Shown here: positions 1 to 53,149 of the stretch, piece by piece | How positions within the stretch are numbered: position 1 is the stretch's first letter | Layout: every line of letters begins with the position of its first letter | From: Bacteroidia bacterium | GTDB taxonomy: Bacteria > Bacteroidota > Bacteroidia > UKL13-3 | Length of the DNA stretch: 53,149 bases | Reading direction: 5' to 3' | NCBI GenBank assembly: GCA_023151275.1 | Contig: JAKLJI010000003.1 | Coordinates: forward strand, 146,357-199,505 | Translations under genes and position numbers: made by a program | The notes under the pieces: model-generated | The model's database searches: none | What the model was told of the DNA's origin: nothing | What the model saw: the letters and a program-made list of their open reading frames with translations, nothing else

Positions 1-995
1 GCAGTTTTGGAGGCGTTCCTAAAGTAACAAAAGCCATTGTTACCCAGGAAGACATTGCCAATGCCAACGTGCGTGCAAGTGCTGAGGAGATTTACAATTT
101 CATCCGTCAAGACCTAACCGAAGCCATGGCCGTTTTACCTGCAAGCTATGGGACCGATGATCAGGGAAGAGCTACCAGCGGAGCCTGTATTGGATTATTG
201 GCCAAAGTTGCTTTGTACCAGAAAGACTGGGCCTCTGCAAAAAATTATTCAGAACAACTTATCACTTCTGGCCGCTACGCATTAACCAGTGATTTTGCGG
301 GTATGTTTAAAGAAGCCGGAGAATTCAATAGCGAATCCATTTGGGAAGTAAATTGCAAAGGCACAGACCCTAACAAAGGAATCAGCGGCTATTTTGTGGT
401 GCAAGCTCCACGCGGAGCCGGAGGATTGGGTTGGGGATTCAATACACCCAGCCAGCGTTTGGTTGATGCCTTTGAACCCGGCGACATTCGCAAAGCCGCA
501 ACAATCATTACCTCCGGTCAGGTATTGTGGGATGGATTTCAAACCAATGCTGCCGCTCCAAACAAATACTACAACTACAAATGCTATGTAAGTAAAACCA
601 TGGAGACCTTCAACGGCAACGACAATGAAACCAACAAGAACTTACGTGTACTTCGCTTAGGAGAAATGTACTTGATACATGCTGAAGCTGCGAACGAACT
701 TGGCGATACTGCTGCCGCACGGAAATCTTTGAATGAAATTAGAAAACGTGCTGGCTTAGCGGCAAGCAATGCATTAGCCATTTCAGATATTCGTGATGCG
801 GTTTACAAAGAACGTCGCGTAGAAATGGCCATGGAACACGACAGGCTATTTGATTTACGCCGTACTGGCAGAGCCGGTGCTGTATTGAGAGCTGCCGGTA
901 TTCCATTTGTTGACAATCGCCACGAGCTGTATCCTATACCACAACGTCAAATTGATTTAAGTGGAGGGAAACTCACTCAAAATCCCGGATATTAA
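1..995 (+). CDS. SusD/RagB family nutrient-binding outer-membrane lipoprotein (5' end missing)
   Basis: The reading frame is open to the left edge, so this is the C-terminal part of a longer protein; the lipoprotein signal and N-terminal TPR half lie outside the window. It begins with the SusD-like phrase FGGVPKVT, continues through helical TPR-like segments (IYNFIRQDLTEAM) and ends with the family's C-terminal signature: LRLGEMYLIHAEA, then RLFDLRRTG and a final YPIPQRQIDL...NPGY. SusD proteins sit on the cell surface and cap a SusC TonB-dependent transporter, handing over oligosaccharides. A susC gene is expected just upstream. Downstream glycosidases suggest the ligand is a beta-1,2-glucan oligosaccharide, which is inference from context. 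Confidence 0.93.
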   Translation, partial: SFGGVPKVTKAIVTQEDIANANVRASAEEIYNFIRQDLTEAMAVLPASYGTDDQGRATSGACIGLLAKVALYQKDWASAKNYSEQLITSGRYALTSDFAGMFKEAGEFNSESIWEVNCKGTDPNKGISGYFVVQAPRGAGGLGWGFNTPSQRLVDAFEPGDIRKAATIITSGQVLWDGFQTNAAAPNKYYNYKCYVSKTMETFNGNDNETNKNLRVLRLGEMYLIHAEAANELGDTAAARKSLNEIRKRAGLAASNALAISDIRDAVYKERRVEMAMEHDRLFDLRRTGRAGAVLRAAGIPFVDNRHELYPIPQRQIDLSGGKLTQNPGY

Positions 996-1025
996 CAAAC
1001 CCAAAAACACCAAACCTATAATTGT

Positions 1026-1919
1026 ATGAAACAGGTTAAACAAACAATCAACACAATGCTCATGTTCGCAATGGTTGCGGGCATGACAACTTTCAACGCA
1101 TGTAAAGAAGACGAAAAGAAAGACGAGAGTCTTCCTCCAATTGGCGGCTACAACAGTGCAGACGAAGTAGCTTCAACCAGCTTGGTAGCTAAATGGTCTT
1201 TCGACGAAAACTACAACGAAAGCAAAGGAAACCTTACCGGAGTTAACAACGGTGGTTCTTTGGTTAACGGTAAAAAAGGAAAAGCTTACCAAGGTGCAAG
1301 CGGAGCTTATGTTGCTTACAACGATGCAGGTGCTTCTTTGCCAGCTTTGAAAAGCTTTACCACTTCGTTCTGGTTCAAAACAGAAAAACACGATGGTGGC
1401 GCTCAGAGCGTATTCATGTTGTCAAAAGATTCAGCTTTCTGGGGTAACTTCTTCTTCTTAATTGAAGGTCGTCCATTAACTGATTCTATGTTCTGCAAAG
1501 TTCATTTTGAAAAGAATGATGCTCCAGCTTGGAAAGAACAATGGATTGAATTCAACGGCAGCAATATGCTTCCTGGCGCTCATGGCAAATGGAACCACGT
1601 TGCATTCTCGTATGATGCAGCTACTTCTAAATTTGCAATGTACTTGAACGGAAACAAAATGACTCTTCCTGCAGGTATGACTGATCGTTATGGTGATGAT
1701 CCATCAACTGGTGGCGCTCCACTTGGCAACTTGAACTTCAAAGATGCTAAGAAATTCGTTATCGGTGGTTTCCAAAACAACTTGGGTGCTCCATGGAGTG
1801 CTCCAGAGCCTTGGATGTTGAACTACACCGGTGCTCTTGACGAAATGCGCATTTACAACAAAGCTCTTGCTGATGCTGACGTAAAAGCACTTTATGATCT
1901 TGAAAACGCTGGTCGTTAA
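1026..1919 (+). CDS. LamG-like (concanavalin A-fold) surface lipoprotein, probable glycan-binding protein
   Basis: 297 residues. The N-terminus is a lipoprotein signal with lipobox ending at Cys26 (TTFNAC), followed by an acidic/lysine linker. Residues about 50-295 read as a LamG/laminin-G-3 jelly-roll domain: it opens LVAKWSFDENYNES and ends GALDEMRIYNKALADADV, both typical of this fold, with GKWNHVAFSYDAATS in the middle. It lies 30 bp after the susD-like gene, the usual place of a surface glycan-binding protein (SusE/SusF position). No catalytic motif is visible. A role in binding the same glucan that the downstream GH144 and GH3 enzymes cut is likely but inferred. Confidence 0.85.
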   Translation: MKQVKQTINTMLMFAMVAGMTTFNACKEDEKKDESLPPIGGYNSADEVASTSLVAKWSFDENYNESKGNLTGVNNGGSLVNGKKGKAYQGASGAYVAYNDAGASLPALKSFTTSFWFKTEKHDGGAQSVFMLSKDSAFWGNFFFLIEGRPLTDSMFCKVHFEKNDAPAWKEQWIEFNGSNMLPGAHGKWNHVAFSYDAATSKFAMYLNGNKMTLPAGMTDRYGDDPSTGGAPLGNLNFKDAKKFVIGGFQNNLGAPWSAPEPWMLNYTGALDEMRIYNKALADADVKALYDLENAGR

Positions 1920-1932
1920 TTAATCATTTTTT

Positions 1933-1963
1933 ATAAGCGCAGGCAATTGCCTGCGCTTATTTT
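1933..1963 (+). terminator. Perfect 28-bp palindrome with T-rich tail between PUL genes
   Basis: Positions 1933-1960 form a perfect inverted repeat (ATAAGCGCAGGC / GCCTGCGCTTAT arms) followed by TTT. It starts 14 bp after the lipoprotein stop and ends 3 bp before the next ATG. It could be a partial terminator or an mRNA-stabilising hairpin that sets binding-protein versus enzyme levels. Confidence 0.75.
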
Positions 1964-3637
1964 ATGCCCATGCAAAAACAACTTTACAGCTTTCTACTTC
2001 TTGTTTTGCTGCTGTCGTGCAAAAAAAATGAGGACAGCTCCAATCCGGACAATTCCACAGTTCCGGGCTCTTTTTCTTTGCTTCAATTTAAGGTGGATGA
2101 CCGAAATGAAGCTCCCTATCAAAACATCTCCATCTCTCCTACCCTTTCAATTTTGTTTGATGGACAATTGGATTCCCAAACCATTGAAACTGCAATCCAA
2201 TTTACCGACGAACAATCAAGACCCATTTTCTGGACTTGGAAACTTTCTCGTTCAGACTCTTCTATCGAAATTAAACCAACCCGCGCGCTGAATCCATTCA
2301 GTAGATATACCCTCTGTATCAATTACAGACTCAAAAATCAAAAAGGCATTGCGCTAACAACCAATTATTGCTACGCACTCATTACGCAATTAGACACCAG
2401 CGATAAATTTGAACGCATTTCAGAGGATGCACTTTTGGATAAAGTACAAGCTCAAACCTTCAAATACTTTTGGGACTTTGCTCATCCTGTATCCGGACTT
2501 TCCCGCGAGCGAAATAGTTCTGGCGACTTAGTAACAATTGGAGGCTCCGGATTTGGCATTATGACAATTCCTGTTGCAATAAACAGAGCCTTTATTACCC
2601 GGGCTGAAGGTGTTGAACGCCTTAAGAAAATTGTTGGCTTCCTGGATACCAAGGTGGTAAAATACCATGGTGCCTTTCCACATTGGCTTAGCGGAACCAC
2701 CGGCAATACCATTCCTTTTGGGACCAAAGACAATGGTGCGGATTTGGTTGAAACATCTTTCCTCATGCAAGGCCTTTTAACTGCCAGGCAATACTTTGAC
2801 CGCAATACAGAAGACGAAAATTACATCCGCGAAACCATTACCAAATTGTACCAAAATGTAGAATGGAACTGGTTTAGGCAAAACGGAAAAAACACCTTGT
2901 ATTGGCATTGGAGTCCAGACCAGGGTTGGGCCATGAATATGACCGTAAGCGGTTGGAACGAAGGGTTGATTACTTATATCATGGCTTTAAGCGATGAAAC
3001 AGATTCAATTCCAGCTATCGTTTATCAAAATGGCTTTGCTCGAAATGGAGCTATGAAAAACGGCAACTCGTATTATGGGTATAAACTTCCTTTGGGCGAA
3101 TCACTTGGCGGCCCTTTGTTCTTTACCCACTATTCTTTTTTAGGCGTTAACCCCAATGGTTTGAGCGACCAATACGCAGATTACTGGGAGCAAAACAGTA
3201 ACCACAGTCTAATCAACTATTCTTACTGTGTTGCCAATCCAAAAAAATACAATTTGTATGGTGCCAATTGCTGGGGACTCACTGCCAGCGACAACAATCA
3301 TCAGGGATACAGCGCTCATTCTCCAACCAACGACCAGGGTATTATTAGTCCAACCGCTGCTTTAAGTTCCATGCCTTATACTCCGCAAGAAAGCATGAAA
3401 GCACTAAACTTTTTCTATTACAAACTTGGCGATAAACTTTTTAAAGAATACGGTTTTGTTGATGCTTTCAATCCCAATTCACCTTGGTTTGCAAATTCCT
3501 TTTTGGCCATTGATCAAGGACCCATTGTTATCATGATTGAAAACTACAGAAGTGGTCTTTGTTGGAACCTGTTCATGAGCTGTCCTGAAATCAAAAAAGG
3601 CATGAAAAAAATGGGATTCAGCAGTCCTTATTTATAA
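1964..3637 (+). CDS. GH144-type glucanase lipoprotein (probable endo-beta-1,2-glucanase) with N-terminal Ig-like domain
   Basis: 557 residues. The signal peptide has a lipobox (LLLSC, Cys19), so it is probably surface or periplasm anchored. Residues about 40-145 resemble a Big_5-type Ig-like domain (ISISPTLSILFDGQLDS). From about 150 the glycoamylase-like (alpha/alpha)6 barrel of PF10091 begins: QTFKYFWDFAHPVSGLSRER, then YHGAFPHWL, an acidic stretch KDNGADLVETSF and YWHWSPDQGWAMNM. Family GH144 was founded on an endo-beta-1,2-glucanase from Chitinophaga pinensis; the acidic cluster is a candidate catalytic site. An in-frame ATG at 1970 is an equally good start. It is paralogous to the next gene, which lacks the Ig-like domain and the lipobox. 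Confidence 0.88.
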   Translation: MPMQKQLYSFLLLVLLLSCKKNEDSSNPDNSTVPGSFSLLQFKVDDRNEAPYQNISISPTLSILFDGQLDSQTIETAIQFTDEQSRPIFWTWKLSRSDSSIEIKPTRALNPFSRYTLCINYRLKNQKGIALTTNYCYALITQLDTSDKFERISEDALLDKVQAQTFKYFWDFAHPVSGLSRERNSSGDLVTIGGSGFGIMTIPVAINRAFITRAEGVERLKKIVGFLDTKVVKYHGAFPHWLSGTTGNTIPFGTKDNGADLVETSFLMQGLLTARQYFDRNTEDENYIRETITKLYQNVEWNWFRQNGKNTLYWHWSPDQGWAMNMTVSGWNEGLITYIMALSDETDSIPAIVYQNGFARNGAMKNGNSYYGYKLPLGESLGGPLFFTHYSFLGVNPNGLSDQYADYWEQNSNHSLINYSYCVANPKKYNLYGANCWGLTASDNNHQGYSAHSPTNDQGIISPTAALSSMPYTPQESMKALNFFYYKLGDKLFKEYGFVDAFNPNSPWFANSFLAIDQGPIVIMIENYRSGLCWNLFMSCPEIKKGMKKMGFSSPYL

Positions 3638-3643
3638 ACAACC

Positions 3644-4978
3644 ATGAAATTAAAACTCCTATTTCTATTCGTTACAATTGTGCTGATAAGTCCTTTAAGC
3701 AAGGCTCAGAACAGCATGTATCACGCACCTATAACACTTAAACCAGGCAACGATTCCTTGTTATTGGATGAAGTGCAACGTCAAACCCTGCGCTACTTTA
3801 CAGAGTTTGCGCATCCTGTAAGTGGCATGGCACGCGAACGCAGCAATAATGCCTATGATTACGGCAATGAGGTTGTAACCACCGGAGGAACAGGATTCGG
3901 AATCATGGCTATTGTAGCAGGTGTTAAACGCGGTTGGATTCCCCGTGATTCTGCAGTAAAACACCTGTTGAAAATGGTTAAGTTTCTTGAAAAGGCAAAC
4001 CATTACCACGGCATCTTTCCACATTGGCTGGATGGTGAAACCGGCAAAACTATTCCCTTCAGCAGAAAAGACGATGGTGGAGATATTGTTGAATCGGCAT
4101 TTCTGTTTACGGGAATGCTCTCTGCCAGGTCGTTTTTTGATCAACCCAACCCCAAAGAAACCGAACTACGCAACCGCATAACCTGGCTTTGGGAAGCCGC
4201 AGAATGGAACTGGTACACCCAAGGTCAGAATGTATTGTATTGGCACTGGAGCCCTAACCACGGCTGGAGCATGAACTTTGCCATTCATGGCTGGAACGAA
4301 TGCCTGATAGCCTATGTGCTTGCAGCTGCATCACCCCGCTATTCCATTCAACCCGAAGTGTACCATCAAGGTTGGGCAAGCGGTTCATTCTTCAAAAACG
4401 GTAAATCCTATTACGATATTCAACTCCCACTTGGATTTCCCTATGGCGGCCCCTTGTTCTTTAGCCACTATAGCTTTTTAGGCTTGAACCCAAAAGGCTT
4501 AAAGGACCAATACGCCGATTACTGGCAGCAAAATCAGAATCACAGTCGCATCAACTACAGCCATTGCGTAAAGAATCCCAAAGGATTTAAAAACTACGGC
4601 AAAAACTGCTGGGGACTTACAGCCAGCGACAACCACGAAGGCTACAATGCACATTCACCCGATAACGACCTGGGTGTTATCACGCCCACTGCTGCGCTTT
4701 CATCCTTTCCATACACTCCCAAAGAAAGTATGGACGCATTGAAATACTTTTATTTTCAGCGCGGTAAAGATATTTGGGGGCAATATGGATTTGTTGATGC
4801 CTTCAATGATAGCAAAAATTGGGTTGCTTCAAGCTACCTTGCAATTGATCAGGGACCCATTGTGGTGATGATGGAAAATTATCGCAGTGGTTTACTTTGG
4901 AACCTGTTTATGCAAGACAAAGACATTCAAACCGGATTAAAAAAATTAGGATTTACAAGCCCGTATATCAAGCAATAG
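3644..4978 (+). CDS. GH144-type glucanase (probable endo-beta-1,2-glucanase), secreted
   Basis: 444 residues with a Sec signal peptide (MKLKLLFLFVTIVLI...SKAQ) and no lipobox, so predicted periplasmic or soluble. The whole mature part is the PF10091/GH144 barrel: LRYFTEFAHPVSGMARER, YHGIFPHWLDGETGKTIPF, the acidic motif RKDDGGDIVESAF, LYWHWSPNHGWSMNF and CWGLTASDN near the C-terminus. It starts 6 bp after the paralogous enzyme. The pair probably divides labour: a lipid-anchored enzyme cutting polymer outside and a soluble one acting on imported oligomers. That division is inferred from the signal peptides only. Confidence 0.9.
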   Translation: MKLKLLFLFVTIVLISPLSKAQNSMYHAPITLKPGNDSLLLDEVQRQTLRYFTEFAHPVSGMARERSNNAYDYGNEVVTTGGTGFGIMAIVAGVKRGWIPRDSAVKHLLKMVKFLEKANHYHGIFPHWLDGETGKTIPFSRKDDGGDIVESAFLFTGMLSARSFFDQPNPKETELRNRITWLWEAAEWNWYTQGQNVLYWHWSPNHGWSMNFAIHGWNECLIAYVLAAASPRYSIQPEVYHQGWASGSFFKNGKSYYDIQLPLGFPYGGPLFFSHYSFLGLNPKGLKDQYADYWQQNQNHSRINYSHCVKNPKGFKNYGKNCWGLTASDNHEGYNAHSPDNDLGVITPTAALSSFPYTPKESMDALKYFYFQRGKDIWGQYGFVDAFNDSKNWVASSYLAIDQGPIVVMMENYRSGLLWNLFMQDKDIQTGLKKLGFTSPYIKQ

Positions 4979-4979
4979 T

Positions 4980-7247
4980 ATGAAAAAAACGCTGTTAACA
5001 CTCGCCGCATTGCTTAGCCTGGGAGCCACTATGGCCCAAAAACCCAAGGCCGGAGAAAGCAAGGAAAATTACCTGCAAAACCTCCTGAACAAAATGACCC
5101 TGGATGAAAAACTGGGGCAACTTACCTTGTTCACCAGCGATATGGCTTCTACCGGACCGGTGATGCGCGACAATTACCAGTTGGATATCAAATCAGGAAA
5201 ATGCGGAAACATATTCAATGCCTATGGCCCGCAGTACACGCGTAAACTGCAAAGCTTGGCCATGCATTCACGCCTTAAAATTCCGTTGCTGTTTGGCTAT
5301 GATGTAATCCACGGACATAAAACCATTTTCCCAATTCCTTTGGGAGAAAGTTGTGCATGGGACACCTTGCTTTCCGAACAATCTGCACGTATTGCAGCTG
5401 TTGAAGCAAGTGCAGATGGGCTTCATTGGACCTACAGCCCTATGGTTGATATTGCCCGCGACCCACGTTGGGGCCGTGTTGCCGAAGGATCAGGTGAAGA
5501 CCCCGTATTGGGTTCAGCCATTGGTAGAGCCAAAGTAAGAGGTTATCAAGGAACCAGCTTGAAAGATAAATCAACCGTATTAAGTTGTGTGAAGCATTTT
5601 GCCTTGTACGGAGCGCCTGTTGCAGGTAGAGATTACAATACCGTTGACATGAGCAAACAGCAAATGTTCAATGTGTATCTACCACCTTACAAAGCAGCCA
5701 TTGATGCCGGAGCAGCTTCGGTAATGAGCTCGTTCAATGATATCAACGGAATTCCGGCAACTGCCAATTCTTGGTTGATGAACGATTTGCTGCGCAAGCA
5801 ATGGGGTTTCAAAGGTTTTGTGGTTACCGATTACACATCCATCAACGAAATGGTTTACCACGGCAATGTTGCCAACGAATACGAAGCGGGAATTGCCGCA
5901 CTGAAAGCCGGAATTGACATGGACATGCAAGGCGCTGTATTCTACAATTACCTAAAGAAAGCACTTGATGAGAACAAGGTAAGCATGACTGATATTGACC
6001 AGGCTGTATTGCGGGTACTGGGTGCTAAATGGGATTTGGGTTTGTTTGAAGACCCTTACCTGTATTGCGACCCCAAACGTGCGGCTCGCGAAATCATGAG
6101 CAAAGAAAACCTGGACAAAGCCGAAGAAATTGCAGAAGCCTCTGTTGTGCTATTGAAAAACAAAGGCAATATTCTTCCCCTTCAAGCCAAAGGAACCATT
6201 GCGTTTATTGGGCCGATGGTAAAAAACAAACGTGACCTAATAGGAAACTGGAGTGGCGCCGGAAACTGGACACAAAGTACCAGCCTTTGGGAGGCCATTG
6301 AACCCCGGATGACTGCGGCAGGAGCCAAAGCCCTTTATGCCATGGGAGCCAATGTTACAAACGATACCAACCTGATTAAGAAAATGAATATTCAGGAGTT
6401 CATCGACAAACGCAGTCAGGATGAATTGGAAAACGAAGCCATGCAAATAGCCATGCAAGCCGATATGGTAGTGATGGCACTTGGTGAATCGGAAGGCATG
6501 AGCGGAGAAGCAGCCTCTCGTTCAGACATCACCCTTCCAGGAACTCAACTTGAACTCTTGAAAAAGATACATGGACTTGGCAAACCGGTAATTCTTTTGT
6601 TGAGTAGTGGTCGCCCATTGGCCTTAAGTTGGGAAGACCAACATGTAGATGCCATCTTGCAAACCTGGTTCCTTGGAACCCGCTCGGGCAAAGCCATTGG
6701 CGATATTTTGTTTGGCGATGCCATTCCAACAGGAAAACTCACCATGACCTTCCCACGCTCTGTTGGTCAGGTACCGATTTACTACGCAGCTAAAAGCACA
6801 GGACGTCCATTCGACCCAAATCAAAAATACACTTCCAAATACCTGGATATTGAAAACACACCGCTTTATCCGTTTGGATATGGACTAAGCTATACCACCT
6901 ATGCTTACAGCAATTTCAAACTCAGCAAGAATACACTTGCAGAAGGCGAATATTTTGATGTGCAGGTTGATGTAAAAAATACAGGCAACCGCGCCGGCAA
7001 AGAAATTGTGCAACTTTACACCCGCGATCTGGTAGGAAGCAGCACCAGACCCATGAAGGAACTGAAACGCTTTGCCAAAATAGCCTTGGAACCCGGCGAA
7101 ACCAAAACAGTAAGGTTTAACCTTAGTAGCGAAGACCTGAAATTCTTCAACTACGACCTGAATTGGGTGCTTGAACCCGGAAAATTCAAGGTAATGGTTG
7201 GACCCAATTCTAATGAACTACTTGAAGCCGAACTGGAAGTAAAGTAA
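4980..7247 (+). CDS. Glycoside hydrolase family 3 beta-glucosidase (BglX-like, PUL-linked)
   Basis: 755 residues, typical for a three-domain bacterial GH3. Signal peptide MKKTLLTLAALLSLGATMAQ. N-terminal TIM barrel with substrate motif DPRWGRVAEGSGEDP (about 161-175), KHF at 205-207 and the nucleophile motif GFVVTDY, where Asp284 is the predicted nucleophile. The alpha/beta sandwich carries GESEGMSGEAASR, the usual area of the acid/base glutamate, and the C-terminus is a fibronectin III-like domain (VQVDVKNTGNRAGKEIVQLY). It begins 1 bp after the GH144 stop codon. Bacteroides has a GH3 specific for beta-1,2-linked glucose next to a GH144 gene, so sophorose or sophorooligosaccharide hydrolysis in the periplasm is the favoured role. 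Confidence 0.93.
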   Translation: MKKTLLTLAALLSLGATMAQKPKAGESKENYLQNLLNKMTLDEKLGQLTLFTSDMASTGPVMRDNYQLDIKSGKCGNIFNAYGPQYTRKLQSLAMHSRLKIPLLFGYDVIHGHKTIFPIPLGESCAWDTLLSEQSARIAAVEASADGLHWTYSPMVDIARDPRWGRVAEGSGEDPVLGSAIGRAKVRGYQGTSLKDKSTVLSCVKHFALYGAPVAGRDYNTVDMSKQQMFNVYLPPYKAAIDAGAASVMSSFNDINGIPATANSWLMNDLLRKQWGFKGFVVTDYTSINEMVYHGNVANEYEAGIAALKAGIDMDMQGAVFYNYLKKALDENKVSMTDIDQAVLRVLGAKWDLGLFEDPYLYCDPKRAAREIMSKENLDKAEEIAEASVVLLKNKGNILPLQAKGTIAFIGPMVKNKRDLIGNWSGAGNWTQSTSLWEAIEPRMTAAGAKALYAMGANVTNDTNLIKKMNIQEFIDKRSQDELENEAMQIAMQADMVVMALGESEGMSGEAASRSDITLPGTQLELLKKIHGLGKPVILLLSSGRPLALSWEDQHVDAILQTWFLGTRSGKAIGDILFGDAIPTGKLTMTFPRSVGQVPIYYAAKSTGRPFDPNQKYTSKYLDIENTPLYPFGYGLSYTTYAYSNFKLSKNTLAEGEYFDVQVDVKNTGNRAGKEIVQLYTRDLVGSSTRPMKELKRFAKIALEPGETKTVRFNLSSEDLKFFNYDLNWVLEPGKFKVMVGPNSNELLEAELEVK

Positions 7248-7256
7248 ACTGTTCAA

Positions 7257-7952
7257 ATGCCAATCAGGAAACTTCCCAAATTACATTCCGATTTTTCGGT
7301 GGACTGCGTCATCTTTGGCTACGATGGCGAGGAACTGAAAGTGCTATTGATTGAACGTAACGAGGAACCCTTTGCCAAATGGATGGCCATTCCGGGAAAC
7401 TTGGCACAAGACAATGAAGACATTGACCAGGCCGCAGCACGGGTTTTACACGACCTTACCGGCCTTGAAAATGTGTTCATGGAACAATTGCAGGCCTTTG
7501 GCGCTCCCAACCGACATCCGCAAGGACGCGTTATCACAGTGGCTTATTATGCAATCATCAAAAGCTCTGTAAATGGACTGCATCCCTTGAGTTCATTTGC
7601 CACCAAAGCCGTTTGGTGGCCCGCCAATCAATTGCCGGAACTGGCTTTCGACCACCAACAAATTGTGCAAGCCGCACTAAAGCGTTTAAAAAACCGCATA
7701 CGGTATGTGCCCATAGGTTTTGAACTACTTCCCGAAAAATTCAGTTTAACCGAGCTGCAAGAGATTTACGAAGTAATCTTGGACAAGCCCATCGACAAAA
7801 GAAACTTCCGCAAAAAAATCCTGAGTTATGGTTTCTTAACCGAGCTCAATCAAAAGCAAACCGGCGTCTCCCACCGAGCCGCTCGCCTCTACAAATTCAA
7901 CCAAAAACAATACGAAGAGCTGAAGCAAAACGGATTTTATTTTGTGCCTTGA
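7257..7952 (+). CDS. NrtR/AraR-like transcriptional regulator (Nudix fold plus winged helix)
   Basis: 231 residues. Residues about 10-140 form a Nudix fold (DCVIFGYDGEELKVLLIER), but the Nudix box is degenerate: after G and E the usual RExxEE is replaced by ARVLHDLTGL, so hydrolase activity is unlikely. Residues about 150-231 match the winged-helix DNA-binding domain of the NrtR group (FSLTELQEIYEVIL, then KRNFRKKILSYGFLTEL). In Bacteroidota such proteins include the arabinose regulator AraR, which senses a sugar through the Nudix domain. It lies 9 bp after the GH3 gene in the same operon, suggesting it controls this locus. Confidence 0.85.
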   Translation: MPIRKLPKLHSDFSVDCVIFGYDGEELKVLLIERNEEPFAKWMAIPGNLAQDNEDIDQAAARVLHDLTGLENVFMEQLQAFGAPNRHPQGRVITVAYYAIIKSSVNGLHPLSSFATKAVWWPANQLPELAFDHQQIVQAALKRLKNRIRYVPIGFELLPEKFSLTELQEIYEVILDKPIDKRNFRKKILSYGFLTELNQKQTGVSHRAARLYKFNQKQYEELKQNGFYFVP

Positions 7953-7966
7953 GGATGGGCTGGATT

Positions 7967-9409
7967 TTATAGCAGTAAAAACCAATTTAATGGAAGCTGG
8001 ATAATGTTCCCCTTTAATTCAGGTTCTTTTATGGCATTTGAAATTAAAATCCCATACCGGTGATTAATCTTAGACTGGATGATTTGTCGCATGGTAGTTT
8101 TACCGGTTCCAATCTCAAGCAAAATTGGATTATCGCGTGTTTCAATTACCAAGTCAGGATTAACGTCATTGTTTCCCGAAACAAAAGAAATGGCACCTTC
8201 TCTCAACACACGTTTTAAATACATAACCACCGTATCCTCAAGCAATTTACTATTAAATTGTTCGGGCAATTTTTGACCGTACAAACTGCTAAGCAAAGCC
8301 CTGCGTAAGGATGGAGACATAAAAAATGCCTTCCTGTTTTTAACAATTTTAGTATCCAATCCCCCGTATGGAAGCAATACAGTCAAGAGTTCTGCTTTTG
8401 CTAAAATTCCAATTAACTCAAGAATCTCGTTTTGTTTCACCCCGATTATTCCAGCTAATTTCTCTGGATTAATTTCATCCGAACCGGCAAGCCGAAGAAT
8501 TAATCGTTCAATTTTATTGAAATCGTTGAATGTAGGTTTAAGCTTGGGAATGTCTTCATGAATAATACGCTTAAAAAGATCGAGTATGGAATTGCTGATA
8601 ATGACTTCATCTTTAAAGAACAGAAGATTGGGGAAATTGAGAAAATCGATATACCTGCTTATTACCAAATCCATATCAATCTTTTCTTGAGCGAATACCG
8701 GACTAATCCTTGCAGTCAAGCCCAGTAAATTAGCATGCACCTGCTCTGCTCGCTCTCCAAAAAACAAGATTTCCTTAAGCTCAGCGCCCAGCGTAGCATC
8801 AGGGGTTAGAACTTCCTGCTGGGGAGACAAGGCATTTTGGGCTTGCAGAAGTTCTGAAAAACTAAAAGGGAATAAGCTTAGGGTATGCATTCTCCGCGAC
8901 AAATCAGCGGTGCTATTCAAAAGCAAGGCAGAGGAACCTGTGCAAAGAATAAAAGCAGTTCGGGCTTCATCGTAAAGAATTTTCAAGGTTTTGCTCCAAT
9001 TGTCGTCATCATGCACTTCGTCAAAAAGTAGTGTAATGGGTTCAGTCAACTGCTTGAAGCGTTTTTTCAAAATCTGTTTTTGAAACTCATCCAGGGCTGT
9101 ATGTAAATCTATTCCAAGATTTCGGAGTGTATTTACATTGAAAAAGTAAACAGCACCTTGATGCGTGGAGAGGGTATGGCTTGCAGTTTGCCAAAGCAAG
9201 GTTGTTTTACCCACCCCCCGAAGGCCGGCTAAACTAACAAAACGAGGTTCCGAGCCAAACTGAAAAAAGTCGGCGGCGTAGTTTTTCAAGGCACCAAAAG
9301 CCTGTCTGGCAGGATACTTAAGCTTTGTAAAAGGATGCATTAACCTGCTCTCCAAGTCAGCTCCCACTACAGCCGTATTCTCCAGAAAGTACCTTAATTG
9401 TTCATCCAT
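7967..9409 (-). CDS. AAA-family ATPase with C-terminal PD-(D/E)XK-like region (DUF4143-type ATPase)
   Basis: 480 residues, convergent with the regulator gene (14 bp apart). Walker A is GLRGVGKT (62-69) and Walker B is ITLLFDEVHDDDN (Asp130-Glu131), followed by an arginine/sensor-like stretch (CTGSSALLL, then LSRRMHTLSL). The middle is helical and resembles a winged-helix region. The C-terminal part (about 400-480) has PDLVIETRDNPILLEIG, the layout of the nuclease-like fold seen in AAA_14/DUF4143 ATPases. Function of this widespread family is poorly known. It has no obvious partner gene here. Confidence 0.75.
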   Translation of the reverse strand: MDEQLRYFLENTAVVGADLESRLMHPFTKLKYPARQAFGALKNYAADFFQFGSEPRFVSLAGLRGVGKTTLLWQTASHTLSTHQGAVYFFNVNTLRNLGIDLHTALDEFQKQILKKRFKQLTEPITLLFDEVHDDDNWSKTLKILYDEARTAFILCTGSSALLLNSTADLSRRMHTLSLFPFSFSELLQAQNALSPQQEVLTPDATLGAELKEILFFGERAEQVHANLLGLTARISPVFAQEKIDMDLVISRYIDFLNFPNLLFFKDEVIISNSILDLFKRIIHEDIPKLKPTFNDFNKIERLILRLAGSDEINPEKLAGIIGVKQNEILELIGILAKAELLTVLLPYGGLDTKIVKNRKAFFMSPSLRRALLSSLYGQKLPEQFNSKLLEDTVVMYLKRVLREGAISFVSGNNDVNPDLVIETRDNPILLEIGTGKTTMRQIIQSKINHRYGILISNAIKEPELKGNIIQLPLNWFLLL

Positions 9410-9497
9410 GGAAGATCAAAGGTAAGCAATTTTGAAGTGGAAGTATAAAGCTAATTGGCTATGGCAATGGCTTTTGGCTATGGCTGGTTTTTAGCAA

Positions 9498-9596
9498 ATC
9501 CTTGTTCTAATGGATGATTTGTTCCCAAAGGCCATGGCTATCGCTAATAGCTATAGCCGGTTTTCAATTCATCCTTGTTCTAATGGATGATTTGTT
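9498..9596. repeat. 26-bp direct repeat pair
   Basis: An identical 26-bp sequence (core CTTGTTCTAATGGATGATTT) lies at 9498-9523 and 9571-9596, a 73-bp period. The DNA between contains GCTATAGCC-type words. The rest of 9410-9664 holds no convincing gene on either strand. Confidence 0.8.
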
Positions 9597-9664
9597 TTTA
9601 ATTGGAGAACTTAAATCTCTAATGGCTTGATTACCTAGTAAGATGCCGTTCCAAATTGGCAGTT

Positions 9665-9855
9665 TTAAGGAAATTTGCAACAAATCTCTTTCTCGTGAAC
9701 GATTAAGATAAAGCGAGTTGTTTCTCATCAATGTTTTCGAGTCCCAATCTATAATCTCCTAATCGGATTCTGGAATAAGTCTAATAACCTGCAAGGTTCT
9801 TGAATTAAACCTTGTCAATCGATTTTTCGAAGGACTTGTCAAACTCAACTATCAT
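9665..9855 (-). pseudogene. Decayed RelE/ParE-family toxin
   Basis: Read on the minus strand, this starts ATG with MIVEFDKSFEKSIDKV, the N-terminus of Bacteroidota RelE/ParE toxins, then hits TAA. Further on, frames give TYSRIRLGDYRLGLENIDEK and, after a shift, RFILIVHEKE...FP and a stop, which are the usual C-terminal half of this toxin. So about 30 residues are missing from the middle, there are in-frame stops and one frameshift. Its ATG overlaps the stop of the upstream antitoxin gene (ATGA), the typical toxin-antitoxin operon junction. The toxin cannot be made in full. Confidence 0.75.
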
Positions 9856-10049
9856 TTTGTCCCTAGCTTTTTGAGAATAGCCTTCTTAGGAACGGTTTTT
9901 CCGGTTTTTGTGGCATCCATCTGCATTCCAAGCATCAGGTCTTCAACTTGCTCATCTTTTACCACCAAAACTTCACCGCCCAATTGCTTTGCCAATTCAG
10001 AAAGTAGTTTACTGTTTTTGGGGTCTGTTTTAATAAGAAATGCGCTCAT
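9852..10049 (-). CDS. Small antitoxin-like protein (partner of decayed RelE/ParE toxin)
   Basis: 65 residues beginning MSAFLIKTDPKNSKLLSEL; a longer upstream frame exists but this start matches the known small Bacteroidota antitoxin-type proteins that open with the same phrase. The sequence goes on with AKQLGGEVLVVKDEQVEDL and ends with a basic tail (KKAILKKLGTK). Such proteins are found directly upstream of RelE/ParE toxins and share a four-base overlap with them, as here. The toxin is broken, so this is probably an orphan antitoxin kept by drift or because it still protects against related toxins. The family assignment rests on pattern recall. Confidence 0.65.
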   Translation of the reverse strand: MSAFLIKTDPKNSKLLSELAKQLGGEVLVVKDEQVEDLMLGMQMDATKTGKTVPKKAILKKLGTK

Positions 10050-10257
10050 AGCGGAAATATAAAGAAAATTGTAATTTCTGAGAAATGTATTTTCTGAATT
10101 GCTTACTGTGCCAAGTAAAAAACCAATGAGAATAAGCCTTTTCAGTTCCCAGCTTTGGCCATAGCTCATAGCCATAGCCAGTATTATGCAAATCCTTTTT
10201 TTTAATAATCCTCCTCCTCAACTCCCTCTACCAACTCAATACAAAACCTTAAATTCT

Positions 10258-10737
10258 TTATTGGGGTAAAAACGCATCTTCATCTGGATCACTCGTTCCA
10301 TCACCTAGCACAAATGCGTATTCATCCCACGAGGGGTCAGGGTAAGTATTGATATCAACAAATTCTTTTTCTTGCTCAAGCATGCAGGCTTCTAAGCGCT
10401 TGAGTGTTTCTTCCGAATTACTCGAATACCAGTTCCAAACGCGCTGCAATTGGCCTGTAACCACAAAAGCCAATACGGCATGCATATCTTCCTCCAAAAC
10501 CGAATTCAGCTTTTCCTCAAAGGCATCCATAGCATCTTGTGCGGCTTCCGATGGAAGCAAGAACTCATCCGAAAGGGGATAATTCCAGCGAATAGTAACC
10601 CATTCCTGATGCTTCTCCGCATCGCGAAAGGCGTACAAACCCTCCCGATACCTAATGAAAAAGGGCAAATCATTCTCAATGCCTTCAGCAAAAGTCCAGG
10701 TATCTTCGCTTGTAATTAGCGCCTTTAAGTTGTCCAT
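10258..10737 (-). CDS. DUF695-like protein
   Basis: 159 residues from MDNLKALITSEDTWTFAEGI; 30 extra in-frame codons upstream are basic, overlap repeat DNA and are unlikely to be translated. The body reads LPFFIRYREGLYAFRDAEKH and VTIRWNYPL, followed by an acidic helix (AAQDAMDAFEEKLNSVLEED) and LAFVVTGQLQRVWNWYSSN, ending in a very acidic tail. This matches the DUF695 pattern. No signal peptide or membrane segment, so cytoplasmic. Function unknown; no operon partner. Confidence 0.65.
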   Translation of the reverse strand: MDNLKALITSEDTWTFAEGIENDLPFFIRYREGLYAFRDAEKHQEWVTIRWNYPLSDEFLLPSEAAQDAMDAFEEKLNSVLEEDMHAVLAFVVTGQLQRVWNWYSSNSEETLKRLEACMLEQEKEFVDINTYPDPSWDEYAFVLGDGTSDPDEDAFLPQ

Positions 10738-10963
10738 GCACCAAAGGTATGGAATTTTGTTCCGGGAACGATTTGTTAAGCGATGGCGATGGCTTTTGGC
10801 GATGGCCTTCTGATGAACGTTAACCAAACGGGTTGCTTTGCATTTAACATTTTCAACTCCATCACCGACGGCAAAAGTTTTATACTCTTCTTTTCGCCAT
10901 GAAATCCATTCTGATAAATCCCCCAGCTATAGCTATAGCCAACAGCCATAGCCTCTTTCGTTA

Positions 10964-11163
10964 ATTTTCGTAAACGATTGAACTTGATTGGCGATAGCCT
11001 TTGGATTCGTAACCGATTTAGAATGGTCGGCCTTTTGCCTTTTGCCATTTGCACTTGACTTTGATTTTCGTAAACGATTGAACTTGTTTTGCGATGGCGA
11101 TGGCATTTAGATTAGCAATCGATTTGAAAGGGCAGACACTTGGCCCTTTGCTTTTGAATTTCA
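10964..11163. repeat. Two diverged 100-bp tandem units
   Basis: The 23-bp string beginning ATTTTCGTAAACGATTGAAC is identical at 10964-10986 and 11064-11086, exactly 100 bp apart. The rest of the two units aligns imperfectly (a GGCGATAGCC or GCGATGGC word, then a GATTTA/GATTTG stretch, then GGCCTTTTGC/GGCCCTTTGC). No gene is supported in 10738-11203. Confidence 0.7.
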
Positions 11164-11203
11164 TGAATAGTTTTAATTCGAGAAGCAATAGGTGCTGAAC
11201 TCC

Positions 11204-11350
11204 AACCCCGCAAGGGGTGACACGATTGTAGCAAAATGTGACATTCGTATTTTCACACATTAACCCCGCAAGGGGTGACACGATTGTAGCAAAATTGACA
11301 TTCGTATTTTCACCTATTAACCCCGCGAGGGGTGACACGATTTTGAGCAA
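11204..11350. repeat. Three tandem 57-58 bp repeats with a CCCCGCAAGGGG palindrome
   Basis: Units start at 11204, 11262 and 11319. Each opens AACCCCGCAAGGGGTGACAC (third copy has CGCGAG) followed by GATTGTAGCAAAA, and the first two continue with a nearly identical GACATTCGTATTTTCAC segment. Each unit can fold a small hairpin. Because the linker parts are also repeated, this is not a CRISPR array. Confidence 0.85.
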
Positions 11351-11355
11351 TGGCC

Positions 11356-11400
11356 ATAAAAAACGGCGGACATTTCCGCTTGGAAACTCCGCCGTTTTAA
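11356..11400 (-). terminator. Rho-independent terminator of the alanine dehydrogenase gene
   Basis: Inverted arms AAAACGGCGGA (11360-11370) and TCCGCCGTTTT (11388-11398). Read on the minus strand, the second arm runs into a T tract, downstream of the ald stop codon. Confidence 0.8.
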
Positions 11401-11455
11401 TCTTTATGAGACTTTCATCTCATGCCTCAAAGAAAATCTCCTCTGGAAACTTCGC

Positions 11456-12568
11456 TTAAAGCACTTCTGAAACTTCGCTGTATGGCAGGTTAAAGGCTTC
11501 AGCAACTCCTTTGTAAACCACTTTGCCATTTACCACGTTCAAGCCCAAACGCAATTCTTCGTTATCGGCACAGGCTTTCTTCCATCCTTTATTGGCCAGT
11601 TGAAGCGCATACGGCAAGGTAGCATTGGTTAAGGCAAGGGTTGATGTATAGGGAACAGCACCCGGCATGTTCGCTACGCAATAGTGAATAATTCCATCAA
11701 TCACATAAGTTGGGTTCTCGTGTGTAGTTGGCTTACAGGTTTCAATACATCCACCTTGGTCAACAGCTACGTCTACCAAAACAGTGCCCGGCTTCATCAA
11801 TTTCAACATATCGCGGGTAATCAAGTGTGGAGCCTTTGCACCTGGAATCAATACTGCACCTACAATGAGGTCGGCTTGTTTTACAGCTTCGCGAATATTG
11901 TACTCGTTAGAAAATACAGTTTTTACATTTTTTGGAAGAATATCATCCAACTCACGCAAACGTGGAATTGAAATATCCATAATGGTTACATCAGCAGCCA
12001 TTCCGGCAGCCATTTTTGCAGCTTGAGTTCCTACAATACCACCACCCAAAATCAATACATTGGCTGGCTTAACTCCTGGTACGCCTCCTAACAAAATACC
12101 ACGTCCACCCATTGGTTTCTCAAGGTACTTGGCACCTTCTTGAATACTCATGCGACCAGCTACTTCACTCATTGGAACCAACAAAGGCAATGAACGGTCT
12201 TTCTTTTCTACAGTCTCATACGCCAAACATACTGCTTTGCGCTCAAGCATAGCTTTGGTTAATGGCTCGTACGATGCAAAGTGGAAATAGGTAAACAACA
12301 ACTGATTTTCTTTTATCAATGGATACTCCACCTCAATCGGCTCTTTTACCTTCATAATCATTTCGGCAATCGCATACACCTCCTCAATGGTTGGTAAAAT
12401 GCTTGCACCTGCCGATGCATACTCTTCATCAGCAAATCCACTGCCTACTCCGGCTGTAGATTGAACATAAACACTATGTCCTGCTTTTGTAAGTGCTGAT
12501 ACGCCTGCCGGGGTTAATCCTACGCGGTTTTCGTTGTTTTTGATTTCTTTGGGAACACCAATAATCAT
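11456..12568 (-). CDS. ald: Alanine dehydrogenase
   Basis: 370 residues, the usual length. Catalyses NAD-dependent oxidative deamination of L-alanine to pyruvate and ammonia in the cytoplasm. The N-terminus MIIGVPKEIKNNENRVGLTP is diagnostic, with Arg15, Lys75 (MKVKEP) and His96 (YFHFAS) at the positions of the substrate-binding and catalytic residues in characterised enzymes. The Rossmann motif LILGGGIVGTQAAKMA lies near 170-186. Transcribed alone, ended by the hairpin at 11356-11400. It serves alanine catabolism or nitrogen balance. Confidence 0.96.
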   Translation of the reverse strand: MIIGVPKEIKNNENRVGLTPAGVSALTKAGHSVYVQSTAGVGSGFADEEYASAGASILPTIEEVYAIAEMIMKVKEPIEVEYPLIKENQLLFTYFHFASYEPLTKAMLERKAVCLAYETVEKKDRSLPLLVPMSEVAGRMSIQEGAKYLEKPMGGRGILLGGVPGVKPANVLILGGGIVGTQAAKMAAGMAADVTIMDISIPRLRELDDILPKNVKTVFSNEYNIREAVKQADLIVGAVLIPGAKAPHLITRDMLKLMKPGTVLVDVAVDQGGCIETCKPTTHENPTYVIDGIIHYCVANMPGAVPYTSTLALTNATLPYALQLANKGWKKACADNEELRLGLNVVNGKVVYKGVAEAFNLPYSEVSEVL

Positions 12569-12671
12569 AATCTTGTATTTAGGTCGGCAAACTTAGCAGT
12601 TTTCCTGCATTTAAAAAAAGTTTCAAGCCGTATTCAAAATTCGTTTCAAACTGAAAACCAGAACACTAAGT

Positions 12672-13421
12672 TTATAGCGAACCTGCTCTTCCTCCTTCAC
12701 CCTGAGTGCGTTGTGCCACCAAATACTCCCCTTCTAGTTTGGGAACCAAAGCCGTATAATCCTGCTGCAAACAAAAATGAACATCATCTGTACCCCGATG
12801 CAGCAACTTAAACCGCTGTGCATGCGAGCTTTTTCTTACCAATCCTTCCAAATCATTGCTGTGCTGCATGTACAAATCAATGGCCGCCAGTGTGGCATCG
12901 TCTGTTGTACTAAACGCTTCCAATAGTCTATAGGCCAAGGCCCCTGCAAATAGGGTATCTTCCAGGTTGTACTTGTCTTTCCAGCCTGCACACAACAACA
13001 CTACCGGGCGGTTTTGATTTTGCAAATGCTGCTGCAATGCGGTAATATTCAAAAACGAACCAATCACAATTTCTGCGGCCCCTTGTTGCCTCGCCTGCTT
13101 AATGGCCTTGGTTCCGTTGGTGGTCGTAAAGGCTAGTTTCCTCCCCTTCAACAACGGATTTTGAAACTCAAAGGGCGAATTACCTAAATCATATCCGCGC
13201 AATTTTTCGGCATTGCGTTCGGCAGCGGTTAAAAAATCAAAGTCCTTAAACAAGGCGCATTCTTCCGGCGTACTCACTGGTAAAATCCGCTCAATGCCGG
13301 TATCAAAGGCAACACACATACTACTCGTAGCACGCAAAATATCAATCACAACTACACAAGTTCCTGTCAAATCATACAAAGGCAATAGCCTCGGCGTGTA
13401 TACCGTCTCAAGCGTTTTCAT
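12672..13421 (-). CDS. comB: 2-phosphosulfolactate phosphatase family protein (ComB-like)
   Basis: 249 residues from MKTLETVYTPRLLPLYDLTG; a longer in-frame start at 13511 would add 30 poorly conserved residues in a GC-rich stretch. The family motifs are VVVIDILRATSSMCVAFDTG near the N-terminus, AERNAEKLRGYDLGNSP, LAFTTTNGTKAI and LLCAGWKDKYNLEDTLFAGAL. ComB removes phosphate from 2-phosphosulfolactate in coenzyme M synthesis in archaea; in Bacteroidota the physiological substrate is not settled. No other sulfolactate gene is nearby. Confidence 0.88.
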   Translation of the reverse strand: MKTLETVYTPRLLPLYDLTGTCVVVIDILRATSSMCVAFDTGIERILPVSTPEECALFKDFDFLTAAERNAEKLRGYDLGNSPFEFQNPLLKGRKLAFTTTNGTKAIKQARQQGAAEIVIGSFLNITALQQHLQNQNRPVVLLCAGWKDKYNLEDTLFAGALAYRLLEAFSTTDDATLAAIDLYMQHSNDLEGLVRKSSHAQRFKLLHRGTDDVHFCLQQDYTALVPKLEGEYLVAQRTQGEGGRAGSL

Positions 13422-13585
13422 GGCACAAATATGCACTTTGCCGGGGTAATTGCCGCCAGGCTCTTTTGGGGCCAATTCGCTGTGAGTTGGGCCTGTGCCC
13501 CTGTTTTTCAAATTCCGGTTTCAAACAAAAATTCCGTTCCAACAGGGGCACCGGGTCATCCGCATTACTCCGCAGGCTTCCGGCT

Positions 13586-13635
13586 GCCGGCTGTAGGCGG
13601 TCTGGCGGGCATTCCTGCGGTCGCCTCCAGCCGGC
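13586..13635. repeat. GC-rich inverted repeat in a GC-rich island
   Basis: Arms GCCGGCTGTAGGCG (13586-13599) and CGCCTCCAGCCGGC (13622-13635) pair with a single mismatch. They lie in a strikingly GC-rich tract (about 13535-13680) that contrasts with the AT-rich flanks. Open frames across it are low-complexity and unlike known proteins. Within 13422-14051 the only other structure I see is the element at 13719-13889. Confidence 0.65.
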
Positions 13636-13718
13636 CACAGCCGGCGCCAAAACCCTTTGCGGGGTAATTCGCTCCTGCCCCATCAGGCAAAATTTCGTGC
13701 AACTTGCCCTTTACGTAC

Positions 13719-13889
13719 AACCCGGATTACGCATTTGAACTTCGTCATGAGGGCCAAAAGGCCAAAGAAATTGGAAGTTTCACGAGCAAGGCATAATTAA
13801 TCTTTATGGCGAGTGAGGGAAACTGAGTTTACGGCCAATTTCACAGGCATTTTGGGCAGTAATAGATGATCAAATGCGTATTCCGGGTT
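13719..13889. mobile_element. 171-bp MITE-like element with 20-bp terminal inverted repeats (copy A)
   Basis: The left end AACCCGGATTACGCATTTGA is, with one mismatch, the reverse complement of the right end TCAAATGCGTATTCCGGGTT. A second copy of exactly the same length lies at 16131-16301 in the same orientation, and a decayed one at about 32388-32495. No protein is encoded and I see no clear target-site duplication. It looks like a non-autonomous mobile or dispersed intergenic element. Confidence 0.75.
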
Positions 13890-14051
13890 CGATTCAAAAA
13901 AGAAGCAATTGGTCTTCATACTTTTGTTTGGTTTCCAACCACGGGTCTTCTGAATTCCAGCTGCATAACAACAGTTTTTCACTTTAGTTTTTTCATTTTC
14001 ACGCTATTGCAGGCTTCTCATTTTCCGCTTACTTTTGGAAAAACCAGAAAC

Positions 14052-14561
14052 ATGAAAAAAATCAGTTTTCTACTTTTTGCAGCCAGCATTCTCCTCTTTG
14101 GAGCCTGCAAAAACGACACAAAAAAAATCACCTACACCTTAGATAATCTTCAGTTTAACCTCGAAGGCCCCTTGTTTGAAGGCCCTAATACCGCTCAGGT
14201 TCCTATTCAACTCGACCTGGCAAAAATTACCGGTATCCCGCAGGCAACTGCCAATCAAATTAAATCCGTAAAACTGGTAAGCTGTGAAATCAATGCTCCC
14301 GAGGGACAAAATTTTAATCCGGTTTCAAATGTGGTGCTCCAATTGGCCGCCGATAAAGTTGACATGACCGAAATTGCACTCCTTAACCCCATTCCTCAAT
14401 CCAGCAAAAGCATCGCTCCTCAACCCAAAGCCAATGAACTTAGCACCTTCTTTCAACAAGGAAACATCATTGTGCTGCTAGATGCAACTCTTCTTGCCGA
14501 CCAAGAAGAGAGCCTGAGCTATACCGGAAAATTAAGCTTTGAACTTGAAGTAACTAATTAA
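14052..14561 (+). CDS. Lipoprotein of unknown function
   Basis: 169 residues. The start chosen is the ATG of MKKISFLLFAASILLFGAC, a clear lipoprotein signal with Cys19; the frame is open further upstream but that part crosses the mobile element and has no signal. After a KNDTKK linker the mature part alternates hydrophobic and polar residues (ITYTLDNLQFNLEGPLFEGP, KSVKLVSCEINAPEG), suggesting a beta-sandwich. It ends YTGKLSFELEVTN. No family recognised. Followed after 14 bp by the DUF2147 gene, so probably co-transcribed with the next two envelope genes. Confidence 0.8.
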   Translation: MKKISFLLFAASILLFGACKNDTKKITYTLDNLQFNLEGPLFEGPNTAQVPIQLDLAKITGIPQATANQIKSVKLVSCEINAPEGQNFNPVSNVVLQLAADKVDMTEIALLNPIPQSSKSIAPQPKANELSTFFQQGNIIVLLDATLLADQEESLSYTGKLSFELEVTN

Positions 14562-14575
14562 TAAACCTATCAACT

Positions 14576-15040
14576 ATGAGAAGATTTCTACTTGCAACTT
14601 TTGTATTCCTGGCTTCCTTTTTATTAACTGCCAAAAGCCTCAACGATCCAGCCGATCGCCTGCTCGGTGTTTGGGAACCTTCCAACGGTCGTGCCCGTGT
14701 AAAAATTGAAAAAATTGGAACCAAGTACTATGGCAAAATTGTGTGGTTAAAAGAACCAACCGACCCAGAAACCGGCAAACCCAAACTCGATAAAAACAAT
14801 CCCGATGAAAGCCTGCGCAATGCCCCTTTAAAAGGATACCGCATGCTAAAAGATTTCACCTACAAAGGCGACGATGAGTGGACAGAAGGCACCATTTACG
14901 ACCCCAACAATGGAAGCACCTACAGCTGCATCATAAAAATGAAAGATGCCAATACCCTCGAAATTCGCGGCTATATTGGAATTGCTACCTTTGGCAGAAC
15001 CGATGTTTGGAAGCGCTTGCAAGTACCTGCCAAACCCTAA
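14576..15040 (+). CDS. DUF2147 family secreted protein
   Basis: 154 residues with a Sec signal peptide (MRRFLLATFVFLASFLLTAKS). The mature part matches DUF2147: DRLLGVWEPSNGRARVKIEK at the start, YYGKIVWLKEPTDPETGKP, GYRMLKDFTYKGDDEWTEG, IYDPNNGSTYSCIIKM and the end LEIRGYIGIATFGRTDVWKR. Members are small periplasmic beta-barrel-like proteins with unknown role, common in Bacteroidota and proteobacteria. It sits between a lipoprotein gene and an outer-membrane barrel gene, 9 bp before the latter. Confidence 0.92.
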   Translation: MRRFLLATFVFLASFLLTAKSLNDPADRLLGVWEPSNGRARVKIEKIGTKYYGKIVWLKEPTDPETGKPKLDKNNPDESLRNAPLKGYRMLKDFTYKGDDEWTEGTIYDPNNGSTYSCIIKMKDANTLEIRGYIGIATFGRTDVWKRLQVPAKP

Positions 15041-15049
15041 AAAGCAACC

Positions 15050-16126
15050 ATGAATTACGCTTCTCGATTACTTTTCGTGCTGCTTCTTAGCATGCCGCTT
15101 AGCCACGCTTTTGCCCAAACCGATTCAACTGCAACAGAAGAAGATTATGGCGAATACGATAACCTTAGCTTTGCAGGCGACGGAAATAAAAATTACTGCA
15201 GCAATAAAATTGAAGGATTAAGTCCTTCAAAGCTCATTTCGCTGGGCTACGATTTTCAAGGCCCACAAACCTTAAGTGCTGATAGTTTCGGTGCTGTTTC
15301 ACCTTATGAGCGCGCCTTCGGACTTGCACATGGCCTGCGCTTTGCGGCCAATGTTCCGGTTATTTCGCGCAATTCTATCATTGTGCAAATGAGTGCCAAT
15401 TACCTGGAAACGCGCTATCAGGAAAAAGCAAATCAAACCGGAACCAATGGCATTTTGGCTCAGGCATTAACCAACAATGGGCTACGAAGCATGGGTTTAG
15501 GCACTACCATTTTCAAACCTTTAGATGGCAAGAAATTCTTGCTTTTTCAAGGTTCCGCCGACCTCAATGGCGATTGGCAATGGGGAGATTTTATGCCCCT
15601 GAAATACCTCAAATACAGTGCAGCTGCCGTTTACGGACTTCGCACAAGCGACCGCAAGCAATGGGGCATTGGACTTTCAAGAACTTACCGCGCAGGCGAA
15701 CTCAATTACATTCCTATTCTCTTGTTCAACTCAACCAACCCAAGCAATACCTGGGGCACCGAAATTTTGTTTCCGGCCCGGGCGCATGTGCGTAGAACCT
15801 TTAGTCCGCGCAGCATGGCCTTTTTTGGGTATGAGCTCGAAGGCCAAAGCTATAGACTTTGGTTTAATCCAAGCACCCGAGGAGAAGACCTGGAAATTCG
15901 CCGCAGTGAAATCCGATTGCGCTTTGTTTACGAGCGTTCGCTTAAAGATTTTATTTGGATGAGCTTGCAGGTGGGTTACCGCATCAACTACAGCTACAAT
16001 GTAGATAGGCTTCCGGATGGCAAAGACTTCTACCGAGGTTTCTTTGGCACCCAACCTATGGCCATGGAGAATAAGTTAACCAATCCGCTCTACATCAACT
16101 TAAGCATCAATTTGGTAAGCCCATAA
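15050..16126 (+). CDS. Outer-membrane beta-barrel protein (DUF6268-like)
   Basis: 358 residues, signal peptide MNYASRLLFVLLLSMPLSHAFAQ. The mature part has many amphipathic strands (LRFAANVPVISRNSIIVQMS, KQWGIGLSRTYRAGELNYIP, MSLQVGYRINYSYNV) and ends with alternating hydrophobics (NPLYINLSINLVSP), so a transmembrane barrel of roughly 12-14 strands is likely. The overall pattern recalls the DUF6268 family; that name is tentative. It is the last of a three-gene envelope operon and stops 4 bp before a mobile element. Confidence 0.75.
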   Translation: MNYASRLLFVLLLSMPLSHAFAQTDSTATEEDYGEYDNLSFAGDGNKNYCSNKIEGLSPSKLISLGYDFQGPQTLSADSFGAVSPYERAFGLAHGLRFAANVPVISRNSIIVQMSANYLETRYQEKANQTGTNGILAQALTNNGLRSMGLGTTIFKPLDGKKFLLFQGSADLNGDWQWGDFMPLKYLKYSAAAVYGLRTSDRKQWGIGLSRTYRAGELNYIPILLFNSTNPSNTWGTEILFPARAHVRRTFSPRSMAFFGYELEGQSYRLWFNPSTRGEDLEIRRSEIRLRFVYERSLKDFIWMSLQVGYRINYSYNVDRLPDGKDFYRGFFGTQPMAMENKLTNPLYINLSINLVSP

Positions 16127-16130
16127 ATTC

Positions 16131-16301
16131 AACCCGGATTTTGTATTTGAACTTCGTCATGAGGGCCAAAAGGCCTAAGAAATTGGCCGTTTCACGAGCA
16201 AAGCATAATGAATCTTTATGTTGCGTGAGGGAAACTGAGTTTACGGCCAATTTCACAGGCATTTTGGGCAGTAATAGATGGTCAAATGCGTATTCCGGGT
16301 T
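16131..16301. mobile_element. 171-bp MITE-like element with terminal inverted repeats (copy B)
   Basis: Same length and orientation as the copy at 13719-13889, differing at a modest number of positions. Ends AACCCGGATTTTGTATTTGA and TCAAATGCGTATTCCGGGTT. The right end contains the ATG (16286) that opens the orphan toxin frame. Together with copy A it brackets the three envelope genes. Confidence 0.75.
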
Positions 16302-16972
16302 TAAGCGGAAGTACCCAAGATGGCGCTTATTTTGGTTCTTCAGGTTCAGATGCATTCTCCGGTGGGAGTTCAACGGGAGCCACCTTGGATTATATTCAAG
16401 AGGGCATAGATTGGATTGGTGTTTTTGACCCAACAGGTATTGCCGACTTAACCAATGGCACACTCTTTACCATTCGAGGTGATTATAAGAACGCGGCAAT
16501 AAGTTATGCCGGTGTTTTACCGGGTGGCGACCTATTAAAAGCAGGCCGCTTAGGCGCAAAAATGGCAGCCCGAGCTAGCCTAATTGCCATGCCCATTCTT
16601 GTCAAAGAAGGAAAAAAAGTTTATAATGCAATTCAAGCTGGAAGGAGAGCTGCTAAGGGGGGTACATTTGGTGAAAAGCTGTTTTTAAGTGAAAAATTTG
16701 GAATTACATCTACGAAATTTGGAAATTCTGCCGCTTTTGCAAAAGGAACTTTGAATGAAGGAGGTGGATGGTTTAAAGCAGGGTGGTCTACAGGTCAAAA
16801 TGCTGCTGGACAATGGGGGTATAAATTCAGAATTGGGATTGGTTCAAGTGTGACAAATCCAAATGTAGCCAAGTATCATATGTATTTACCTAAAAGTTTT
16901 GTACCAAACAGTTTTGCAAATCCTTCCATACAAGTGAAGCGTTCGTTATTTAATCTTGGACTAAAACCTTAA
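16286..16972 (+). CDS. Orphan polymorphic-toxin C-terminal module (Rhs-type tail)
   Basis: 228 residues. After a glycine/serine stretch the sequence reads YIQEGIDWIGVFDPTGIADL, then GDYKNAAISYAGVLPGGDLL, a helical glycine-rich pre-toxin region seen before the toxin domain of Rhs-type proteins. The last 100 or so residues (from FGEKLFLSEKFGITSTKFG to FNLGLKP) would be the toxin; I do not recognise its fold. There is no Rhs core, and the first codons (MRIPGL) come from the inverted repeat of the mobile element, so this is a displaced or truncated module. A candidate immunity gene follows after 6 bp. Confidence 0.6.
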   Translation: MRIPGLSGSTQDGAYFGSSGSDAFSGGSSTGATLDYIQEGIDWIGVFDPTGIADLTNGTLFTIRGDYKNAAISYAGVLPGGDLLKAGRLGAKMAARASLIAMPILVKEGKKVYNAIQAGRRAAKGGTFGEKLFLSEKFGITSTKFGNSAAFAKGTLNEGGGWFKAGWSTGQNAAGQWGYKFRIGIGSSVTNPNVAKYHMYLPKSFVPNSFANPSIQVKRSLFNLGLKP

Positions 16973-16978
16973 TGTATT

Positions 16979-17428
16979 ATGGAATTTATTATTGAAATTA
17001 AAGAACAAATCAACTTGATAAATGAAGTTCTGATTGATCTCAAGCAATCATTATTGCTGGATAATCAAGATTTTATTTTAGATGAGATGACTGCTGAACG
17101 TTATCTAAAACTAAAATACATTTCTCCTAATCACATAAATTTCATAATTACAATCACGCCATTTGGAACTAATATAGATGTTGATAGGGCAATGGAGGCT
17201 TATGATGTAGGAAAAGAATATGTAAATAATAATAAAACTGATTACAAAGCATTTTTTCTAACACTTTTTACTAGTAGGATTAAAGTGGAGTATTTCGGTT
17301 CAAACTATACCAAAATATATTTTTATGATGACAGTGGAACGTGCATTAAAACTTTAAAGTTTGTAACCGGCTTGTATTTAAAAATTGGGTGCAAAATAAA
17401 AGAGTATTCGCCGATTTATACAAAATGA
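16979..17428 (+). CDS. Candidate immunity protein for the orphan toxin
   Basis: 149 residues, cytoplasmic, AT-rich codons. Starts MEFIIEIKEQINLINEVLID and contains alternating strands and helices (HINFIITITPFGTNIDVDR, RIKVEYFGSNYTKIYFYDD). No family recognised. Its position directly after a toxin tail, small size and divergent composition fit an immunity protein. Its stop overlaps the next start (ATGA), so the two downstream genes are translationally coupled. Confidence 0.55.
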   Translation: MEFIIEIKEQINLINEVLIDLKQSLLLDNQDFILDEMTAERYLKLKYISPNHINFIITITPFGTNIDVDRAMEAYDVGKEYVNNNKTDYKAFFLTLFTSRIKVEYFGSNYTKIYFYDDSGTCIKTLKFVTGLYLKIGCKIKEYSPIYTK

Positions 17429-17751
17429 AACTACTTTTAAAAATATTACTTTTTTTACTCTCAATATTTCAAACAAATATTTGTGAAGCAAAAGAATTTG
17501 AATTTAATGGAGTAGTTTGTGATATAATATTTTCTGATGTTTTCAATTCAGAAAAAAGTGGAGTCGAAATTGATAAAGCATTTTCAGAAAATGACTTTGC
17601 GAACACTTGCAAAAGTGAGATTGATTTATTAGATTATAGAAACTTGCTATTGAGTTCTATATATATTGCATATGCCGCTAAGACGGGAGGACAGGGTGTT
17701 AATCGTATATACTTTGCAAGGGAAATGGCTGGCTTTTTTGACAAGTTGTAA
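17425..17751 (+). CDS. Small secreted protein in the toxin-immunity module
   Basis: 108 residues from MKLLLKILLFLLSIFQTNIC, a signal peptide; the frame also extends upstream inside the previous gene, but the four-base overlap start is preferred. The mature part (KEFEFNGVVCDIIFSDVFNS) has two cysteines that could pair. No family recognised. Being exported and coupled to the immunity candidate, it could be a second, periplasmic immunity factor; this is inference. Confidence 0.5.
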   Translation: MKLLLKILLFLLSIFQTNICEAKEFEFNGVVCDIIFSDVFNSEKSGVEIDKAFSENDFANTCKSEIDLLDYRNLLLSSIYIAYAAKTGGQGVNRIYFAREMAGFFDKL

Positions 17752-18118
17752 ATATAGCTTATACGTTGAATTTTGCATCAGCGAATCGATACAGAATCGA
17801 GCGCTGAGAATGAAGAATTCGCACGGAAAAAGGTTGCAGTTTCCCCTTTTACGCAAAATCTTTCTGTGTGAATTTGTGAAGAAAGCTTTCTTGATTGTGG
17901 CTTTATGAATCAAGGATTTCCAGCAACTAGAATGGCTTAGATTTTGGAAACCGAAGTACCATTACAAGCGACCAATTCATACAGCAAAATGAGTTTACCG
18001 ATGCTAGGGTCAAATATAGGAATTGCAGGTGTCTAATATGGAGATCTGGGCACCTCTAGTATGCTTAATGGAAGCATAGCTAGTAAGAAGAAAACTTATA
18101 CCAAATAAGAAAAGAATC
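17752..18118. other. Intergenic region, probable decayed coding DNA
   Basis: No intact gene. A plus-strand frame beginning ATG at about 17990 (MSLPMLGSNIGIAGV) meets a stop and then continues YGDLGTSSMLNGSIASKKK before another stop, which looks like the remnant of a gene tail. It separates the toxin module from the convergent polysaccharide operon. Confidence 0.35.
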
Positions 18119-19279
18119 CTAAGCGCGTTTGGCACGTTCCCAATTGGCGCTTTGCTTGCCTCTTAAAAAGCGAGCAAGACCCAGGTACATGCACAAATTC
18201 ATGATGAAGAAGTAGTACGGTACAAATAGGGCTTTTACCTTTATTTGGCGATTGGCAAGATACCAACCCAACAAAGCCATGGCATAAAACAGAACCTGCG
18301 CAACCAAAATCCCCTGATACAGCAATTCCCCGCTTAGTGCCAATGGAATATTCAACACAAACAAAAGCAACAAGGAAAAAGGTGCCAATGTCCAACGCAA
18401 TACGCGGTGTGAAATAAATAGAAACGATACCTTAAAATGCCCAATCAAATCAAAGCCTTTGGGCAGTCTCGACATACTTTGCCAAGCACCGGCTGCAATG
18501 CGAATTTTACGTTTTAGCTCCTCTCCAACATTGGCACTTGCCGTTTCGGCAGCATAGGCATTCTTTTCATATATCACCCGATGGCCATCCAAGGCAATTT
18601 GCATGCTTTGCATCAAATCATCCAACAGGGTATCTTTTGGCAATTCACGGTACAAGGAAGTTCGATAACTCATTAGCTCTCCTGCTGCACCAACAATGGT
18701 GTAAAAGTCTGAATCAAGCTGCTTGAGAAAGCTTTCGTACTTCCAATAAATTCCTTCACCAGCACCCGAGGCATTTTCACGGTCCTTGGTTATAATTCGT
18801 TTTTCGCCGGTAACTGCGCCCACTTCCGGAAATTGATAATGCTTTACCAATTCGCGAATGGCTTCCTTATTCAAATCGGTATTGGCATCGCAAAAGACAA
18901 CAATTGGTGCCGTTACAAATTTCATGGCTCTGTTCATGGCAGCTGCTTTTCCATTCCGGGCATCTTCATGCAGCGCCATTACCTGTGGGTATTTGGCAAT
19001 TCGTTGCGGAGTATCATCGTTAGAACCATCCGATATAAAAATCAGTTGAAGCTTGTCTTTGGGATAATCCAACTCCAGCGAATTCTTGATTTTATCTTCA
19101 ATGTAATCGGCTTCATTAAAACAAGGTACAACCAAGGCAACATGCGGCTCGTAATCTGAATTGAATACCGGCTTAGCTGCCATGGCTTTCTTTAATTTTA
19201 CCAAAATGGCCAATAAGATGCCATAGCCAATGTAGCTATAGAACACAATTCCAATTCCGGTCCAGAAAAGGATTTCCAT
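18119..19279 (-). CDS. Membrane glycosyltransferase family 2
   Basis: 386 residues. N-terminal membrane helix (MEILFWTGIGIVFYSYIGYG), GT-A catalytic domain (ALVVPCFNEADYIEDKI; metal motif region VVFCDANTDL; acceptor region GAAGELMSYRTSLYRELP) and three or four C-terminal helices (HRVLRWTLAPFSLLLLFVLN). This layout resembles processive or lipid-linked polysaccharide synthases of the PgaC/HasA type. It is the last gene of the exopolysaccharide operon and overlaps the methyltransferase stop by 1 bp. Confidence 0.9.
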   Translation of the reverse strand: MEILFWTGIGIVFYSYIGYGILLAILVKLKKAMAAKPVFNSDYEPHVALVVPCFNEADYIEDKIKNSLELDYPKDKLQLIFISDGSNDDTPQRIAKYPQVMALHEDARNGKAAAMNRAMKFVTAPIVVFCDANTDLNKEAIRELVKHYQFPEVGAVTGEKRIITKDRENASGAGEGIYWKYESFLKQLDSDFYTIVGAAGELMSYRTSLYRELPKDTLLDDLMQSMQIALDGHRVIYEKNAYAAETASANVGEELKRKIRIAAGAWQSMSRLPKGFDLIGHFKVSFLFISHRVLRWTLAPFSLLLLFVLNIPLALSGELLYQGILVAQVLFYAMALLGWYLANRQIKVKALFVPYYFFIMNLCMYLGLARFLRGKQSANWERAKRA

Positions 19280-20046
19280 TACTTACCTAATTTGGTCCAC
19301 GAAGTGTAAAAACCGCAGGTAAAATGCCTTGGAAGAAAATCTACCAACCAGCAATCAAAACGCTGCAGGAATTTAATTCTGCGTGTAAGCAAGGAGAATG
19401 GGAAAATTCGCTCCAGAAAATCTGCGTTTTGGAACTCAAGTGCTTTAAATCCTACCCCTTTCAACAAACGATTGAATCCACCAACACTGAAGAACTGCAC
19501 GTGTGTTAAATCTTCATTGGATGATTGCAATGTTTTAGCGCTGTATCCCAGTAATTTTTTGAAGGCAATAATTCCTTTATCCAAGTTATTGCGGCCCAGC
19601 CACTGCATTGGACGAGTAATCAGCATTTCCCTCGGACCGTAGCCATTGGGAACTGTTGCTACAAAAACGCCACCCGGTTTTAAGATGCGGAATATGCTTT
19701 CAAGCAGCTCGTATGGCTTATGCAAGTGCTCAAGCACCTCACTGCAAACAACCGCATCAAAGGCATCATTCAAGGCAAAGGAATTCGCATCCAACACCTC
19801 AAACTTTACATTTGAATACGTGTTGCGAGAAGAAGCTGTATTGATGGATGCCTGGTCGATATCTACGCCTGTAACCTGATAACCCATTGAGCCCAATGCC
19901 AAACTGATGTTTCCATTTCCACAACCTATATCCAGTACACGTGCACCGGGATTATTCATCGACTGAATAGAGTTTACAATAAAATCAAGACGTTTTAAAT
20001 CTTCTATATCGCTGTAAGTGGTAGCAGAATAATACGATTTTTCCAT
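19279..20046 (-). CDS. Class I SAM-dependent methyltransferase
   Basis: 255 residues, cytoplasmic. Motif I VLDIGCGNGNISLALGSMGY, acidic end of strand 2 (VTGVDID), motif post-I and VVCSEVLEHLHKP, then LKPGGVFVATVPNGYG. It is a UbiG/Methyltransf_11-type enzyme. In this operon it probably methylates a sugar or caps a growing chain; the substrate cannot be read from sequence. Starts 48 bp after the GT4 gene. Confidence 0.9.
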   Translation of the reverse strand: MEKSYYSATTYSDIEDLKRLDFIVNSIQSMNNPGARVLDIGCGNGNISLALGSMGYQVTGVDIDQASINTASSRNTYSNVKFEVLDANSFALNDAFDAVVCSEVLEHLHKPYELLESIFRILKPGGVFVATVPNGYGPREMLITRPMQWLGRNNLDKGIIAFKKLLGYSAKTLQSSNEDLTHVQFFSVGGFNRLLKGVGFKALEFQNADFLERIFPFSLLTRRIKFLQRFDCWLVDFLPRHFTCGFYTSWTKLGK

Positions 20047-20094
20047 GGTTATTTAGATTAACGAATATTAAGCAAGTTCATTGATTTTCCCAAA

Positions 20095-21228
20095 TCAAGC
20101 CTTTAAAATTTGGTGATAGATATCAATAGTTTGTCGGGCATTTTCTACCCAAGAGAATTTCTGACTCCTCTCCAATCCCAGTTTTACTAACTCCTCCCGC
20201 TTGGTTTGATTGTTCAGTAAGTCTATAATAGAATTAGCCATTGCTTCGGCATCAAAGGGATCGCAAAGCAATGCTGCACCACCGGCTACCTCTGGCATAC
20301 AAGAAGTAGTTGATGTAATTACAGGCACTCCGCAACGCATGGCTTCAATCATGGGAATGCCAAAACTTTCTCTCAAACTGGGGTATAAGAACAATTCCGC
20401 CTGACTATAAATGGCAGGTAAATCTTTATTGGGCACGTAGCCTGTAAAGGTAATTTCGTCAAGAATAGAAAGGTCACCAATTTCTCCTGCAACGCGTTGC
20501 AGGTATTCGCGGTTAATGTCGAGCATAAGCAATTTGTACGGCAGCTGATTTCTTGATTTCAAAATGCTCAAGGCTTTCAGCACACCGGCAACATTCTTTT
20601 TGGGGTCGGTATTGCCCAAGAAAAACAAAAACTTCTCCGGCAAGTTGTATTTCTGACGAGCTTCTTTCAATAATCCGGCATCGGTAACGCGTTGAAAATG
20701 TCTGCTAACGCCATTGTACACCGCAGTCACCTGATTCGTATCAAAACCAAAATGTTCGCAAATCCGATTCTTTTCAAATTCAGAAACTGTAATAATCTTG
20801 GCAGCTTTCTTAACAACTGCTGGAACATTCCATCTTCTGTACAAATTTCCAAAGCGTTGGTAAGCCGTACCTTCTTTGAAGTGCAATTTCTCCAGGTAAA
20901 TAATATCGTGCAAGGTAATTACCAATGGCATTCCCGGGAATATGGGAGCGGTATTGGAGGTACAATGCAACAAATCAACCTTGGCATTTTTGGCAGCTTT
21001 TGGCAATATCCATTGTTCCCAAACGGGATAGGAAGCTCCCGGCAACACTTGAACTTCAACATTGGCAAATGAGGATAAGCAAGCCTTGTCCTCATCATCT
21101 TTCACGAAAACAACATATTCGTTCTTGGTATCCACTTCAGGGATATGCTTCACCAACTCCAGTGCAACCATATCCATGCCATGCTTTTTCTTACGGAAAA
21201 TCCGTTGTGCCTCAATACCTATTCTCAT
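20095..21228 (-). CDS. Glycosyltransferase family 4
   Basis: 377 residues from MRIGIEAQRIFRKKKHGMDM; a longer in-frame start would overlap the upstream gene by 62 bp and is less likely. GT-B fold: N-terminal GMDMVALELV acceptor-side loop, middle NVPAVVKKAAKIITVSEFEK, donor-side FLFFLGNTDPKKNVAGVLKA and the EX7E-type motif region LFLYPSLRESFGIPMIEAMR followed by GVPVITS. Resembles mannosyl/rhamnosyl transferases of the WbaZ type. One base separates it from the preceding GT2 stop. Confidence 0.93.
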   Translation of the reverse strand: MRIGIEAQRIFRKKKHGMDMVALELVKHIPEVDTKNEYVVFVKDDEDKACLSSFANVEVQVLPGASYPVWEQWILPKAAKNAKVDLLHCTSNTAPIFPGMPLVITLHDIIYLEKLHFKEGTAYQRFGNLYRRWNVPAVVKKAAKIITVSEFEKNRICEHFGFDTNQVTAVYNGVSRHFQRVTDAGLLKEARQKYNLPEKFLFFLGNTDPKKNVAGVLKALSILKSRNQLPYKLLMLDINREYLQRVAGEIGDLSILDEITFTGYVPNKDLPAIYSQAELFLYPSLRESFGIPMIEAMRCGVPVITSTTSCMPEVAGGAALLCDPFDAEAMANSIIDLLNNQTKREELVKLGLERSQKFSWVENARQTIDIYHQILKA

Positions 21229-21229
21229 G

Positions 21230-22465
21230 CTATTCAGATTTAGGAGTACCGGCAGATTCAGCTTCGGCGACAGCTTGCTTTCGTTGTACAATTGCAGAAT
21301 GCTCGGTATGTATAAAAATTTTACTAGCTCCTTTGCTTTTGATTAAGGCAAGAATCATTAGAAAGAAAGCTTGAGGAACCCGGAATGCCGCCAACAGGGT
21401 ATTTGAATTGAAGAAATGGGTAGGTATGGCAATTAGGTAACTAAAGGCACAGAGCAAAAAATAAATCAGAAATACCGTGCCAAAATGAAACCAAGGCATA
21501 AAGGCTGTCAATCCCAAAATAAAGGTTAATCCCAACAACAATACCCTGGGCATAAGCAAACGCTGTAGTGATTTGTCGAAGAAATCGAAATGGCCTCTTA
21601 GCACCAGGCCTGCAATGCCCTCAATGAGTACGGCATTAAAATCGAAAAACTGCGACGCCACCCAACGTTTACGTTGCTTCATAAACACCTGCGAGTTTTG
21701 TACCTTTTCATCATACACCAGCGCATCCTCTTCAAACTTTACCCGAATATTGTTCTTCACCAGAAAGAATTCCAACTCTTTATCTTCAACAGGCGAGTAA
21801 ATGGAATACATGGCATCTTTGAAAAAACGGAAGTTGATGGCTTGTCCTGAACCGGAAAGTGCACTCGATAATCCCAATCGCACATGTCCACGTCTGAAAA
21901 TATGATTGTTGATTTCCTCGCTAATACCATCAAGAATAGCAAAAGGTGTATCTAAATTTTTGGCAGTTCTATGTCCTTGAACAACCAATTCATTGTTTTG
22001 AAGTCGCGCATTAATTTTCCTGAGAAAATCAGCTTCCATGATATCATCCAATACTACGCAGTAATCGTAGGTATCTTCAGGCAACAAGCCCAAGGCAGTA
22101 TTGAGCGATTTGGCTTTGGTTGAAACTTCAAATTGAACCGGAATCAACTTAATAGGCATAACCAACAATTCACCTAAAGTGAGTTGCTTAAGTGAATCGG
22201 CAATAACAATGACATCAAAATGGTCTTTGGGGTAATTTTGATTCAAGGCATGACCTACCGTATTCAAAATTACCTCATCGCTTTTGTAGGCAGGAATCAG
22301 AATTACAAAACGGTTATGCTTTTGAATAGGAATGGCGTTAAAATCAGTTCGCTGGTAAAAGCTACCGGATACCGAGTACACTGTAACATACAAGATATTA
22401 AAGCCCAGGTAGCATAGCAAAACCAGTTCTATTGTAAGAAGAATATGGTCTAAAAAAGCAATCAT
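21230..22465 (-). CDS. Glycosyltransferase family 2 paralogue with altered metal-binding motif
   Basis: 411 residues, one N-terminal helix, GT-A domain and several C-terminal helices. It is clearly paralogous to the next gene (FVILIPAYKSDEVILNTVGH, VVQGHRTAKNLDTPFAILDG, KQRKRWVASQFFDF as the Q(Q/R)xRW region). Where the paralogue has LLDIDNIMAPDFL, this protein has VVLDDIMEADFL, two residues shorter exactly at the DxD site, so metal-nucleotide binding may be lost. The start overlaps the previous stop by 4 bp. Confidence 0.85.
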   Translation of the reverse strand: MIAFLDHILLTIELVLLCYLGFNILYVTVYSVSGSFYQRTDFNAIPIQKHNRFVILIPAYKSDEVILNTVGHALNQNYPKDHFDVIVIADSLKQLTLGELLVMPIKLIPVQFEVSTKAKSLNTALGLLPEDTYDYCVVLDDIMEADFLRKINARLQNNELVVQGHRTAKNLDTPFAILDGISEEINNHIFRRGHVRLGLSSALSGSGQAINFRFFKDAMYSIYSPVEDKELEFFLVKNNIRVKFEEDALVYDEKVQNSQVFMKQRKRWVASQFFDFNAVLIEGIAGLVLRGHFDFFDKSLQRLLMPRVLLLGLTFILGLTAFMPWFHFGTVFLIYFLLCAFSYLIAIPTHFFNSNTLLAAFRVPQAFFLMILALIKSKGASKIFIHTEHSAIVQRKQAVAEAESAGTPKSE

Positions 22466-23640
22466 TTCTTGGGTTTACTCACCTGGTGTGGGGTATGGAT
22501 AAAAGATTTATTTGCGCCCTTCAATTTGAAGAAATTGGCAAACATCAAGAAAAACACTTTGGGGAAATAAAGTATCGCACTCATGTATTTCCAATGGTAA
22601 AACTTGGCAGGAATAGCGAGCATCATGGCGAATAGGTTAAGACCAAGCAAAACCAAAAACCACAAGCCCATTTCAAATCCCAAAAAGTAAGATAAGCTCA
22701 TAATGCCCAATGAGCCCAAAGTGATTGCACGAGGCAATAAGGTTAATTGTAAGCTCTTATCCAGCAAATCAAATTTGAATGTAAAAAGTCCTTTCACAAT
22801 TCCTTTGAAAGCAAACTTCTTCATGTAATTCAATTGGGCAGAAAGCCATCTGCGTCGTTGGTTTTGAAAGACCTCAGGCAACTGTACTTTCTCATCGTAC
22901 ACAAAAGCTGTATGATCGTAGCCAATGCGAATTCCTGAACCAATCAGGTTAATCTCAAGTTCTTTATCAAAGCCGCCAACTGCATCAATTTTCTTCATAA
23001 CGTCTTTAAAAACATCAAGGCGTATGGCTTTACCGGAACCAATTAAAGCAGAAGAAAAGCGAAGATTAAAATGTCCTTTCCTGAAGATACTGTTATTGAT
23101 TTCCTCACTTAAGGCATCTAGAATAGCAAAGGGTGTATCGAGGTTTTTAGCCATGCGATGCCCTTGAACAACCACTTCCCTATTTTGAAGCTGAGCATTC
23201 ATTTTGCTCAGAAAATCAGGTGCCATGATATTATCAATATCCAGCAAAACAGCATAATCGTAATCCGATTCAGAAACAGTATCCAATGCAGCATTCAAGG
23301 ATTTTGATTTCGTACTTTTTTCAAACTTCACCTCCACCACATCCAAGGGCTGAGCTCTCAAAATTGCAAGGGTTTCGGGTTGAAGTTGATCTGCAATAAC
23401 CTGAATGCGATAATCATTCATTGGATACTCTTGCTTAAAGCTTTCTTCCACCGTATGAAGAATAACCTCATCACCTTTGTAAGCTGGAATCATTACCAAA
23501 AAGCGATTATTTCTTTTTACCGCTGTATATAAAGGTTTGCGAGGAATTAAACTTGCTATTGCATAAAAGAGAAAATAGCTGACGTTAAATGCCAATAAGG
23601 CAAATAACAACCAAAGGGGCATATAAATCAGAGATTCCAT
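22462..23640 (-). CDS. Membrane glycosyltransferase family 2
   Basis: 392 residues. N-terminal helix, GT-A domain starting FLVMIPAYKGDEVILHTVEE, intact DxD at LLDIDNIMAPDFL, VVQGHRMAKNLDTPFAILDA, GFDKELEINLIGSGIRIGYD and NQRRRWLSAQL as the QxxRW motif, then C-terminal membrane helices. It is probably the active member of a tandem pair with the next gene in the operon. 5 bp from the upstream GT2 gene. Confidence 0.92.
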   Translation of the reverse strand: MESLIYMPLWLLFALLAFNVSYFLFYAIASLIPRKPLYTAVKRNNRFLVMIPAYKGDEVILHTVEESFKQEYPMNDYRIQVIADQLQPETLAILRAQPLDVVEVKFEKSTKSKSLNAALDTVSESDYDYAVLLDIDNIMAPDFLSKMNAQLQNREVVVQGHRMAKNLDTPFAILDALSEEINNSIFRKGHFNLRFSSALIGSGKAIRLDVFKDVMKKIDAVGGFDKELEINLIGSGIRIGYDHTAFVYDEKVQLPEVFQNQRRRWLSAQLNYMKKFAFKGIVKGLFTFKFDLLDKSLQLTLLPRAITLGSLGIMSLSYFLGFEMGLWFLVLLGLNLFAMMLAIPAKFYHWKYMSAILYFPKVFFLMFANFFKLKGANKSFIHTPHQVSKPKK

Positions 23641-23645
23641 AGCAC

Positions 23646-24566
23646 TTATTTTAGTATCAGACCTTCATTGTAATAAATCTGATGATTGAATAAATTCCAA
23701 ATGGCACCGCGCCAAAAGGATGCTAGCAATTTAAACTCTTTTCTTTTAAGGTAGGTTAATATTCCCTTTGGAAAAGCAAAAAAATAAAAGAAACAAACGG
23801 CCAATATTCGCTGTAATCCTCTGGTATTCCGACGTGTATACATTAACCTGTTTCTTGTCAGGTAATACACCTTCATGGGACTCTCCTTTCCTACCGACAT
23901 GGATTCTTTGTGTAAGACCAAGGATGCACCACAGTACCAAATTTCAAATCCACCGCGCTTAACGCGTTCACAAAAATCAACTTCTTCATAGTACAAGAAG
24001 AATAAATCAGCCATCATCCCTACCTTTTCAAGGGCTGCGCGCGAAATCATCATGGCAGCTCCATGGGCCAATTGCGTTTGATACGATTTATGAAATTCCG
24101 GATTATCTTTTTCTCCGTGACCAATGGCAAATCCTCTTCCTGTATACGGATTGATACCTGTGCTACCAGCATACTGCAAGGTATCGGGTTGTGAATAATA
24201 AATCAAACGGGATGATCCAATGCCAATCTTCGGATTTGACTCCATAAGCTCAACCATCGGCTCCAAAAATCCGGGTTCACATTCGGTATCGTTGTTTAAC
24301 AAAAAGAAATACTTTCCTTTTCCTTCACGAATTCCAAGATTATTTCCTCCAGCAAATCCCAGGTTTTCTTTGCTTTTAATGAGTTTGATTTCAGGATACT
24401 CCTGATCGAGGTTAGCTACCCCATTGGGAGAAGCATTGTCCACTACAATTATCTCAATGGGCTTGTAACTCACCTTTCTGAGTGAATCCAAAAAGGCACG
24501 CGTATGTTCCAGCCCGTTGTAGTTAACGGTAACCAGGGTAACTAAAGGATTGCCTGTGTTTTCCAT
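23646..24566 (-). CDS. Glycosyltransferase family 2 (rhamnosyltransferase-like)
   Basis: 306 residues, mostly soluble. GT-A start VTLVTVNYNGLEHTRAFLDS, IEIIVVDNASPNG, then NLGFAGGNNLGIREGKGKYF and the NND metal motif FFLLNNDTECEPGFL, with FFLYYEEVDFCERVKRGGFE as the catalytic-base region. This is the RfbF/WbbL-like group that adds rhamnose or similar sugars to lipid-linked precursors. Its start overlaps the polymerase gene stop by 1 bp. Confidence 0.93.
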   Translation of the reverse strand: MENTGNPLVTLVTVNYNGLEHTRAFLDSLRKVSYKPIEIIVVDNASPNGVANLDQEYPEIKLIKSKENLGFAGGNNLGIREGKGKYFFLLNNDTECEPGFLEPMVELMESNPKIGIGSSRLIYYSQPDTLQYAGSTGINPYTGRGFAIGHGEKDNPEFHKSYQTQLAHGAAMMISRAALEKVGMMADLFFLYYEEVDFCERVKRGGFEIWYCGASLVLHKESMSVGKESPMKVYYLTRNRLMYTRRNTRGLQRILAVCFFYFFAFPKGILTYLKRKEFKLLASFWRGAIWNLFNHQIYYNEGLILK

Positions 24567-26023
24567 TAGGATGCAGGTAGTTTGGTGGGTTCAACATCGT
24601 AATCAAATCGTTCAGCTGTAGTAACCATTACCATAGACATATACATCAACACCCCAAGCGGCGCCTGACCGAATACCGGATTACCAAAGCTGGCCACCAT
24701 AATCCCCAAAAAACCTCCATACAAGGCAATCATCTTCTGTCGTGTATCCGGATTCTTGAGTTTGCGAATATTCACAACACCCATTACAATTACCCAAGCC
24801 AACGACAAGGCATAAACTACTAGACCCACAACTCCATTCTCAGCCCAAATTTTAACAAACCAACTATCAGTTGGCAAATTCGCCAAAAACGAACCCGGAT
24901 AGTACCTGGCCGCCCAAACGTCTGTTGTTCCAATACCCGAACCAAAGGGACGATCTTCAAGGTATTTCCGAAGCTTTGATTGGTTCTCAAGTCGCACCAA
25001 CAAAGACGCTTCCTTCGGGTCGAGTGCAGTACGAAGTCGGAAAATTTGATAGTTGGTATTCCCAATAAACGTAAACTTCAGGAAAGAGAACACCAATAAA
25101 ATACCCAATAAACCGGGCACAAGAATTTTAAAATTTCGAATGAGAAATAAGTAGGCAATCATACCTACGAAAATTACGAATACAGGTCCCCTACTTCCAG
25201 ATGTACTCATCCCGATAATGCACACCACAAACCCAATAAAATAAATCCAGCGCTGACGAGTACTGTACTTTCCGAGTGCGAGGATTAGGAATAAGAAGGC
25301 GATATAGGCCATGGTAACACCAAACTGACCTGCATCTGAAAACAACGAAAAAGCTCTTAACTGACCACCCAATACGTGGGTTACGCCACCTTCACGGTCA
25401 AGCCAGGCCTGCTCAAATGGGTCAGTTCCGATATTGATTTGCTTCCAACCCCAAATTGCCGTGAATATTCCCCAGGAAAACACCGTTTTGAAAAAGGTAT
25501 TAACCGTCTCTTTTTTTGTAACCAACAAGAGTGTAAGCGGAACAGTCTGAATGGCGTACAAGGAAATTCCTCGAACTGCATAAATCCACGACTGAATCTT
25601 ATACGCCTCCGGGTTAAATGCTTCAAGCGCCGTGTATAAGAACCACAAGGCGGTAGTAACAAATGTGCCACTATTCAACAGCTTCACATTGTCCTTGGTA
25701 AGTCGAAAAATCATGGAAAGCGAGGTAATAAAGAGCACTACGTCTACCATGAGACCCAAAGGAATACCAACCAGATACCTGTTTAATCCTGTAAAGAAAA
25801 ATGAATAGTTAAGGTAAAAGAGCAATCCATACAAGGGATTGTTTATGATGAGAATTACCAGACCAAAAAATACAGGCAAAAGGGTTACGAGACCCGCAAT
25901 ACCGGCATCTCCCATTGAAGCCACAATGGCCATGGTTAAACCTGTCATGAAAATCATGGTTCCAATGATCAGGTTGTTCAGTTCCGGAGAAATGAATCCC
26001 TTATTGCGCGGTCTGGCTACCAT
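24566..26023 (-). CDS. O-antigen ligase/polymerase family membrane protein (Wzy-like)
   Basis: 485 residues, about 10-12 transmembrane helices. The long periplasmic loop near the C-terminal third carries LVRLENQSKLRKYLEDRPFG and SGIGTTDVW, and SGSRGPVFVIFVGMIAY precedes it, as in Wzy_C/O-antigen ligase proteins. In a locus with flippase and co-polymerase it is the likely polymerase joining repeat units in the periplasm. It overlaps the flippase gene by 23 bp. Confidence 0.88.
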   Translation of the reverse strand: MVARPRNKGFISPELNNLIIGTMIFMTGLTMAIVASMGDAGIAGLVTLLPVFFGLVILIINNPLYGLLFYLNYSFFFTGLNRYLVGIPLGLMVDVVLFITSLSMIFRLTKDNVKLLNSGTFVTTALWFLYTALEAFNPEAYKIQSWIYAVRGISLYAIQTVPLTLLLVTKKETVNTFFKTVFSWGIFTAIWGWKQINIGTDPFEQAWLDREGGVTHVLGGQLRAFSLFSDAGQFGVTMAYIAFLFLILALGKYSTRQRWIYFIGFVVCIIGMSTSGSRGPVFVIFVGMIAYLFLIRNFKILVPGLLGILLVFSFLKFTFIGNTNYQIFRLRTALDPKEASLLVRLENQSKLRKYLEDRPFGSGIGTTDVWAARYYPGSFLANLPTDSWFVKIWAENGVVGLVVYALSLAWVIVMGVVNIRKLKNPDTRQKMIALYGGFLGIMVASFGNPVFGQAPLGVLMYMSMVMVTTAERFDYDVEPTKLPAS

Positions 26024-27344
26024 GTCTGTTAACTATTTTTTTTATCCAGAAAATAAACTCAACCCAACCTTGACTTAACACATACGGAAAGCGAATTCCG
26101 GTGTACTTTTTTAACTGATAATAGCCAAATAGCATTCCGGCAATAAAGGTCAGCGTTGATGCAATTGCCACGGAATGCAGATTTCCGAAGAGGAAAATGC
26201 CCAAGTAATCACCGGCTACATTCACGGCAAGCATAATCATCACTTTGTAAAAGTTCAGGTTGGGCTTATTGATGGTATCCAACAAAACACCCGAAAACTT
26301 ATCAAGTGGCAAAATCGCCATATAACTTGCAAAAAGCCTAAGCAGAATGCCAGCATCCAGGTATGAAGAACCACCCAATAACAAAACCACCCAATCAGCA
26401 AATAAGAAGCTCAAAAATGAAACAGGCAATAGAAGGTAAAATATCAGTCCTGTTCTGCGTTCATATACTTCTCGCAATTCCTCAAACTTGCCATCTGCAA
26501 CCAATTTAGCATAGCCCGGCAAAGCAGTAACTGTAAAGCTTCGCAAGGGCATTTCAATAATCTCAATCATGCGAAGTGGCACATTGTAGGTGGCCACTGC
26601 GCCTGAACCCAAAGTTGACGTAATTATAAAGGTATCTGAACTTCTCAGCAGATTTGACCCGATAAGCGTTCCCATGGAATACTTGCCAAAATGAAATATT
26701 TGGCTAAGCATTTCGCGGGTATAGGCTTTGAGATGATGAAATCCAGCCCAGGATTTAAACAAGGCGTACAAACTGGGAAGAATTTGAGCGAGTGTGTAAC
26801 CTAAAAAGGTTTGCTCAACTGTTGCATCAAGGCGTATTACTAGGAAGATGTAGGCAATAAATACAAGTTGGCTGAGAATACGCAATACACTCATGTTAAT
26901 GATTTCAAGGCGTGCATTCAAAATCCAACTGGCAAAATTGTGTGGTAAGCTGAAAATGGCAATCAGAATAAACCACTTGAAAAAGCTTTGGTATTCAGGA
27001 ATCCAATCCAAGCTATAACAAATCAGGAATCCAATACCATTCAGTAACACATAGATTAGAGTAATTACTAAAGAAATAAACAGAGAGGAACCAATCACGC
27101 GACCAGCTTCCTCTTCTGTTTTGGCTTGAGCAAGATTTTTAACCAGTGCATTTAATACCATTCCAATGCGAAGGGTATCAAAAATGCCATAGATGGTTAA
27201 GAACACCAACCAAGCGCCAAATGCTGGTTTATCAAGAAATCGAGCCAGAAGCGAGAAAGTTAGCAAACCTAAAACCGCACCCATTCCGTTCCCCAACAAA
27301 GAGGAGAAGCTCTTGCTCTTAAAAATCTGCTTGATGGCGGTCAT
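26001..27344 (-). CDS. Polysaccharide flippase (Wzx-like, MATE/MOP superfamily)
   Basis: 447 residues with about 12 helices. Begins MTAIKQIFKSKSFSSLLGNG and shows LLARFLDKPAFGAWLVFLTI, a typical polysaccharide-synthesis family start, then YSMGTLIGSNLLRSSDTFII and AVATYNVPLRMIEI in the second half. It would move lipid-linked repeat units across the inner membrane. 20 bp from the co-polymerase gene. Confidence 0.92.
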   Translation of the reverse strand: MTAIKQIFKSKSFSSLLGNGMGAVLGLLTFSLLARFLDKPAFGAWLVFLTIYGIFDTLRIGMVLNALVKNLAQAKTEEEAGRVIGSSLFISLVITLIYVLLNGIGFLICYSLDWIPEYQSFFKWFILIAIFSLPHNFASWILNARLEIINMSVLRILSQLVFIAYIFLVIRLDATVEQTFLGYTLAQILPSLYALFKSWAGFHHLKAYTREMLSQIFHFGKYSMGTLIGSNLLRSSDTFIITSTLGSGAVATYNVPLRMIEIIEMPLRSFTVTALPGYAKLVADGKFEELREVYERRTGLIFYLLLPVSFLSFLFADWVVLLLGGSSYLDAGILLRLFASYMAILPLDKFSGVLLDTINKPNLNFYKVMIMLAVNVAGDYLGIFLFGNLHSVAIASTLTFIAGMLFGYYQLKKYTGIRFPYVLSQGWVEFIFWIKKIVNRHGSQTAQ

Positions 27345-27364
27345 TTGGGTACAAACTCATTCGT

Positions 27365-29572
27365 TTAGCCTTCGGCTTCAACTTCTTCGTGCTCTTGTTT
27401 TAATGCTTTACGAACCGGCTTGGTTGATTTTGGTAACAAGCCCACCAAGTTTTCAAGGTTTTCAACCTCAACATGGTTCAGCCACATCATAATCTTGTTA
27501 TCGGCAGAAGATGCACGGGCAAACAGTTTCAAAATATAATCATCACTTTGCGTCCAGCTGCGTCGAGCATCAAGCACAAGCAAGGAAAGCTTACTGTTTT
27601 TAATCAACTGATTAGGGAGTGCATTCACACTAATAGCAGGAACCTCTACAATGATAAAATTGAAAGCATCTCTGCGCACCCTTGAGAATTCCGGCAGCAA
27701 TTGGTCTTCGGTTCGTGCGTTGAAGAATTTGCTGGTTATATCGTAACGCATCATGCGGTAACGACGATCTTCAGTTTCTGCATCTTCAACGGCATCATCG
27801 TTGGATAAAAGCAACACGGAATAATCAAGACTATACAGTTTCTCAGCAAGTTTTTGAGCGGCATAGGTTTTGCCTTCCATCTCACGTGAGCTAATTACCG
27901 TAATCAAGTAATTTCCACCCTCCTGATGATTGGTTTCCAATTCAATTTTCAGGTTAGAAACGGCATAATCAAGTAAGGTATTCTCAATTTTACCAATATT
28001 ACTATGCGTGCTTGCTCCTCCGCGATTCGGCAATGCTGAGAAAGTTTTCAACCCGGTTAACTCTTCGCCACGTGTGGTATTTTTGATTGAACCATCCAAC
28101 AATTCTTTGGCAAGGAAATAAATCAACAAGAGGAAGAAAGAAGCCAGGAAGGAAAGGATAATCAACAACAACCTTCTGGATGGTAGCGGCTTGGTCGGGA
28201 AAATTGGGCTGTCCATAATCTGAAGGTTATTGGACATTTCAATGTTTTGCTGACGCAATTTTGCCAAGTGAAGACCATGAAGAATTTCAAGATATTGCTT
28301 CTCTGCCACACTAATTTCTCGTTCCAAACGAGCCACCTGCATGTTCAACGGAGAGAACTCATTGTATTTGCGGTCGAATTCTTTTCTACGGTCGATATAC
28401 ACCTGAAGACGGGCTTCTGAGGCATCTGCGCCAATAACCTCACGCAGCCAATTTTCAAGAACAACACTGGCAGGAACAGATTCCATGGTATTGTTAATGC
28501 TGTAATATTGAAGAACCCAAACTTTTATTTCTTGCTTCAACGCATCAACCTTAGCGGCTGCACGTGTAATTTTCTCTTCGCTGTTGTTATACAACTTAGC
28601 ACGTTCGTACTCCTCGTGCGCATCAGCAAGTTGCTTACGCAAACGACTCAACTCACTGTTATTCTTCAGCAGGATTTCACGGCTTTCAAGCTGATCTTCC
28701 AAACGAGCAATGGCCTTCTTGTGCGATTCATAGGTCATTAACTCTTTGTAGTATTCGGTTTCGTTGGTTTCGTTTTCAATGGCAACCGCTTTAGCTTGTT
28801 CGTAATAGTTGATGATTTTATTCCGGATACCAAAATCTTTCAGTTTGTTTTCTGAATTGTTAAGTTCTGCAGCGGCATCCTTCAAACGTGCTTCAAACCA
28901 CTTCACCACATTCACCGTTTCAGAACCTTTGAGGAACTTATACTTTTCAATGAACACTTCTGAAACAAACTTAACCGTGTTCAAACACACACCAGGGTCA
29001 CTAGATTTGTACTTGATATCGAGGAAGTCGGAAGTAGATTTACGTTCAGCAGTGAGGTTATTGAAAAGTTGCTGAAGGCTATAATGGCCTTTTGGCTTTG
29101 AAAGCAATTCAATAACGATATTATCAGTAGAGCTATTTTTTTCTTTAGTAATGCGATCAACAGTTGCAGCGAAATTACCAGGCACGATAAGTTTTGCGCG
29201 CATTTCTTCTGAAACGTCGTTTTTCAATTTTTCAAAACTTTCCTGACTTAAATATAGTGGATCAGGCATTTCAAGCAGCAAGTGCTGGGCAAGAAGTTTC
29301 ACAGCAACATCTTCCAGAGTTTGACGTGCTTTAACAGTTGCAAGGAGGTTATCAAACGCGTTATTTACCGCGAAATAGTCAACCCGATTTACTTCTTCAC
29401 CGCTGGTAATGCCATAACCGGATGCAAAACCGGTATATACGCTGGTAGCCGATTCATATTCTTTAGGCATTCTTGCCGTAAGGAAATACACCAGCACCGC
29501 TACAAGCAGCGGAAACAGGATTAACCATTTAAGGTTCTTGCTAAAAATGCGTAAAAACTGTGCAAATGTCAT
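27365..29572 (-). CDS. Wzc-like polysaccharide co-polymerase with degenerate ATPase domain
   Basis: 735 residues. Helix 1 at about 16-33 and helix 2 at 467-489 flank a long periplasmic coiled-coil region (about 220-445) with a Wzz/GNVR-type part (PSRRLLLIILSFLASF after the proline-rich segment). The cytoplasmic domain (500-735) resembles a BY-kinase, but the P-loop reads SSREMEGKT (561-569), lacking the first glycine, the Walker A' site reads LLLSNDDAVED rather than a LLIDxDxR form, and the C-terminus has no tyrosine cluster. So it probably controls chain length without being a tyrosine kinase. 4 bp from the TolC-like gene. Confidence 0.88.
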   Translation of the reverse strand: MTFAQFLRIFSKNLKWLILFPLLVAVLVYFLTARMPKEYESATSVYTGFASGYGITSGEEVNRVDYFAVNNAFDNLLATVKARQTLEDVAVKLLAQHLLLEMPDPLYLSQESFEKLKNDVSEEMRAKLIVPGNFAATVDRITKEKNSSTDNIVIELLSKPKGHYSLQQLFNNLTAERKSTSDFLDIKYKSSDPGVCLNTVKFVSEVFIEKYKFLKGSETVNVVKWFEARLKDAAAELNNSENKLKDFGIRNKIINYYEQAKAVAIENETNETEYYKELMTYESHKKAIARLEDQLESREILLKNNSELSRLRKQLADAHEEYERAKLYNNSEEKITRAAAKVDALKQEIKVWVLQYYSINNTMESVPASVVLENWLREVIGADASEARLQVYIDRRKEFDRKYNEFSPLNMQVARLEREISVAEKQYLEILHGLHLAKLRQQNIEMSNNLQIMDSPIFPTKPLPSRRLLLIILSFLASFFLLLIYFLAKELLDGSIKNTTRGEELTGLKTFSALPNRGGASTHSNIGKIENTLLDYAVSNLKIELETNHQEGGNYLITVISSREMEGKTYAAQKLAEKLYSLDYSVLLLSNDDAVEDAETEDRRYRMMRYDITSKFFNARTEDQLLPEFSRVRRDAFNFIIVEVPAISVNALPNQLIKNSKLSLLVLDARRSWTQSDDYILKLFARASSADNKIMMWLNHVEVENLENLVGLLPKSTKPVRKALKQEHEEVEAEG

Positions 29573-29576
29573 TGTA

Positions 29577-30335
29577 TTATCCCCCTTTCTTTTTCACTAA
29601 TGTACTTAGTGGTTGTCCCAGAAGGGCTTCAAACTGGAGCAACGCGCTGTAATAAAATCTGAACGATTCTTGATAGGCCGCATCAGCGTCTGCCAAAACG
29701 TTTTTCTGACGAGCGTATTCAGAAATGTGAATGGTACCTTCTCTCCATTCTTTTTCGGCAACCGAACAGGCTACGGTTTGAGTCAACAAATCCTCGTTAC
29801 GGGCTTTGTACAAGCGGTTGTAACCAACCATATCCGCATAAAACTGTCCCAAACTTCTGCGTAATTCTTGTGCATCACCATCTCTTTTATGCTTTGCCGA
29901 AAGTATTTTTTCCTTTACTTCATTTACCCTTCCTCTATGGCCCATTACATCAAACAAGGAAAGCTGAATATTCACACCAGCACGATAACCTTGTCTTACC
30001 AGAACCAAACCTTGTGGTTGAGTTGGGTCTGCATAACCAAAGAAAGGAAGGCTACCAAATGAGTAGTTGTAGAACACACTTACATTAGTTGCCCACAACC
30101 AACGGGTGTATCTTTCAGTCCACATTGCCGAGCGCATATCTGCTTCAGCCTGCTTTCTGTAGGCACTATTCTTAAGTGCGATTTGATACAGAGAATCAAA
30201 CCTGGGCAACAACACTTCAATATCAACCTTCGGATCAAGGAACAGCTCCTCCTTCTGTAAAACCTGAGCTTGAGCCCGGTTAGACACCATTAGGCCGACC
30301 AGAATTGTAAGAAATAAAAGCAACTGTTTTTTCAT
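29577..30335 (-). CDS. Short TolC-family outer-membrane protein
   Basis: 252 residues with signal peptide MKKQLLLFLTILVGLMVSNRAQAQ. The mature part has one OEP-type repeat: helices FDSLYQIALKNSAYRKQAEA, a strand pair (ATNVSVFYNYSFGSLPFFG, GYRAGVNIQLSLFDVMGHRG), then long helices ending RFYYSALLQFEALLGQPLS. TolC proteins normally have two such repeats in over 400 residues, so this is about half length. First gene of the operon, ahead of the co-polymerase, and no Wza-type exporter gene is in the window, so it may provide the outer-membrane step. Confidence 0.75.
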   Translation of the reverse strand: MKKQLLLFLTILVGLMVSNRAQAQVLQKEELFLDPKVDIEVLLPRFDSLYQIALKNSAYRKQAEADMRSAMWTERYTRWLWATNVSVFYNYSFGSLPFFGYADPTQPQGLVLVRQGYRAGVNIQLSLFDVMGHRGRVNEVKEKILSAKHKRDGDAQELRRSLGQFYADMVGYNRLYKARNEDLLTQTVACSVAEKEWREGTIHISEYARQKNVLADADAAYQESFRFYYSALLQFEALLGQPLSTLVKKKGG

Positions 30336-30508
30336 GGGTATAGCAAGGGCACATTATTTATTTTGTGCTACAACAAAGTAAGCCGGGATGAGGGTACCAA
30401 ATGAATTCACTTATTAACCCGAATTATTTAGGTGTCTATTTTTTTGACAACAGGGAAAATGCGTATTTTTTTTACGACATTCGACCGCGTTTGAACAGTC
30501 CTGAACCT
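30336..30508. promoter_or_regulatory. Divergent intergenic region of the polysaccharide locus
   Basis: Lies between the minus-strand TolC-like start and the plus-strand GT4 start. Both strands carry T-rich words close to the Bacteroidota -7 motif (TACTTTG on minus, TATTTTG on plus near 30358-30365), so promoters in both directions are plausible but not proven. Confidence 0.35.
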
Positions 30509-31694
30509 ATGAAAAATCGCGACATTATTATTACCGGACTTCAGCCTTACGACATGGCAATCGGTAGTAATTGCATCAATATTGCCGAGGAGCTGGCAAA
30601 GGAAAACAGGGTTTTGTATGTGAATTACGCATTTGACAGAGGTAGCCTCAAAAAGGAAAAGGATAAGCCCAATGTTCAAAAGCGTATGCGCATGCTTAGC
30701 GGCCAGGAGGAAAACCTGGTTATGGTGCATAATAACCTCTGGATTTACTACCCCAATACTTTACTCGAAAACATCAATTGGATTCCTTCTACACAATTGT
30801 TTCGGATTGCAAATCGAATAAACAACATCCGCTTTGCTCGCGAGATAAAAAAGGCAATCGACTTGCTGGGCTTGAAAAATTTCTGTCTGTTTACGGATAG
30901 CGATATGTTTAGAAGTTACCACTTGAAAGAAATGCTAAAACCAGCTTTATCCATTTATTACACACGCGACAACATGATGAGCGTGCCTTATTGGAAAAAG
31001 CACGGACAGTTTTTGGAGCCGGAATTTATGGCCAAAGTGGACTTGGTTTGTGCAAATTCTACGTACCTATCTGAACTGGCAGCCAAACACAATAAGCAGT
31101 CGTTTTATGTTGGCCAAGGATGTGATATCAGTGCATTTGATCCTGAAATCAGAAGAACCATTCCGCCCGATATTGCAACCATAAAACAACCTGTCATTGG
31201 CTATATTGGTGCGCTTTACACCCTTCGTCTTGACCTTGAAATCATTCGTAAAATTGCGCAAGGTCAACCCGATTGGCAAGTTGTTTTGATTGGTCCTGAA
31301 GATGAGGGATTCAAAAACTCGGATTTGCATGCATTACCCAATGTACACTTTGGTTAACCAACTTGCAGATTACTTGGAAGCATTTGATGTGGCCATTAAT
31401 CCACAAATCTTGAATGAAGTTACCATTGGCAATTATCCACGGAAAATAGATGAATACCTGGCTATGGGCAAACCTGTTGTTGCAACGGCTACCAAGGCTA
31501 TGGAGATTTTTGCCGAACATACCTATTTGGCTAAAGAACCAAACGAATACATTCCGCTGATTAAAAAAGCACTCGCCGAAAATAATTCTTCCCGCATTCA
31601 AGCGCGTATAACCTTTGCACAAACTCATACTTGGGAAAACAGTGTAAAGGCTATTTATAAAGCCATTCAAAGCGTTAAACCTGAATATTGCTAA
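30509..31694 (+). pseudogene. Glycosyltransferase family 4, frameshifted
   Basis: Start chosen at MKNRDIIITGLQPYDMAIGS; an upstream in-frame ATG at 30401 adds an unlikely leader. The first frame runs to a stop at 31357 (ending LPNVHFG) and includes LVCANSTYLSELAAKHNKQ, VGQGCDISAFDPE and PVIGYIGALYTLRLDLEI. The donor-side half continues in another frame from about 31350: NQLADYLEAFDVAINPQ, NYPRKIDEYLAMGKPVVATA. Compared with relatives a few residues between HF and QL are missing, so a small out-of-frame deletion near 31352-31358 is the likely cause. Truncated product or sequencing error. Confidence 0.8.
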
Positions 31695-31698
31695 AACT

Positions 31699-32316
31699 AT
31701 GGGAATCGCAGAAACCATAAAATCAAACCAAGCATTAAAAAAGTTTGTGCACTACTTACTTATCCCCCGCGGCCAGGCAAGGCCAAGGCTTTGGGTGAAG
31801 TGGTTTGTGAATCCGATTTACCACAAACGTGGCAAGGGTTCGGTTATTCGCCGCAGAACGCGAATTGATGTTTTACCTTTTAATCCGTTTGAATTGGGAG
31901 AAGGCTCAACCATTGAGGATTTTTCAACGGTAAACAATGGGGTTGGCCCTGTAAAAATTGGCTCACATAGCCGAATTGGGATTGGCAATGTGTTGATAGG
32001 CCCTGTTACCGTTGGCAACAATGTAATTTTGGCTCAAAATATAGTAATGAGTGGCTTGAATCACGGCTATGAGGACATAAATTTACCCATCCATAAACAG
32101 CCTGTAACTACCAGCCCCATAACGGTTGGTGATGAAAGTTGGATTGGCGCGAACGCAGTTGTTACAGCCGGTGTAAGCATAGGCAAGCATTGTGTTGTAG
32201 CAGCAGGTGCGGTGGTTACCAAAAACATTCCTGATTATTCAATTGCAGTTGGCAATCCTGCCAGAGTTATCAAGCGCTACAATCCCGACTCTAAGCAATG
32301 GGAAAAAGTGAGTTAA
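31699..32316 (+). CDS. Left-handed beta-helix acyltransferase (hexapeptide repeat)
   Basis: 205 residues. Hexapeptide repeats from about 75: IEDFSTVNNGVGPVKIG, SRIGIGNVLIGPVTVGNN, then the loop MSGLNHGYEDINLPIHKQ with the catalytic-type His, ITVGDESWIGANAVVTAGVS and AAGAVVTKNIPDYSIAVGNP. This is the WcaF/maltose O-acetyltransferase-like group, adding acetyl groups to polysaccharide sugars in the cytoplasm. It starts 4 bp after the GT4 stop and is ended by the hairpin at 32338. Confidence 0.9.
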   Translation: MGIAETIKSNQALKKFVHYLLIPRGQARPRLWVKWFVNPIYHKRGKGSVIRRRTRIDVLPFNPFELGEGSTIEDFSTVNNGVGPVKIGSHSRIGIGNVLIGPVTVGNNVILAQNIVMSGLNHGYEDINLPIHKQPVTTSPITVGDESWIGANAVVTAGVSIGKHCVVAAGAVVTKNIPDYSIAVGNPARVIKRYNPDSKQWEKVS

Positions 32317-32337
32317 TCCTATCAACCTAAAAAGATA

Positions 32338-32368
32338 AAAAGCTGCCAACTTGTGCAGCTTTTTTTTA
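32338..32368 (+). terminator. Rho-independent terminator
   Basis: Hairpin AAAGCTGC / GCAGCTTT with a loop of about 7 bases, followed by a run of T, about 20 bp after the acyltransferase stop. Confidence 0.85.
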
Positions 32369-32387
32369 TGCGGTTAGGGCTTAAAAT

Positions 32388-32495
32388 TAGAACTTCAGCA
32401 TGAGGTCTTTAAGGTCAAAGAAATTGGTAGTTTGGAACGTAATAGCTGAACAATTGCATTATTCACAATAGATGGTCAACTGCGCATTCCGGGTT
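32388..32495. mobile_element. Decayed third copy of the inverted-repeat element (copy C)
   Basis: Shares GAACTTC...CATGAGG, AAGAAATTGG and the right end TCAACTGCGCATTCCGGGTT with copies A and B, but the left inverted repeat and the centre are lost. Left boundary approximate. The rest of 32317-32651 holds only terminators. Confidence 0.55.
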
Positions 32496-32609
32496 AATTT
32501 CTTTGTAAACTAAGTCCAGCTCCCAATTCAAAAACATTTCCCAAACTACCTATTTCATCCAAGCCACATTTTTTGATTCTGCCAATCAAGCATGGGCAAG
32601 CTGCAAAAC

Positions 32610-32640
32610 AAAAAAAGCTGCTTAGTGAGCAGCTTTTTTT
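32610..32640 (-). terminator. Terminator of the regulator/sugar-transferase operon
   Basis: A-tract, GCTGCTTAGTGAGCAGC hairpin and T-tract; symmetrical, so it works on either strand. It lies 12 bp after the minus-strand sugar-transferase stop. Confidence 0.88.
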
Positions 32641-32651
32641 GTTTAATAGTT

Positions 32652-33848
32652 TTATACGTTCTCTTTTTGAAATAAGGCAGGAATCGTTCTTAGAATAAGT
32701 TTAATATCATTCCACAAGGAATAATTTTTGGCATATTCATTATCTAATTCCATGCGCTCCTCTTCACTCATTGGTCCGCCTCTTCCGCGCTTAGTAACCT
32801 GCCAAAGGCCGGTAATTCCAGCAGGAGCAAGGAAGCGTAAGGAGAAATGGTCGGTAGTTAATTTCTCAGCTTCATACAATGGCAAAGGACGATTTCCAAC
32901 AATACTCATATCCCCTTTCAACACATTGAACAACTGAGGCAATTCATCCATACTGGTATTGCGAAGAATTTTTCCAAAGGTGGTAATGCGTGGGTCATTT
33001 TCAATTTTGATGAATTTTGAACCTTCTTTGATTCGCTTCACATCAGCAAATACCTTTTCGCAAATCATATCACCGTCCATATACAATTTGTTGCGGCAGG
33101 TTGATTTAGCCAATTTACATTCTTCGCAGAGGAAGTTTTTGTAATCATCAATTGTTTTTTCATCCGCCGCCGGAGTGTATTGATTCAAATGCTTGAGGTT
33201 TTTTAGCATGGCGTCAGCACCTTGCCTCATCGACCTAAACTTGTAAAAATCAAACATTACATAACCGGTACCAACGCGTTTTGCGGCATAAAATACCGGT
33301 CCTTTTGATTCGAGACGAATGATAATTGCAATTAACAAGAACAAGGGACTAAGCAACAAAATGGCAAAGGAAGCCACAGCCACATCAAAAATACGTTTTG
33401 ACAGCGGCATACTGTATTTTGGGAACTCGGTCCTGGCATCCAAAATGGACTTGTGGTAACGCGGCGGATTTTGAATAAGGTATAGCGCCCTGTTCAAAAA
33501 TTCCTCCTTGTTTACAGGCCTTTCAAAAATGTCGGCAAACTGTTCATGCAGTGCAATATTCCGGCTGGCATCGGTAATCCTATCTACAATGAGCACAAAG
33601 GGAACATTCGCTGTTTTGGGAACATTCTTGCAGTTTTTGCGCAAGGTAATTCCATTCACTCCCAACAAATCAGAATGCGGAACAATAAGCTTTACAGGCT
33701 CATTTTTGTTCGTCCATTGAATGAATTGGAAGATATTATCGAAATGAAAAATCTCGAATTCTTCCTTAAACAAATGCGAAAACTCCACTATGGAGTCGGC
33801 ATTTGTTGAGATAAAGGCAATACGTGGTTTGTTCTGAACCGTTTCCAT
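32652..33848 (-). CDS. Priming sugar transferase fused to an N-terminal pseudo-receiver domain
   Basis: 398 residues. Residues 8-128 have receiver-like secondary structure but lack its active site: the acceptor Asp position reads His58 (LIVPHSDLLGVNG), the acidic pair is absent (FISTNAD) and the conserved Lys is Arg110 (FERPV). From 150 it is a bacterial sugar transferase of the WcaJ/WbaP type: KRIFDVAVASFAILLLSPLF membrane hairpin, KFRSMRQGAD, DPRITTFGKILRNTSMDELP and VGNRPLPLYEAE. An extra segment of about 60 residues (220-280) carries Cys241, Cys244, Cys251 and Cys263, a possible metal site. It starts polysaccharide assembly on undecaprenyl phosphate. First two genes of this operon are response regulators. 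Confidence 0.9.
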   Translation of the reverse strand: METVQNKPRIAFISTNADSIVEFSHLFKEEFEIFHFDNIFQFIQWTNKNEPVKLIVPHSDLLGVNGITLRKNCKNVPKTANVPFVLIVDRITDASRNIALHEQFADIFERPVNKEEFLNRALYLIQNPPRYHKSILDARTEFPKYSMPLSKRIFDVAVASFAILLLSPLFLLIAIIIRLESKGPVFYAAKRVGTGYVMFDFYKFRSMRQGADAMLKNLKHLNQYTPAADEKTIDDYKNFLCEECKLAKSTCRNKLYMDGDMICEKVFADVKRIKEGSKFIKIENDPRITTFGKILRNTSMDELPQLFNVLKGDMSIVGNRPLPLYEAEKLTTDHFSLRFLAPAGITGLWQVTKRGRGGPMSEEERMELDNEYAKNYSLWNDIKLILRTIPALFQKENV

Positions 33849-33850
33849 GA

Positions 33851-34231
33851 TCAGACTTTTTTGAGGCGACGAAAAATATTTTCGATACGGGCATCAAGCT
33901 CTTCCGGATTAAACGGTTTGATAACATAATCATCGGCACCCGCCTTTAAACAACGAATCTTATCAGCAGTGCCTTCGTTTCCGGAAAGCATAATTAGCGG
34001 AATATCCTTAAAAAAGCCGCTTGAGCGAATTTGTTTGATGAATTCAATTCCATTCAACTCAGGCATATTAATATCTGCAATAATCACATCCGGAATTACA
34101 CCTTGCTGCATCCATTCCAATGCTTCTTTCCCATTTTGCTTAGCAACCACGTTGTAGGATTTTCCAAAGTAGAAATCAAGTATCTTGAGGATACTGATTT
34201 CATCATCCAGGGCTAATAGCGTCTTTTTCAT
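33851..34231 (-). CDS. Stand-alone response regulator receiver protein
   Basis: 126 residues, a complete CheY-like receiver with nothing else. Acidic pair Asp9-Asp10 (LLALDDE), phospho-acceptor Asp53 (VIIADINMPELNG), Thr/Ser position in IMLSGNEG and Lys105 (DYVIKPFNPEE). It sits 2 bp before the pseudo-receiver sugar transferase and 9 bp after the sigma-54 regulator, so it could act on either by protein contact. No histidine kinase is encoded in the window. Confidence 0.93.
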   Translation of the reverse strand: MKKTLLALDDEISILKILDFYFGKSYNVVAKQNGKEALEWMQQGVIPDVIIADINMPELNGIEFIKQIRSSGFFKDIPLIMLSGNEGTADKIRCLKAGADDYVIKPFNPEELDARIENIFRRLKKV

Positions 34232-34240
34232 AGTGTAAGA

Positions 34241-35617
34241 TTATTTTTCGTTCATTAATTTCTGGAAAGAATCCGATTTCATAATTCTATATATGGTTGA
34301 TTTTCCAACCTCCAGCTTTTTGGCAACTGTAATTACATTGCCATTGTATTTATCCAAATAGGTTTTAATAATCAGGTTATTGAAATCATCCAGCGTCATT
34401 TCACGGCTGAGGTAGCTGCTCATCGACTTATCGCTGTTATAGGTAATGTCTTTGGCTTCAATAATACCACCATCGCACATCACACAGGCCAAATCAATAA
34501 TTGCTTTCAACTCGCGAATATTACCTGGATAAGAATAATCAAGCAATCTCTTTTGAGCATCCGAACTTAGCATGATTTTTCCCATCTTATTCTCCTTGCA
34601 AAATTCGTCAATAAATGCTTTACTAATATGAATAATATCATATCCTCTATCGCGAAGTGGAGGCAGAGCAATTGGTAATCCCAACAAGCGGTAATACAAG
34701 TCTTCCCTAAATCTGCCGGCTTGAATCTCTTCTGAAAGATTTTTATGCGTGGCAACAATTACCCGCACATCTACGGGTATAGTTTGGTTTCCACCAATTC
34801 GGGTAACTTCTCTTTCCTGCAAAACACGCAGCAATTTAGCTTGAAGACTAAGGTCTAACTCCCCTATTTCATCCAAAAAAATCGTTCCCTTATGCGCCAG
34901 CTCAAACTTACCTATTCGGCGCGCATCGGCTCCGGTAAAGGCACCTTTTTCATGACCAAACAACTCACTTTCAATCAATTCTTTTGGAATGGCAGCCACG
35001 TTAACAGGAACAAATGCTGCTTTTTTGCGTTCGCTGTGGTAGTGAATCGCCTTGGCAACCAACTCTTTACCAGTTCCAGTTTCGCCTGTTATAGAAACGG
35101 TTATTTTACTATTTGCGGCTTTCTCAATCAGGCTAAACGTTTGTTTGATTAAATCGCTGTTGCCAATAATGGTTTTGCTGAAATCGTATTTTTTCCCAAG
35201 GTCTTCGCGCAGGTTGCTGATTTCTGAACGCAAAGCCGAGTTGGTTAAGGCATTGTTGATGGAGTTCAACAAGCGAGGTTTGGTATCCTCATTTTTGATG
35301 ATGTAATCAAAAACACCCAACTTCAACAACTCAACTGCTGTTCCTACATCTTCTTGTCCTGAAATAACCATGATTTGAGCATGGTCGTCCAGCTCCTTAA
35401 TCTTTTTAATTAATTCGGCTCCGTTCATTCCGGGCAAGGAGTAATCAACTGTGATTAAGTCTGGTTTCTTATGGAGGTTGGCCAGACATTCTTTTGCATC
35501 GGCAAATGCTTCTACCTTGTAATCCGGATTCAGACTAACAGAATAGCTTAAAAAATTACGGTACCAAGTATCGTCCTCAACAATAAAAATAGTAAAGCCG
35601 GTTTTGCTGCGCGTCAT
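34241..35617 (-). CDS. Sigma-54-dependent response regulator (NtrC family)
   Basis: 458 residues. Receiver 8-125 with Glu14-Asp15-Asp16, phospho-acceptor Asp58 (DLITVDYSLPGMNG) and Lys108. AAA+ domain with Walker A GETGTGKE (178-185), the sigma-54 contact loop GAFTGA (225-230), Walker B GTIFLDEIGELD and RFREDLYYRLLGLPI. C-terminal Fis-type helix-turn-helix (ITVAKKLEVGKSTIYRIM). It activates RpoN promoters, probably of the polysaccharide locus beside it, given the shared operon with the sugar transferase. Confidence 0.95.
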   Translation of the reverse strand: MTRSKTGFTIFIVEDDTWYRNFLSYSVSLNPDYKVEAFADAKECLANLHKKPDLITVDYSLPGMNGAELIKKIKELDDHAQIMVISGQEDVGTAVELLKLGVFDYIIKNEDTKPRLLNSINNALTNSALRSEISNLREDLGKKYDFSKTIIGNSDLIKQTFSLIEKAANSKITVSITGETGTGKELVAKAIHYHSERKKAAFVPVNVAAIPKELIESELFGHEKGAFTGADARRIGKFELAHKGTIFLDEIGELDLSLQAKLLRVLQEREVTRIGGNQTIPVDVRVIVATHKNLSEEIQAGRFREDLYYRLLGLPIALPPLRDRGYDIIHISKAFIDEFCKENKMGKIMLSSDAQKRLLDYSYPGNIRELKAIIDLACVMCDGGIIEAKDITYNSDKSMSSYLSREMTLDDFNNLIIKTYLDKYNGNVITVAKKLEVGKSTIYRIMKSDSFQKLMNEK

Positions 35618-35742
35618 AAATTATCATCCCAATTAACAAAATTGCGCAATCAATGCCAAGAAAGTAGAATAAAATGCACCCTTGAGTCTGTGGGAAGTAT
35701 CAAAAAACAGAAAATTGGAAGGTAATTGGCCTTAAGCGGTAG

Positions 35743-36471
35743 TTATCGAAACTTCGACTTATAGATTTGCATGAGGGTTGCCTTAGAATTTTCGGAGAAT
35801 TTAGAATTGTAAATCATACCGAAAGCGCCTCCGGTTTCAATAGAATCGTACACCTTGGCTTTCAAAGGCCGATGATGAAATACCGCAATCAATTCCTTTC
35901 GGTAAAAAATAAGCAACAAACGCGGACGAAACTCCCTCTTCTGAAAATCAAAATCATTCAGCAAAAAGCTTTTATAATCTCCCTGTTCAGGCATTTCCTG
36001 AAGTTTGAAGGTATCTAAAAAGCTTTGAAAAAACTCCTGCCGACTGTTGGGAAGCGCCACCATCAGCAATTTTTGCAGTTCAGCTTCTGCTACAGAAATC
36101 ACATCGATGCTGGCATGCTCCAGGTAGGCATCAATCCATATTTTTACAAGCGTATCGTTTTGCGGAAACTCCTGAATGGGATTGAATGGCCGGATGACTT
36201 TTCCGACTTTTTTGCCGTTTGCATCGTACAAAACAGCCCCACGTTTGAGCTGAATTTCGTCATATTGTCCATCTTTCTTCACCCACAATTCAAGCCAAAC
36301 CCTACTCAATCTAGCATTGAAAGGATGTGCAATGAAGGCGGTACCACTTTTTATTTCAAGCACAGCCTCCCCATCCGGTTCGGCGCGAAGCTGGGCTATT
36401 CCACCCGAATATTCGGCCCTAACCACCAAGGTAGCCAGCAGAAAAAATAGGACTAAGCTATTTCTTAGCAA
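35743..36471 (-). CDS. Secreted protein of unknown function
   Basis: 242 residues from a TTG codon (MLRNSLVLFFLLATLVVRAE), which gives a clean signal peptide and overlaps the DedA gene by 14 bp. The frame is open to an ATG at 36528, but that would add 19 residues encoded inside the DedA gene; either start is possible. The mature part begins YSGGIAQLRAEPDGEAVLEI and contains FNARLSRVWLELWVKKDGQY and REFRPRLLLIFYRKELIAVF. No family recognised. Coupled to DedA, so an envelope role is likely. Confidence 0.7.
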   Translation of the reverse strand: MLRNSLVLFFLLATLVVRAEYSGGIAQLRAEPDGEAVLEIKSGTAFIAHPFNARLSRVWLELWVKKDGQYDEIQLKRGAVLYDANGKKVGKVIRPFNPIQEFPQNDTLVKIWIDAYLEHASIDVISVAEAELQKLLMVALPNSRQEFFQSFLDTFKLQEMPEQGDYKSFLLNDFDFQKREFRPRLLLIFYRKELIAVFHHRPLKAKVYDSIETGGAFGMIYNSKFSENSKATLMQIYKSKFR

Positions 36472-37099
36472 AACGATGTTTAACAAATTCAAATACAACA
36501 GGAAGCAGAGAAACCAAAATGATGCCAAAAACTACTTTTTCAAAATTGGCTTTGATCCAAGGTAAACTGCCAAAGAAATAACCTGCAAGCGAAATGGAGG
36601 TAACCCAAAGAATTGCACCTGCCACGCAATACGACATGTATTTTTTGTAGGTCATATTGCCTACCCCGGCCACAAAAGGAGCAAAGGTTCTTACAATTGG
36701 AACAAAACGCGCAATGATAATGGTACGTGCTCCATGCTTTTCGTAGAAGGCATGGGTTTTATCGAGGTAATCTTTACGAATGGTGAAAACACCGAATAGT
36801 TTTGCTCCTTCTCCCTTTTTGGCAAGGAATTTTCCAATAAAATAATTGGAATTATCACCCAACAAAGCAGCAGTTATCAGTAAAATAATAATCAAGGTAA
36901 TACTTAAGCCATTTTGCTCATTGGCAGCTAGTGCACCTGCGGCAAAAAGCAACGAATCACCCGGTAAAAATGGCGTTACCACCAATCCTGTTTCCATAAA
37001 CACAATCAAGAAAAGCAACCCATAAACCAGGGTACCATAAGCCGTAATAAAATCCTGAAGGTGTTTGTCGAAATGAAGAATAAAATCAATCAGTTCCAT
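36458..37099 (-). CDS. DedA family (VTT-domain) membrane protein
   Basis: 213 residues, five or six helices. Typical motifs: FMETGLVVTPFLPGDSLLFA near the N-terminus, LGDNSNYFIGKFLAKKG, FYEKHGARTIIIARFVPIVR (the conserved arginine segment) and TFAPFVAGVGNMTYKKY. DedA proteins move or flip phospholipids or undecaprenyl phosphate and support membrane homeostasis. Here it is next to polysaccharide genes that also use undecaprenyl carriers. Confidence 0.95.
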   Translation of the reverse strand: MELIDFILHFDKHLQDFITAYGTLVYGLLFLIVFMETGLVVTPFLPGDSLLFAAGALAANEQNGLSITLIIILLITAALLGDNSNYFIGKFLAKKGEGAKLFGVFTIRKDYLDKTHAFYEKHGARTIIIARFVPIVRTFAPFVAGVGNMTYKKYMSYCVAGAILWVTSISLAGYFFGSLPWIKANFEKVVFGIILVSLLPVVFEFVKHRFAKK

Positions 37100-37209
37100 G
37101 TGGTAAAGTTTTTGGCAAGTTTAGTGAAGATGGCCCAAAACGCAAGGAATTGAATGAATGAATGCCCGATAATCAAAAAAATACAGGTAGATAATCCTAT
37201 TTTTGAGCT

Positions 37210-37329
37210 ATGAAATCTTTCGGAAAAATTCTTGTACTGGCACTATTTGGCCTATGCCTGCTTGGAATGCCTGCCTGCAAATCAGGTGGAATTTTCAAAT
37301 CGAACAAATGCAATTGCCCTAAGTTCTAA
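37210..37329 (+). CDS. 39-residue lipoprotein
   Basis: MKSFGKILVLALFGLCLLGM, then PACKSGG gives a lipobox with Cys23, and the mature peptide is only 17 residues ending CNCPKF. Its stop codon overlaps the start of the GT2 gene (TAATG), which supports translation of both. Similar tiny lipoproteins with a cysteine-rich C-terminus occur in Bacteroidota; function unknown. A TATTTTTG word at 37198 resembles a -7 element but is very close to the start. Confidence 0.75.
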   Translation: MKSFGKILVLALFGLCLLGMPACKSGGIFKSNKCNCPKF

Positions 37330-38138
37330 TGCCAGCGCCATTAATTAGCATAATTACGGTTTGTTACAATGCAGCATCTCTTATCTGCAAAAGCCTGGAT
37401 TCTGCCATGGAACAAGATTTCCAGGATTTTGAACTGGTAATTGTGGATGGAGGATCAAGCGACAACACACTGGAATTGCTACAAGCTTATTCAAGCAAAA
37501 TAGGCACCTTAATTTCTGAAAAAGACAAGGGCATTTATGATGCTATGAACAAAGGCGTTCAGCTAGCCAAAGGTGAATGGATTTATTTTTTGAATGCAGG
37601 CGATTCGTTTTTCGACAAGCAGGTTTTGAGTTCGCTTTTCCTGAATCAACCCTTGGAAGGCAAATCATTTTTGTACGGTAAAGTACAAACGGTGAATGAA
37701 CCAACCGGGATTGATTACGTAGCCGGAGAGGAAGTCTCCATCTCAGATTTCTATTCAAGATACCCCATTTGCCACCAAGCTACCTTTTCCAGAAAATCAC
37801 TATTTACCCGTTTGGGAGGGTTTGATACCCGCTACAAATTGGCAGCAGATACGGAATGGTTTGCCCGTTTATTTAGCCGTTTTCCGGAAGAAGCCCTGTT
37901 TGTAAACCGAACCATTGCCTATTACGATATTCAAGGCACCACCTACCGCAAAAGAATGCAAGGCTACCGCGAATACCTCCACTTTGGGAAGCGGCATTTT
38001 CCGCTTGCCGTAAGCATAAAAAACCACTTGTTCTATCCTTTACTTTGGTTGAAAGTAAAACTGATCAGAGGGCTTACAGACACCCAACTTTTCAAAGCAT
38101 ACCGAAAATTTAAATTCAAAAAACAACTTGCCAATTGA
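37329..38138 (+). CDS. Glycosyltransferase family 2
   Basis: 269 residues, no clear membrane segment. GT-A start PLISIITVCYNAASLICKSL, FELVIVDGGSSDNTLEL, ISEKDKGIYDAMNKGVQLAK and the metal motif region WIYFLNAGDSFFD; HQATFSRKSLFTRLGGFDTR and KLAADTEWFARLF follow. It matches the WcaA/colanic-type group. Forms an operon with the small lipoprotein before it (1-bp overlap) and the methyltransferase after it (3 bp). Confidence 0.93.
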   Translation: MPAPLISIITVCYNAASLICKSLDSAMEQDFQDFELVIVDGGSSDNTLELLQAYSSKIGTLISEKDKGIYDAMNKGVQLAKGEWIYFLNAGDSFFDKQVLSSLFLNQPLEGKSFLYGKVQTVNEPTGIDYVAGEEVSISDFYSRYPICHQATFSRKSLFTRLGGFDTRYKLAADTEWFARLFSRFPEEALFVNRTIAYYDIQGTTYRKRMQGYREYLHFGKRHFPLAVSIKNHLFYPLLWLKVKLIRGLTDTQLFKAYRKFKFKKQLAN

Positions 38139-38141
38139 GTT

Positions 38142-38783
38142 ATGGCCCTTATAAAACCACCCAAATTCAGATTTCTTCCCACTAGCCTTAAATCGGCAAA
38201 TTTCCGTTTGCTTGATGTTGGAGCCGGAAGTCACTCGGCCAGTAAAACCAAAAAATGGTATCCCAATTGCGAATACCATGGCATTGATATTACGCGCAAC
38301 TACGAAAACGACGAAAACGATTTCAAAGCCATGTCGGGTTTTTACGAAATGGATTTAACCCAATTGGAGTTTTCTTCCATTCCGGATAATTACTTCGATG
38401 TAATCATGATGAGCCATATCATTGAGCACCTGAGCAATGGCGACCAAGTTATTCAAGGCTTGCTCCCCAAACTTAAAACTGGGGGCTTTATTTATATTGA
38501 ATATCCCGCAGAGCGAAGTACCAGGCTACCAAGTATGAAACGGACATTGAATTTTTACGATGACCCAACCCATGTGCGAATCTATTCGGTGCCAGAAGTT
38601 GCAGGCATCCTTGAAAAAGCCGGATTCTCGGTCCTTCGCCAAGGAACACGCAGGTATTGGCCTTATATCGTTCTATTGCCATTAACCCTGGTTACTGAAT
38701 TTTTAAAATACCGCTTCATTCCGGGAGGCGTATTTTGGGATATTGCCGGATTTGCTGAATTTGTTTTTGCACGAAAAAAGTAA
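38142..38783 (+). CDS. Class I SAM-dependent methyltransferase
   Basis: 213 residues. Motif I FRLLDVGAGSHSASKTKKWY, strand 2 EYHGIDITRNYEND, motif II region YFDVIMMSHIIEHLSNGDQV and LKTGGFIYIEYPAERSTRL. Methyltransf_11-type. The adjacent glycosyltransferase suggests a glycan or lipid-linked sugar substrate, but this is inference. Followed after 3 bp by the Nif3 gene. Confidence 0.9.
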   Translation: MALIKPPKFRFLPTSLKSANFRLLDVGAGSHSASKTKKWYPNCEYHGIDITRNYENDENDFKAMSGFYEMDLTQLEFSSIPDNYFDVIMMSHIIEHLSNGDQVIQGLLPKLKTGGFIYIEYPAERSTRLPSMKRTLNFYDDPTHVRIYSVPEVAGILEKAGFSVLRQGTRRYWPYIVLLPLTLVTEFLKYRFIPGGVFWDIAGFAEFVFARKK

Positions 38784-38786
38784 ACC

Positions 38787-39887
38787 ATGCACACCATTCA
38801 GGAAGTTTGTACCTATTTAGAAAGCCTGGCTCCTCTTGCCTTGCAAGAATCGTACGACAATTGCGGACTTCAAACCGGTAATGGCCAAGAAAAAGTAACC
38901 GGAGTATTAATTAGTTTAGATATTACCGAGGCTGTTTTGGATGAAGCCATTGCAAGTGGATGCAACTTGATAATCGGCCATCACCCGGTAATCTTTAAAG
39001 GCGTGAAATCGCTGACAGGAAAATCGGAAACCGAACGCATATTAATAAAAGCTATTCAAAACAAGCTGGCTATTTACGCCATTCATACCAATTTAGACAA
39101 TGTTTTATTGGGTGTGAATCATGCATTTGCCAATCGTTTGGGTTTAGTAAACCAAGAAATTCTGCTTCCCAAAAAAGAGCAATTGATGCAATTGGTGACC
39201 TATGTTCCGGAAGCAAAAACCGAGGAACTTAGACTGGCGCTATTTGAAGCCGGAGCCGGTTCAATTGGCAATTACGACCAATGCAGTTTCCGCATTTCGG
39301 GAAAAGGAAGCTTTAGAGCCAAAACCGGAGCCAATCCTTTTGTAGGTGAAGTAGGGAAATTGCACGAAGAAGCCGAAGCCCGTCTGGAACTGATTTTTCC
39401 GAGCCACCTGGAATTCAAACTAATTCAAGCACTAAAAGCAGCCCACCCTTACGAGGAAGTAGCCTATCAAACCTATCCACTTGGCAATGTAAATCAAGAA
39501 ATTGGCTCGGGCATGATAGGTGTTTTGCCTGAACCGATGACGGAAAAGAAGTTTTTGGAATACCTGAAAGAAAAAATGGAACTTGAAGTAATTCGGCACA
39601 GTCCTCTCAGCGGTAAAACCATCCAAAAAATTGGAATTTGTGGAGGTGCCGGAAGTTTTTTAACAGGGATAGCCAAAAGCCGGAAACTGGATGCTTATGT
39701 GAGTGCAGATTTCAAATACCATGAATTTTTTGATGCCGAGGGCCAATTATTAATAGCCGATATCGGACATTATGAGAGTGAAAAATATACGAAAGATTGG
39801 TTAAGAGACTTGATTATCAAAAAATTTGCTAAATTCGCGGTCCTTTTATCTCAAATTAATACAAACCCTGTAAACTACTATTCATAA
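38787..39887 (+). CDS. Nif3-like dinuclear metal-centre protein
   Basis: 366 residues, the long form with an inserted YqfO/CutA-like domain (about 130-235). Conserved metal-ligand segments: LIIGHHPVIFKGVKSL (HH pair) and YAIHTNLDNVLLGVNHAFA in the N-terminal part, then GGAGSFL, YVSADFKYHEFFDA and IADIGHYESE in the C-terminal part. Formerly annotated as GTP cyclohydrolase 1 type 2; the real activity is not settled. The next gene (2 bp away) is the zinc-ribbon protein usually found beside it in Bacteroidota. Confidence 0.94.
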   Translation: MHTIQEVCTYLESLAPLALQESYDNCGLQTGNGQEKVTGVLISLDITEAVLDEAIASGCNLIIGHHPVIFKGVKSLTGKSETERILIKAIQNKLAIYAIHTNLDNVLLGVNHAFANRLGLVNQEILLPKKEQLMQLVTYVPEAKTEELRLALFEAGAGSIGNYDQCSFRISGKGSFRAKTGANPFVGEVGKLHEEAEARLELIFPSHLEFKLIQALKAAHPYEEVAYQTYPLGNVNQEIGSGMIGVLPEPMTEKKFLEYLKEKMELEVIRHSPLSGKTIQKIGICGGAGSFLTGIAKSRKLDAYVSADFKYHEFFDAEGQLLIADIGHYESEKYTKDWLRDLIIKKFAKFAVLLSQINTNPVNYYS

Positions 39888-39889
39888 CT

Positions 39890-40654
39890 ATGGCAGGCGC
39901 AACCGATATCAGCATTGAACAAAAACTGAAAGCACTTTACAAGCTTCAACTGATTGATTCCAAAATCGATAACCTTCGTTCAGTTCGTGGAGAGCTTCCT
40001 ATGGAGGTATCCGACCTGGAGGATGAAATTGCCGGTTATGAGACTCGCTTGCAGAACATGCAAGCCGAAATCAAAAAGATGGATGAAGCCATCAACCAAA
40101 ACAAAACTCGTATTATGGATGCCAAAGCTTTGGTAAAAAAATACGAGAAGCAATTGGAGAATGTAAAAAACAACCGTGAATACGAAGCTCTTTCAAAAGA
40201 GATTGAAATTCAAGGCCTTGAGCAACTCGCAGCTGAAAAGCGAATCAAAAACGCGCAATTCGATATCGACCAGAAAAAACAAGCGCTCGAGAACCTAAAA
40301 CTTGAACTTGAAGGTCGTAAAACCGATTTAGCAACTAAAAAAGGTGAACTTGACAATATCGTTAACGAAACCGAAAAAGAAGAAAATCAACTTCTTGCTG
40401 TTCGTTCTGAGGCTGTTAAAGTTGCAGACGAGCGTTTAGTAGGTTCTTATGAGCGTATTCGTCGCGGAGTGAAAAACGGCATTGGTGTTGCAACCATTCA
40501 ACGCGAAAGCTGCAGCGGTTGCTTCGGTGGCATTCCTCCTCAGCGTCAAAGCGATATCAAACAACGTAAAAAAATTATCGTATGTGAAAACTGCGGACGT
40601 GTTTTGATTGATTCCGGTTTGGCAGAAGAAGTATCCGCCGAATCGCATATCTAA
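39890..40654 (+). CDS. C4-type zinc-ribbon, coiled-coil protein (CdsZ/CT398-like)
   Basis: 254 residues. Residues about 10-180 form a long antiparallel coiled coil (KKMDEAINQNKTRIMDAKAL, NVKNNREYEALSKEIEIQG). The C-terminus holds a four-cysteine zinc ribbon, SCSGCFGGIPPQRQSDIKQR followed by VCENCGRVL. The fold is known from chlamydial CT398/CdsZ, which binds RpoN and secretion parts, and from mycobacterial relatives. The link to the Nif3 gene is a conserved neighbourhood. Highly expressed-looking codons compared with neighbours. Confidence 0.92.
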   Translation: MAGATDISIEQKLKALYKLQLIDSKIDNLRSVRGELPMEVSDLEDEIAGYETRLQNMQAEIKKMDEAINQNKTRIMDAKALVKKYEKQLENVKNNREYEALSKEIEIQGLEQLAAEKRIKNAQFDIDQKKQALENLKLELEGRKTDLATKKGELDNIVNETEKEENQLLAVRSEAVKVADERLVGSYERIRRGVKNGIGVATIQRESCSGCFGGIPPQRQSDIKQRKKIIVCENCGRVLIDSGLAEEVSAESHI

Positions 40655-40672
40655 CTGAAAACAAAGCTATTT

Positions 40673-40745
40673 AAGCCACTTGCCGTTTGAAAATTGTTTT
40701 CCAATGCGGGAAACACGAAATTTCAGACCGCAAGTGGCTTTTTTT
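40673..40745 (+). terminator. Terminator running into the next start codon
   Basis: Arms AAGCCACTTGC (40673-40683) and GCAAGTGGCTT (40730-40740), loop about 46 bases, then a T tract that ends directly at the ATG of the next gene (40746). Confidence 0.75.
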
Positions 40746-42230
40746 ATGCAAAAAATAGTTTTTTTTCTCGCTCTGGTTTTCGGTTCATTTGCCTGCTATG
40801 CGGGAGAATTTGTGCTGAGCAGAAACTTATTTGAAGCACAAAAAGCTATTGCTTCCATGCGCTTTCTGGAAGCCCAAAAACGGATTGAAAAGGAAAGGTT
40901 GGAAAACCCACAGAACCTGGCTTCTGATTACTACCAGAGTTTTCTGGAATGCTACCAAGTTCTTATTAACCAACGAAATACCGACTTCGATGCCTTCAAA
41001 AAAGCAAGTGAAAAACGAATTCAACGCTTGGAAGCTGAATCGTCAAAATCCGAAATGCATGACATTTCCCTGTGTCAGTTTGAATTGCATTTAGGCTTTG
41101 CTAAACTGGTATTCGGAGAATATGTAGGTGCAGCTTTCAATCTCCGTTCGGCGAATAAACTCAGCAGGACATTATACGCCCAAAAACCGGGAGTACTTCA
41201 AAATCAAAAAAATTACAGCTTATTGCTTGCAGCCTTGGGCACCATTCCTCCTAAATATGCCTGGGTGGTAACCAGCATTGGCATGGAAGGAAATTTTGAA
41301 GGCGGAATTCATAAGCTGAAGGAGTTTATTGCAAAAACAGCCCACAAACCCGAACTCGAGCTAGAGCGAGCAGAAGCCCTGTTTACAAGCACCTGGCTTT
41401 TGCTGAATTTTGACAACAACAAGAAAGAAACCTGGACCTTTATTGAAAAAAACAGTCAGCAGTTCCAAAGTAATCTTTGGCAAGCATATCTGCGTGCATT
41501 GGTAGCTGAAAAATGTTACCAAGCCAGACAATGTGTGCAGGTTATCGACCAAAAACCTCAAGAGAACTCGGAAGAACAAGTACCTGTTTTTTGGTACCTG
41601 AGGGGCTCTGCCTCCTTGTGCTTATTGAAAAAAGAAGCCAACCGTGATCTAAACCAGTATTTAAAGCATTTCAAAGGAAAGCTTTATAAAAAGGAGTGCT
41701 TAAAAAAACTGTGTTGGTATGCTTTGTTGTTTGAATCGGAACAGGAATACAAACGTCAGCGTTCCCTTTTCCTGAAAACCTATGGCGAGCAGGGAGAAGA
41801 AAAGCTCGTGGGCAAAGAACTTGAAAAGGGAATTCTTCCCTCCAAACCTTTACTTATGGCCAGATTGCTCTTTGATGGCGGCCAATTCAATCAGGCATTA
41901 AGCACCCTTCAAAAAACAAAACCTGAGCAACTAAGTGCTTACCAACAACTGGAATATTATTACCGCTTGGGAAGAATTTATCAAGAACAAAATCAATTGG
42001 AAGAAGCCCTTGCTGCCTATAAAACCTGCGTTGAACTTGCTCCGGGTTTCAATTCGTATTATGCTCCCAATGCCTGCCTGCAACTTGGCACCCTCTACAC
42101 CGCAACTAAAAAAACAGATCAGGCTAAAATGTGGCTGAAGAAAGTACTTGAATTCAGCGGCTACGAGCATGAATCAAGCATTAATCAGAGTGCTTCAAAT
42201 CAACTTAAATTGCTAAATGAGGTTGATTAA
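40746..42230 (+). CDS. TPR-repeat secreted protein
   Basis: 494 residues from MQKIVFFLALVFGSFACYAG, a signal peptide; the frame is open back to 40680 but that crosses the terminator. The mature part is all-helical: ESKSEMHDISLCQFELHLGF, then typical TPR units near the C-terminus (YYRLGRIYQEQNQLEEALAA, YKTCVELAPGFNSYYAPNAC, LQLGTLYTATKKTDQAKMWL). Probably a periplasmic scaffold; partner unknown. It is not tightly linked to the genes around it. Confidence 0.85.
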   Translation: MQKIVFFLALVFGSFACYAGEFVLSRNLFEAQKAIASMRFLEAQKRIEKERLENPQNLASDYYQSFLECYQVLINQRNTDFDAFKKASEKRIQRLEAESSKSEMHDISLCQFELHLGFAKLVFGEYVGAAFNLRSANKLSRTLYAQKPGVLQNQKNYSLLLAALGTIPPKYAWVVTSIGMEGNFEGGIHKLKEFIAKTAHKPELELERAEALFTSTWLLLNFDNNKKETWTFIEKNSQQFQSNLWQAYLRALVAEKCYQARQCVQVIDQKPQENSEEQVPVFWYLRGSASLCLLKKEANRDLNQYLKHFKGKLYKKECLKKLCWYALLFESEQEYKRQRSLFLKTYGEQGEEKLVGKELEKGILPSKPLLMARLLFDGGQFNQALSTLQKTKPEQLSAYQQLEYYYRLGRIYQEQNQLEEALAAYKTCVELAPGFNSYYAPNACLQLGTLYTATKKTDQAKMWLKKVLEFSGYEHESSINQSASNQLKLLNEVD

Positions 42231-42464
42231 TCTACGCTAAATCTGCTAAAAAAAAGCGAAGAAAAATCAGGAGATAGGTTAAAATAAATTAACCGGATTA
42301 GTAAGATGAATAGGCTAACTTGGTACTGGATTTCATTTGAAAAAAACTTGTCTATTTTTGGGAAATCCTTTCAATTCCTTCCCAAAAAGAACAAGCCATT
42401 CTTCAAGGAAATACTGATTTTCAAGCAATTGAAATTTGGAACAACATTTGAAATAACTACTGCA

Positions 42465-44471
42465 ATGAAAAATATCTTTTACTTGGCTATAGGCATGGTT
42501 GCCCTGTTTGGCTGTAAAAAAACACTTGAAAACCAACAAAGCACACCAACTCCAAAAGAATTCGTCACCGATATCAACGAGATGATTGTTCCGGAAGGCT
42601 TTGATTACAAAAGCACCCAGGATGTTGAATTTTCAGTTCGCTTATTAACGAATACAGATCAGCCCATGGTTGGTATTCGGGTTGATTTTATGGATAAAGC
42701 GCCAGAAGATGGCGGCTTAGTTTATGCAACAGGAATAAGTGATGCATCAGGTTACGTAACAATCAGCAAAGAACTTCCAACCTACCTTACTGAAATGGTA
42801 ATCAATACCGATTTTTTGGGATTGCCTAATAATTTGGTTGCTCCTATTCAGGCAGGAAAAGTTCAGGCAACTGTTGGTGGTACTGCACCCCAGCGTTTGT
42901 TTACGGCTGATACCCGCAAGCATTATCCCAATTCAGCTTTGGGAAAAAACGCAAGCAAGTTTTCGTATAAACTCGGTCGCTGGAACAATAGTGGCTTACC
43001 ACTTTACTTGCTGCCAACACGTGATGTAATTAGCCAGACTTTTTTAAATGACATCAATGTTTCGCTTCCTGAGCGCAGACCCGTTCCTCAATTCAATCCG
43101 GAATACCTGCAAGGAAATAAGGAGCGTAACCTCATTCTGAAAGAGCAATGTGATGTCTGGATTACCTTTGTGGGTGAGGGTGCAGGCTTTATGAATTCGT
43201 TGTTTTTCTTTGTTTACAACAAAAACAACAAGCCAACTACCATGAGTCAGATTGATTCTTTCTATGCTATTTTCCCCAATGCCTCTTACAGTGGAAGTGG
43301 AGGAAGTATGATTGCCGGCGACAAAGTGTATATCGGAAGATTTGGAGCCGATACCGCCATTGGATTTGCCATTGCATCAAACGGATGGAACAGCGGTACA
43401 CGTACCATTGGAGTTGGAAACAACCTTTACACTACCATTAAGGAACTCAATCCGGAAAGTAATCCAACTAAAGCAGAGCACGTTGTTTTGCTTTATGACA
43501 ATCCAACTGAACGTTTTTTAATTGGCTTTGAAGACTTGCATCGTTCCAGCGGTGGCTCTGATGAAGATTTCAACGATGTTATTGTTTATGCTTCAGCAAA
43601 TCCCGTTAAGGCGGTTGAGATTACCAATATTGTTCCGAGCACACAAGCCAAAGACACTGATGGAGATGGTGTTGATGATGAATTTGATGAATTTGACAAC
43701 GATAAAGACAGAGCCTACACCGTAACCTATCCTGCAAGTGGAATGGCGAGTTTAGCATTTGAAGATTTGTGGCCAAGCAAAGGGGATTACGACTTGAATG
43801 ACGTGGTTGTTGACTATCAATACACCGCAGTAACCGATGCCGCTAACAAAGTAAAAGACCTGCAATGCAAATACAAATTGCGCGCAGCCGGTGGCATTTT
43901 CAAAAACGGATTCTCCGTTGAAATGCCATTTAACCGCAGTGAGGTTTCTACCATTACAGGCAACAATGCGGGTTTAGAAGCCGGCGTTACCAAAGCCATC
44001 CTCAAAGTATTCAACAATTCAAAAGCTTTGATTTCGGGATACAATACCATGCAAGGTGTTAAGTTTATTGAAACAGATACCATTTATGCAAACCTCACGT
44101 TGGCAAGCTCCAAAACCTTTACCTTAGGTACTTTCAATCCCTTCATTTATGTGGATGAACCTGGAAAAGGAAGAGGTTATGAGGTGCATTTAAGCGGTAT
44201 GCAGCCTACCCAATTGGCTAACATGTCGGTTTTAGGCACCAATTCAGATGCCAGCAATCCGGCTAAAGGCTTTTATTACAAAACCAAAAACAACCTTCCT
44301 TTTGCCATTGCCATTCCTGAGCAGTTTGAATACCCTTGGGAAAAAACACAAATTGTTCTGGCTCACCTTCGCTTTGCAAGCTGGGCTCAGAGCGGAGGAA
44401 CCCAATACACCGATTGGTATAAGGTTAAATCGGGATATCGAGATGCCAGCAAATTCTATGTAAAGCCTTAA
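42465..44471 (+). CDS. LruC-domain lipoprotein with DUF4114-like region
   Basis: 668 residues starting MKNIFYLAIGMVALFGC (lipobox, Cys17); the frame extends upstream to 42306 without a signal. The middle has a DUF4114-type stretch ending FLIGFEDLHRSSGGSDEDFN (calcium-type acidic motif), then a thrombospondin type 3-like run DTDGDGVDDEFDEFDNDKD, and the LruC domain opens FEDLWPSKGDYDLNDVVVDY and extends to the C-terminus with KNGFSVEMPF and GYEVHLSGMQPT. Such proteins are surface lipoproteins in Bacteroidota and Leptospira. Preceded by a 234-bp gap with no other gene. Confidence 0.9.
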   Translation: MKNIFYLAIGMVALFGCKKTLENQQSTPTPKEFVTDINEMIVPEGFDYKSTQDVEFSVRLLTNTDQPMVGIRVDFMDKAPEDGGLVYATGISDASGYVTISKELPTYLTEMVINTDFLGLPNNLVAPIQAGKVQATVGGTAPQRLFTADTRKHYPNSALGKNASKFSYKLGRWNNSGLPLYLLPTRDVISQTFLNDINVSLPERRPVPQFNPEYLQGNKERNLILKEQCDVWITFVGEGAGFMNSLFFFVYNKNNKPTTMSQIDSFYAIFPNASYSGSGGSMIAGDKVYIGRFGADTAIGFAIASNGWNSGTRTIGVGNNLYTTIKELNPESNPTKAEHVVLLYDNPTERFLIGFEDLHRSSGGSDEDFNDVIVYASANPVKAVEITNIVPSTQAKDTDGDGVDDEFDEFDNDKDRAYTVTYPASGMASLAFEDLWPSKGDYDLNDVVVDYQYTAVTDAANKVKDLQCKYKLRAAGGIFKNGFSVEMPFNRSEVSTITGNNAGLEAGVTKAILKVFNNSKALISGYNTMQGVKFIETDTIYANLTLASSKTFTLGTFNPFIYVDEPGKGRGYEVHLSGMQPTQLANMSVLGTNSDASNPAKGFYYKTKNNLPFAIAIPEQFEYPWEKTQIVLAHLRFASWAQSGGTQYTDWYKVKSGYRDASKFYVKP

Positions 44472-44508
44472 AGCTTTCGAGGAAGTAGTCTAAATTAACT
44501 CTTTTGAG

Positions 44509-44552
44509 AAAAGACCAGGTTAAGATTGAAATTCTTAATCTGGTCTTTTTTG
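44509..44552 (+). terminator. Rho-independent terminator after the LruC lipoprotein gene
   Basis: A 17-bp stem (AAAAGACCAGGTTAAGA with TCTTAATCTGGTCTTTT, one G-T pair) and a short loop, followed by a T tract. Confidence 0.88.
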
Positions 44553-44703
44553 TTGGATTGAAGCCTAGCATGAGCATGGGTGCATATTCGATAGATCTTC
44601 TCGCTCATACATTCAAATCGAAAGCATTGAATAGAATCCATAAATCGCTATCTGAGAATTTTAAACATCATTCTTTCACCTTATTTTCGCGCAATTAATA
44701 ACG

Positions 44704-46251
44704 ATGGAAAATACGATTCACCTGAGCGAACCTGAGCGTCTGAGAAGACAAAAACTTGCTGATCTTCACAATTTAGGAATAAACCCCTACCCTGCCGAAG
44801 AATTTAAAACCACCCACCTTTCAACCGATTTGAAAGCCGGTTTTGAAGCCAATCCAGAAGCAGAAGAATGGAAATCTGTAAGTCTTGCCGGTAGAATTAT
44901 GAGCGTTCGAGATATGGGCAAAGCAAATTTTGCCGTAATTCAGGACGAAGCTGGCAAAATTCAGCTGTATGTTCGTCGCGACGATATTTGTCCGGGTGAA
45001 GACAAAACCTTGTACAACCAGGTTTTCAAAAAACTGTTAGATATTGGTGATATAATTGGGATAAAGGGATTTGTTTTCAAAACACAAACCGGAGAAACAT
45101 CGGTGCATGTATCCGAGTTTCAACTGCTATCAAAAGCACTTCGTCCTTTGCCCATTGTAAAAGAAAAGGAGGGCGAAACCTTTGACGCCGTTACCGACCC
45201 CGAGTTTAGGTACCGCCAACGCTATGCCGATCTGATAGTTAACCCTCAGGTTAGAGAGACCTTTCGCCAAAGAAGCCTTATGGTAAAAACCATTCGCGAT
45301 TTTCTGAATGCACATGGCGCTTTAGAGGTTGACACACCCGTACTTCAAAACATTCCGGGTGGAGCGGCTGCTCGTCCATTTATTACCCACCACAACGCTC
45401 TCGACATTCCATTTTATTTGCGCATTGCCAATGAACTGTACCTAAAAAGACTCATTGTTGGTGGCTTTGATTGGGTGTATGAGTTTAGCCGCAACTTCAG
45501 AAACGAAGGCATGGATAGAACCCATAACCCGGAGTTTACCATTTTGGAATTCTACGTGGCTTACAAGGATTATTTCTGGATGATGGACTTTACCGAAAAA
45601 ATGCTGGAAGCCACTGCGATGGCCTTGCACGGTAAAACCGAAATTCCGGTTGGCGATAAGTTAATCGACTTCAAAGCGCCTTTCAAACGCATTAGTATTT
45701 TCGAAGCCATTGAGGAGAAAACGGGCATTGATGTAAGTCAGATGGATGAAGCCGGCTTGCGCGAGGTTTGCAAGAAATTGCACATAGAGGTAGAAGATTC
45801 CATGGGCAAAGGCAAGTTAATCGACGAGTTATTCAGCGAAAAATGTGAGGGCAGCTTTATTCAACCTACCTTTATTATTGATTACCCGGTTGAAATGAGT
45901 CCACTCACCAAAAAGCACCGTTCAAAAGAAGGATTGGTTGAGCGTTTTGAGCTGATGGTAAATGGAAAAGAAATTGCCAACGCTTATTCAGAATTGAACG
46001 ACCCAATCGATCAACGCGAGCGATTTGAAGAGCAGGTACGCTTGATGGAAAGAGGCGATGATGAAGCCATGTTTATCGACCATGATTTTCTTAGAGCGCT
46101 GGAATATGGAATGCCACCAACATCTGGTATCGGAATTGGAATTGACAGACTAGCTATGTTAATGACCAACCAGGCTTCCATCCAGGACGTTCTCTTCTTC
46201 CCTCAAATGAGGCCGGAACGGAAAGCTGAATCAAAAGAGGAGGCTGAATAG
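44704..46251 (+). CDS. lysS: Lysyl-tRNA synthetase, class II
   Basis: 515 residues. Charges tRNA-Lys with lysine. The anticodon-binding OB fold occupies about 55-165 (VSLAGRIMSVRDMGKANFAV). Class II motifs: motif 1 FLNAHGALEVDTPVLQ, motif 2 YEFSRNFRNEGMDRTHNPEF and motif 3 GIGIGIDRLAMLM near the C-terminus; the lysine-specific ERFELMVNGKEIANAYSELN is present. Transcribed alone. The last 47 bp and the following DNA are duplicated in imperfect form 73 bp downstream. Confidence 0.98.
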   Translation: MENTIHLSEPERLRRQKLADLHNLGINPYPAEEFKTTHLSTDLKAGFEANPEAEEWKSVSLAGRIMSVRDMGKANFAVIQDEAGKIQLYVRRDDICPGEDKTLYNQVFKKLLDIGDIIGIKGFVFKTQTGETSVHVSEFQLLSKALRPLPIVKEKEGETFDAVTDPEFRYRQRYADLIVNPQVRETFRQRSLMVKTIRDFLNAHGALEVDTPVLQNIPGGAAARPFITHHNALDIPFYLRIANELYLKRLIVGGFDWVYEFSRNFRNEGMDRTHNPEFTILEFYVAYKDYFWMMDFTEKMLEATAMALHGKTEIPVGDKLIDFKAPFKRISIFEAIEEKTGIDVSQMDEAGLREVCKKLHIEVEDSMGKGKLIDELFSEKCEGSFIQPTFIIDYPVEMSPLTKKHRSKEGLVERFELMVNGKEIANAYSELNDPIDQRERFEEQVRLMERGDDEAMFIDHDFLRALEYGMPPTSGIGIGIDRLAMLMTNQASIQDVLFFPQMRPERKAESKEEAE

Positions 46252-46335
46252 GCCGAATTCATGGAGCAATGCGGAATAAATGAGGCCGGAACGGAAAGCT
46301 GAATCGAAAGAGGAAGTTGAGTAGGCCGAATTTAT
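46205..46335 (+). repeat. Imperfect tandem duplication of the lysS 3' end
   Basis: A 58-bp segment beginning AAATGAGGCCGGAACGG occurs at 46205-46262 and 46278-46335, period 73 bp, with about five differences. The first copy encodes the last lysS codons and stop. In 46336-46681 I see no gene, only the candidate promoter below. Confidence 0.85.
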
Positions 46336-46660
46336 CAACAGAAAGAATTAAGCTTTGGGAGGCAAACAACAGACGCTTGATTCGTTTCTTAGCTCGTATC
46401 AAGGTGTAGGCAACTCTAAATAAGGTCTTAAATCCGGTCTGACTAATCGGTTTTAAGGCCTGTATCGAAAAAAAATGTTCACAATTAATCTGTAAACAAT
46501 TCTGCTCATTTTGATTGAAAACGATTCAGACAGCCGAAAAATTAGGATGTACTGCCCTATTTCCTGAACTGTTTAGTCAAATGCAGAATGACTGTGAAAA
46601 ACAGTAGCAAAATTTTGAACATCAGGATGCTTGAATCCTAGGAAATTTGATGAAAAGCTG

Positions 46661-46668
46661 TAAGTTTG
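46661..46668 (+). promoter_or_regulatory. Candidate Bacteroidota -7 element before the LytTR gene
   Basis: TAAGTTTG matches the TAnnTTTG consensus, 13 bp before the ATG. A TTTG word lies at 46646, closer than the usual -33 spacing, so support is weak. Confidence 0.3.
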
Positions 46669-46681
46669 GGGCAATTGTAGT

Positions 46682-47446
46682 ATGAACAAAGATAAAATCA
46701 GATCAGTTGTTGTTGACGACGTGGACATGATGCGGGCTACCCTAAAAAAGGTTCTCGACAACTTTCCGAACATTGAAATTGTTGGGGAAGCTTCCGATTA
46801 TGAATCGGCAAGGGAAACCATAAACCAAACCAAGCCCGATCTTGTATTTCTGGACATTGACCTGAATGGGGTAACTTCAATTGATTTGTTGAACGAGATT
46901 TCGTGCAGTCCTAAAATTATCTTCATCACTTCACATCCCGATTTTGCAATCAAGGCTTTTGAACTCAATGCGGTAGATTATATCATGAAACCCATTAGTC
47001 CGGAACGCTTGCGCAAAGCAATAGACCGCATTACATCTGAGGAAGCAACTCCCACAGATAGTGATGCGCCAAGTTCTGGTTTCAATGAAAACGATAGCGA
47101 CAGATTTACTCCAGACCAAATCATTCTCTTGAATTTTGATAACAAGATGAATTTTATCAAAATCAGGGATATCAACTACATTGAAGCATTTGGGAATTAT
47201 ACCAAGGTGTATTTGCACGATGGTAAATTGAGTATTACCTACAATTCCATTAAAAGTTGGGATGGCCGTTTACCGGAGGATGTGTTTATCCAAATTCACC
47301 GGAGTACCATTGTTAACTTGCTCAACGTAACTAAAATTGAGAAATGGACTAACGATACCGGGCGCTTATTCCTCAAAGGCATTGAAAAGCCTTTTGAAAT
47401 TAGCCGGAGTTACTTCTTCCAAATCAAAAAGAAATACAAAGTATAA
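46682..47446 (+). CDS. LytTR-family response regulator
   Basis: 254 residues. Receiver 7-115 with acidic residues at VVVDDVD, phospho-acceptor Asp58 (DLVFLDIDLNG) and Lys103 (DYIMKPISPERL). A serine-rich linker leads to a LytTR DNA-binding domain (150-254): NFIKIRDINYIEAFGNYTKV, FIQIHRSTIVNLLNVTKIE and FEISRSYFFQIKKKYKV. Regulators of this type bind imperfect direct repeats. No partner histidine kinase is adjacent. Ended by a strong hairpin. Confidence 0.95.
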   Translation: MNKDKIRSVVVDDVDMMRATLKKVLDNFPNIEIVGEASDYESARETINQTKPDLVFLDIDLNGVTSIDLLNEISCSPKIIFITSHPDFAIKAFELNAVDYIMKPISPERLRKAIDRITSEEATPTDSDAPSSGFNENDSDRFTPDQIILLNFDNKMNFIKIRDINYIEAFGNYTKVYLHDGKLSITYNSIKSWDGRLPEDVFIQIHRSTIVNLLNVTKIEKWTNDTGRLFLKGIEKPFEISRSYFFQIKKKYKV

Positions 47447-47478
47447 CAAAAAAGCCTGCCTAAGCAGGCTTTTTTGTT
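47445..47478 (+). terminator. Rho-independent terminator of the LytTR gene
   Basis: Stem AACAAAAAAGCCTGC with GCAGGCTTTTTTGTT, loop CTAA or similar. Symmetrical tracts allow action on both strands. Confidence 0.9.
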
Positions 47479-47615
47479 GATAGTGAAATCTGAATAGGCT
47501 TAAAGTTAAACTCCAGTGAATTAGCCCATACCATTAATTCAAGCAAGAAGAAATCTACTCAAATAACTTGTTGAAGAAGGTAAGGTTTGGCAAATGAATT
47601 CCAAATGAATGCAAC

Positions 47616-47747
47616 CTAGTTTTCTATTCCGCCGTAAAGGTTTTGGCTTTGCTGGGTAGTGGCTAGTATGGTTTTGTTGTACATTACCGCCTGGCTAATG
47701 AAATACCCCGGGTAATCAACTTCTTTCCAACCTAAGACTTGAAACAA
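47616..47747 (-). pseudogene. Possible gene-tail remnant
   Basis: A 43-residue minus-strand frame without a start codon reads LFQVLGWKEVDYPGYFISQA, then VMYNKTILATTQQSQNLYGG and a stop. It has protein-like composition but no recognisable family. It lies between the toxin array and the LytTR gene. The rest of 47479-47815 shows nothing. Confidence 0.3.
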
Positions 47748-47815
47748 TTAAGTAAGAAGGATTATATTAGGGAGAAATTACTTTAAATAATACAAATCCC
47801 AATTATAGAACTTTA

Positions 47816-48088
47816 TCAATTTTCCTCCAAATTGTAACGCTTAGAAATAATGCTAATTTGGATAAAATAAAAAACAAACCATAACAGTGTCAAAAAGCAT
47901 ACATAGAATAACAAACCAATTAAACCTCCATACGCATAAGTTAATGCTAAAGCTATTGTAAATGGAAAATTTACAAGCCAATCAATTTTTGTAATGGCAA
48001 AATATTCATTTACTACAAATGCTAAAAACAGATAAATTACCACCAAAATCGTACTGGCAACTTTTGCCTTATTTCTTTTCTTCATCAA
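47816..48088 (-). CDS. Small membrane protein, candidate immunity protein of the PLA2-like toxin
   Basis: 90 residues, starting MMKKRNKAKVASTILVVIYL. Two or three hydrophobic segments (VASTILVVIYLFLAFVV, FPFTIALALTYAYGGLIGLL, FYVCFLTLLWFVFYFIQISI) and a charged tail. It overlaps the end of the toxin gene by 20 bp and lies directly downstream, the standard place for an immunity gene. A membrane protein would suit protection from a phospholipase-like toxin. No family recognised. Confidence 0.6.
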   Translation of the reverse strand: MMKKRNKAKVASTILVVIYLFLAFVVNEYFAITKIDWLVNFPFTIALALTYAYGGLIGLLFYVCFLTLLWFVFYFIQISIISKRYNLEEN

Positions 48089-49370
48089 GTTTCGCTTCTT
48101 TATTCTTAATAGCTAAATTAAATATTCTAATTGCATTTCTTGCTGCAGATTTAGCTTCTTCACTAGGTGCTTTTTTAGATATTTCATCTACATATCCTTT
48201 CTGCGAAGCCCGCTCAAAATATTCTTGGAGTCCTTGCACAAATGCCCTATCCGCAGCCAAACCTCGAGGATCACTCCACCAATCGTTCGAATTATCTTTT
48301 TCGTAAGACATGTCATGGGCTCTTGCCAATGCATCTACTTCATCAATTGGCCTTTCACTGTATGTATATTTATTACCTTTTGAACCCGCAGGTATAAAAC
48401 TCCTATTCCCTTGTTGAGAAGTAGCTCCTGAACCATAATAAAGTCCGTGTTTTGTCAAACCCCATCCTGTACCTAACTCAGTGTTATCTTCAAATACTGA
48501 ACCACCACTAACAAAACTTGCATCACGGGAATCTTTAATAAAGTAGGAGTATTGAACCCCTCTTCCTTTTGGGCCAAATGACTGAGAATACTTTTTATAA
48601 AACTTTAAAGATCCCATACCATGAACTTTTTGAAGCTGTTCATTTGTCATATTCCTAAAGTCTTCAACTTTTACTGTACTGATCAGGGTTTTCCCATCAG
48701 ATTCCAAGAAAATAAAATAATGTACATATTCTGCACCTTCCAACTCTCTACCATCAATGACTCTATTTTCAGAAAATGCACAGGTTGAATTATGAGGAAA
48801 CTTCCATGATAAAGGATCAATAGATAAGAATCTACCCAATCTTGGGTCATGCATTCGTAAACCAAAACTATAACTATTTCCGGAGCCCATCACTTCATCA
48901 TTCTTTTCCTGACCCTGAAACCCATAACGATACTCCCCACCCTGCCAAGTTCTCCCAGCCAATGGCGCACCAAATGATGAATAATCCGTTGCACTTACTA
49001 TATCTGCAATGAAACAAGAAATAGTTGTTCCATTGCAAACTGGTAATTTCTTATCCGTTACAACTGTTGGCACATTGCCCAAATGATTGGTTAACTCATA
49101 GCGTTTGGCACCACGTTCTACCGTGAAACGGCTTAGGCTTAGTTGTTCTATATGCGTATTGCTTAGTTGTGTAGTAATACCGTTTTCTATGCGTACTGTG
49201 CGCTGTGCCATGGCTTTGTTGGTTTGGTAAATGCTCCGCCTGCCGGCGGATGAACTACCATACATATGCCATCCGACAGATGTCGGACGCAGTTCCTCCA
49301 ATCTTAAACTATCTGTGTACACACTGCTTTGTTGCATAAACCCGGCGGTTATAAAGAAATACAAATCCAA
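48069..49370 (-). CDS. Truncated Rhs protein with PLA2-like C-terminal toxin domain
   Basis: 433 residues from a TTG codon; full Rhs proteins exceed 1000, so the 5' part is lost. The Rhs core remains: YELTNHLGNVPTVVTDKK (91-108), RYGFQGQEKNDEV (148-160) and HDPRLGRFLSIDPL (174-187). After about 215 the variable toxin follows. It has YYGSG (311-315) and then PIDEVDALARAHDMSYE with His352-Asp353 and Tyr356, and LAADRAF (371-377). That order (glycine loop, HDxxY, AD) is the layout of phospholipase A2-like domains, including the parvovirus VP1 type. A membrane immunity candidate follows. Confidence 0.75.
   Translation of the reverse strand: MDLYFFITAGFMQQSSVYTDSLRLEELRPTSVGWHMYGSSSAGRRSIYQTNKAMAQRTVRIENGITTQLSNTHIEQLSLSRFTVERGAKRYELTNHLGNVPTVVTDKKLPVCNGTTISCFIADIVSATDYSSFGAPLAGRTWQGGEYRYGFQGQEKNDEVMGSGNSYSFGLRMHDPRLGRFLSIDPLSWKFPHNSTCAFSENRVIDGRELEGAEYVHYFIFLESDGKTLISTVKVEDFRNMTNEQLQKVHGMGSLKFYKKYSQSFGPKGRGVQYSYFIKDSRDASFVSGGSVFEDNTELGTGWGLTKHGLYYGSGATSQQGNRSFIPAGSKGNKYTYSERPIDEVDALARAHDMSYEKDNSNDWWSDPRGLAADRAFVQGLQEYFERASQKGYVDEISKKAPSEEAKSAARNAIRIFNLAIKNKEAKLDEEKK
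48921..49194 (-). repeat. 274-bp Rhs core segment, copy 1 of a direct repeat
   Basis: Matches 52876-53149 with the same length and mostly silent differences. It encodes the conserved Rhs region from RIENGITTQLSNTHIEQLSL to GEYRYGF. Such shared stretches let displaced toxin tails recombine onto the full Rhs gene. Confidence 0.85.
49235..49287. repeat. Two in-frame palindromes inside the Rhs fragment
   Basis: TCCGCCTGCCGGCGGA (49235-49250) and TCCGACAGATGTCGGA (49272-49287) are perfect hairpins within the coding frame. They translate to the stretches SAGRRS and RPTSVG next to the conserved HMYGSS, where Rhs relatives usually have no such residues. Confidence 0.6.
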
Positions 49371-49525
49371 TAAGAAAACCTCTCACAGCTTTTCTCCTTC
49401 AAAGAACACTTCTCATTACACTTACTTGCCTCGGTTTCAGCATTTGCTTATGCTTGAAATTCAACAACTTAAAAAAAGGCAGTTTCTAAAAGTGATAAAT
49501 GGAAAACTAATAAATTATCCATAAA

Positions 49526-50566
49526 TTAAATACTGTTTAATATACAAGATTCTATGTACTTCAAATATGAATTTGTGGTCAAACTTAATAGATTAAAATA
49601 CCTAAAAGTACATTTTTTTAATTGCAAGCCAAATTCTTCTGGACTTTTAACTAAATAATTAGAACTATCTAATTTCTCCAATTGAATTTCATGTCTAGAT
49701 TTAAAAGTTGTATTATGCAAAATTTCTGGAAAAAAATACAATTCACGAGAAAAATATTCAAATGGCATATAACATGGTGTAAAAAAATATGGATTGCCTA
49801 ATATACCCATATCCAAATAAAACGAATCAAAATAATTCGCATTAAAATCAAATGTTTCAAAATTCTTTTCACTTAGAAATAGTTTTAACTTGTAAGGTAA
49901 ATGAAACTCGTGATTCCTCAACCCGCCTTTAAATTCGGTTGAAAATTCAAACCCTAAAATAAGGTTATTGCTTATTTCTTTTGAATATCTTTTTATTTTT
50001 GATGTAGATAATCTTTTATTAAATTTAAAACTTGGAAAATTTATATTAATTATTTTTTCAAGATAATCGGACCAATCTTTAATATTAAAAAATAAACATG
50101 TTCTATAAATTTTTGACAACATTTCTCGAGTAATAATTTTGTCTTCGAAGGGATTAAAATCTGAAACTAAATTAAATTGCATATTATTTTCGTTATTATC
50201 CCAAAAAACATTTCTGCAATAATTCTCTAATTCAAACTCTTCAACATGAAATTCCCTAATTTTACTTTCATCCTTTTGAAAAATTACTTCTAAAGGAATA
50301 TTAAATCTAATCGGATTTGACCAAAAGTCAATTATTTCAAATTTTGAAAATTCATAATATGGGTAATTATCGTCCGAAAAATAGCTCTCCAAATCAAATA
50401 TAACTGAATCTGAATTAATTGCCTTGAAGTCAAATAAATTCCTATAAATTGACCTTTGTTGATTATTTTTTGTTGAAATAATTAGTTTCAAACAATCTTC
50501 CTTAAATGAAGATTTCTGATTTTTTAATTCAATTTGAAATTTTTTTATAAAATCTATAGTATTCAT
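49526..50566 (-). CDS. Unknown AT-rich protein, candidate immunity protein of the nuclease-like toxin
   Basis: 346 residues, cytoplasmic, rich in Phe, Asn, Ile and Lys (for example EFSKFEIIDFWSNPIRFNIP and NYFDSFYLDMGILGNPYFF). Codon use is far more AT-rich than in the rest of the window, suggesting transfer. It starts 8 bp after the end of the broken nuclease toxin. Immunity proteins are normally small, so 346 residues is large; it could also be an unrelated cargo gene. No family recognised. Confidence 0.5.
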   Translation of the reverse strand: MNTIDFIKKFQIELKNQKSSFKEDCLKLIISTKNNQQRSIYRNLFDFKAINSDSVIFDLESYFSDDNYPYYEFSKFEIIDFWSNPIRFNIPLEVIFQKDESKIREFHVEEFELENYCRNVFWDNNENNMQFNLVSDFNPFEDKIITREMLSKIYRTCLFFNIKDWSDYLEKIININFPSFKFNKRLSTSKIKRYSKEISNNLILGFEFSTEFKGGLRNHEFHLPYKLKLFLSEKNFETFDFNANYFDSFYLDMGILGNPYFFTPCYMPFEYFSRELYFFPEILHNTTFKSRHEIQLEKLDSSNYLVKSPEEFGLQLKKCTFRYFNLLSLTTNSYLKYIESCILNSI

Positions 50567-50574
50567 TTTTAATA

Positions 50575-51570
50575 TTAATAAGTTTCATCTTTCCAATCTT
50601 CTTTTAATTCAGGATTTGTTAACTGGGGGTCAATAATAAATATTAAACTAAACCTATTAACACATTTTAGCGCAAACTTTCCTGCGTAATTTGCTGAATT
50701 CTTAAAGGTATCCCAAATAATTTTACCAGCAATAGATACAATTATTATTGGTTTTAATTGGGGTATTCGGTCAGGTTTTGTAACTTCTTTCCAATAAATC
50801 GCACCGTCATTTGCCATAGGATTAGTAAATACAAATTGTCTGCCCGTTAATTCATCTTCAATTGGAACTCCAAAAGGTATAGGCGGAGTAGGTGCTCCTC
50901 CAGATTGCCCAGGAAAATATTGAGTTCAACCCAGTTTATTTAAATTTTCAACATAATAGTCAACATCATTTTGAGCTTGTCCCGTCAAAATTGTTTCAAT
51001 TGGTTTTATTTCCCAAACACCACCTAATCTTTGATCTGGTGAAAAATAAATTAAATCTGGCCTTGACCTATCATCTTTACCATTAATATTTCTATTACAC
51101 TTCCATGGCCTTTCTGAAGGAAAATTCCGTCTAATATATTGTGTAAATGCCCTATGAGCTATAGTTCCATCATAAGTTCTGCTATTGGATTCTATTATTT
51201 GAGAAGGTGCATCTTGTTCCAAAGCAACATCTGGATTAATTTCACAAATATTTAAATTTTCTGGACCAAAAGGTTCTCCTGCGCCTTTGTAATCATAAAT
51301 TCCAATTGGAGAATTTCTAAAATAGCAATATGTGGACTGCCAAGGGTAATTAAATTCTTTTGGGTCCGTAGAATAAAACCTTGAAATGCTGGGATCATAA
51401 ATTCTTTCTTCGTACGCAATAAATCTACCATCCCCAAATACTTCATCATCATTTTCCTTCCCATTGAACCCATAACGGTACGCCCTTGTGCCGTCTTTAC
51501 AATGATGAAATTCTGTGCTGCCAATGCTTTTCAAAGAACTGCTCCTCTCCGTTAAATCCGTTTTCAACAT
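50575..51570 (-). pseudogene. Displaced Rhs tail with PD-(D/E)XK nuclease-like toxin, interrupted by TGA
   Basis: Reading frame of 332 codons with one in-frame TGA at 50926-50928. The first part (214 residues) has the end of the Rhs core (YRYGFNGKENDDEVFGDGRF, IYDPSISRFYSTDPKEF) and a toxin with SRPDLIYF (Pro171-Asp172) and VWEIKP (Glu187, Lys189), the PD-(D/E)XK nuclease motif. After the stop the same frame continues TQYFPGQSGGAPTPPIPFGV, then MANDGAIYWKEVTKPDRIPQ and ends WKDETY. A one-base change of a Trp codon would explain the stop. The core is also very short, as in orphan toxin cassettes. Confidence 0.7.
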
Positions 51571-51594
51571 ACGAAAATCGAACTCCGCTTATTT

Positions 51595-51957
51595 TTAGGT
51601 GTCAAAATTTCCCCAGAATTTATAGAACTCAACTTGATTAATTTTTTCAACTTGAAATCGCTCACTAAATTTATTAAAATGCATACCGATATCTGTCCAA
51701 TACCCTACGTTGTCCTTATACGGCATTTTAATAATTGGTTTCCCATTATTGTTTAAGCCGATTTCTTTAACAGGTATCCCCTCTTCATTAAACTCCAAAA
51801 GCCAAGTATTAACAGAATTAATTTTTGGGTCAAAATCAGGGTTTGCAGCTGGAAAAATTAGTCGAAATATCTTTGCAATTATTTTTCTTAAATTGGAATT
51901 CTGATTAGTACCTGCATGTGTATTTGTTAATTGATTATTGAATTTAATGTATACCAT
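51595..51957 (-). CDS. Candidate immunity protein of the window-edge Rhs toxin
   Basis: 120 residues, cytoplasmic. Starts MVYIKFNNQLTNTHAGTNQN and contains IIAKIFRLIFPAANPDFDPK, NTWLLEFNEEGIPVKEIGLN and IKMPYKDNVGYWTDIG. The repeated phrase giving a residue-dependent prediction of sheet (WLLEFNEEG..VKEIGL) looks like a small immunity fold, but I do not recognise it. It begins 15 bp after the Rhs stop and ends before the displaced nuclease module. Confidence 0.55.
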   Translation of the reverse strand: MVYIKFNNQLTNTHAGTNQNSNLRKIIAKIFRLIFPAANPDFDPKINSVNTWLLEFNEEGIPVKEIGLNNNGKPIIKMPYKDNVGYWTDIGMHFNKFSERFQVEKINQVEFYKFWGNFDT

Positions 51958-51972
51958 CTGATTTAGATTAAT

Positions 51973-53149
51973 TTATTCTTTAAATATATGCAAATGCCCA
52001 GGGTCATTAGTTCTCCAGTTATTAACAGGTATTTTCAATTGACGCAAAATTTTATTAGCATTTTGAAGGGATGTAGAAGGTATGTTTTTCCAATACTGTC
52101 CACCAGCTCCCCACCGAATAGCAAAAGTATTAAAACCACCTTCAATACTATATGATGGTCCAACCCTAATCCAATTTTTTAATGGTCCCATTGCGTATGA
52201 ACCTGTTGTCCCCATTGTCAAAATACCGGATCCTGATACAAAATTATCCAGCAATTCACTACTTCCCCTAGTTTGTTCACTTCCTGTTAAATTATAATAA
52301 CCCCCAGTAATTGGCGCTGTAAAAATTTGTGCAGCTGTATAAGTTCCATTCGCAAAATTATAAGTGAGCTTTCCAAATAAATCTCTAGATTCACTCCAAT
52401 TTTCCATACTTGTTGGAACAAGGCTGGTATATTGTGGCAATTCACTAATTGCACTCCCATCAGGATTGAAGTATTGTTCTTTATCAGCTAAGTACAAACC
52501 TGCTGAAAAATTTGTTTGGGTTTCACCTTGCATTTCACCACGACCAGTAACAGGTAATCGCTCATACTTTGAATATGTTACATTTATGGATTTACGTAAT
52601 AAATTGTTCACTTTTCCATCATGTTCCTTTGCAAATGATTTTGCGGCTTTTCTTTGTTCTGAGGTTGAGCCAAATCCCTTAATTCCAAATAAATCACCAT
52701 TCGGATCACAAAATATTATGGGATTCAAACCATTAACTGAATAGTTGCTAACAAAAATTTGATCTACGGGATCCACATTCCACCTTCTTCCCAATCTAGT
52801 ATCATACTCCCAATACTCAGCGGTCATGATGTTGCCGAAGCCAGCTATTTCATCATCGCGTTCTTGTGTGTTAAACCCATAACGATACTCCCCGACCTGC
52901 CAAGTTCTCCCCGCCAAAGGCGCTCCAAAGGGTGAATAATCCGTAGCGCTTACTACATCCGCTATGAAATAAGAAATAGTTGTGCCATTGCAAACGGGTA
53001 TTTTTTTATCTGTTACAACAGTCAACACATTGCCCAAGTGGTTGGTTAGCTCATAACGTTTGGCACCGCGCTCTACGGTGAAACGGCTTAGGCTGAGTTG
53101 TTCTATATGCGTATTGCTTAGTTGGGTTGTTATACCGTTTTCTATACGT
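51973..53149 (-). CDS. Rhs repeat-associated protein with C-terminal toxin (5' end outside window)
   Basis: The frame is open to the right edge, so only the last 390 or so residues are seen. Conserved core: RFTVERGAKRYELTNHLGNV, EYRYGFNTQERDDEI, YDTRLGRRWNVDPVDQIF and NGLNPIIFCDPNGD. The variable tail of about 230 residues includes RGSSELLDNFVSGSGILTMG and ends NNWRTNDPGHLHIFKE. The HLH near the end could be part of an RNase-like active site, but I do not recognise the toxin family. This is the only Rhs gene here that may be full length, so it is probably the one delivered. Confidence 0.8.
   Translation of the reverse strand, partial: RIENGITTQLSNTHIEQLSLSRFTVERGAKRYELTNHLGNVLTVVTDKKIPVCNGTTISYFIADVVSATDYSPFGAPLAGRTWQVGEYRYGFNTQERDDEIAGFGNIMTAEYWEYDTRLGRRWNVDPVDQIFVSNYSVNGLNPIIFCDPNGDLFGIKGFGSTSEQRKAAKSFAKEHDGKVNNLLRKSINVTYSKYERLPVTGRGEMQGETQTNFSAGLYLADKEQYFNPDGSAISELPQYTSLVPTSMENWSESRDLFGKLTYNFANGTYTAAQIFTAPITGGYYNLTGSEQTRGSSELLDNFVSGSGILTMGTTGSYAMGPLKNWIRVGPSYSIEGGFNTFAIRWGAGGQYWKNIPSTSLQNANKILRQLKIPVNNWRTNDPGHLHIFKE
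52876..53149 (-). repeat. 274-bp Rhs core segment, copy 2 of a direct repeat
   Basis: Counterpart of 48921-49194, in the same orientation. May extend past the window edge. Confidence 0.85.

Follow-up and report, generated by a model that had tools for sequence, protein, structure and literature searches.

A Bacteroidota family of receiver-paired priming phosphoglycosyl transferases, many with a degenerate receiver domain and a four-cysteine mobile loop

The nearest regulatory precedent for the locus reported here is the EpsW/EpsZ pair of Myxococcus xanthus, in which (PMC12802240) the phosphorylated form of EpsW, a single-domain response regulator encoded in a polysaccharide locus, activates EpsZ, the initiating phosphoglycosyl transferase (PGT). 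As described there, EpsZ belongs to the large monotopic PGTs and carries a DUF in addition to its transmembrane bundle. The same text sets out the DX12P motif of monotopic PGTs and cites O'Toole et al. (2021, PNAS) for receiver domains fused to small monotopic PGTs. Structurally, the nearest reference is Campylobacter PglC (PDB 8e37, 8g1n), the mobile loop of which comprises residues 61-81 in two reports (PMC10519829, PMC12550135); the first ties closure of this loop to ligand binding through crystals and simulation, the second through simulation together with smFRET using nucleoside analogues.

Here we describe a locus in a 53,149-nucleotide stretch of DNA from a Bacteroidia bacterium (contig JAKLJI010000003.1, positions 146,357 to 199,505; hereafter the window), the features of which are collected in Table 1. 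As anatomy, it is close to certain that this locus encodes a receiver-paired priming transferase. It resembles the EpsW/EpsZ system in that an intact single-domain response regulator is encoded beside the PGT, on which we propose that it acts, and resembles the fusions attributed to O'Toole et al. (2021), as cited in PMC12802240, in that a receiver-type domain is joined to a small monotopic PGT. The enzyme itself differs from EpsZ in being of the small type and in having a pseudo-receiver and an expanded, four-cysteine mobile loop; where WbaP and EpsZ are described in the same source as having an N-terminal membrane bundle, the model of the window enzyme has a receiver fold instead of a transmembrane bundle and DUF. 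With PglC it shares the catalytic fold, the DX12P helix, the Asp-Glu dyad and the position of the mobile loop, although PglC chains lack the N-terminal receiver fold and align only from model residue 146 onwards. With WcaJ, WbaP and the EPS_sugtrans proteins it shares a homologous catalytic domain.

Table 1. Features of the receiver/transferase locus (positions are those of the window)
Feature	Position	Strand	Evidence
Sigma-54-dependent response regulator (458 aa) that opens a three-gene run	34241..35617	-	PF00072 + PF00158 + AAA lid
Stand-alone single-domain receiver, 126 aa, intact D10/D53/S83/K105	33851..34231	-	PF00072, E 9.7e-27
Pseudo-receiver/phosphoglycosyl transferase fusion, 398 aa	32652..33848	-	ORF; PF02397; AF2 model
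Pseudo-receiver domain, residues 7-130	33459..33830	-	VIA to 3gl9; comparison with partner receivers
Catalytic domain, residues 151-393	32670..33398	-	PF02397; DX12P helix D155, P168; D301-E302 dyad
Expanded mobile loop, residues 207-287	32988..33230	-	phmmer + VIA ranges to WbaP/PglC
Four-cysteine motif C241-x2-C244-x6-C251-x11-C263	33060..33128	-	Sequence
Terminator-like stem-loop with T/A tracts, immediately following the PGT stop codon	32606..32644	.	18-pair stem

The catalytic domain matches PF02397 (Bac_transf) with an E value of 1.6e-58 and 197.6 bits against a cut-off of 27, as is characteristic of small monotopic PGTs. Both the DX12P re-entrant helix and the Asp-Glu dyad, the latter a feature of small monotopic PGTs, are present, their four defining residues being invariant across 40 aligned relatives. 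The AF2 model (mean pLDDT 79.4, pTM 0.56) has ten-residue blocks that are mostly above 85 in the receiver and mostly 73-96 in the catalytic domain, with a dip to 55 at residues 351-360, and aligns with PglC (8e37) with a VIA Z score of 21.2 and an rmsd of 2.9 over 182 residues. The protein matches the WcaJ/WbaP models (TIGR03023, TIGR03022) and EPS_sugtrans (TIGR03025) with E values from 1.2e-71 to 3.5e-60, in each case below the curated cut-off (204.6 versus 410.75 for the WcaJ equivalog TIGR03023, 212 versus 403 for TIGR03022 and 242.3 versus 295.55 for TIGR03025); the EpsZ equivalog NF041877 likewise scores 153.1 versus 800. The window enzyme is a small-type monotopic PGT that probably primes an exopolysaccharide pathway, in which role it would load undecaprenyl phosphate with a sugar phosphate taken from a nucleotide sugar.

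The original prediction of a receiver-like domain without a phosphorylation site is borne out. The model of residues 7-127 has the fold of a receiver (3gl9, VIA Z 17.7, rmsd 2.1 over 120 residues), and the PDB receiver 2zay is matched by sequence (E 2.9e-5); the Pfam receiver domain gave no match to the window PGT even at E≤10. On alignment with the intact neighbouring receiver, His58 of the window protein stands in place of the phosphorylated Asp, Ser14/Thr15 in place of the acidic pair, Val88 in place of the Thr/Ser and Arg110 in place of the Lys, i.e. the domain is not a phosphorylatable receiver of the PF00072 type and, on the model, is a pseudo-receiver in the sense of a receiver fold without the phosphorylation residues. 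Among relatives, a profile of intact receivers matches 61 of 82 N-terminal domains, the remaining 21 being assigned as receiver-like by alignment and length alone. Across 81 pseudo-receivers, the positions equal to receiver D10, D53, S83 and K105 carry only 0.51-1.45 bits, and the phosphorylation position is Asp in 15 and Glu in 23; the whole set of phosphorylation residues is kept in a single receiver-like N terminus (L108, discussed below). The evidence thus supports the N-terminal domain being a degenerate receiver that has lost its phosphorylation residues.

The best-conserved positions of the pseudo-receivers lie elsewhere, at Arg120 (Arg in 69 of 81, 3.35 bits), at Asp106 (64 Asp and 11 Glu, 3.25 bits) and at one hydrophobic position, Ile55 (3.25 bits). 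We take the equivalents of Asp106 and Arg120 in PhoB/ArcA-type receivers to lie on the α4-β5-α5 dimer face, a role on which our literature search gave nothing useful. On that assignment, the conservation pattern suggests a domain that has lost its chemistry and kept its surface.

The window protein is not a one-off: by sequence, it belongs to a Bacteroidota-wide protein family, found in at least 54 of the 395 genomes sampled from the class (E≤1e-45 with L108 as query, scoring no more than 4 candidates per genome) and in at least 33 of 296 genomes of a phylum sample (profile, E≤1e-50, no more than 6 candidates per genome). The 93 members analyzed, which were selected among the fetched matches for their resemblance to the window protein and deduplicated on their last 150 residues, with near-copies and two contig-edge fragments (L044, L045) dropped, fall on one side of a 99-supported branch, with 11 other PGTs on the other; all 93 have the Asp-Glu dyad pattern. 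Many members are close relatives, so that counts within the family are of sequences and not of independent events. The extra N-terminal domain is present in 82 of the 93 members, with 11 lacking it. Neither the fusion nor the cysteine insert is peculiar to the window gene, both being marks of a phylum-wide family; nor were they found to be universal with a known unrelated role, since both are common rather than universal and the literature searched describes no role for them. No word starting with 'bacteroid' occurs in the main text of the EpsW/EpsZ report (PMC12802240).

Seven copies of the family come from plasmid records. Those from the gut species Bacteroides finegoldii, Parabacteroides distasonis and Phocaeicola massiliensis (L205, L206 and L211), deposited as plasmids, and that from a Flammeovirgaceae strain have the N-terminal domain and a receiver directly upstream. 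The N-terminal domain is absent from the other three, of which the Hymenobacter yonginensis copy has an adjacent receiver and the Salinibacter ruber copy has a receiver approximately 4 kb away on the opposite strand; no receiver was found on the Aureispira anguillae record. Hymenobacter is the only one of the seven with the cysteine motif.

Pairing was scored by a simple rule, under which a single-domain receiver gene counts if it is encoded on the strand of the enzyme and no more than 250 bp upstream of it. Of the 82 members with the N-terminal domain, 81 have such a receiver, 74 of them within 50 bp, and the same rule gives 0 of 22 for same-strand single-domain receivers beside other PGTs, a control set drawn partly from the same genomes as the family members and in which four sequences have limited flanks (short for L001, L003 and L050, and ending at the gene for L143). 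The partner receivers are intact at K105 and S/T83 in 85 of 85, at D53 in 80 and at D10 in 79. Where a genome has two pseudo-receiver copies (G353, G343 and G141), each of the six copies has its own adjacent receiver. Among 64 genomes of the taxonomic family to which the window belongs, 25 have the PGT, and those 25 also have the receiver; the only other genome with a receiver is G012, which has a fragment (88 residues in a 97-codon open frame) and no PGT. The near-constant presence of a working receiver beside these enzymes makes it plausible that the priming reaction is the point at which signals turn slime production on or off; synteny of receiver and PGT is, in itself, a sign of functional linkage and not of contact.

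The sole exception among the 82 is L108, in which an intact receiver (PF00072, E 1.8e-21) is fused to the enzyme, with neither a cysteine motif nor a separate receiver alongside; its genome (G001) also has a second copy of the usual pseudo-receiver type, which is paired with a receiver of its own. The L108 gene (6188-7321, minus strand), with its apparently phosphorylatable receiver, may be viewed as a natural one-piece version of the system. A triple fusion of receiver, pseudo-receiver and PGT was not seen, the longest open reading frame among the family members scanned being 461 aa. A remote relative (L155:5534-6694, minus strand) has a receiver-like N terminus and a receiver 22 bp upstream and lacks the catalytic Asp-Glu dyad pattern; it is possibly a dead priming transferase with its regulatory layout kept. 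It was left out of the family and control counts, which would become 94 members and 82 of 83 pairings were it taken as a member, or 1 of 23 were it taken as a control.

On balance, the best explanation of these observations is that the phosphorylated receiver probably gates the PGT directly, in part, probably, through the pseudo-receiver. The intact upstream receiver would carry the signal, being phosphorylated by a histidine kinase; it would then dock on the PGT, probably pairing with the pseudo-receiver via α4-β5-α5, perhaps with further contacts to the catalytic domain or its lid; and docking would switch PGT activity, i.e. the first step of polysaccharide synthesis. Given the receiver pairing and the EpsW/EpsZ precedent, we consider action of the receiver on the enzyme by contact to be likely, and docking through the pseudo-receiver to be evenly poised. 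Contact between the two proteins, the face through which they would dock and whether docking raises or lowers activity are all inferred.

The members without a pseudo-receiver bear directly on the docking site. Among these 11, the receiver adjoins the enzyme in four (L197, L198, L199 and L201), lies 2.1-2.8 kb upstream in five, and is not found on the same strand within 5 kb upstream in two. Because these four and the Hymenobacter plasmid copy keep an adjoining receiver, the receiver is not strictly dependent on the pseudo-receiver, nor is the pseudo-receiver the sole docking site, and strict interdependence of the two was rejected. The same five cases are what might be expected were the receiver to dock on the catalytic domain or lid, with the pseudo-receiver serving as a dimerization or stability module that makes no contact with it, as is the precedent that EpsZ, which is described with a DUF and a transmembrane bundle and not with a receiver domain, has been modelled with EpsW on its cytoplasmic part (PMC12802240). 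We nonetheless regard this alternative as unlikely, since adjacency is tighter in members with the N-terminal domain (81 of 82) than in those without it (4 of 11), and since the fused intact receiver of L108 takes the place of the pseudo-receiver and of the stand-alone receiver alike.

The window genes for the sigma-54 regulator, the receiver and the PGT are co-directional and separated by gaps of 9 and 2 bp, as anticipated for an operon with a true receiver and a sigma-54 regulator. The stem-loop after the PGT gene suggests that the three-gene run probably ends there; it was listed on the plus strand by the scan, and for the minus strand the A tract that precedes the stem would do service. 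This arrangement, and the tracking of the receiver by the sigma-54 regulator within the window's taxonomic family, where an orthologue (≥69% identity) occurs in the same 26 genomes that have the receiver and lies upstream in all 18 pseudo-receiver rows (duplicates included), would also be consistent with a receiver that is merely co-transcribed with the enzyme and acts elsewhere, e.g. as a phosphate shuttle or sink for the sigma-54 regulator, without regulation by contact. That account is distinctly unlikely in our judgement: outside the window's family the receiver stays by the enzyme, whereas the sigma-54 regulator was seen only in L087 and L105, adjacent in neither, and where a genome has two pseudo-receiver copies, both have a receiver next to them. 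The regulator, which is divergent beside L108, a second PGT copy whose genome belongs to the family of the window itself, is therefore a steady neighbour in that family only and not a general part of the system. The proposal that signals act directly on the first step of polysaccharide synthesis is accordingly strengthened with respect to the receiver, by its pairing (81 of 82 versus 0 of 22) and by the experimental precedent of EpsW/EpsZ (PMC12802240), and weakened with respect to the sigma-54 regulator.

A scan of the window for sigma-54 promoters gave 40 matches (≤2 mismatches) against 36.2 expected, i.e. no excess, and a Pfam scan of the eight window proteins around the gene found no kinase. 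Candidate kinases do neighbour some relatives: in L198, from another class, a hybrid kinase composed of HisKA, HATPase, receiver and Hpt domains precedes the receiver/enzyme pair, and the neighbourhood of L108 comprises a FIST protein, a PAS/HisKA kinase and the sigma-54 regulator. No orthologue of the latter kinase was found in the genome of the window, where there is only partial, 31-47% similarity to other kinase-like frames.

The second distinctive feature of the enzyme is its mobile loop. Cysteines 241, 244, 251 and 263 sit between KFRSM (203-207) and DPRIT (285-289), in a region where 56 window residues (219-274) lie opposite nine in WbaP (phmmer alignment). Because M207 corresponds to PglC Met63 and R287 to PglC Arg79 (from phmmer and VIA ranges, assuming no intervening gaps), the insert is placed in the mobile loop, which in PglC spans residues 61-81 and in the window enzyme has approximately 80 residues and four cysteines. 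The loop exceeds 50 residues in 78 of the 93 family members. The expectation that the CxxC-x6-C-x11-C insert would be absent from ordinary enzymes holds, with the complete motif in 0 of 22 other PGTs; within the family, it is complete in 57 of 93 members and partial in none, with a spacing of C-x2-C-x5..8-C-x11..12-C. Of the 36 members without it, 34 have no loop cysteine (including L082, the loop of which was unreadable by the motif pattern and was judged by eye), L126 has one and L081 has two. On a tree built without the loop, the cysteine state changes approximately 12 times, although many forks are weak and the starred branches alone force only one change.

Gain and loss of the motif as one unit is the pattern expected of a metal site, with the metal itself putative. 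We consider it likely that the loop cysteines hold zinc, the sequence pattern fitting best with a structural zinc site that stiffens the lid. Structure prediction, the proposed route to such a site, was carried out and yielded low confidence for the insert (pLDDT 55-67 for residues 221-280 of the full model; mean pLDDT 57.7 when modelled alone with 56 sequences), so that no metal geometry is shown. Across 56 aligned motif-bearing loops the four cysteines are invariant and no His is; this, the complete-or-absent distribution of the motif, and the absence of all four cysteines from the plasmid records of the gut Bacteroidales B. finegoldii, P. distasonis and P. massiliensis could be read as pointing to a redox or iron-sulphur sensor in the lid in place of structural zinc. 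Such a sensor seems to us quite improbable, given that the Bacteroidales MAGs L019 and L020 retain all four cysteines and that an insert profile run against PDB sequences and Pfam gave no link to an iron-sulphur protein, although these are weak tests that returned no zinc fold of weight either. A more elaborate scheme, in which a receiver/pseudo-receiver heterodimer moves a metal-clamped lid that is also sensitive to zinc or redox state, such that kinase and metal or redox signals would be summed before undecaprenyl phosphate is committed, is, in our estimation, improbable. In one member (L018:847-2205, plus strand) the loop has 134 residues, with approximately 60 extra before the four-cysteine motif, which shows how much added sequence the lid can take.

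The combination of a four-cysteine lid with two receivers, one dead and part of the enzyme and the other a separate partner, was not found in the literature searched and is what is new here. That a single-domain regulator can act directly on a priming PGT is already established, to our knowledge in one system, EpsW/EpsZ. The breadth of the Bacteroidota family, and the natural series of variants that it provides, with and without the pseudo-receiver, with and without the cysteines, and with one fused intact receiver, mean that such control could be tested in a large number of species, among them the gut Bacteroides, Parabacteroides and Phocaeicola with the receiver/enzyme pair. The cysteine site in the lid provides a concrete handle on the route by which a signal might reach the active site. 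These features bear on the question, posed as open in PMC12802240, of how scarce undecaprenyl phosphate is kept from draining into one polysaccharide.

Two further observations concern the neighbourhood of the gene. At 30401-31694 of the window (plus strand), a glycosyltransferase is split into two overlapping open reading frames of 318 and 134 aa in different frames, its homologues having 377-471 aa, mostly approximately 400; the split is probably a frameshift or an assembly error. At 35743-36528 (minus strand), a 261-aa protein with no Pfam family is kept upstream of the sigma-54 regulator in relatives, with 34-43% identity.
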